Under the pieces are notes generated by a model. It was not told the DNA's origin, searched no databases, and saw only the letters and a program-made list of their open reading frames with translations. The position numbers and the translations under genes are program-made. Below, piece by piece: positions 1 through 32,994 of a stretch of 32,994 nucleotides of DNA. The stretch comes from Planctomycetota bacterium (GTDB lineage: Bacteria > Planctomycetota > Phycisphaerae > UBA1845), in the NCBI GenBank assembly GCA_024276605.1, contig JAJRWX010000043.1:1-32994 (forward strand), read 5' to 3'. Positions within the stretch are counted from its first letter, which is position 1. Each line of letters opens with the position of its first letter.

Positions 1-1
1 G

Positions 2-127
2 CTTCGTGAAGAAACGGCTGCCTGGTCAACTGATGTTAATGCAACGCAACGAGGCGTTGATTGGCAAATGAAAATCGAAGACGCACGGTGCAAACTGAAG
101 TCCGTATATCCCAAAATTAAGGCGTGA
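2..127 (+). CDS. IS630-family transposase, C-terminal fragment (cut by window edge)
   Basis: The reading frame is open from the left edge and ends in TGA at 125-127. The 41 visible residues include the pieces EETAAWSTDVNATQ, VDWQMKIEDARCKL and VYPKIKA. They follow the well-known C-terminal pattern of IS630/Tc1-mariner type transposases: an AW...RN-like stretch, then W.(F/M)...DAR.KL..(L/V)YP. The catalytic DDE residues lie outside the window. The stop codon sits inside the terminal repeat of the element, which ends at base 135, as is common for compact insertion sequences. Whether the copy is intact cannot be judged from this end alone. Confidence 0.82.
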   Translation, partial: LREETAAWSTDVNATQRGVDWQMKIEDARCKLKSVYPKIKA

Positions 128-137
128 CAAAGCACTA
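118..137 (+). repeat. Right end of the IS630-type element with TA target dinucleotide
   Basis: After the transposase stop the sequence runs GTGACAAAGCAC (124-135) and then TA (136-137). The 15 bases 124-138 match the right end of the MITE-like element at 29139-29154 with one mismatch. IS630 elements are known to insert at TA, often within CTAG, and duplicate the TA, so base 135 is the likely last base of the element. The left end is outside the window. Confidence 0.6.
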
Positions 138-187
138 GTGCCTTTACGATAGGCGTAGGCATCGCGCTATATGTTACCCGCGAGCCG

Positions 188-580
188 ATGTCTACCATGT
201 CGCGAGCGCTTTTCGACAGTGCCCACAATAAGTGGAAGCAAGCAGGTATCGTAGACTACGACCTACAATACCGCATGAACGGTAGCGATTATGTCGTTAC
301 AGTGCGCAGCGGCATCGTCACATCCGCACAGGTTGATGGCCAACAACCTTTAAGCAGCGATTGGCGCACGTATGCTATGGACGGCTTATTCGAAATCCTG
401 GCACTGGAATTGGACAATCAAGAGGAAGGCATAGGCCCCTTCGCCGGTGGTAGCAACGTCCCCGTGCGTGTACGCTTCAACATTGAACAAGGATACATAG
501 AACGCTTTTTAAGAGCAGGTTCAGGCCGAGGGGCTATCATAGAAACCGTGAAGCTATCAGTCACAACGCCTACGTCATAA
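188..580 (+). CDS. DUF6174-like hypothetical protein, 5' end probably removed by the IS insertion
   Basis: The 130-aa frame has the layout of DUF6174-type proteins: an early W with a following DYDLQYR strand (residues about 16-29), a VTVRSGIV strand, a mid-protein WRTYAMDGLFEIL helix and a late VRVRFNIEQGYIERFL segment. The exact molecular role of this family is not established. The frame stays open upstream back to the IS end: bases 149-187 read as IGVGIALYVTREP, which looks like the end of a membrane anchor directly joined to the conserved region. I infer that the native protein began further upstream and lost its start when the element inserted near base 136. ATG 188 has no convincing ribosome-binding site. 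A working shorter protein is possible but unproven. Confidence 0.6.
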   Translation: MSTMSRALFDSAHNKWKQAGIVDYDLQYRMNGSDYVVTVRSGIVTSAQVDGQQPLSSDWRTYAMDGLFEILALELDNQEEGIGPFAGGSNVPVRVRFNIEQGYIERFLRAGSGRGAIIETVKLSVTTPTS

Positions 581-621
581 CATGTTCACTCAACACCATC
601 ATCCCAGCATACACTTATGCG

Positions 622-939
622 CTACTCACTAAATACGTCGTTCACGATAGCCCCAAAGCAAGACACACAAAGTGCGGCATCACAATCCACATCGGGGCCA
701 AGGCAGACACTACATGCCGTATCAGCGTCGGATAGGATGACTACCTCAGTGGCACCTGTGTTTCGTGTATCCTCAATCAGGACGCGTAAGCTATTAACTT
801 GATCTTGCGATAAGCCTGCGCTGCGACATGTGACGTCCGTTGTAGACGCACTGATAGTCGATAGGGCACTACAACTGCACAAGCCTGCAACAGCGATCAT
901 CACAAGCCATGCTTGAATCATCCAGATTCTTTTTCTCAT
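622..939 (-). CDS. Small Cys-containing exported protein, unknown function
   Basis: Starting at ATG 939 the product is 105 aa with an MRKR basic start, a hydrophobic stretch (IQAWLVMIAVAGLC) and a Cys pair at the end of it that could be a lipobox, although neither Cys has a perfect one. The mature part has a C-terminal Cys cluster (CSVC, then DCDAALCVSC). The frame can be extended to 984, but that would put 15 charged residues before the signal, so I prefer 939. I do not recognise the family. It lies 41 bases from the DUF6174-like gene, in convergent orientation. Because it is small, its reality rests on the clean export signal and sensible composition. Confidence 0.5.
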   Translation of the reverse strand: MRKRIWMIQAWLVMIAVAGLCSCSALSTISASTTDVTCRSAGLSQDQVNSLRVLIEDTRNTGATEVVILSDADTACSVCLGPDVDCDAALCVSCFGAIVNDVFSE

Positions 940-1203
940 GCCTATCAGTCTTATCCTACTCCATCGGCGATTGATTGCATTCACGCTTTTTATGGGGTGA
1001 GCGTCCCCATGCCGTCAGTTTCCCGGTTCGGACGAAAATGCCACGTCTGCCTTGCAGGCTCAGCACTGCAACGGTAGGAGCGGTCGGGGTGGCAGGCAAA
1101 CTTGGAGGCCTGAACATTAGCGAATGGCTGCAGCTGCGAAAACAAGCCCACTCAGGAAACCCTCCACCTAAAAAACGTGCGCGCCCAAGTTCTATCCCGA
1201 TTC

Positions 1204-1217
1204 CAACAAAGCACTAG
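1204..1217 (+). repeat. Solo IS630-like terminal sequence
   Basis: Bases 1206-1218 (ACAAAGCACTAGT) are identical to 127-139 at the end of the IS630-type element, in the same orientation. No matching left end or transposase remnant was found between 138 and 1200. The CTAG core also forms the stop codon of the minus-strand lipoprotein gene (1214-1216). This may be the scar of an excised or decayed element, or chance. The bases 940-1213 otherwise hold only a short plus-strand frame with no export signal, domain or homology that I can recognise. Confidence 0.35.
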
Positions 1218-1780
1218 TTAGCGGGAGTTGCTGCGACGGTAAAATGGCTAATCGCTACAGTACTATTACCATTTTCTCTGTTAGTGAGTGTGGCTGCGAG
1301 CAAATAATCTCCGGCGGGAAGCGGCTTAGCTTCGGTTAAGATGTCCTTAGTGGCAGCTTTACGAAGTACGAAATTTTCACCCGGCGATAGGAGAGGGTAC
1401 TCCCGTCCGATTTCAAATGTCCCATCGTTAGCTTTTATGCCATAGGCAACTGCGCCGGCTTTATCGCTCATATCTTGTGATTGAATAACACATTGAAAAT
1501 CTACGGCATCACCTAGCAACGGTTTGAAAACTTCCACGCGGAATGTCGGTGATGCGGATACCGGTGTCGAGATGTACCAGGGCGTTAGTGGGTTTCCATC
1601 TGCATCGTTGCGATATTCGCCGGCGTGAGAGTCGATGTGAATCCAGGCTGAGGGGCTGGTAAGAACATCGAGACTGGGCTTGCCTCGGCCTGATTTAGCC
1701 GTTGAGTTGGTCGTTGCGCATCCGGGCATAAGGATTAAGATGGCTGACATTGTTATGGCTGATGCTCGTAAACGCTGCAT
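1214..1780 (-). CDS. Putative lipoprotein, unknown function
   Basis: The 188-aa product begins MQRLRASAITMSAILILMPGCATTNS: basic start, hydrophobic core and an MPGC lipobox with the acceptor Cys at residue 21, so it should be lipid-anchored. The mature part reads as a beta-rich domain (SPTFRVEVFKPLLGDAVDF, EIGREYPLLSPGENFVL, AGDYLLAATLTNRENGNS) of the kind found in small periplasmic or surface-exposed proteins, but I cannot name a family. It is transcribed away from alaS; the 273 bases between its start (1780) and alaS (2054) would hold both promoters, but no clear box stands out. The stop codon lies within the IS630-like end described at 1204-1217. Confidence 0.7.
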   Translation of the reverse strand: MQRLRASAITMSAILILMPGCATTNSTAKSGRGKPSLDVLTSPSAWIHIDSHAGEYRNDADGNPLTPWYISTPVSASPTFRVEVFKPLLGDAVDFQCVIQSQDMSDKAGAVAYGIKANDGTFEIGREYPLLSPGENFVLRKAATKDILTEAKPLPAGDYLLAATLTNRENGNSTVAISHFTVAATPAN

Positions 1781-2053
1781 GGTTGCTCCCCGATCAATGG
1801 TGACGAATTATTATAAGCCCATGACGCTAAGGTCGAGTCGGCCTGATGTCAACGACGCCATGTCACCCAGCCTGTGATTGTGTGTGCTGGGCCACTGCAG
1901 GATTCCCGCCAGCGAGGGTATGACGAAGTGGTGCTGCATGGCCTGTCAACTGGAAAATACTCCCTGGCCGAGTACAGTATCTAATTGCCACTGAGCTTGG
2001 CGTCATCGACGAGGGTGTCGGATGCGAAGGCTTATATCCTAACAGGTTTGACT

Positions 2054-4990
2054 ATGCGCTCTAATTTGACAGCCAACCAATTGAGACAGGAATTTCTTGA
2101 CTTCTTTCATGGCAAAGGTCACGAAATCGTCCAATCATCTCCGGTGGTTCCACACGATGATCCGACGCTGCTTTTTACTAATGCGGGGATGAATCAGTTC
2201 AAAGACGTTTTCTTAGCTACAGGTACGCGACCGTATAAGCGGGCGGCTGATACGCAGAAGTGCATCCGGGCGGGCGGTAAGCATAACGATCTCGACGACG
2301 TCGGGCAGGATACCTATCACCACACGTTTTTCGAGATGCTCGGCAACTGGTCTTTCGGTGATTATTTCAAAAAGGAGGCCATCGCCTGGGCCTGGGAATT
2401 GTTGACCGAGGTTTGGGGTATCGACAAATCGCGTCTGCACGTGACGTACTTCGAGGGTGATACGGCGGATGGGCTAGAGCCTGATACGGAAGCGGCTGAG
2501 CTGTGGAAAAATGAAACTGACATTGATCCGACACACATACACCCGGGCAATAAAAAAGATAACTTCTGGGAAATGGGCGAGACGGGTCCATGCGGGCCGT
2601 GCAGCGAGATTCATGTTGATACGACGCCCGACAAAAGCGGCGCTGCATTGGTTAATGCCGGTGATGCGCGGGTGATAGAAATTTGGAATCTGGTGTTTAT
2701 CCAATTCAATCGGGCTGGGGATGGGAAGTTGTCTCCCTTACCGGCTAAGCACGTGGATACGGGCATGGGGTTCGAGCGACTCTGTGCCTTGATGCAGGGG
2801 AAATCCAGCAACTACGACACGGATGTGTTTTCACCAATTTTTGAGGCCATACAAAAGCGAACCGGCGCGCCGGCGTATAAAGGACTGCTGCCGGGAATGC
2901 CGACGGATCACCCGGATCACACGCAACTCATGGTGGACGTGACCTATCGCGTGATGGCGGACCATATCCGTTGCCTGACATTTGCGATTACCGATGGGGC
3001 TATGCCTAGCAACGAAGGGCGAGGTTACGTACTTCGGCGGATTCTTCGCCGGGCGGTGCGCTATGGTAGGCAATATCTCAATATGCACGAACCGTTTCTT
3101 TGCGATCTTATCAAACCGTTGGTCGAGCACATGGGCGACGTCTTTCCCGAACTGCGTGACGGTCCGGACGCGAATCGTCCACGCGACAATGTAGCGTACA
3201 TCGCTGAAATACTTCGCGATGAAGAGGCGTCGTTCGGTAAAACGTTGGATCGGGGCATCAAGCTGTTCAACGAGGCGGCGGACCATGCCCGTAAACATCA
3301 TCATAGCCGAGTGAGCGGAGACGATGCATTCAAGTTGCATGATACCTACGGCTTCCCCATCGACCTCACCGAACTCATGGCTGAGGAGCAAGAACTGACG
3401 GTTGATATTGGTGAGTATGAACGGTTGATGGAAGTGGCACGCGAGAAGGCACGTAAACCATGGTCTCGACAGGGCGACTTTTTTAATGATGCTGAATCAC
3501 GATTGATGATGCGGCAATCTGCCTCACAGCCGACGAGGTTCGTCGGTTGGGATACCACAGAATCTAGAGCGAAAGTTCTTTGGGTTACGGCTGGTAGTAA
3601 TCCAGATGGCGACGCTCTTTATATCGACCAAGACGAAAACAAACGTGCGGCAATAGTTTTGGATCAAACTCCATTTTATGCAGAGAAAGGCGGACAGGTT
3701 GGCGACCGAGGTGTTATTGAAACTACGACTGGCGAATTCGTAGTTGATGAAGTCGTCGAATTGGATGAACGTATTGTACATTTAGGGCATTGCACACGTG
3801 GACGTATATGGTGCTACGACCCGGAATCTATAAAACATTCTCCCCAGCTACCAGCTACAACTCACCCACGGGAGCAAGCAAAGGCTGTTGTTGATGTCAG
3901 TTGTCGCATTCCCATCATGCAGAATCACACCGGTACACATATTTTAAATTGGGCGTTGCGGGAAGTGTTGGGGGATCATGTGCAGCAGAAGGGGTCGTTG
4001 GTTGATTCGGAGAAGACGCGGTTCGACTTTTCTCATCCTAAGCCGCTCACTGACGAGGAGTTGGCACGGATTGAAGACCTGTGCAACGGGCAGATCGAGG
4101 CTGACTATCACGTTTATACCAAGGAAGTTGACCAGGAGGCAGCGCGAAAAATTAATACATTGCGAGCCGTGTTCGGTGAGAAGTATCCCGATGTTGTGCG
4201 CGTCGTTTCCGTTGGCGCGGATATTGACGACATGTTGGCTAATCCCGCTGATCCCAAGTGGATGAAGTATTCCGTGGAATTTTGCGGTGGTACGCATCTC
4301 AAGACCAGCCGAGAAGCAGAGCGATTGGTACTTACGTCTGAGGAGGGTGTGGCGAAGGGTATACGTCGATTGGTGGGTGTGACCGGTGATACCGCGAAGC
4401 AGGCTATCGAAACTGGTGAAGCGTTTGTACTGGAAGTTGATGCGTGCTCTGAGAATGATTCTTTGTCCGAGTGTCTTGCAGACATCCAAAACCGAATCAA
4501 TACATCCATCATTCCACTACGCACGCGAAGGATGCTACTCGACAAGTTGGCGGAGTTACAAAAAATCGCCAAAAAACAGGATAAACTGGCTGACTCAGCT
4601 TCTGCGGATGATGTCCGAGAGAAGGTAGCTGCTTTACTCGATGAGGCGGAAACCATAGGCGATGTACGGATGGTGGTTGGCGAAGTCCCTACGGCTAAGA
4701 GCGATGCGCTGCGTGGCGCGATTGATTGGATACGCCAAAAGACGGACGCCTCAGCCGTGCTGCTGGTTTGCGTGGATGACGGAAAGGTGACACTTCTAGC
4801 TGGTATGAGTAAATCCGTAGTTGGTAAAGGCGTCAAAGCCGGCGATTTAATAAAAGAAATTGCCCCATTGGTCGGTGGTCGTGGTGGCGGCAGACCGGAC
4901 ATGGCTCAAGGCGGCGGCAACGATCCAGCAGGAGTGACAAGCGCGTTGAACAATGCTAAACAATGGATCACCAACAAGCTGAGTGCATAG
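2054..4990 (+). CDS. alaS: Alanine--tRNA ligase
   Basis: This enzyme charges tRNA-Ala with alanine in the cytoplasm and clears mischarged Ser/Gly-tRNA-Ala. The catalytic core starts with the typical RQEFLDFFHGKGHEIVQSSP and TLLFTNAGMNQFKDVFL segments. The editing domain shows the zinc-binding HTGTH motif (H625, H629) and CGGTH (C744, H748). The C-terminal DHHA1-type domain ends in GGRGGGRPDMAQGGG. I chose ATG 2054 (978 aa) because the family sequence begins right after it. An in-frame TTG at 1985 would add 23 residues with no family character. It is about 100 residues longer than the E. coli enzyme. A lightly AT-richer stretch at roughly 3550-3850 lies between the aminoacylation and editing regions and may hold part of the extra length. 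It stands alone, with about 550 noncoding bases after it. Confidence 0.98.
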   Translation: MRSNLTANQLRQEFLDFFHGKGHEIVQSSPVVPHDDPTLLFTNAGMNQFKDVFLATGTRPYKRAADTQKCIRAGGKHNDLDDVGQDTYHHTFFEMLGNWSFGDYFKKEAIAWAWELLTEVWGIDKSRLHVTYFEGDTADGLEPDTEAAELWKNETDIDPTHIHPGNKKDNFWEMGETGPCGPCSEIHVDTTPDKSGAALVNAGDARVIEIWNLVFIQFNRAGDGKLSPLPAKHVDTGMGFERLCALMQGKSSNYDTDVFSPIFEAIQKRTGAPAYKGLLPGMPTDHPDHTQLMVDVTYRVMADHIRCLTFAITDGAMPSNEGRGYVLRRILRRAVRYGRQYLNMHEPFLCDLIKPLVEHMGDVFPELRDGPDANRPRDNVAYIAEILRDEEASFGKTLDRGIKLFNEAADHARKHHHSRVSGDDAFKLHDTYGFPIDLTELMAEEQELTVDIGEYERLMEVAREKARKPWSRQGDFFNDAESRLMMRQSASQPTRFVGWDTTESRAKVLWVTAGSNPDGDALYIDQDENKRAAIVLDQTPFYAEKGGQVGDRGVIETTTGEFVVDEVVELDERIVHLGHCTRGRIWCYDPESIKHSPQLPATTHPREQAKAVVDVSCRIPIMQNHTGTHILNWALREVLGDHVQQKGSLVDSEKTRFDFSHPKPLTDEELARIEDLCNGQIEADYHVYTKEVDQEAARKINTLRAVFGEKYPDVVRVVSVGADIDDMLANPADPKWMKYSVEFCGGTHLKTSREAERLVLTSEEGVAKGIRRLVGVTGDTAKQAIETGEAFVLEVDACSENDSLSECLADIQNRINTSIIPLRTRRMLLDKLAELQKIAKKQDKLADSASADDVREKVAALLDEAETIGDVRMVVGEVPTAKSDALRGAIDWIRQKTDASAVLLVCVDDGKVTLLAGMSKSVVGKGVKAGDLIKEIAPLVGGRGGGRPDMAQGGGNDPAGVTSALNNAKQWITNKLSA

Positions 4991-5250
4991 GCAAGAGAAT
5001 ACGTGCAGGAAAATTCTGCTGGAATAACACTTGAAAGAAAATCTCTTTCAGGTATGGGACACCCAGCGAATCAGAGCACCACGGCGCAAGCCTGGTGACC
5101 CGGTCATAGGTTGGCGCGGGTGGCCTTGTTAACGCATGTGAACATGTTGGCGTGCGTTTGTCCGCAGGCTGGCGCCGTGCGGCTCTGATTTGATTATCCT
5201 GGTGGTAGCGCGTGCTAGATGACTGGTGGTTGCGCATGCCAAATGACTTC

Positions 5251-5307
5251 GGGCAGGTCAACCTTTCGCCAATGCCTAGTTGGCATTGGCGAAAGAACGA
5301 CCTGCCC
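5251..5307. repeat. Long imperfect palindrome
   Basis: The left arm is 5251-5276 and the right arm is 5282-5307, separated by 5 bases. Nine outer pairs (GGGCAGGTC/GACCTGCCC) and fourteen inner pairs (CTTTCGCCAATGCC/GGCATTGGCGAAAG) match perfectly and are split by a 3-base unpaired step. This could be a REP- or MITE-like dispersed element or a strong cruciform/transcript hairpin. No further copy was noticed in the window. Confidence 0.75.
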
Positions 5308-5371
5308 TACCGGACTCGTAACGAGATTGGTTACCTGCCTGGTCGTGTGATTCGATACGATCATCGGCTCC

Positions 5372-5397
5372 CCCATGTCCAAAAGGAAGGACATGGG
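5372..5397. repeat. Short hairpin CCCATGTCC / GGACATGGG
   Basis: A perfect 9-bp inverted repeat (5372-5380 and 5389-5397) has an 8-base AAAAGGAA loop. It resembles in style the CCCATGCCACCC arms of the MITE-like element at 28978-29153, but is not the same sequence. No T tract follows, so it is not a clear terminator. Confidence 0.6.
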
Positions 5398-5538
5398 CCA
5401 CACGCCTCAGAAAAATATTTGTCGCTTACCGGAAAAAACGCCTTGGGCGGCGTTTATGTAGATGAGGGCTGCGAAATGGCGTGCATTTTGTGGTGCCGAA
5501 AATGTGTATAACTATTTTACTGAAGGAGTCAGGTCATC

Positions 5539-6471
5539 ATGATAAAAGGATGCACTCATCTGCTAATCGGATTGGTCTTGGCATTAACTATGCTGACCGG
5601 CCCGGTCGAAGCTGCGTTTGCTCAGGATTCAGTGTTTGAGGATGTCGTTGAGCACCAGCCTACTCGACTGGATGTGAATTTTCCCGGTGGAAAACTGATT
5701 GATTATGTAAGCACTATTCGAAGTGCCTTGCCAAAGGGTGTGGTGAATATCGTCGTTATGCCCAACGCGCAGGCTATAGAAGTTCCACCGATGTCGCTGG
5801 TTGCGGTGACAGTCAATGCGGCGGTTCTTCTGTTGGAAGGCACGTATACTCTGCCCGATGGTCGTCGAGCAGAGATCGGCGTGCTTTCTTATAAGATTGA
5901 AGGTACGACTGACATGGTGTTCAAAGTGACGGTAGTCTATTTGATACGAGATATCATGTCTTCGGTCTGGAGTTTGGAGGAAGTATTATCTGACGGTCAA
6001 TCTGAACGCGAACTACTGGGCGCTATTGATGTGGTACAATCCTTGTTTTCTGATAAGGCTGAGATCAAGTACCATCCACCCACTCGATTATTAATCGCCC
6101 GCGGCACGAGAGAACAGTTGAAACTCGCAGGAAAAGTGATTGATCAACTTATTCATGGTGTAAAAAACAAACGAGCTCGTATCGATGAGTTGAAAAATAC
6201 TATCGAAGATCTGATGGTACAGCAACATGAGTTTTCGACTCAATTGATCGATATGGACGCCGAGCTGAAGCAGAAGAAATTTATACTTGACCAGGAGATT
6301 AAGGAAGAGGGATCGGACCAGCCAGATGCTCAGGACTATATGATCGAGCTTAGGAGCGAGGTCAAACACGCTCAGGCACAATATAATCTGGCCAACGATC
6401 GATTAAATCTGATTAACGAACAATTGAAACAGGTGAAGGGCGTACTAGCGGGCCTCCAAGAGTCGAGATAA
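5539..6471 (+). CDS. Exported secretin-N-like protein with C-terminal coiled coil
   Basis: The 310-aa product has a signal peptide (MIKGCTHLLIGLVLALTMLTGPVEAAFA, cleavage near residue 28). Two segments look like the short alpha/beta domains found at the N-terminus of secretins and related planctomycete proteins: residues about 35-90 (LDVNFPGGKLIDYVSTIRSA ... VPPMSLVAVTVNAAVLLLEG) and about 150-200 (GAIDVVQSLFSDKAEIKYHP, LLIARGTREQL). No secretin pore domain follows. Instead residues about 205-305 form a long charged heptad-like coiled coil. AAGGAG at 5522-5527 gives a good ribosome site for ATG 5539. The stop overlaps the start of the sigma-factor gene by one base (TAATG), so they are surely co-transcribed. 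Its job is unknown. A periplasmic sensing or scaffold role next to the sigma factor is inference. Confidence 0.85.
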   Translation: MIKGCTHLLIGLVLALTMLTGPVEAAFAQDSVFEDVVEHQPTRLDVNFPGGKLIDYVSTIRSALPKGVVNIVVMPNAQAIEVPPMSLVAVTVNAAVLLLEGTYTLPDGRRAEIGVLSYKIEGTTDMVFKVTVVYLIRDIMSSVWSLEEVLSDGQSERELLGAIDVVQSLFSDKAEIKYHPPTRLLIARGTREQLKLAGKVIDQLIHGVKNKRARIDELKNTIEDLMVQQHEFSTQLIDMDAELKQKKFILDQEIKEEGSDQPDAQDYMIELRSEVKHAQAQYNLANDRLNLINEQLKQVKGVLAGLQESR

Positions 6472-7073
6472 TGATATTTGTTGACGCCGCCCATGCAGAC
6501 GTGGCGTTTAACGATGAAAGTACTCAGGACGTGGATCATATTCACAGTCTAACCGCTGCCACCGCCTCGGGTGATCCTGAGGCGTTTGCGCGATTGTACA
6601 AAGCCAAGTTCAACTTTGTGTTGCGCGTTGTACGAAAAACAACAGGTTATGATGAGCAGACTTCGTTGGATATGGTACAGGATGTTATGTTGCGTGTGAT
6701 ACGATCTATGAAACCGTTTCAGGATGAGCAGGCACTTGATGCATGGCTAGCGTGCATGGCCAGGCATGTAGCATTTGATTATGTCAAACGCGATCGCCGT
6801 CGACGCATGAGGGAGCTGGCTTCGATGAATGGCCGGTACGTAGATGAAGTAGAAAATATAGAAGCCTTGAATGAAAAAGTAGCTTGGATTCGGCGGGAAC
6901 TTTCGGGATTGGATCGCGTGAGTGCCGGAATGATCGAGTTACGTTTTTATACTGGTCTGACGCTCAAGGCGATAGGTGAACGACTTGGCCTATCCACGGG
7001 TGCCGTTCACCGTCGAATCCTGAGTTCAATCAAACAATTACGCCTACGTATGAAAGAGGAAGATGATGAGTGA
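6471..7073 (+). CDS. ECF-type RNA polymerase sigma factor
   Basis: The 200-aa protein has the two-domain layout of sigma-70 factors of the extracytoplasmic function group. Region 2 spans residues about 30-105 (ASGDPEAFARLYKAKF, DMVQDVMLRVI, LDAWLACMARHVAFDYVKRD, followed by RRRR). Region 4 spans about 135-195 and ends in a helix-turn-helix (LTLKAIGERLGLSTGAVHRR). It would direct RNA polymerase to a stress- or surface-related regulon. It starts at the base where the upstream gene ends and overlaps the downstream membrane-protein gene by a few bases, a usual arrangement for a sigma factor with a membrane-bound partner. Confidence 0.92.
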   Translation: MIFVDAAHADVAFNDESTQDVDHIHSLTAATASGDPEAFARLYKAKFNFVLRVVRKTTGYDEQTSLDMVQDVMLRVIRSMKPFQDEQALDAWLACMARHVAFDYVKRDRRRRMRELASMNGRYVDEVENIEALNEKVAWIRRELSGLDRVSAGMIELRFYTGLTLKAIGERLGLSTGAVHRRILSSIKQLRLRMKEEDDE

Positions 7074-7554
7074 ATATAGCCGAGGCAAAAAATTCAGGCC
7101 TCACGTCGCTGATGACTTTGATGATGCTATACTATCTGAAGCTGGGCGTGAGCGCCGTGATGCGATGCTTGTTGATTTGCAAGGCTTAGTTGTTGGAGAA
7201 GGTCGTCGGCGTCGCGTGCGGCGTCGTATCGTGCGTGGTGTTTCGTTGTTCGTACTTACGATGATGGTCAGCGCTTCGTTAGTGACGATTTGGCCAACCT
7301 CGCATACGCCAATCACTGTCACTTCAAACCCCAAGCCGGAGTCGAGTTCGCTCATTCAAATCGTCGAAACGAATCCCCAAGCCGTGGCGGCGATGATCGC
7401 GAAACCGACAGTCAACCTGGCCAACTATTACATCGATGATCGTGAGCTTGTGGATACACTGGCTGCGATCGGACGCCCCAGTGGTCTTATTCGTAAGGGC
7501 GGCGAAGTATGCCTGGCTTCACCCGTGACCGACCCCATTTCACGATCCAATTGA
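7066..7554 (+). CDS. Single-pass membrane protein, candidate anti-sigma partner
   Basis: The product is about 162 aa. A cytosolic N-terminal part of about 55 residues is followed by a very basic stretch (GRRRRVRRRIVRG), one membrane helix (VSLFVLTMMVSASLVTIW) and an extracytoplasmic tail of about 85 residues. Two adjacent ATGs exist at 7063 and 7066. AGAGGA at 7055-7060 suits 7066 better. The gene overlaps the end of the sigma-factor gene. Position and topology suggest an anti-sigma factor, but I see no zinc-binding HxxxCxxC anti-sigma motif, so the role is inferred from context only. The tail mentions no known domain. Confidence 0.7.
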   Translation: MSEYSRGKKFRPHVADDFDDAILSEAGRERRDAMLVDLQGLVVGEGRRRRVRRRIVRGVSLFVLTMMVSASLVTIWPTSHTPITVTSNPKPESSSLIQIVETNPQAVAAMIAKPTVNLANYYIDDRELVDTLAAIGRPSGLIRKGGEVCLASPVTDPISRSN

Positions 7555-7609
7555 GAACATTTAGCCACCTGTTCCATATACGGCGCAAGCGCGATAGTTA
7601 ACCGTCCTA

Positions 7610-8143
7610 TCAGGCACGATTACTTTTGGATTGGCGTACTTTCTTTTTTGCGGTCTTGGTAGAATTATTTTTCTTGGTAGTGGTTCTGCCTGCGGGTTTT
7701 ACGGCCTTCTCGTATAGCTCGATGAATTTTTTCACTGGGACGCGCTTGATTGTCTGGCCGATGACTCTTAGCGGTACGTTTTCAATATCCTTGAATCGTA
7801 CGCATGATTTACCCATATCCAGCTTCTTGCCGGTCTTGGTCCATGCTTCGCGGAACCAAGTCGCAAGTTTAGGATCACTATAAATGCACATCAGGTAGAT
7901 CGACAGGTGGTTCTTTTGTGAGGCGAGCCCTGCAAAAGGTAGTGGCTGTTTGGGATCGCAATGATATCCGGGTGGATAGACGCTGTGCGGCACGAAGTAT
8001 CCGATCATGCCGTACTGCATGCCTTCTTCATAGCCCTTAGGTAAGTTCTTGAGGATAACGGCACGAATCGCCTGAATAGCCTCACGTCGATCATCCGGTA
8101 GGCCGGCAAGGTATGCGTCGATGGTTTTCGCTTTGCTCTGCAC
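7610..8143 (-). CDS. DUF1801 domain protein with basic tail
   Basis: The 177-aa protein matches the DUF1801 pattern: TIDAYLAGLPDDRREAIQAI at the start, KGYEEGMQYGMIGYFVP in the middle, then FAGLASQKNHLSIYLM and a KSCVRFK piece before the final helix. The family has a small single-domain fold of unknown biochemical role. After residue 148 a Lys/Thr-rich tail (KPAGRTTTKKNNSTKTAKKK) follows, which could bind nucleic acid. The start is GTG at 8143, the only start before an upstream in-frame stop, and it lacks a clear ribosome site. It converges with the sigma operon. The 55 bases between them contain no obvious terminator. Confidence 0.85.
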   Translation of the reverse strand: MQSKAKTIDAYLAGLPDDRREAIQAIRAVILKNLPKGYEEGMQYGMIGYFVPHSVYPPGYHCDPKQPLPFAGLASQKNHLSIYLMCIYSDPKLATWFREAWTKTGKKLDMGKSCVRFKDIENVPLRVIGQTIKRVPVKKFIELYEKAVKPAGRTTTKKNNSTKTAKKKVRQSKSNRA

Positions 8144-8249
8144 GATTGGATATTATTACAATTCGACCATGCGGGCTATCTGAAAACAATAAGCATTTGC
8201 CCTTAAAGCAAGCGCTATACAACTGTATCGTCTCGCAGCGTTTTGAGGA

Positions 8250-9158
8250 TCAGCACCTTCCGGTAGGCGGCGTACCGACAAACCCGGATCGTACAAGCGT
8301 GAGAAAAGTTTCCATCACGGGCGATGTGTGCTTATCGGCGTGGCGCACGAGGAAGATTGGACGCTCAAGTCGCAGGCCTGTTACCGGGAGTTTTTTGAAT
8401 TGCCTGTTGCGGATTTCTTGTTTGAGTCCATGAATGGACATGAACGAGATGCCAACACCGGCGGCAACTAATGCCTTCACAGCTTCCGGACCGTGAAGTT
8501 CGATCGTTGAACCGAGCGTTGTACCGGTCTTGGCTAACCAAGACTCGAAAAGCTGACGAGTAGCTGACCCTTTTTCTCGAATGATCCAGGTCTCACGCGC
8601 CAGCGACGCAACATCAATACGGCGTCGTTTGGCCAGGCTGTGCGTTGCGTTGGAGAAGCAGACGATTTCATCGTCGAGCAGCTTCTCTTCGACCAGTTCA
8701 TTGTGGGAAGGATGTGCGCCCAAAAATCCGAAGTCCAATTCGTTGCGGAGAATTTTCTGTTCAATACACAGCGAGTTCTCTATGACGTAGTGAAGTTCGA
8801 CATCTGGGTACGTCGCATGAAATCGACCCAACACGGATGGCAGTAGATAAAGCCCCGGCGTCGTGCTAGCTCCAACTCTTAGCCGGCCACGCTCATCTGA
8901 TCGATGGCTGCTGACGATCTCAGCTACGCGCTCCATGTTGCCGAGCAGTTTCCCGGCTTCTTCTGCGAGCGTTCTTCCGGCATCGGTGAGGTTAAGCGAT
9001 TTTCCAATTTGCTCGAAAAGCCGAAGACCCAGATTCTCTTCGAGCTGTCGAATCTGGCGGGACACCGCGGGTTGTGAGAGGAACAAAGCCTCAGCGGCAC
9101 GGGTGTAGTTAAGGTGCTTCTGGACGGCTAGGAATGTTTGCAGATGAACAGGGTTCAT
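8250..9158 (-). CDS. LysR-family transcriptional regulator
   Basis: This 302-aa protein has the normal LysR length. The winged helix-turn-helix is at residues about 3-62 (LQTFLAVQKHLNYTRAAEAL, then FLSQPAVSRQIRQLEENLGL), followed by the linker helix and the effector-binding domain from about 90 (GRLRVGASTTPGLYLLPSVL). The latter opening resembles CysB/CbbR-type members. It is divergently transcribed from the TusA-like/YeeE genes with 193 bases between the starts, the classic arrangement for a LysR protein controlling its neighbour. I infer control of sulfur-compound uptake or use. The effector is unknown. GGTGA just before the start serves as a weak ribosome site. Confidence 0.93.
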   Translation of the reverse strand: MNPVHLQTFLAVQKHLNYTRAAEALFLSQPAVSRQIRQLEENLGLRLFEQIGKSLNLTDAGRTLAEEAGKLLGNMERVAEIVSSHRSDERGRLRVGASTTPGLYLLPSVLGRFHATYPDVELHYVIENSLCIEQKILRNELDFGFLGAHPSHNELVEEKLLDDEIVCFSNATHSLAKRRRIDVASLARETWIIREKGSATRQLFESWLAKTGTTLGSTIELHGPEAVKALVAAGVGISFMSIHGLKQEIRNRQFKKLPVTGLRLERPIFLVRHADKHTSPVMETFLTLVRSGFVGTPPTGRC

Positions 9159-9194
9159 GTTTCACCAAACGAAAAACGCATGGTAACGATCAGA

Positions 9195-9212
9195 ATAATG
9201 CATTTTCATTAT
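9195..9212. promoter_or_regulatory. Candidate LysR operator (T-N11-A type inverted repeat)
   Basis: ATAATG (9195-9200) and CATTAT (9207-9212) form a perfect inverted repeat around six bases. It contains T-N11-A spacings (for instance T9196/A9208 and T9199/A9211), the general form of LysR-family binding sites. It lies 37 bases before the regulator start and 140 before the TusA-like start. Function is inferred from position and shape. Confidence 0.45.
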
Positions 9213-9351
9213 AGATGCGCGTGGCGTAGACTGTCAATAAAGAGCGGGTGCGCCTTGTCCACGGCGTAGGCTAAAAGGTAGCGCTTGCATACCCAAGAGA
9301 AGTACACGTGTTGAAGACTAAGAAATGATCCCCCGGGCAAGGAATATCGGT

Positions 9352-9597
9352 ATGAATACTGAATTGAAACCCGACAAGCAGGTGGACACACACGGCGAAG
9401 TATGCCCTTTCCCCTGGGTTCACGCCAAGAAGGCGATGAAGAAGCTCAACGTGGGACAAGTTTTGCGTGTAGTGGGCGATCATGGTCCGGCCCTTAAGAA
9501 TATCCCCCGAAACTTCAGCGACGATGGCCAAACGGTGCTTCGAGCAGAAGCTACGGGCGAGGTTGATTGGGAGATCATTGTGCGTAAGGAGAATTGA
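9352..9597 (+). CDS. TusA-family sulfur carrier protein
   Basis: The 81-aa protein shows the TusA signature: D12-x-x-G15 followed by CPFP with C18 as the persulfide-carrying Cys, then AKKAMKKLNVGQVLRVVGDH and the terminal strand EVDWEIIVRK. TusA-type proteins pass sulfur as a Cys persulfide. Relatives next to YeeE-type transporters (YeeD/TsuB) are needed for thiosulfate uptake. I chose ATG 9352 because AAGGA lies seven bases before it and the family begins there. An ATG at 9325 would add nine unconserved residues. It is first in a four-gene run with very short gaps or overlaps. Confidence 0.92.
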   Translation: MNTELKPDKQVDTHGEVCPFPWVHAKKAMKKLNVGQVLRVVGDHGPALKNIPRNFSDDGQTVLRAEATGEVDWEIIVRKEN

Positions 9598-9600
9598 ATC

Positions 9601-10005
9601 GTGGAAGGATTAGACGAGACGATTGCGCCCCTGATCGAGGTGATGAATCGTGTTTCGTTTATCGAGACGTTGAGTTCCTGCGGCGGTCACCCGGAGGAGT
9701 CCGCGATCCAGGAGTACGGCTATGCCGTCGGCAACGTCGTATTTGAGATCGAAGATGAGCCGGAAAATGCCATTCGCTGGTACTTTATGATGCAGGACAT
9801 ACTTACCCGCCGGAAAGCCGAAACGCTTACACGCGAACACGCCTTCATTTTCGCTAAGAAGTTCTCGCTTAACCCAGACGGTTATCTTTGTTGGCAATGG
9901 GACTTCAAAATTCAAGCGACGGGCAAGACACCACAAGTGTGTCGTGAAGGTCTCGACGAAGGGATTGCGTTCCTGACCGCTTATTTCCGGGAGGTTGCCG
10001 AATGA
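9601..10005 (+). CDS. Conserved small protein with SCGGH motif, unknown function
   Basis: The 134-aa protein begins at GTG 9601, with AAGGAG at 9587-9592 inside the end of the preceding gene. Near the N-terminus is FIETLSSCGGHPEE (C27, H30), a motif of the T.SSC.GH kind seen in TYW3-like and other small proteins. The rest is soluble and mixed alpha/beta, with a Trp/Cys patch (YLCWQWDFKI) and a C-terminal helix. It overlaps the next gene by four bases (ATGA). Its place between a TusA-like carrier and a sulfur transporter makes a role in handling sulfur compounds plausible, with C27 as a candidate reactive residue. That is inference. Confidence 0.8.
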   Translation: MEGLDETIAPLIEVMNRVSFIETLSSCGGHPEESAIQEYGYAVGNVVFEIEDEPENAIRWYFMMQDILTRRKAETLTREHAFIFAKKFSLNPDGYLCWQWDFKIQATGKTPQVCREGLDEGIAFLTAYFREVAE

Positions 10006-10475
10006 AAAAAACCCTCCTTGTCGCTATGGTGGTCGGTGCTGCCATCGGCGCTCTGAATGTCGCCCACTATTTCACTACGAAGCAGATGTCGAGTGTCGAA
10101 ACACCATTCGGTCTTTTTCCGGGCGGATTTCCCGTGGCCACTTTCATGGGATTATCGAGGAAGGGCTTGACGCCGGATTTTGTTACGATGCTTGTGCTGG
10201 GTGTTGGTATGCTGGCTGGCTCGATCATCAGCGCCCGTCTTTCGGGTGACCTGACGCTCGCAAAGTTCCGGGCGAAAAAGTTATCCGCAGCCAAGCTCCG
10301 TCGGGCTGTGTTGGGCGGCGTCCTTATGGGGGTTGGGACTTGGATGGCGCACGGTTGCCTTGTCAAGCACACGCTGAGCGGCGCACCGGGACTGATGCTG
10401 AGCAGCTTCACTGTGCTTGCAGGTATCGCGGCTGGAATCTGGTTGAGCGCCCAGGTTGAAGAACGGTGCTCCTGA
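10002..10475 (+). CDS. YeeE/YedE-family sulfur-compound transporter, first half
   Basis: The 157-aa membrane protein has about four hydrophobic helices: residues 5-24, 58-78, 100-118 and 128-148. The motif GVGTWMAHGCLVKHTLSG carries the family's central Gly-Cys (C119). YeeE/YedE proteins import thiosulfate or related compounds through conserved Cys residues. The classical members are one chain of about 350 aa. Here the two halves are encoded by adjacent genes, like the paired PmpA/PmpB-type proteins. The start overlaps the SCGGH gene. The segment ETPFGLFPGGFPVATFMG is a re-entrant-looking Gly/Pro loop typical of the family. Confidence 0.85.
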   Translation: MKKTLLVAMVVGAAIGALNVAHYFTTKQMSSVETPFGLFPGGFPVATFMGLSRKGLTPDFVTMLVLGVGMLAGSIISARLSGDLTLAKFRAKKLSAAKLRRAVLGGVLMGVGTWMAHGCLVKHTLSGAPGLMLSSFTVLAGIAAGIWLSAQVEERCS

Positions 10476-10476
10476 G

Positions 10477-10911
10477 ATGGCACTCTTAATCATCTTCGTG
10501 ATTGGTTTGGGTGTCGGCTATGTCTCGCGCCGTTATGGCTTCTGCATATTCGGAGCACTCGTCGAGTTACTCACTTTGGGGTCGGGAAGGCGCATGCTGG
10601 CCGTGCTCAGCGCCATGCTCGTCTTCGGATTCATCCAGTTCGGGTCTTACGAGCACGACGTTGAGCACGCCGGACTCAGATATCTGGTAGGTGGGTTGAT
10701 TCAAGGGGTAGGCTACTATTTGGCTATCGGGTGTCCGTTGAGCCTGATAGTCAGGATTGGCGAGGGCAGCAAGTTTCATATGGCGGTTTTTGTATCGTTT
10801 GCGCTTGGTGTGGCCCTCTATGTCGGATTGCTTGAGCGTCTCATGTCGAGAACGCTCGATCAAGTATCATTTTCCCAAGCTGTTACACTTTTCGATCTAT
10901 TTGGAAGATGA
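10477..10911 (+). CDS. YeeE/YedE-family sulfur-compound transporter, second half
   Basis: From ATG 10477 the product is 144 aa with about four membrane helices. It opens with the family motif VSRRYGFCIFGA (C23) and has a second motif, YYLAIGCPLSL (C86). A TTG at 10456 would extend it by seven residues into the preceding gene. ATG directly after that gene's stop seems more likely. Together with the preceding protein it should form the complete pseudo-symmetric transporter. It ends the sulfur operon. A 16-bp palindrome follows the stop codon closely. Confidence 0.83.
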   Translation: MALLIIFVIGLGVGYVSRRYGFCIFGALVELLTLGSGRRMLAVLSAMLVFGFIQFGSYEHDVEHAGLRYLVGGLIQGVGYYLAIGCPLSLIVRIGEGSKFHMAVFVSFALGVALYVGLLERLMSRTLDQVSFSQAVTLFDLFGR

Positions 10912-11589
10912 CGAGACGATTTATGCGCATAAATGTTGAGACAATTTACAGCTAGGCGCGGAAGTACTTTACGCTTGTCACCACCGACTTGGTGTATATT
11001 TACCTTCCAAAAAAGGTGTTCCGCACGTCGCATACATAGTGCTGTTCCGCCGCCAGCCTCCTAAATAAAAGTGAATGTTGGTAGGTTAGGTTCCGTCGAC
11101 GCGACCTGTGAGATGTTGTTCCGATGTGAAAAAACCTTGGGCGTAAGTTCCGGGTTTTGTCTGGTACATACCGTAAAGAACGTCGAGCATGAGTCAAACC
11201 GGCCCTACACGCATGGGAATCGAGTTTGGAAGCTGTCCGACGGGTCTTCAGGCTAGATTTTATTTTTTTCTTGCAATTGCTTTCGTGCTTTAGTAGTCTC
11301 GTAATGCGTTGATTATGGGCTGTCAGAGAGTTGATGACTAGCTAAGTTGATACCTAACAAGGCAAAACTCATTCTTAAATCAGCATTCAAGCGAGCTTCA
11401 TGCTCAAGTGCGAGAGAAAGCGGGTACGTTATCCACAATTGTACTCCGGGTTTTTGACAGATGCAGTTTTTGTAAATCAGCAAACAACCCTACCGTTGAA
11501 TTTTGGCTACTCCCTGGAGTCGGGGAGTGGCTGCTGTGGTATTCACGGCTGCGGTAGTGCGTCATTTGGCTAACACAGGAGGAAGATAA
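10912..11589. other. Noncoding region ahead of the protease gene
   Basis: This region of 678 bases has no credible gene. Short frames on either strand lack ribosome sites and family character. It contains a perfect 16-bp palindrome, ATTTATGCGCATAAAT, at 10919-10934, eight bases after the last sulfur gene. It also holds a T-rich promoter-like segment (11262-11299) and a small ACTCCC/GGGAGT hairpin (11509-11528) in the presumed leader of the next gene. A strong AGGAGG ribosome site (11577-11583 region) precedes that gene. Confidence 0.6.
11271..11299 (+). promoter_or_regulatory. Candidate promoter for the secreted protease gene
   Basis: TTGCAA (11271-11276) and TAGTCT (11294-11299) are 17 bases apart. 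The -10 box is poor. It is listed because the preceding T tract and the TTG.AATTGC piece resemble the better promoter at 16772-16800. It would give a leader of nearly 290 bases. Confidence 0.3.
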
Positions 11590-14500
11590 ATGTCTAACGC
11601 GTTTCGTATTCACAGACTACTTATGGTGGTTGTGGTCTCGTCAGCGGTAGCCGCCCCGACCTGGGGGCAAGCGCCGATGCGGGTCGGCGAGCATTTTCCT
11701 ATCACCATTGATTCGTCGGCGCCTTCAGCCTTCGAAACCGCGAGTACACCGGATGGTCGAATCTTCGAGGTCGGGCACAAGGGAGCTACTTATATCGCCC
11801 TGCACTTCTCCGATTTCGATCTCGAAGATGACGAAATGGTCATCGTATCCGATGTGAGAGGTATTCAGCGATACACGCTCACTGGGGAAGGCAAGATGGA
11901 GGCCGGTACCTTTTGGGCACAACATATCAAGGGTGACACGGTGGTCATCGAATATGTGTCCAAGGGCGGCAGTGAGGAAAGTCCCGACTTTGTGATTGAC
12001 GAGTACGTAGCGGGAAACGTGAACCTCGGCGGTCCGGTCATCGAGTCCATTTGCGGCGCCAACGATTTTGAAAACGCCGTCTGTCGTTCCCCGTCGATCG
12101 AGTACGATCGCGGTAAAGCGGTTGCACGGCTACTGATTAATGGATCTAGTCTGTGTACCGGGTGGCTAGCTTCTGCGAACAGCCATCTAATTACCAACGA
12201 ACATTGCATTACGACGGCTTCAGATGCGCTTAACACGGATTATGAGTTTATGGCTGAAGCCCCAAGTTGCGGTTCCTCGAACTGCCAGTTGTGCTTTCCC
12301 GGTACCGTTTTCTCCGGTGCGACATTCATCCAGGATAGCCCCGGCCTCGATTACGCGCTGGTTCAAATCAACAATGGAAACCCAGCCGCGACATACGGAT
12401 TTTTGGCGATCGACAACCGCACTGCGGTAGTTGGCGAACAGGTCTACCTTGTCTCGCACCCCTCGGGCCGGGCGAAGGAATTCGCATACAACAGTTCAGA
12501 GGATGCGGGCGGCGTCGGAACCGTTTTATCACTGAATGAGGCGAGTTGTAGCGGTGCAACGCAGGAAATCGGCTATAACAATGATACGGAAGGTGGAAGC
12601 TCGGGATCGCCGGTATTGGCGGTTTCAAGTCAAAAGGTTATTGCCCTTCATCACTGTCGGGGCAATGCACTCAATTGCGGTGACCCCAACCGAGGCGTGC
12701 CCATCGATCAAATTTGCGCGGAGATCTGCGGATTTCTAGGGCCGCAGTGTAGTATTAACGCCGATTGCGACGACGCCGATCCCTGTACCACGGATGTTTG
12801 TTCAGGCGGTAGTTGCTCGAATACCCCGATTTCCTGTCCTACCGGTCAGGTTTGCAACGGTGGTGTCTGTGAAGGTCAGGGTGCTTGTTGTTCAGGTACC
12901 TCTTGCACGATCAGCAGTCCAACGAACTGCACCGGCTCTTACTTGGGCGACGGCTCTGCGTGCGGCACCGGTCAGGCCGGCAATCCCGCCACCTATCAGA
13001 ATGCGCCGAACGTAACTATTCCAGACGGTGGTGGTTCCGGCAACCCCGCTACCGATACAATCAATGTACCGGATTCCGTCACCATTGGTGACCTCGATGT
13101 CGACTTCACGATCTCACACACTTGGGTGGGTGACCTGACCGTGCAGATTTCGCACGGCGGTACGACGGTGACTATCATGGATCGTCCCGGTGTACCCGGT
13201 TCCACCTATGGTTGCAGCAATGACAACTTTAGTGGTACGCGGCTTGACGATGAGGGAACCGGCGGAACCATTGAATCACAATGTGCAGCCAATCTTTCAT
13301 CACCGCCTAACTATACGCCGAACAATCCCATGAGCGCGTTTGACGGTATGGATTCGGCAGGTGCCTGGACCATCACCGTCTTCGACAGCGTCAGCGCCGA
13401 CGGCGGTACGTTGAACAGTTGGTCGTTGTATATCGACGGCGTGGGTTCAAACCCATGTACGGGTTGCACGACCAATGCCGAGTGCGACGATGGCGTGTTC
13501 TGCAATGGTGCGGAAACTTGTGTAGCCGGTAGTTGCCAGGCGGGCACGGCTGTGGATTGCAATGATGGCGTCGGTTGCACGACGGATTCTTGTAACGAAG
13601 GCACGGCGTCTTGCGACAATATTCCCAATGACGGCAACTGCGATGACGGCCTGTTCTGCAACGGTGCAGAAACGTGCGATGCGGTGAACGATTGCCAGGC
13701 CGGCACCGCTGTCAACTGCAATGACGGCGTCGCCTGTACGGACGATTCCTGCAACGAGGGTACAAACTCGTGTGACAACATTGCCAACAATGCCAACTGC
13801 GATAACGGCATCTTCTGCGACGGTGCGGAAACCTGCGATGCGGTCAACGATTGCCAAGCCGGTACAGCGGTTAATTGTAACGACGGCGTCGGCTGTACGG
13901 ACGATTCGTGCAACGAAGCCACGAACTCATGCGATAACATAGCCAACAACGCCAATTGCGATGACGGTTTATTCTGCAACGGTACCGAAACCTGCGATGC
14001 AGTTAACGATTGCCAAGCAGGCACAGCTGTCAATTGCAATGACGGCGTTGGATGTACGGACGATGCGTGCAACGAAGCGACGAATTCGTGCGATAACGTA
14101 GCCAACAACGCCAATTGCGATGACGGTTTGTTCTGCAACGGTACCGAGACCTGTGATGCGGTCAACGATTGTCAGGCAGGTACTGCCGTCAACTGCAACG
14201 ACGGTGTTGGCTGTACGGACGATGCGTGTAACGAGGGTACGAACTCGTGTGACAACATCGCCAATAATGCCAACTGTGATAACGGTATCTTCTGCGACGG
14301 TGCAGAAACCTGCGATGCAGCATTGGATTGCCAAGCAGGAACAGCAGTCAACTGTAATGACGGCGTCGGCTGTACCGATGATTCGTGCAACGAAGGCACA
14401 AACTCGTGCGACAATATAGCCAACAATGCCAATTGCGATGACGGTTTGTTCTGCAATGGCTCCGAAATCTGTGATGCGGTCAACGACTGTTTGGCTGGGA

Positions 14501-16626
14501 CGGCGGTCAATTGCAACGACGGCGTCGGGTGTACGGACGATTCGTGCAACGAAGCGACGAACTCGTGCGACAACGTGGCTAACAATGCCAACTGTCCGGA
14601 CGACGGCATTTTCTGCAATGGAACGGAAAGCTGTAGCGCAACGTTGGATTGCGTATCCAGCGGCGATCCGTGTGGAGGTTTGGCATGCGACGAGGGCACG
14701 GCTTCATGTGTGACTTGTCTGATTGATGCGGATTGTGACGACGGTTTGTTCTGCAACGGCGTTGAAACCTGTTCGGCTGGTACGTGTCTGTCAGGTACGG
14801 CAGTTGATTGTAATGATGGCGTTGGATGTACGACTGATTCGTGCAACGAAGCGACAGCCTCGTGTGATAATGTGGCTAACAACGCCAGTTGTGATAATGG
14901 CATTTTCTGCGATGGCGCCGAGATATGCGATGCCGTGTTTGATTGTCAGGCAGGCACAGCCGTTAACTGTGATGACGGCGTCGCTTGTACGGATGATGCG
15001 TGCAACGAAGGCACGAACTCGTGTGACAACGTGGCGAACAATGCCAATTGCGATGACGGTTTGTTCTGCAACGGCGTCGAGACCTGCGATGCGGTAAACG
15101 ACTGTTTGACAGGTTCCGATCCATGTCCGGGACAGCTCTGCGATGAGGGTACCGCAACGTGTAACGATTGCCTAGTCGATGCCGATTGCGATGACGGCGT
15201 ATTCTGTAATGGTGCTGAAACCTGTTTGGCCGGCGTATGCCAGGCAGGTACAGCCGTCAACTGCAACGACGGCGTTGCCTGTACGGATGACTCATGCAAC
15301 GAGGCGACGGCATCGTGTGACAACATCGCCAACGATGCCAACTGTGACAACGGTCTCTTTTGTGACGGCGTGGAAACCTGCGATGCGGTGCTCGATTGCC
15401 AAGCAGGGACAGCGGTCAATTGCAACGACGGTGTTGCTTGTACGGACGACTCGTGCAATGAAGGCACGAATTCGTGCGACAACGTCGCCAATAATGCCAA
15501 CTGTCCTGATGATGGTCTCTTCTGCAACGGAACGGAAAGCTGTGACGCGATCAACGATTGCGTCTCCAGCGGTGATCCCTGTCAGGTTAATCAGGTTTGC
15601 AACGAAGTAACCAACGCGTGCGATTCGACGGGTCCGCCTCCAGGCGAGGGCTTCATCCTTTCGCGTAACGCCGACTTCTCTACGGACGATCGTTCCTTCT
15701 TCCGGAACGAAACGCTGTATATGAAGATGTGGACCGATCAGGTGGACTTCAACGACATTAGCCGGGAACGGTATGAGTTGAAAGATACCGGCGGTACCCG
15801 AATCAGGAATCCGTTGACAAACCATCTTGACGGATCCTGGACGGCTAGTTTTGTGCTGAACAACCTGCCCACCAACGACACCGTGTGGACTTGGAAGGGC
15901 GAGGTCAAGGACAATCCCGGCAATCGGTACAAGCCACAAGTCGATATTACCGTACTGGATGCACCGGCTTGCAGCATTAACGCTGATTGTGATGATGGCG
16001 ATGCCTGTACGACGGATGTGTGCTCGGCTGGAACTTGTTCCAACACACCCATCAGTTGCGACGATGGTGACCCATGTACGTCAGATACATGTTCCGGCGG
16101 TGTCTGCTCCAACAATCCACTACCGACATGCTGCGGCGATGGATTCTGCGACCCCGGCGAGGATTCGTGTAACTGTCCGTCGGATTGCGGAGCGCCTCCG
16201 GCTTCAGAAACGAATTGTACGGATGGAATCGACGAGGATTGTGACGGTAAAACCGACTGCGCCGATGCGGATTGCAGCGGTGACCCGGCTTGCAGTACGC
16301 CGACCGGTGAAGGGTACATCCTGTCATTGAATCCGGACTTCTCAACGGATGATCGGGTCTACAACCGGAACGATATCATCTACATGAAGGTCTGGTCGGA
16401 TCAGGTGGACTTTAACGATATGAATCGTGAACGGTGGGAACTCAAGGATCCCAATAAAAACAAGATACGACAGCCGATGACCAACCATTTCGATGGAACG
16501 TGGACCGCATCTTTTGATCTTACAGGTCTACCCAGCGGTGATACGAGCTGGACGTGGAAGGGCGAAGTTAAGGACAATCCCGGCACCAGTTTCAAGCCGA
16601 CGGATGTGATTACAGTGAATCCCTAG
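11590..16626 (+). CDS. Giant secreted trypsin-like serine protease with P-domain and Cys-rich repeats
   Basis: This 1678-aa protein is exported by a signal peptide (residues 1-26, ending PTWG before Q27). Residues about 140-385 are a trypsin-like protease with the full triad: H205 in TNEHC, D254 in GLDYALV and S338 in GGSSGSP. Residues 385-462 are Cys-rich. Residues about 463-617 match a proprotein-convertase P-domain (TIGDLDVDFTISHTWVGDLT ... AWTITVFDS). Residues 628-1347 hold 14 Cys-rich repeats of mostly 53 aa. Two copies of a 104-aa module of unknown family (1353-1457 and 1574-1678) enclose another Cys-rich stretch. P-domains often follow secreted bacterial proteases. The product is probably extracellular or cell-surface and processed. 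No PEP-CTERM or similar sorting tail is visible. AGGAGG before ATG 11590 decides the start. A strong terminator follows. Confidence 0.93.
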   Translation: MSNAFRIHRLLMVVVVSSAVAAPTWGQAPMRVGEHFPITIDSSAPSAFETASTPDGRIFEVGHKGATYIALHFSDFDLEDDEMVIVSDVRGIQRYTLTGEGKMEAGTFWAQHIKGDTVVIEYVSKGGSEESPDFVIDEYVAGNVNLGGPVIESICGANDFENAVCRSPSIEYDRGKAVARLLINGSSLCTGWLASANSHLITNEHCITTASDALNTDYEFMAEAPSCGSSNCQLCFPGTVFSGATFIQDSPGLDYALVQINNGNPAATYGFLAIDNRTAVVGEQVYLVSHPSGRAKEFAYNSSEDAGGVGTVLSLNEASCSGATQEIGYNNDTEGGSSGSPVLAVSSQKVIALHHCRGNALNCGDPNRGVPIDQICAEICGFLGPQCSINADCDDADPCTTDVCSGGSCSNTPISCPTGQVCNGGVCEGQGACCSGTSCTISSPTNCTGSYLGDGSACGTGQAGNPATYQNAPNVTIPDGGGSGNPATDTINVPDSVTIGDLDVDFTISHTWVGDLTVQISHGGTTVTIMDRPGVPGSTYGCSNDNFSGTRLDDEGTGGTIESQCAANLSSPPNYTPNNPMSAFDGMDSAGAWTITVFDSVSADGGTLNSWSLYIDGVGSNPCTGCTTNAECDDGVFCNGAETCVAGSCQAGTAVDCNDGVGCTTDSCNEGTASCDNIPNDGNCDDGLFCNGAETCDAVNDCQAGTAVNCNDGVACTDDSCNEGTNSCDNIANNANCDNGIFCDGAETCDAVNDCQAGTAVNCNDGVGCTDDSCNEATNSCDNIANNANCDDGLFCNGTETCDAVNDCQAGTAVNCNDGVGCTDDACNEATNSCDNVANNANCDDGLFCNGTETCDAVNDCQAGTAVNCNDGVGCTDDACNEGTNSCDNIANNANCDNGIFCDGAETCDAALDCQAGTAVNCNDGVGCTDDSCNEGTNSCDNIANNANCDDGLFCNGSEICDAVNDCLAGTAVNCNDGVGCTDDSCNEATNSCDNVANNANCPDDGIFCNGTESCSATLDCVSSGDPCGGLACDEGTASCVTCLIDADCDDGLFCNGVETCSAGTCLSGTAVDCNDGVGCTTDSCNEATASCDNVANNASCDNGIFCDGAEICDAVFDCQAGTAVNCDDGVACTDDACNEGTNSCDNVANNANCDDGLFCNGVETCDAVNDCLTGSDPCPGQLCDEGTATCNDCLVDADCDDGVFCNGAETCLAGVCQAGTAVNCNDGVACTDDSCNEATASCDNIANDANCDNGLFCDGVETCDAVLDCQAGTAVNCNDGVACTDDSCNEGTNSCDNVANNANCPDDGLFCNGTESCDAINDCVSSGDPCQVNQVCNEVTNACDSTGPPPGEGFILSRNADFSTDDRSFFRNETLYMKMWTDQVDFNDISRERYELKDTGGTRIRNPLTNHLDGSWTASFVLNNLPTNDTVWTWKGEVKDNPGNRYKPQVDITVLDAPACSINADCDDGDACTTDVCSAGTCSNTPISCDDGDPCTSDTCSGGVCSNNPLPTCCGDGFCDPGEDSCNCPSDCGAPPASETNCTDGIDEDCDGKTDCADADCSGDPACSTPTGEGYILSLNPDFSTDDRVYNRNDIIYMKVWSDQVDFNDMNRERWELKDPNKNKIRQPMTNHFDGTWTASFDLTGLPSGDTSWTWKGEVKDNPGTSFKPTDVITVNP
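13471..15630 (+). repeat. Array of 14 Cys-rich repeats, mostly 159 bp (53 aa)
   Basis: Typical units read CDDGLFCNGAETCDA, then CQAGTAVNCNDGVGCTDD, then SCNEGTNSCDNIANNA, with about eight Cys each. Adjacent units such as those starting at 13636 and 13795 are exactly 159 bases apart. Units 8, 11 and 14 are a different closing type with SGDPC or GSDPC and a shorter end. Units 1, 9 and 12 are an opening type with C.AG.C. The array is thus three blocks of 8, 3 and 3 units, and the first block seems expanded by duplication of inner units 2-7. Synonymous differences show that the copies are not all recent. Confidence 0.95.
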
Positions 16627-16655
16627 CAATCGCTAGGCTAGCTAGTTAGACAACG

Positions 16656-16685
16656 GGCGGGGGCGAAATATCATTCGCCCCCGCC
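16656..16685 (+). terminator. Rho-independent terminator after the protease gene
   Basis: A perfect 12-bp GC-rich stem (GGCGGGGGCGAA/TTCGCCCCCGCC) with a 6-base loop is followed by TTTGTATT. It lies 30 bases after the stop codon at 16626. A smaller CCTAGC/GCTAGG hairpin at 16622-16637 overlaps the stop region. Confidence 0.9.
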
Positions 16686-16771
16686 TTTGTATTATCGTTT
16701 GTCGACACGTACATAAACGTGGCAGAAGTGGACCATGATGCACGTTTCAGGGCCATAAAGGCGTTTTTTTC

Positions 16772-16800
16772 TTGAATTGCATTGTTTGCTGGGGTACAAT
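16772..16800 (+). promoter_or_regulatory. Candidate sigma-70 promoter for the metzincin-like gene
   Basis: TTGAAT (16772-16777) and TACAAT (16795-16800) are separated by exactly 17 bases. They are preceded by AAGGCGTTTTTT, which recurs at 32495-32506. A start near 16807 would give a leader of about 215 bases before ATG 17023. Confidence 0.55.
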
Positions 16801-17022
16801 GACCACTGGGCTGAAAGATAGGAATATCTATCCATGAGCCTTTAGGGGACGTTAAATAACGACTGGGGATAGATGTCACTCACTCCTGATTATGTTCTTG
16901 CCTAGCAGAACGATAATCGTGAATTATTTGCGTCGTACTTTTCATAACCACGATGACATTGGTTCATTGAATGCTGCCAAGGAATGAATCAGCTTTTCAT
17001 GTTTCTAAAGGAGAGTCCAAGC

Positions 17023-20000
17023 ATGCAACGTGATTTGATAGGCATAGCCATAATGGGAATGATGTTATCGGCGATGTCTGCGCCTCTTTCAGGGCAGGAA
17101 ATTGTCATTCCCAATGCTCAGGCAAATGATTTCGTTCTCTCTGAGGGGATGCTCTATTGGGCGGTAGGTCCGGATCCGGATTGTTTTACCAGTGGCGTCG
17201 GCGGATCCATCCGCAAGGCCAGTGCCGGGGGTGGCCCCATCACCACGCTGATCCAGGGAACCGGTTGTTTCAATCCACGGTTGCTGCGCGTAGATTTTGC
17301 CTATCTATATTTTGTAGACGGTATGACCATTCAACGTCTCTGGACCGGCGCCTCAAGCACACTTGTTCCACGATCGATCGTCACATCAACAAGCTTCATC
17401 CAAGATATGGAGGTGGATAATAACTACGTCTGGTGGATCGACGATGATGGCATTCGGCGTATGGGTAATAGCGGATTTGGAACGAACATTCTCTATTTTG
17501 ATCCGCTATTAACGCCGACGGAGCTGGCGACGCCGCAATTCCGACCGGCCTCTTTGTATTGGTTTGAGGAACTCCTTGGATTCGGTCAAGTTCGTAGTCG
17601 CCCCAAGCTTGATGCAACCGGACCGACCAGCACAGCTTCTCCCAGCGTTGCCAACCCGTCACATCTGACGCTCAACGATCTTTCGTATGCTTTCGATGGT
17701 TACGTCTATTGGGCCGAGGAAAACGCCAGGGTACAACGATCACGCTTCGGTAATACGGACATTGTTGAACTTAGTCCGGGGACGACGGGTAACATCGTGC
17801 GTGGCTTAGTGGCTGACGATGTCAACGCCTACTGGGCGGAAGACAGTGGGGCGACCGGGACGGGTGTACTGCGCAGAGCGTCTCGCGATGGTACCAGTTT
17901 AAGTACGATTCTCGTGTCGTTGGGGATCGTCGGTGGATTGCAGCAGGATGCCTGGTACCTCTATTACACCGAGAATGGATCCATCAAGCGCGTCCGCAAG
18001 GATGCCACCGTTACCATCGGCGATCTGACCTGGCAGCAAATTGAAATCACGCAAGCGGTTCAAAAACTGACAAATACCGTGCCGCTAGCCGAGAGCAAAG
18101 AAACATTTGTTCGAGTCTATCCCTCCGTGTTTTTCTCACCGTTTACCAATGTGCGGGCGCAGCTCACCGCGACGCGCGGGGGTGTGCCACTACCCGGGTC
18201 ACCGTTGGCTCCGATCAACGATACATTGTCGCTCCGGGTTGGTGAACCATTCACACGTAACACGCGGAAAGTATTCGTCTTTTCCCTGCCACCCGGATGG
18301 CGTTTCGGTACGATCTTGCTGGAAGTGGAAATTAACCCTGAGCGTGCGCTCCCGGAAACTAACTTCACAAATAACACCATTGCCCAAACGGTTACCTTTA
18401 CGCCGACGGATCCCATTTGTCTGCACATGTGGCCTGTGTTAACCAGCGACCCGGACACGGGGGTTGAGGATGCGGTGTATACCTGGACTGAGGCGGGTTT
18501 CTGGAACAACATCGCACGTTTCGAGTCGATGTGGCCGGTGGGTGGGTTGGGGCTTCTCGTGATACCTGAACCTACCACGGTGAAGAACGGTCGATGGCGA
18601 CCGTTCAGGTGGCCCGATGATGAGAGGTCGATCATCGGGCGCGTTGGCAACGCCAGGGACGGCTCATTCCGCTGCAGGGTCGCCCGCAATTTCGATTCGG
18701 GCATGGTTCATCCCGATGCTTTCTTCGGCGGTGGCAGCAGTATAGCCGGTCGTGGGCAAAGGCCCGGCAGCATTTCATATTCCGTCATGGCCAATGTCGA
18801 TTTCACTAGTTTCGACGCGCCGTTGGGTGGCAAGATTATGGCACAAGAACTTGGTCATAATATGAATCGTCGTCATGTGGATTGCCCCGTAGGCGGACCG
18901 GACAACATCGACAATGGGTATCCCTATCCGACCTGCCAGATTGGGTTTGACGGCGATTTTGCCGGGCCGTGGGGGTTTGATCCGCTGACGGATACGATGA
19001 TTAATCCGAGGTTTGCCAAGGATTTCATGTCCTATTCAGGGCCGGTATGGACTTCAGATTACACCTGGGAGGCGCTTCTAGGCGGACTGGCGACAGCGGC
19101 ACGTTCGACGAGTGTAACACAGACGGAAACTGACAGTTATCGCAGCGGTACCGACGCGTATGTCAGGCCTGAATCATCCGGCGAAACGTCGGCCACGATG
19201 GCGACCTGCGGTGGCGCATCCGGAGATTGCTGTTCCATCATAGGAAACGGAAGCGGTGCCTGTAACGATGATGTGTGTTGTGAGATCGTTTGCGCCTGCG
19301 ATGCTTTTTGCTGTTCCTCAAGCTGGGATGGTGCCTGTGCCACCACGGGGTTTCTCGGTTCAGGTTGCGGCGCCCAGTTATTATGCACGCCGTGTTTCGC
19401 GGCAGCCAACGATCAGCTTTACCTGACAGGTACGATTGCAGCGACAACCAGTGAAGCGCGAATCAATACCGCTCAACGGATTCCTCAGGATTTCTTCTCC
19501 CTCGATGCTTCTACCGTATTACGACAATTATCGCCTGGGGAGCGTCTTGGTACTGACGTGCCGGCTATCGAATTAACGACCACTGACGGTACGGTACTCA
19601 GCACGTTCCCGATGACGACGATAGCGACGGCGGACCACGACGACAATCCGTTCGTTGGATTTACAGAATTAGTTCCGTTCGATCCGGGTACTGACGAGAT
19701 TCGAATTGTGCTTAACGGGGCGGTCCTGGCACGACGCACGGTAAGCCCCAACCCACCAACCGTGCAAATTCTTTCGCCTGTTACAGGTGATGCACCTACC
19801 GGATCACTCGTCGTTGAATGGATGGGTGACGACCCGGACAACCAGTCGCTAACCTACCTTGTCCAATATAGTTCCGACCACGGCTCGACGTGGAGGTTAC
19901 TCGCACTAGACCAGCCTGATAGTGGCATGGGAGCGACTAAACTAACGATAGACAATCTCGATACCATTCCACTACCTGGCAGTGTCGATCAAGCGCCACC

Positions 20001-21225
20001 GGGGAGTAGCCGTATACGCGTGATGGCCTGTGATGGCGTGAACACAGCCATCGCGGTTAGCGAGCCGTTTCTTGTCGGCAACCATACGCCGATGGTGAAG
20101 ATCGAGCGACCACTCGATGGCACGAGGTTTCGCCATACCGATCAAATTTTGCTCAAAGGTCGCGGATTCGATGCGGAAGACGGGCAAATTCCCGACCAGG
20201 GTTACATCTGGAACGTAGATGGCGGTTTCGTTGGCACGGGGATGGAATATGCCATCCCGCGTTTACCACCGGGGACGCACACCGTCGAGCTTATCGTTTA
20301 TGACGCGATGCAAGGAGCTGGAACAGATAAAATCCTCATCGAGGTTATCAGCGGCGTACTCGAAGATAGCAACTGCTGCGAAGCATCTACGTTGCAGGGG
20401 TGCGACGATACGGCATGTGCGCAGGCTGTATGCACCTGTGATCCGTTTTGTTGCCAGAGTTTCTGGGACGCGCGTTGTGCATCGTTCGGTGTGAACGATA
20501 ACGGATGTGGTGCTGATGTGCTGTGCCGCGATATTTGCGGTGGCGTAGGGCGAGACGGTGATGGTGATGGTGTGCCGAATTCCATTGACAACTGCCCCCA
20601 TACGGGCAATCCCACGCAGGTGGATAAGGACAACGATGGTCTTGGCGATCCCTGCGATAACTGCGAGTTTGTATTCAATGTTAAGCAGGAAGACGCGGAC
20701 GGTGATGGATTGGGAGACGTATGCGACCCATGTCCTACTGTAGTGACGGGTGGTAACGATGATTGGGACAGCGATTGTATTCCCAATTCGACTGATTTGT
20801 GTCCATTCGATGCCAATGCCGGGCAGATAGATAGCGACCAGGATGGCCGGGGTGATGCGTGCGACAACTGCCCACAGACATACAACCCGGCTCAATTCGA
20901 TTGCGACGACGATGGTGTGGGCGACGCGTGTGCTATTGCCATGGGGCAGAGCCTGGACTGCAACGCCAACGGTGTGCCGGACACATGCGACTTTGCGCTA
21001 GGGAACTCCTTTGATCTTAATCAGGATCAGATTCCCGATGAGTGTTGCCTAGTAACGTCACCCGATTTGCCGTTCTTCGTGGATTGTATGGGCGGCCCTG
21101 CAAGTAGTCCGACCCTGGCAAAAGAACTATGCCGGGCGCTTTGCTTGGCATCGTTCGACGTGGATCAAAACGGCTATATTGATCTGCGCGATTACGCTGC
21201 TTTCAGTTTCAACTACGTGCCGTAG
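17023..21225 (+). CDS. Giant secreted metzincin-like protein with Ig-like, thrombospondin-3-like and dockerin-like parts
   Basis: From ATG 17023 (AAAGGAG just before it; an upstream ATG at 16984 lacks one) the product is 1400 aa with a signal peptide ending near residue 24. Residues about 28-330 repeat YWAE/YWVDD-like strands of a beta-propeller. Residues 334-470 form a CARDB-like domain (ITQAVQ, VPLAESKETFVRVY). Residues about 470-720 form a metzincin-like domain with QELGHNMNRRH (608-618) and a Met-turn FMSY (M669). The first zinc ligand is Q608, not His. Two CC-rich modules (about 727-786 and 1118-1168, with FCC...WD..CA) enclose Ig-like domains (912-1110). Then come thrombospondin-3-like calcium repeats (1180-1305) and a final DVDQNGYIDLRDYAAF (about 1378-1393), which resembles a dockerin/EF-hand loop. 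It is probably extracellular. Whether it is an active peptidase is doubtful. Confidence 0.9.
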   Translation: MQRDLIGIAIMGMMLSAMSAPLSGQEIVIPNAQANDFVLSEGMLYWAVGPDPDCFTSGVGGSIRKASAGGGPITTLIQGTGCFNPRLLRVDFAYLYFVDGMTIQRLWTGASSTLVPRSIVTSTSFIQDMEVDNNYVWWIDDDGIRRMGNSGFGTNILYFDPLLTPTELATPQFRPASLYWFEELLGFGQVRSRPKLDATGPTSTASPSVANPSHLTLNDLSYAFDGYVYWAEENARVQRSRFGNTDIVELSPGTTGNIVRGLVADDVNAYWAEDSGATGTGVLRRASRDGTSLSTILVSLGIVGGLQQDAWYLYYTENGSIKRVRKDATVTIGDLTWQQIEITQAVQKLTNTVPLAESKETFVRVYPSVFFSPFTNVRAQLTATRGGVPLPGSPLAPINDTLSLRVGEPFTRNTRKVFVFSLPPGWRFGTILLEVEINPERALPETNFTNNTIAQTVTFTPTDPICLHMWPVLTSDPDTGVEDAVYTWTEAGFWNNIARFESMWPVGGLGLLVIPEPTTVKNGRWRPFRWPDDERSIIGRVGNARDGSFRCRVARNFDSGMVHPDAFFGGGSSIAGRGQRPGSISYSVMANVDFTSFDAPLGGKIMAQELGHNMNRRHVDCPVGGPDNIDNGYPYPTCQIGFDGDFAGPWGFDPLTDTMINPRFAKDFMSYSGPVWTSDYTWEALLGGLATAARSTSVTQTETDSYRSGTDAYVRPESSGETSATMATCGGASGDCCSIIGNGSGACNDDVCCEIVCACDAFCCSSSWDGACATTGFLGSGCGAQLLCTPCFAAANDQLYLTGTIAATTSEARINTAQRIPQDFFSLDASTVLRQLSPGERLGTDVPAIELTTTDGTVLSTFPMTTIATADHDDNPFVGFTELVPFDPGTDEIRIVLNGAVLARRTVSPNPPTVQILSPVTGDAPTGSLVVEWMGDDPDNQSLTYLVQYSSDHGSTWRLLALDQPDSGMGATKLTIDNLDTIPLPGSVDQAPPGSSRIRVMACDGVNTAIAVSEPFLVGNHTPMVKIERPLDGTRFRHTDQILLKGRGFDAEDGQIPDQGYIWNVDGGFVGTGMEYAIPRLPPGTHTVELIVYDAMQGAGTDKILIEVISGVLEDSNCCEASTLQGCDDTACAQAVCTCDPFCCQSFWDARCASFGVNDNGCGADVLCRDICGGVGRDGDGDGVPNSIDNCPHTGNPTQVDKDNDGLGDPCDNCEFVFNVKQEDADGDGLGDVCDPCPTVVTGGNDDWDSDCIPNSTDLCPFDANAGQIDSDQDGRGDACDNCPQTYNPAQFDCDDDGVGDACAIAMGQSLDCNANGVPDTCDFALGNSFDLNQDQIPDECCLVTSPDLPFFVDCMGGPASSPTLAKELCRALCLASFDVDQNGYIDLRDYAAFSFNYVP

Positions 21226-21378
21226 CCGGTGCTCCGATCTGTATGGCATGAAGGGCGCGTCCGGTAAACAGATCGCTGAAACTGCTGTGCTGCTTGTCAG
21301 GTGATTTGTTCATAGTTAACCGTGCCAAGCATGAATGTGCAGTCCTATGATGTGGCGGAGAGGGAAAGGAGCACCGGG

Positions 21379-21768
21379 ATGCACAACCCAGAGTATACCA
21401 CGGATCATCCTCTGTTGGATGATAAGCAAACGCCTCAAAATAGCAGCATCTTTCAGCCGAGCATAGCGGTAGATGAGATATTCGAGCACATGTTTGTTCA
21501 GGAACTGCGCGATGGCCGGCTAACGCCCAAGCGGCGAAAGCGATTGGTACAGTACGCTGCGCAGATGGGACTATCCGCAAGACAAGCAGGTGTGCTGATG
21601 GATCGGTGTTGCCAAAACGCGATTGTGAAAGGTGATGAGCCGGCGTATGGGCATGCGCTTCGACTCGCAGACCCACCGCAGCCGAGAATTTCCGAGCCAA
21701 CACGCATGGCTATCATCATCGCTATATCGTTAGTTGTTGATACGCTACTCATCTGTTGGTTATGGTAA
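21379..21768 (+). CDS. Small C-tail-anchored membrane protein, unknown function
   Basis: From ATG 21379 the product is 129 aa. AAAGGAGC at 21365-21372 supports this start over in-frame GTG 21322 or ATG 21331. A soluble acidic/polar N-terminal part is followed by a basic helical stretch (DGRLTPKRRKRLVQYAAQMG, then LSARQAGVLMDRCCQNA), and the protein ends in one membrane helix (RMAIIIAISLVVDTLLICWLW). This topology puts the body in the cytoplasm. I do not recognise a family. It follows the giant secreted gene by about 150 bases and converges with the signalling cluster. Confidence 0.75.
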   Translation: MHNPEYTTDHPLLDDKQTPQNSSIFQPSIAVDEIFEHMFVQELRDGRLTPKRRKRLVQYAAQMGLSARQAGVLMDRCCQNAIVKGDEPAYGHALRLADPPQPRISEPTRMAIIIAISLVVDTLLICWLW

Positions 21769-21898
21769 GTGTCGGTTGGTATGAAGGCGTTGATGTTCAG
21801 GCGGTATCGTTCGTGCTGAGGACACGATGGACCAGGCGTCGGTGTGCGCCGACCAAGTCACGGCAGATGAGTTCAACACGCTGGGTTAAATGTCGGCG

Positions 21899-22339
21899 TT
21901 ATTTGAGTACCCGGCGTACAAGTCCTCGCATACTATGATACTTAGCCAGATGTTTCCGGTGCATTGAATAGTCAATCAGCGCGCGATCGGCCGCTTCCAT
22001 CAGTTCGATTAGTGGGAAGGGCTTAATGAGCACGTCTTTAATGCCGATACGCAGTGCTTCGATGATCTGCTCGCATGTAGGATTCGTTCCCGTAATAATC
22101 ACGGGGCGTGAACTAAGTGCGCTTAGTTCGTCCGCCAGCGCTATACCGTTAGCGTCTTCGAGATCCATATCGGCGATGACCAGGTCATGGGGGTTGATGA
22201 TTTCCGTATCCAAACATGCCGTAGCCGTGCTGACGCAGGTCAGATGTGCGTCAAATCGTTGGGAAAACGCAGCCACGAACATTTCAACCAATTCGGGTGT
22301 CGGTTCGACCAACATGATTTTGTAGGGTCTGGTTGTCAT
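21899..22339 (-). CDS. Response-regulator receiver protein without output domain
   Basis: The 146-aa protein is a single receiver domain with a C-terminal extension of about 30 basic residues. The phosphoacceptor is D57 (LVIADMD), with T83 and K106 (LIKPF) in the expected places. The acidic pair normally found after beta-1 is reduced to E12-P13 (IMLVEPTPE), so magnesium binding may be altered. It lies 172 bases downstream of the histidine-kinase gene in the same direction and may be a phosphate-accepting partner or shuttle for it. That is inference from context. Confidence 0.88.
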   Translation of the reverse strand: MTTRPYKIMLVEPTPELVEMFVAAFSQRFDAHLTCVSTATACLDTEIINPHDLVIADMDLEDANGIALADELSALSSRPVIITGTNPTCEQIIEALRIGIKDVLIKPFPLIELMEAADRALIDYSMHRKHLAKYHSMRGLVRRVLK

Positions 22340-22511
22340 GTTGAAAGTGGGGCGGACTCCCCAGGGAATTCATCGTTTTCGAATGATGTATGGTTGTGGG
22401 ATCGCAAGCTGCCACTGACATGGCACCATTGAGTTGCTATTTCCTGTACATGTTCCAAGGATAACACTAAGGTGTGGTTGCGTAGAGAAGGTTGTGGTCG
22501 ATTGGCTTGGT

Positions 22512-24800
22512 CTACGGATGGCGCGGTGCTCGGGCCGGCAACTCGATGGACACTGTCGTGCCGACTTTGGGGGTAGATGCGATCCATAACTCTCCGCCAT
22601 TATGCATGACAAGGCGATGGGCCAGTGACAATCCTAAGCCACGCCCGCGACCAGCTTCACGATAAGAGAAGAACGGATCGACGGCATGCTCGAGTACTTC
22701 AGTGGACATGCCGACACCGTTATCTTCTATAACAATACGGACTGTTTCATCGGAAGCCGATGAGGGTGAGTTAATCTTCAATCGGCGGGTTTTTGGGTTC
22801 GTGGCAAAAATAGCGTTCTCAACTACGGCTTTGAGAACTTGGTTCAAGTGGTTCGGGTCGGCGAAAACAGTGGCTTTGGGGTTGGCTAGCGATATGGATA
22901 ATTGGGAGGATATCATGCCCGATCTTGATTCCCAGTGTTGTGCAAGCGTATCCAGCATCTGTTGGAGAGATAGTTCCGTGGCTTGCGGCGGTCCTGGTTT
23001 GGCAAATGCCATAAGGTCCGTCACAATGCCGGCCGCATGTTTGGTCTGTTCGATCAGGGTCTGCCAAACTTGCGCTGTTGCGGGATCACTGCATTGCTGC
23101 AACTCCAACTGCGCCCTGGCGGAGATAACCGACAGCGGATTATTTAGTTCATGGGCAGCCCCCGCAGCCATTTCAGAGACCATGGCAATGGAGCGGGATC
23201 GTACCAGATCACGCTGGGTAGCGTGGAGTCGTCGGTTCAAATCGAGCAATTCGTCGTTGCTGCACTCCATAGCTATGTGAGAACGCACCATAGCTACTGT
23301 TTGGCTAATAGTCTTGGAAAGCGTTCGCCATTCCAACGCACTCGATGGCCAGGATGTTGAGCGATCTCCATCTGCGTGCAAAAGTACGGCCCCGAGGGGG
23401 GTATTACTTTCGTGAAAAGGCAACATACATATCGAATCTGAGTTGCCTGAAAATCCTACAGATCGCCATAGCGAGATGAATGGCTCTAGCGCGGGAACAG
23501 GTGGGCCTTGATGGGCCACATGATCAAATGCCTTGTGCAGGTTGGAAAACGCTTGTCTCGCTGCTGGGATGATGTGTGTAGCGGTTTTCTCGCCGGATGA
23601 AGAAACACCGGCGGTATAAATAGTATGCGAGCCTTCGTTTAAGATGAAAACGAAAACGTCACCCGGAGCGTGCATCTCTTTAACTGCACGCGCGACAGTA
23701 TAACACACATCGGTCAGCGTAGAATCACACGTGACTTCGCTCGTGAGTACGCCCACCGCGCGCATACACCCTTGCGCACGACCCAATTGTTGTTGGGATG
23801 TGATGAGTTCAGCATTGATCCCACTCAGCTCGATGTTCGCCTTGGCAAGTGACTGTGCGTACAGCGATCGTCCCTCGGCATCATCGAGACCAATGAGCTG
23901 ACTGAAACTAGCCATGCGCTCGGGCAATTGCTCTATAATCCGGTCAATCACCGACTCATCGATCGACCAATGGTGTAAGACTTCAGATAATTCCCAAGAG
24001 TCGCGATAGCCTGAAAAGCCTACATGCTGCCTTCGGACAAGCTGATCAGCCGTATGAATGAGCCTGACCAGTTGAGGGTTGGCGATGGATGTGGGTAAGG
24101 AGGTAGGATCCTGGTGGTGCATCCTGATGCATTCAATGATGTCTGACGGTAAATTCCACCTCACCGCCAGCCTTTTGCCGGCTATCAAATGATTGATTCC
24201 GAATACTTCACGTTCGGCATCGCAAATACAAACCCGTTGTCGTTGTACTTGTGATACAACGCGCAAATAACTTTTGGGCATCGCCGCATCCAACGCGATT
24301 TTTCCGATATCGTGCAGCAGGCCGCAGACGAACGCATTGTTAAGTGAGTCCGCTCCGCGGATATGTTTGGTTAACATGTCCGAGACACAGGCCACAGCCA
24401 GGCTGTGTTTCCAGATGTCCTGACGTGTGCATGTGGCTAATGCTTGGTCCTTAGAGTCGTTAAGAAGACCGTGTATCTGTACGGAAAGAACAGCATTGCG
24501 TACGATCTGAAAACCAAGTAGAGAGACAATGCGGGCTACGGTTAATTGTTTCACACGTTGGCCATGGTCGGTGCGGCGCGCCATGGTGAACAGTGTTGCG
24601 GTGAGCGATGGATCGGTTTCAAGAATAGCAACTACATCTTGCATGCAAGATGTATCGCTGGTGGTTAGGCTCAGAAGTTTGGCAGCGACAGCGGGAAGCG
24701 TGGGCAGTCGATCTAGGTGCGATAAGACAACCTCGATCTGATCCGATTCTGCTACCTGACCAACTGAGGCACTGCCTGCGGATACAACAGCAGTGGACAC
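22512..24800 (-). CDS. HDOD-GAF-histidine kinase hybrid sensor
   Basis: The 762-aa soluble protein starts with an HDOD domain (residues about 20-290: LDRLPTLPAVAAKLLSL, then ILETDPSLTATLFTMA) that includes an HDIGK motif (H163, D164). A linker and GAF-like sensor region cover about 330-500. The kinase follows: HisKA with H550 in AAGAAHELNNPLSV, and an ATP-binding domain with N-, G1- (DNGVGM) and G2-like (GRGRGLGLSLA) boxes ending at the C-terminus. No membrane helix is seen, so it senses an intracellular signal. The start is GTG 24800 with AAGGAAA just before it. It lies 42 bases after the HTH-receiver gene, very probably in one operon. Confidence 0.92.
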   Translation of the reverse strand: MSTAVVSAGSASVGQVAESDQIEVVLSHLDRLPTLPAVAAKLLSLTTSDTSCMQDVVAILETDPSLTATLFTMARRTDHGQRVKQLTVARIVSLLGFQIVRNAVLSVQIHGLLNDSKDQALATCTRQDIWKHSLAVACVSDMLTKHIRGADSLNNAFVCGLLHDIGKIALDAAMPKSYLRVVSQVQRQRVCICDAEREVFGINHLIAGKRLAVRWNLPSDIIECIRMHHQDPTSLPTSIANPQLVRLIHTADQLVRRQHVGFSGYRDSWELSEVLHHWSIDESVIDRIIEQLPERMASFSQLIGLDDAEGRSLYAQSLAKANIELSGINAELITSQQQLGRAQGCMRAVGVLTSEVTCDSTLTDVCYTVARAVKEMHAPGDVFVFILNEGSHTIYTAGVSSSGEKTATHIIPAARQAFSNLHKAFDHVAHQGPPVPALEPFISLWRSVGFSGNSDSICMLPFHESNTPLGAVLLHADGDRSTSWPSSALEWRTLSKTISQTVAMVRSHIAMECSNDELLDLNRRLHATQRDLVRSRSIAMVSEMAAGAAHELNNPLSVISARAQLELQQCSDPATAQVWQTLIEQTKHAAGIVTDLMAFAKPGPPQATELSLQQMLDTLAQHWESRSGMISSQLSISLANPKATVFADPNHLNQVLKAVVENAIFATNPKTRRLKINSPSSASDETVRIVIEDNGVGMSTEVLEHAVDPFFSYREAGRGRGLGLSLAHRLVMHNGGELWIASTPKVGTTVSIELPARAPRHP

Positions 24801-24842
24801 GATGAGTTTCCTTGTGATCGGGAATGGTTCGGGTCAACGGTT

Positions 24843-25436
24843 TCAGGCTGCGTTCACCAATTCAGCTACGCGCGAAATCACATCGTTTATATCGAAAGGT
24901 TTTCGAATGAACTCATCCGCGCCGGCAGCCATGAGTTCCTGCACTTCGTCCGGATCCGCAACGCCGCTGATAATAATGATCTTAACGTGTCCGAAGTTCG
25001 GATTGGCACGAATGGTTCGACACACGTTGGTTCCATTAATATCGGGAAGTTTGTAGTCCAAGAGCAATATGTCCGGACGAAACTGTTCGGTGATAATACC
25101 AGCTTGGTACCCCGACGAGGCTGTCCTGATTTCAAAGCGCCCGTCTCGCAGTAGTAGTTCCGAAAACATATCGACGATGGCTTCGTCGTCATCAACGACG
25201 AGTACACGCCGCTTACCGCTTTCGAGTTGGTCTAATGGAATATCATTAGCCTTCATAAAGCTAATAAGCGCATCGCGAGGAATGCGGCGAAACCGCGAGC
25301 CGGGTACTCGGAAACCTTTCAGACGACCACTATCAAAACAGCGAATCACCGTCTGTTGGCTTACCTTGCACACCTGTGCCACTTCACCAGTCGTGAATAC
25401 GGACTTGTTCCGAGGATCCATCCTTTTATCCGCCAT
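24843..25436 (-). CDS. Response regulator with N-terminal excisionase-type HTH
   Basis: From ATG 25436 the product is 197 aa. Residues 13-63 are a MerR/excisionase-like DNA-binding domain (FTTGEVAQVCKVSQQTVIRC, then GRLKGFRVPGSRFRRIPRDA). Residues 77-195 are a full receiver with D82-D84, phosphoacceptor D127 (LLLDYKLPD), S157 and K179 (IRKPF). The order, DNA-binding domain first, is the reverse of classical regulators. A TTG at 25484 could extend the frame but has no support. The purine run GAGAGAGAGA lies before ATG 25436. It precedes the HDOD-GAF-kinase gene, its likely partner. Confidence 0.9.
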   Translation of the reverse strand: MADKRMDPRNKSVFTTGEVAQVCKVSQQTVIRCFDSGRLKGFRVPGSRFRRIPRDALISFMKANDIPLDQLESGKRRVLVVDDDEAIVDMFSELLLRDGRFEIRTASSGYQAGIITEQFRPDILLLDYKLPDINGTNVCRTIRANPNFGHVKIIIISGVADPDEVQELMAAGADEFIRKPFDINDVISRVAELVNAA

Positions 25437-25735
25437 GATGCTGTCTCTCTCTCTGCGGAATCCATTCCGCGTAACTACCGCCAAATCGACCTAGTTCACC
25501 TATATAACCTATACGATACATACGGCCCTAAGTACCGTCAATAACTAATCTCGTAATTTATGAATGTGATTATTCGTTCGTTACTGCAACGATAGTTCAC
25601 TTTGTGTAGACAGGAAACAAGACCAATAAAGATTGTGTATTGGTCGAGTCCGAGCAGTCTTTTAACGTCCAAAAATACCAAGCGCTCAGATTGAGGTGCT
25701 GGGGCTGAGATTGTCGACATACCATCCGGGGCTGC

Positions 25736-27613
25736 CTAGCTAGCCTTGCGGTTTCTTTGGGCGGTTAAGTGGACCCATAACGCGGTGATATCAGCCGGGT
25801 TAATGCCGGTGATGCGTGAAGCCTGACCTAGCGTGCCGGGAGCCACGGCTGTGAGTTGTTGTCTGGCTTCCAGGCGAAGGCCTGGCAGTGCGTTATAGTT
25901 GAGGTCAGCGGGTAGGCCGAAGCCTTCGAGCTTTTTGAAGCGCTGAATCTGCTGGGCTTGCCGTTGCACATACCCGGCATACTTGGCATCGATGAGCACC
26001 TGCTCAAGCGAATCGGTACCAAAGCATAGTTGATGACGGGTATACATGGCCGCGGCTAGATCGGCGACGTTAGCTTGGGGACGACGCATCCACGTGGCCA
26101 GGGGGATACCCGCTTTGCCGCCGTGGCGACATAAGGATTTGATCTTGCTAATCGCATCGCGCCGTTGACAAAATTTTTCCCAACGCATGTTATCGACCAG
26201 CCCAAGATCACGGCCAATAGGTGTCAATCTTATGTCAGCATTATCCGAGCGGAGCAGCAAGCGGTATTCGGCGCGTGAAGTGAACATGCGATATGGTTCG
26301 CTAGGGGGTTTGGTGATTAAATCGTCGACCATCACGCCGATGTAGGCCTGGTCACGACCGAGGATGAAAGGCTCCTTTTCGGATATCCATCGGACGGCAT
26401 TGACTCCGGCGATGAGGCCTTGACCCGCGGCTTCTTCGTATCCGCTGGTTCCGTTGATTTGTCCGGCAAGGAAAAGTCCGCTGACCGCCTTGGTCTCAAG
26501 CGTCATTTTCGTTTGATGCGTGGGCACGAAGTCGTATTCCACGGCGTAACCGAGTTGTAGAATTTTCGCCTGTGCCAAGCCTGGTACTTGGCGTACGAAG
26601 GCCTGCTGAACTTCACCCGGCAGTGAAGTGCTGATCCCGTTGCAATAGATGCGTTCGTCGTCGTAGCCTTCCGGTTCCAAGAATATCTGGTGCTTGGTCT
26701 TATCTGCGAATCGTACAACCTTATCCTCAATGCTTGGGCAATAGCGAGGGCCGGACGACTGTATTTGGCCGGAATACATGGGGGCCAGGTGAAGATTGGC
26801 GCGAATGCGTTCGTGAACATCTTCGTTGGTCCACGTAATCCAGCAATTGATCTGCGGTTGCAAGATGGCATCGTTTAGCATGGAAAATGGTGTCGGTAAG
26901 GCGTCACCCGGCTGCGGCGTGCAGGCATCGTAGTTGATGGTGTCGCGATGAATCCGTGGCGGCGTACCTGTTTTGAGTCGTCCTAACGTAAGCCCCATCG
27001 ATTTCAGTGAATCGCTTAAGCTCCGCGCTGCCTGTTCACCCACCCGGCCACCTTCCGTGCGGTTGGTGCCGCAGTGCATTAACCCGCGCAGGAAAGTGCC
27101 CGTCGTCACGATCACCACGGGTGCAGTCAGGCGACGTCCATCTGCTAGTATGATGCCTTGTACGGATTTAGCCGGTGTATGGTTGGATGAACCGTTCGAT
27201 CCAACCGAGCGCATTGGCACGTCTTCAGTCAAGATGGATTCGGCTGACCCCTCGATGATGTCTAGCGATGTTGCCTTCCGGAGTAAGTCCTGTACGGCGT
27301 GGGGGTATAGCATTCGGTCTGCCTGTGCGCGTGGTGCCCACACAGCCGGTCCTTTGCTGCGATTGAGCATGCGAAACTGAATGCCCGCACGGTCTATCGC
27401 TAAGCCCATGAGGCCGCCGAGTGTGTCAATTTCACGAACGATTTGTCCTTTACCCAGCCCGCCTATCGCCGGGTTACACGACATGCGTCCGATAGCATCG
27501 CGTTGCATCGTGATCAGTGCCACGTCTGCGCCCATGCGTGAAGCTGCCCAAGCCGCTTCTATACCGGCGTGTCCACCGCCGATGATGATGATGTCGTATC
27601 TCGTTCGTGTCAT
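25736..27613 (-). CDS. mnmG: tRNA uridine-5-carboxymethylaminomethyl(34) synthesis enzyme MnmG
   Basis: The 625-aa protein has the family's normal length. It begins with the FAD-binding YDIIIIGGGHAGIEAAWA and continues with the MnmG signatures RMSCNPAIGGLGKGQIVREI and GQINGTSGYEEAAGQGLIAG. The C-terminal helical domain (GLRLEARQQLTAVAPGTLGQ, then ASRITGINPADITALWVHL) binds the partner MnmE and tRNA in known homologues. With MnmE it modifies the wobble uridine of several tRNAs in the cytoplasm. No mnmE lies in this window. The gene stands alone between noncoding gaps of about 300 and 280 bases, in which I see no RNA gene or clear promoter. Confidence 0.97.
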   Translation of the reverse strand: MTRTRYDIIIIGGGHAGIEAAWAASRMGADVALITMQRDAIGRMSCNPAIGGLGKGQIVREIDTLGGLMGLAIDRAGIQFRMLNRSKGPAVWAPRAQADRMLYPHAVQDLLRKATSLDIIEGSAESILTEDVPMRSVGSNGSSNHTPAKSVQGIILADGRRLTAPVVIVTTGTFLRGLMHCGTNRTEGGRVGEQAARSLSDSLKSMGLTLGRLKTGTPPRIHRDTINYDACTPQPGDALPTPFSMLNDAILQPQINCWITWTNEDVHERIRANLHLAPMYSGQIQSSGPRYCPSIEDKVVRFADKTKHQIFLEPEGYDDERIYCNGISTSLPGEVQQAFVRQVPGLAQAKILQLGYAVEYDFVPTHQTKMTLETKAVSGLFLAGQINGTSGYEEAAGQGLIAGVNAVRWISEKEPFILGRDQAYIGVMVDDLITKPPSEPYRMFTSRAEYRLLLRSDNADIRLTPIGRDLGLVDNMRWEKFCQRRDAISKIKSLCRHGGKAGIPLATWMRRPQANVADLAAAMYTRHQLCFGTDSLEQVLIDAKYAGYVQRQAQQIQRFKKLEGFGLPADLNYNALPGLRLEARQQLTAVAPGTLGQASRITGINPADITALWVHLTAQRNRKAS

Positions 27614-27893
27614 GTTTGCGATGTAGCCCCTTTGATCCGCAGTAGAAGTTGCCCGATGGCTTCAATGTATTGTGGCTGGTACTTAGTGAATAGGCAAGTC
27701 GAACAGGCGTGATTCAGCTAACGGCGTGTGGTAAGGGCATATGTCATCGGGTTGATGGGCTGGCGTTTCTTTGTAGATCGTTGTTGCAGTGCATCCCATC
27801 GTTCTCGCGTACCCTGTCGTTATCGCGCAGGTGGGAACCTATTTTCTTGTTGATCGTGCGCCGGCCATGATCAAGCATAGGCGTACGTCCGAT

Positions 27894-28868
27894 TCACATA
27901 CCAATGATGTTGTGACGAAGTTGCGACCACTCGTCGGTAGGTATGCTCAGAAATGCGTCGACGGCCAATGGATCAAAGTGACTTCCGGAAGCACGTTTGA
28001 TTTCATCCCCAGCCTGGGAGGGTGACATGGGTTGGCGATAGGGTCTCGCAGACGTGAGCGCATCGTACACATCGGCAACGGCAAAGATTCGTGCGCCTAG
28101 TGGGATTTCAGCTCCACTCAATCCGCGAGGATACCCGCTGCCATCAAATCGTTCGTGGTGACAGTTCACAATCTGGATAGCATCAGCAAGAAATGGTACG
28201 GAAGCTAGAATTTTTGCGCCCATATCCGGGTGCGTCCGCATGCATTGCCATTCCTCGTCCGTCAACGGTCCTGGTTTGAGTAGGATTCGGTCCGGAATAC
28301 CTATTTTTCCGATGTCATGCAGCAACGATCCCAGGGCGAGCGCGTGTTTGACTTGGCCCGAAACGGTCAATTGTCTAGCTAGCCGCAATGAGTAGGCGCA
28401 CACCCGTTCCGAATGTTGTTCGGTGTCATGTTCACGGGCATCCAGCGCGGCGACAAGCGCGCGCACAGCGCCCTGGTATGTTTTTGCCCGTTCGCTAATC
28501 GCTTGTTTTTCACGTTGGACCATGACGCCGGCAATCGCTGCAATGGCCCAGAACGTCAGCACTTCTCCCACTTGGTTGATGTTCTCGGTGGTTTCACCCG
28601 ACCATTGTAACGCCACGTGTGGCAAGTAAAGTGCTGTGATGGCTAACGCCGTCAGCAGTGCGCCTTTAAGCGTCAACCATACCGCCGCCAATACAATGGG
28701 AATCAAAAACATCTTTCGGAGCAACACGTGGATAGCGTGATCGGTGATGTTTGCGCGAGGTGTCCACCAGTGTGCGCCGGCTACAGCTAGAACACATAGT
28801 GCAACGAACGCCATTCGAAGGCGCCTGTTTCCAATGTCTTCATCCGTTGGAATGATTAAACCATTCAT
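27894..28868 (-). CDS. Membrane-bound HD-GYP domain protein
   Basis: From ATG 28868 (GGAG seven bases before it; an ATG at 28910 has none) the product is 324 aa. The N-terminal third holds about four membrane helices (residues 17-35, 55-72, 75-95 and 103-122). The HD-GYP domain follows from about 135: AREHDTEQHSERVCAYSLRL, HDIGK (H184, D185), HH-containing NCHHERFDG and GYP (245-247). HD-GYP proteins hydrolyse cyclic di-GMP or related dinucleotides, so a role in lifestyle switching is likely. No extracytoplasmic sensor domain is present. The membrane region itself may sense. The MITE-like element lies about 110 bases before its start and could affect its promoter. Confidence 0.9.
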   Translation of the reverse strand: MNGLIIPTDEDIGNRRLRMAFVALCVLAVAGAHWWTPRANITDHAIHVLLRKMFLIPIVLAAVWLTLKGALLTALAITALYLPHVALQWSGETTENINQVGEVLTFWAIAAIAGVMVQREKQAISERAKTYQGAVRALVAALDAREHDTEQHSERVCAYSLRLARQLTVSGQVKHALALGSLLHDIGKIGIPDRILLKPGPLTDEEWQCMRTHPDMGAKILASVPFLADAIQIVNCHHERFDGSGYPRGLSGAEIPLGARIFAVADVYDALTSARPYRQPMSPSQAGDEIKRASGSHFDPLAVDAFLSIPTDEWSQLRHNIIGM

Positions 28869-28977
28869 GATTATGCTCCATGATCCTTTGGAAGCGGATC
28901 GAATCCCCATGGCATTGGCTAGTCATCATACCGGAACTTACGGGCAAGTGACGTCATCCCTGAGTCATCAACTGCGC

Positions 28978-29153
28978 TAGTGCGGTGTCACAGCTTCATG
29001 TTCGGGTTCATCCAGGGTGGCATGGGCAACGTTTTTTTTGCCCGTGTCGGCCTCTGGAACTACACGGGTAAGTCCCGATGTATCCCGACGTAAAGTCAGG
29101 ATACATCGGGACTTACCCATGCCACCCGAATTCTTAGCTGTGACATAGCACTA
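28978..29153. mobile_element. MITE-like element with IS630-type ends and TA duplication
   Basis: The ends GTGCGGTGTCACAGCT (28980-28995) and AGCTGTGACATAGCAC (29136-29151) are inverted copies with two mismatches, flanked by TA on both sides inside a restored CTAG target. The 172-bp body has no gene. Nested inside are GGGTGGCATGGG/CCCATGCCACCC (29015-29026 and 29116-29127), GGGCAA/TTGCCC (29024-29043) and a perfect 20-bp repeat with a 13-base loop (29066-29085 and 29099-29118). The right end matches the IS630 end at 124-138 at 14 of 15 bases, which suggests the same transposase moved it. It ends two bases from the stop codon of the VWA gene and may serve as its terminator. Confidence 0.8.
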
Positions 29154-29155
29154 GG

Positions 29156-30646
29156 TTATTGACGATGGTGTTCCGACAGATACCGCCGGTAATCCGTCTC
29201 TTTCTTGATCTGCCTCCGCGCCTCGTTGTGGTCGTGGATCATCGCGCGTTCACCGGCAGCCGAAAGCTCAGCCATAAAATGCCTGAGCAAGAAGGTTTGA
29301 TTGAGTAATTGTTGGTCCCGCGTGCTGATTGCGTGTTTGTGTGCAGTTTCATAGTAATGATCGAATAATGCGCGGGCTTCATTGAATCGGTCGAGGTCCA
29401 AGCTCTGCATGGCCTCCTCCGCTTTTTCCATGGCGTTGAGCACGTTGGCATACACTAACACGTTTTCGTTTTCGCTCTTTCGGGCCTGATCGGCGTTTGT
29501 AGAAAACTTAGCCTCACTCCGGACGGTATATTGATTTCGCGCACCTGTCTCCGGGCTATCGAGTGTGATGGTTACGTCGACACCGACCTTCGAACCGTCC
29601 ACAAACGAACGTGGCGCAAGCTCGACAAGAAACGAGCCTTGCTCACCCACACGAATGTCGCCGAGTGCAAATGTATATGAAGGCTCAGGTTTACCCATAG
29701 GACGCCCGTACACCCGCGTAATATCCGCTCCGGATGCCACGCGTATGTCCAGCTTGACATTTTGTGCAACGACATCAAGCAAGCCGTCCAACTCCGCCGC
29801 CACCGCGCCGGGTATCAGTTCGCTCGAGCGGACGTACGTATAACGGCCTCCGCCAGCCTTAGCCAAGTTCGATAGCGTTTCTTCGCTGAATTCGGTTCCG
29901 CACCCAAGCGTCGATACGCCAATGCCGCGGGCGTGTGCGGCGCTGACAAGTTTCTGTAGTTTTTCGGGATCGGTGACACCTCGATTCGCCATACCGTCGG
30001 TCAGGACAATGACCCGTTTCAATTGCCCGTCGGCACGCTTGCCGTCGATTTGAGCAAACGCCTCCAACAACGCGGCACTCAGGTTTGTGTTGCCACTAGG
30101 GCCGAATTGTCCAAGACGATAGCGAAGGAAATCCTTATTGACCGCCTGTCCGGCAGGCGACAGTACGGTGACTGTGTCGTTGAACGCGATCAAGGAGACG
30201 ATATCTTGTTCCAAGAGATTTTCAAACACAATGTATGCCGCGTGCATGGCATGTTTGAACTTATGTTCATCGGCCATAGACCCGGACCGGTCGAACACCA
30301 AAGCCAGGTTGAGCGGTTGCCGTTTTTGCGGTTGTGTCTTCGCTACACTTAGATCGATTTTCAGCATGAGGCGTTCGGGAGTGGATTGACTGTAGAGTGA
30401 ATGACTCAGCGCTGCCTTTATTGTGATAGGTCCGGCTACGACCTCGCTAGCCGGTGAAGAAGCGTGGTCGTGCCCTTGTGCATGTTCGTTGCCATCGAAT
30501 GCGGTCAATACGACGTCAGACATGACCGGCGGCGCACTCGTAAGTAAATGGTCGTCACCTGTATCTCCCGTTCGGCAACCCCAAAGCGATAGCGGCACTA
30601 AAGCAACCAGGATCAATCGACGACTTCTTGACACGGTGATCATCAT
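29156..30646 (-). CDS. VWA-domain lipoprotein
   Basis: The 496-aa protein has a lipoprotein signal (basic start, LVALVPLSLWGC with C24). After a short His/Asp-rich linker a strand domain leads into a von Willebrand factor A domain from about residue 112. Its metal site is intact: D119-R-S121-G-S123, the Thr of SGNTNLS and the Asp of VLTDGMAN. Regions after about 300 form a beta-sandwich (VGEQGSFLVELAP) and a helical C-terminus. This layout resembles YfbK-type secreted VWA proteins. VWA domains bind protein ligands through a metal ion. It overlaps the stop of the Gly/Tyr-rich gene by four bases (ATGA), so the two are translated together and may interact at the cell surface. Confidence 0.9.
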   Translation of the reverse strand: MMITVSRSRRLILVALVPLSLWGCRTGDTGDDHLLTSAPPVMSDVVLTAFDGNEHAQGHDHASSPASEVVAGPITIKAALSHSLYSQSTPERLMLKIDLSVAKTQPQKRQPLNLALVFDRSGSMADEHKFKHAMHAAYIVFENLLEQDIVSLIAFNDTVTVLSPAGQAVNKDFLRYRLGQFGPSGNTNLSAALLEAFAQIDGKRADGQLKRVIVLTDGMANRGVTDPEKLQKLVSAAHARGIGVSTLGCGTEFSEETLSNLAKAGGGRYTYVRSSELIPGAVAAELDGLLDVVAQNVKLDIRVASGADITRVYGRPMGKPEPSYTFALGDIRVGEQGSFLVELAPRSFVDGSKVGVDVTITLDSPETGARNQYTVRSEAKFSTNADQARKSENENVLVYANVLNAMEKAEEAMQSLDLDRFNEARALFDHYYETAHKHAISTRDQQLLNQTFLLRHFMAELSAAGERAMIHDHNEARRQIKKETDYRRYLSEHHRQ

Positions 30647-32244
30647 GTTCGTATGACCTGTTCGCCAGCCTTCGTTTGCGGCTCCTGCGCATCGCTCTTT
30701 TCTTCATCATGGGAATGGCCGGACGATTCGTTGTTATTCAAGGGAGGTAGTACCTCAGGAGGTAATACCTCAGGTGCTTCCTCCGGACTGACTAACGGAC
30801 GTGGCACCATCAAACTTTCCCCTTGCATGGAACGCTGGTATTCCACGTTCTCGTATTGACTACGTGACGTCTGGGGTGGGTATCCAGGATAAACAACACC
30901 GGCATCTGCGGTATCCTCATCCGGGTTCTCGACATAAACCGGGGAGTAGGTGTATGAGTTGTCGTAATAGGTTGTGGAATCGTATCCGTCGTAGCCGTAT
31001 GGGTAGTATCCGAAGCCCCAAGACGATCCGTAGTATGGGGAGTAGTAGCCATAACCCGCATACAAGCCTAAGCCATAGTGCCCGTAATAGCCACCGTAGT
31101 GTCCATAACCGTAACCATACCCAAGACCATATCCACCATAACCGTATCCATGCCCGAGACCGTAACCGCCGTAACCGTAACCATGTCCTAGACCATATCC
31201 ACCATAACCATAACCATGTCCGAGGCCATACCCGCCGTAACCATAACCATGCCCAAGGCCAGACCCGCTATAACCGTAACCGTGTCCAAAGCCGGACGCG
31301 CCGTGACCGTAGCCATAACCACTGTTATGACCGAGACCGTATCCACTGCTGTGACTGACGCTACTGCCAAGACCGTGACCCCCACCATATCCATATCCAT
31401 GCGAACTGCCACCAAGGCCACCGCTACCATGACCGATACTGGCATATCGTCCCGTATGTCCGGAGCTAGCATGACTTGAACCGGTTCCGTAGAGGCGCTT
31501 GTACCCGCCACCTCCGGCGTGCCCATAACGACTTACTCCGCTATGCGAGCTGTTACTGGCGTACCGGCTTGCTGAACTGGTGCCGTGCGTGCTACCGATA
31601 GTTTGCCTTGTTGATCCGTGTCCATATCCGCGTGACGTGTGCGAAGAACGACCACCGTAGGTGCTATGCGTACTTCCCAACGAGCCGCTATGTCCGCCGC
31701 GTGTGACGGACTGGTGACCCCGACCGGTGGAGCCAAGGTGTCCACTTCGTCCGGAAGCAGTGTGGCCACTGCTTCGTTGTATGGCATTAGATCTTGAGTG
31801 TCCGGTCCGACTCCCGCTGTGTCCGACGTATCCTCGACTTGTTCCGCGATGTGAGCTACTGCGTGATGCGGACCTTCCGGAATGCCGAGAGGCGCTTCCA
31901 CGACCGATCGAACGACTGCGACTGGAGCTTCTCGATGAATGTCCGCTGCGTCCGACGTATCCTCGACTTGTACCGCGATGCGAGCTACTGCGTGATGCGG
32001 ACCTTCCGGAATGCCGAGAGGCGCTTCTACGACCGATCGAACGACCGCGGCTGGAACTTCTCGATGAATGTCCTCCGCGTAGGCTTCCGCCGCGATGTCC
32101 GGAGGCGTGACCGCCTCCGCTATGACCACCACCGCCGTGCCCACCGCCACCGTGTTGTGCTAAAACGGGTGTTGGGTTGCCCAAAGCGAAACCAAAAATC
32201 GCAACAGCAGCGAGACAAAGATTGAACCGTGATGACTGTCGCAT
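30643..32244 (-). CDS. Secreted Gly/Ser/His/Tyr-rich low-complexity protein
   Basis: From ATG 32244 (AGGAG eight bases before it; a start at 32340 would add 32 residues before the signal) the product is 533 aa. It has a signal peptide ending VLA before Q30, a GGGGH-rich start, a Ser/Arg/His-rich part with a 43-aa tandem duplication, a Gly/His/Tyr part with an 11-aa repeat (GLGHGYGYGGY), a Tyr-rich section (YYGHYGLGLYAGYGYY) and a charged tail with Pro, Glu and a HSHDEE segment. There is no known domain. Composition resembles structural or adhesive matrix proteins, and the His and acidic groups could bind metal. It heads an operon with the VWA lipoprotein. Function is inference. Confidence 0.85.
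   Translation of the reverse strand: MRQSSRFNLCLAAVAIFGFALGNPTPVLAQHGGGGHGGGGHSGGGHASGHRGGSLRGGHSSRSSSRGRSIGRRSASRHSGRSASRSSSHRGTSRGYVGRSGHSSRSSSRSRSIGRGSASRHSGRSASRSSSHRGTSRGYVGHSGSRTGHSRSNAIQRSSGHTASGRSGHLGSTGRGHQSVTRGGHSGSLGSTHSTYGGRSSHTSRGYGHGSTRQTIGSTHGTSSASRYASNSSHSGVSRYGHAGGGGYKRLYGTGSSHASSGHTGRYASIGHGSGGLGGSSHGYGYGGGHGLGSSVSHSSGYGLGHNSGYGYGHGASGFGHGYGYSGSGLGHGYGYGGYGLGHGYGYGGYGLGHGYGYGGYGLGHGYGYGGYGLGYGYGYGHYGGYYGHYGLGLYAGYGYYSPYYGSSWGFGYYPYGYDGYDSTTYYDNSYTYSPVYVENPDEDTADAGVVYPGYPPQTSRSQYENVEYQRSMQGESLMVPRPLVSPEEAPEVLPPEVLPPLNNNESSGHSHDEEKSDAQEPQTKAGEQVIRT
31110..31310 (-). repeat. 33-bp tandem repeats coding GLGHGYGYGGY
   Basis: Related units recur exactly every 33 bases: the CCATG/CCGTG core sits at 31148, 31181, 31214, 31247 and 31280. 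They are diverged at synonymous positions and lie wholly within the Gly/Tyr-rich gene. The period of 11 codons keeps the reading frame. Confidence 0.85.
31821..32078 (-). repeat. 129-bp tandem duplication in the Ser/Arg/His-rich part
   Basis: Unit 1 starts at 31821 and unit 2 at 31950, each opening GTCCGACGTATCCTCGACTT. The copies are nearly identical, which suggests a recent duplication. 129 bases is 43 codons, so the frame is kept. Confidence 0.85.
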
Positions 32245-32869
32245 GATGTTACTCCTGAGCGGTCGACGACGTGGCCCAACGGCGAGCCAAGCTCGTGCCG
32301 CAGTAGCGATGGAAGGCAGTCCTTCGCAGACCCTCGTCACTGAGGATTATATGCCGCGGTAGCGAATGAGAACAGTCTTTTCCGGCTTATCGTCACCGGA
32401 CACTATATTAGATGCTAGGGTCGTCTACTTTCTTCCCAATACAACCTTAATGCGTATGCGGAAAAACCACTACGGCGCTATTGAAACGGTACGGAAGGCG
32501 TTTTTTGAATTGGTGAAGTGGTTATCGGCCATAGCCCAATGACATACGGTTATAATGCAAACAGGAATGTTAATACTCCTCTCCTTCCCAATCCGAGCCG
32601 AAAGCGCCAGCGCCCGGTGTCTCCGGATGGTCACACACGTGATGCATGTTCTTTGTGTTCGCGGCGTCAGTGGCGGGTTGAAGACACGGGTCGCTTGCGC
32701 TCGCCGCTCGGATGGTATTGGTGAACCTACCTCATATTTTTCCTTTGTAGGGAGACTTGTAACAGGCACTATCGTGCCCCCAAAAAGATTTTTATCTGGA
32801 TTATTGGTGTTTTTGTTGCTACGGTGAACGGTTGTGTAGGTGGGTTCCGTTGGTAGGGGGTACGAGGGA
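32245..32869. other. Divergent intergenic region
   Basis: These bases lie between the start of the Gly/Tyr-rich gene (minus) and the last gene (plus). Short frames here, including one of 90 codons at 32555-32827, lack an export signal, ribosome site or family character and I do not call them. AAGGCGTTTTTT at 32495-32506 followed by TTGAATTGG matches the promoter-proximal motif at 16758-16769. A TATAAT-like box (32551-32556) lacks a fitting -35 box. Confidence 0.55.
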
Positions 32870-32994
32870 ATGACTCGACTTCCGGCATATGTCTGTTTCT
32901 TTGCTTGGCTTGCGGTGGGTTTACAGGTGTCGCTTGCGCAGACTCCTTATCCCTTGTGCGAGGTTTACTACGTCGATCAAAACGCTACGGGGCC
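32870..32994 (+). CDS. Secreted protein, N-terminal fragment (cut by window edge)
   Basis: ATG 32870 follows a GAGG purine stretch. The 41 visible residues are a signal peptide (MTRLPAYVCFFAWLAVGLQ, then VSLA before Q24) and the start of a mature chain with VYYVDQNATG. The YYVD..A.G opening is typical of extracellular right-handed beta-helix proteins with many repeats, common in Planctomycetota, but the rest lies outside the window, so the class is only a suggestion. Confidence 0.7.
   Translation, partial: MTRLPAYVCFFAWLAVGLQVSLAQTPYPLCEVYYVDQNATG

Follow-up and report, generated by a model that had tools for sequence, protein, structure and literature searches.

The element at positions 28977-29154 of the window (by which we mean the whole stretch of DNA analysed here, 32,994 nucleotides of a Planctomycetota contig) raises the question of where its ends and its interior come from, and of what has moved it. 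It lies just after the stop codon of a gene encoding a vWA-domain protein (29156..30646, minus strand), and the large ORF that follows downstream on that strand encodes an HD-domain protein (Pfam HD_5; 27894..28910). The end of the vWA gene is intact, since its homologues in the genomes G003, G015, and G038 align with it to residue 495/496. The two genomes of the same genus, G001 and G002, contain no match to the vWA gene at E 1e-30, and the HD gene finds no match in the flanks of the three vWA homologues (in G015 a flank of only about 270 bp downstream). Beside the vWA gene, an ORF of 565 aa (30643-32340) has a very high content of His, Gly, Ser, and Tyr; elsewhere in the window, 11590-16626 encodes a predicted protein of 1678 aa with many Cys-rich repeats, e.g. 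NGxETCDAVNDCQAGTAVNCNDGVGCTDDSCNE.

A reading of the window made from its sequence alone (hereafter the sequence-only reading) had described a MITE-like element with 19-bp inverted ends, two mismatches, CTAG at both sides, and a duplicated TA. Recomputation confirms this with the same coordinates: 17 of the 19 bases at 28977-28995 are identical to those in the reverse complement of 29136-29154, and the two copies of the target TA (28978..28979 and 29152..29153, no strand) each stand within CTAG. The whole element measures 178 bp including these flanks, the body between the TAs (28980-29151) being 172 bp long. When the whole window was scanned with arm spans of 101-251, 2 of 4,955,518 placements gave inverted repeats of 19 bp with no more than two mismatches. 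The second one, a 122-bp repeat (5069-5190) downstream of the ORF 1985-4990, carries AATCAGAGC at its ends and recalls the interior of the 110-bp MITEs described below. The coding capacity of the 172-bp body is at most 57 codons, and no ORF of at least 80 aa overlaps it. The predicted folding energy is -116 kcal/mol for the plus strand (z -14.9) and -111 kcal/mol for the minus strand (z -16.6), values equalled by none of 200 shuffles in either case. On one point the sequence-only reading has to be corrected: it had proposed three nested hairpins, and the predicted fold consists instead of an outer stem, formed by the ends of the element, and two hairpins side by side (29021-29046 and 29063-29121).

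A candidate source of these ends is present at the left edge of the window, where the contig starts inside an IS630 element: the C-terminal 41 aa and stop codon of a transposase (2..127, plus strand) are followed by the IS630 right end with its CTAG (120..138, plus strand). The 41-aa piece alone matched no Pfam or NCBIfam model. In the genome to which the window belongs (4.5 Mb in 110 contigs; hereafter the own genome), the C-terminal residues recur with 100% identity at 11 places (38-41 residues present in each), all either directly at the end of a contig or some 50 bp away from it; the IS left end and the beginning of the transposase gene were read by eye at eight further contig ends. The middle of the IS is not seen assembled because the assembly breaks at the IS630 copies; accordingly, the own genome yielded the ends of the IS630 but no complete assembled copy. 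IS630 or MITE copies form the ends of many of its contigs, so that these repeats limit the assembly. Relatives of the 41-aa peptide occur in 20 of 51 genomes of the family, and those of G032, G035, G061, and G069, all from other genera, are 92-95% identical to it over the compared residues. A copy in G032 (locus L127, 334-1560) extends over 1227 bp including both CTAGs and contains, behind a stretch of seven A, two frames with an ATGA overlap. This full-length homologue matches Pfam HTH_32 and DDE_3 as well as NCBIfam transpos_IS630, the cut-off of the latter being passed by the second frame and not by the first alone. The IS630-type transposase assigned to the left edge from sequence alone is thus real and present in multiple copies.

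The right end of the MITE (29128..29154, minus strand) matches the IS630 left end, and its last bases GTGACATAGCACTAG (29140-29154) are identical to the IS630 end GTGACAAAGCACTAG (124-138) at 14 of 15 positions, the figure originally put forward. A consensus of 27 own-genome copies of 170-180 bp agrees with the IS left end at 25/25 positions, the window copy at 24/25. Averaged over these 27 copies, oriented by their IS-left-like end, the right end scores 23.7/25 against the IS left end and 17.8/25 against the IS right end. The left MITE end (28977..29014, plus strand) resembles the IS630 right end, to which it is a moderate match, weaker than that of the other end: the window copy agrees at 19/25 positions with the IS right end and at 18/25 with the IS left end, and the means are 20.3/25 and 19.3/25, respectively. 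In the consensus comparison one copy (C60) stands in reversed orientation and the G032 left end is cut one base late. The view of 28977-29154 as an IS630-derived MITE is therefore supported, more strongly by its right end than by its left.

A search for further copies, which the sequence-only reading had advised, recovered many of them. Among 166 candidates in the own genome, 40 scored matches are 141-178 bp long and 89-100% identical to the element. A 22-base hairpin-arm pattern allowing up to three mismatches matched the same genome 81 times forward and 83 times in reverse (reversed control: 0), from which, with two arms per copy, about 82 copies can be estimated. The arm pattern had no match in G001, G002, G032, G035, G069, or G061. 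Full-length matches were confined to the own genome; at E 0.01, 14 of 60 genomes, the own one included, gave some match (up to 13 candidates being scored in each), and in a sample of the phylum only the own genome, one of 392, matched at E 1e-6 (two candidates scored per genome). The 27 aligned copies have their junctions in common and show a mean pairwise identity of 91.6% (82-99%). Among these copies, the apex of hairpin 2 (window 29085-29100) occurs in both orientations, the variants being CCGACTTTACGTCGGG in five and CCGACGTAAAGTCGGG in four, CCGACTATACGTCGGG in three and CCGACGTATAGTCGGG in three, the remainder being other variants or not located; the hairpin tips look as if flipped by template switching or cruciform processing.

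IS630 prefers CTAG as a target, and ISY100 moves by cut and paste. Here a C precedes TA at 66 of 71 ends, and the complete C-TA...TA-G arrangement is found at 31 of the 36 own-genome elements with paired ends more than 50 bp apart. A sibling copy on contig 9 sits on the TA of a stop codon; the gene was read by eye as leuS, and its end is now formed by the TAG of the element. CTAG appears to be preferred rather than required, because the inferred target at contig 9 is CTAA. The sequence-only reading had also called for an empty site, and this locus provides one: the leuS-like junction lacks the element in both same-genus genomes, being contiguous in G002 and occupied in G001 by a different spacer with a hairpin of its own. 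In the most likely mechanism, the IS630 transposase would cut at the MITE ends and paste the element into a TA, mostly within CTAG. At seven joints on the own-genome contigs C10, C39, C40, C42, C52, C74, and C104, two TIR-like ends (up to four mismatches) meet at a single TA, and similar joints exist in G032 (loci L135, L136, L140, L142, and L146; up to five mismatches). The ends of the element are plausible as insertion targets, given that the window contains one CTAG per 579 bp; we claim no firm excess.

The context of these sites was examined at the 31 of the 36 paired elements for which a single locus includes 450 bp to either side. An ORF of at least 100 aa runs across the insertion site at 5 of 31 sites, compared with 99 of the 124 controls placed at a distance of 250-350 bp, and at 27 of 31 at least one neighbouring ORF, as called roughly, has its 3' end towards the element. 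Together with the strong predicted fold of both strands, the place of the window copy just after a stop codon, and that of the contig-9 copy on one, this orientation could indicate that the copies are kept as RNA elements at gene ends, serving as terminator, RNase III site, or 3' stabiliser, with their transposon history secondary. We regard such an account as quite improbable, since no terminator-like or promoter-like site was found in 28800-29300, the window and six sample loci gave no Rfam match at the gathering score, the leuS-like junction exists in both same-genus genomes without the element, and an intergenic bias alone could account for the positions. The element may affect neighbouring transcripts.

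Bases 29015-29127, the interior of the element, are foreign to IS630 and form an inverted pair of GGGTGGCA-tagged hairpins. From left to right it consists of the tag GGGTGGCA (29015..29022, plus strand), hairpin 1 (29021..29046, plus strand) with eight T in its loop, a 16-base linker (29047..29062, plus strand), hairpin 2 (29063..29121, plus strand) with 27-base arms that are 93% complementary, and the tag again, inverted (29120..29127, minus strand). Two inverted palindromes with a common end tag, GGGTGGCA at 29015 and at 29120, constitute the structure of a REPIN or BIME. As the tag is GGGTGGCA, we do not file the interior under the GTAG or CGTC superfamilies.

Such doublets are not confined to the own genome. 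Of 51 family genomes, 21 contain the 15-mer GGGTGGCAYGGGYAA, at up to 178 places in a genome; all reversed controls together gave a single match. In the own genome the 15-mer has 173 matches, against the approximately 164 that about 82 copies would lead one to expect, so that most doublets there seem to ride on IS630 ends. Elsewhere it forms inverted pairs, mostly 73-94 or 188-210 bp in length in the sampled loci. The doublets of G061, G062, and G033 lie inside other outer repeats, and those of G060, G018, and G007 were read by eye as lying inside IS630-like ends of other sequence. That assignment rests on reading by eye because the generic test for TA-bounded inverted ends is weak: around 28 doublets of other genomes, 6, 4, 3, and 1 reached at least 11, 12, 13, and 14 of 18 positions, the mixed-pair control giving 5.8, 3.2, 2.1, and 1.7% at the same thresholds. 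Within the genus, the motif matches 44 times in G002 and 12 times in G001, and none of nine loci chosen from the matches of the 60-genome search (seven from G002, two from G001; one tag each at up to one mismatch) has an IS630 end at five mismatches or fewer. In G061, with 45+40 motif matches, a related element of about 200 bp (L280-L283, L288, and L293) has the same tagged ends and long structured loops.

The fold of the doublet is corroborated by covariation. In 13 doublets, 12 from other genomes and one from an own-genome element of 145 bp, the two-hairpin fold has 97.8% paired cells, and 5 of 21 pairs have changed on both sides. Its covariation score was reached by none of 500 shuffles; on one of the five measures, further pair types, 491 of 500 shuffles scored as high as the alignment. 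A single long hairpin was also considered and rejected, as it shows no compensatory change compared with the five such pairs of the two-hairpin fold; in single strands both folds are possible. The two hairpins of most aligned doublets differ in loop length (AAAC-TTG-TTT for the short loop, AAGC-NNNN-GCTT for the long), so that the pairs are heterodimers.

Judged from sequence, the interior resembles the hairpins that flank RAYT/Y1 (HUH) transposase genes. RAYT homologues are present at E 1e-15 in 35 of 51 family genomes. Scans with the motif at Y1-transposase loci gave few matches (31 loci at up to three mismatches; 20 more, and three again, at up to one mismatch), and the association was settled by a search of 30 closer homologues for inverted repeats of any kind spanning the gene, together with a scripted control. 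By eye, the best inverted repeat across the RAYT gene contains GGGTGSCA at 13 of these loci, TGTGCCACTGCTC at seven, GGGTGSCCC or a near variant at six, and none of the tags at four. The scripted scan with the wider tag GKGTGSC found tag and hairpin upstream of 18 and downstream of 21 of the 30 RAYT genes, and on both sides of 15, compared with 2 of 55 control windows; it takes the gene start at 1501 in all loci but one, so that flanks may be misplaced near contig ends. The closest RAYT hairpin comes from another genus: at a locus of G021 (L315), the RAYT gene is flanked by a GGGTGGCACGGGCAAG hairpin, reading GGGTGGCACGGGCAAGCGTACTCGCTTGCCCGTG, of the same design as in the interior of the MITE, the part GGGTGGCAYGGGCAA being common to both; an internal stop interrupts this RAYT gene. 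At E 1e-15 a single RAYT of this subfamily is present in the own genome, which is matched in two pieces in different frames and may be decayed or mis-assembled; its flanking hairpins carry the tag on a different stem.

This difference in stem is one reason to ask whether the element is simply an ordinary IS630 MITE whose inner hairpins are generic palindromic filler that resembles REPs, with no capture involved; another is that prokaryotic MITEs usually form stable stem-loops (PMC10969869, PMC2229807, in the parts consulted). We consider this unlikely in view of the distribution of GGGTGGCAYGGGYAA over 21 of 51 genomes, in sampled loci both with and without IS630-like ends, of the recurrence of GGGTGGCA on RAYT-flanking hairpins, and of the way in which shorter relatives of the element end. 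The own genome contains a 110-bp MITE (L051) whose ends agree with those of the 178-bp element at 29/30 and 27/30 positions; beyond them the agreement falls to 10/30 and 4/30, so that homology stops at the border of the doublet. Four other 110-bp elements have 22-26/30 and 25-26/30 end bases in common with it, and in G032 ends of this kind enclose different interiors (the end counts of these elements are left out of this comparison, several being shifted by one base). Because the 110-bp and G032 elements share ends and differ inside, it appears that the ends stayed and that the interior was exchanged for the REP doublet.

We therefore favour, with a probability of roughly three in four, the interpretation of the element as an IS630-ended MITE that took up a REP doublet (REPIN) as cargo and was then amplified. 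A shorter IS630 MITE of the 110-bp type would have had its interior swapped for the doublet, and the resulting hybrid would have spread to about 82 copies in the own genome by the IS630 route. Which transposase moves the MITE, how the doublet entered, and by which route the copies spread are points that we infer from these comparisons, as is the independence of this movement from RAYT; the order of events, ends kept and interior swapped, we infer likewise. A doublet in G018, from another genus, has by eye a closely similar right junction, which suggests that the hybrid either predates the burst in the own genome or has moved between genera. Alternatively, REP doublets could have inserted repeatedly and independently into existing IS630 MITEs serving as landing sites, the hybrid not moving as a unit. 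The differing sequence of the IS630-like ends read by eye around doublets in G060, G018, and G007 would be in line with this, as would the REP dimers inside palindromes recorded in other bacteria (PMC3733652 section 7). We judge it very unlikely, however, because the 27 own copies have identical junctions, because changes that mark subfamilies run together through the interior (by eye), and because in two relatives the entire unit is missing from the sibling locus.

If the favoured capture of a doublet by an IS630 MITE is correct, the REP doublet as IS630-MITE cargo would show that two classes of tiny elements exchange parts. A more far-reaching proposal, which we advance tentatively and with rather less than even confidence, is that the REPIN lineage changed its transposition machine, the RAYT (HUH) gene decaying and the doublet multiplying through the IS630 (DDE) ends that it gained. 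Were this the case, the hybrids seen by eye in G018, G060, and G007 would represent either a repeated switch or a repeated capture of REP doublets within the family. The hybrid suggests that small mobile repeats can switch their transposition machine, and would suggest how hairpins outlive or outrun their own transposase. A testable system is at hand in the own genome, with its IS630-ended doublets, and in the same-genus genomes, where the nine sampled loci are without such ends.

IS630-linked MITEs are well known, and REPINs are thought to depend on their own RAYT in the way that MITEs depend on their parent IS. The Correia/NEMIS elements of Neisseria differ from the present MITE in their ends and interior. 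They are likewise TA-bounded MITEs, with more than 120 copies and stem-loops in transcripts; the passages seen also describe promoters and an IHF site for them (PMC10969869, PMC2229807), whereas 28800-29300 contains no promoter-like match. Also close is RUP of Streptococcus pneumoniae (107 bp, 108 copies), which is also short and multicopy, with TA at its ends and ends like those of the resident IS630-Spn1; it differs in that the consulted part of PMC2229807 mentions for it neither a REP doublet nor a pair of foreign, tagged hairpins. The interior shares with REPINs/BIMEs and their RAYT (TnpA_REP) the inverted pair of tagged hairpins, the high copy number, and the tag on hairpins that flank the RAYT gene (PMC3116915, in part); it differs in having GGGTGGCA in place of the GTAG or CGTC tag (PMC3733652) and in being nested in IS630 ends. 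Sections 7 and 16 of PMC3733652 describe TIRtrons and Y1 transposase genes flanked by non-GTAG repeats, and mention in section 7 that REP dimers are regularly enclosed by other palindromic tracts, so that nesting as such has a precedent, although the outer palindromes are not identified there as transposon ends. What is new here is the hybrid, in which the outer palindrome around a REP doublet is identified as the ends of a resident IS630; in the literature screened, mostly by title and for some papers by passage, we found no description of an IS630 MITE with a REP-doublet cargo, and four motif strings were absent from it. With the Tc1/mariner-IS630 family, to which ISY100 belongs, the element has in common the TA target, which is duplicated (PMC2170065, in part); these are autonomous elements, in contrast to the 172-bp MITE. 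The partner IS630 (L127) differs from ISY100/IS630 in its two ORFs overlapping by ATGA after seven A. This run of A, at L127 843-857 just before the overlapping stop and start of the two frames, is a possible programmed frameshift site.
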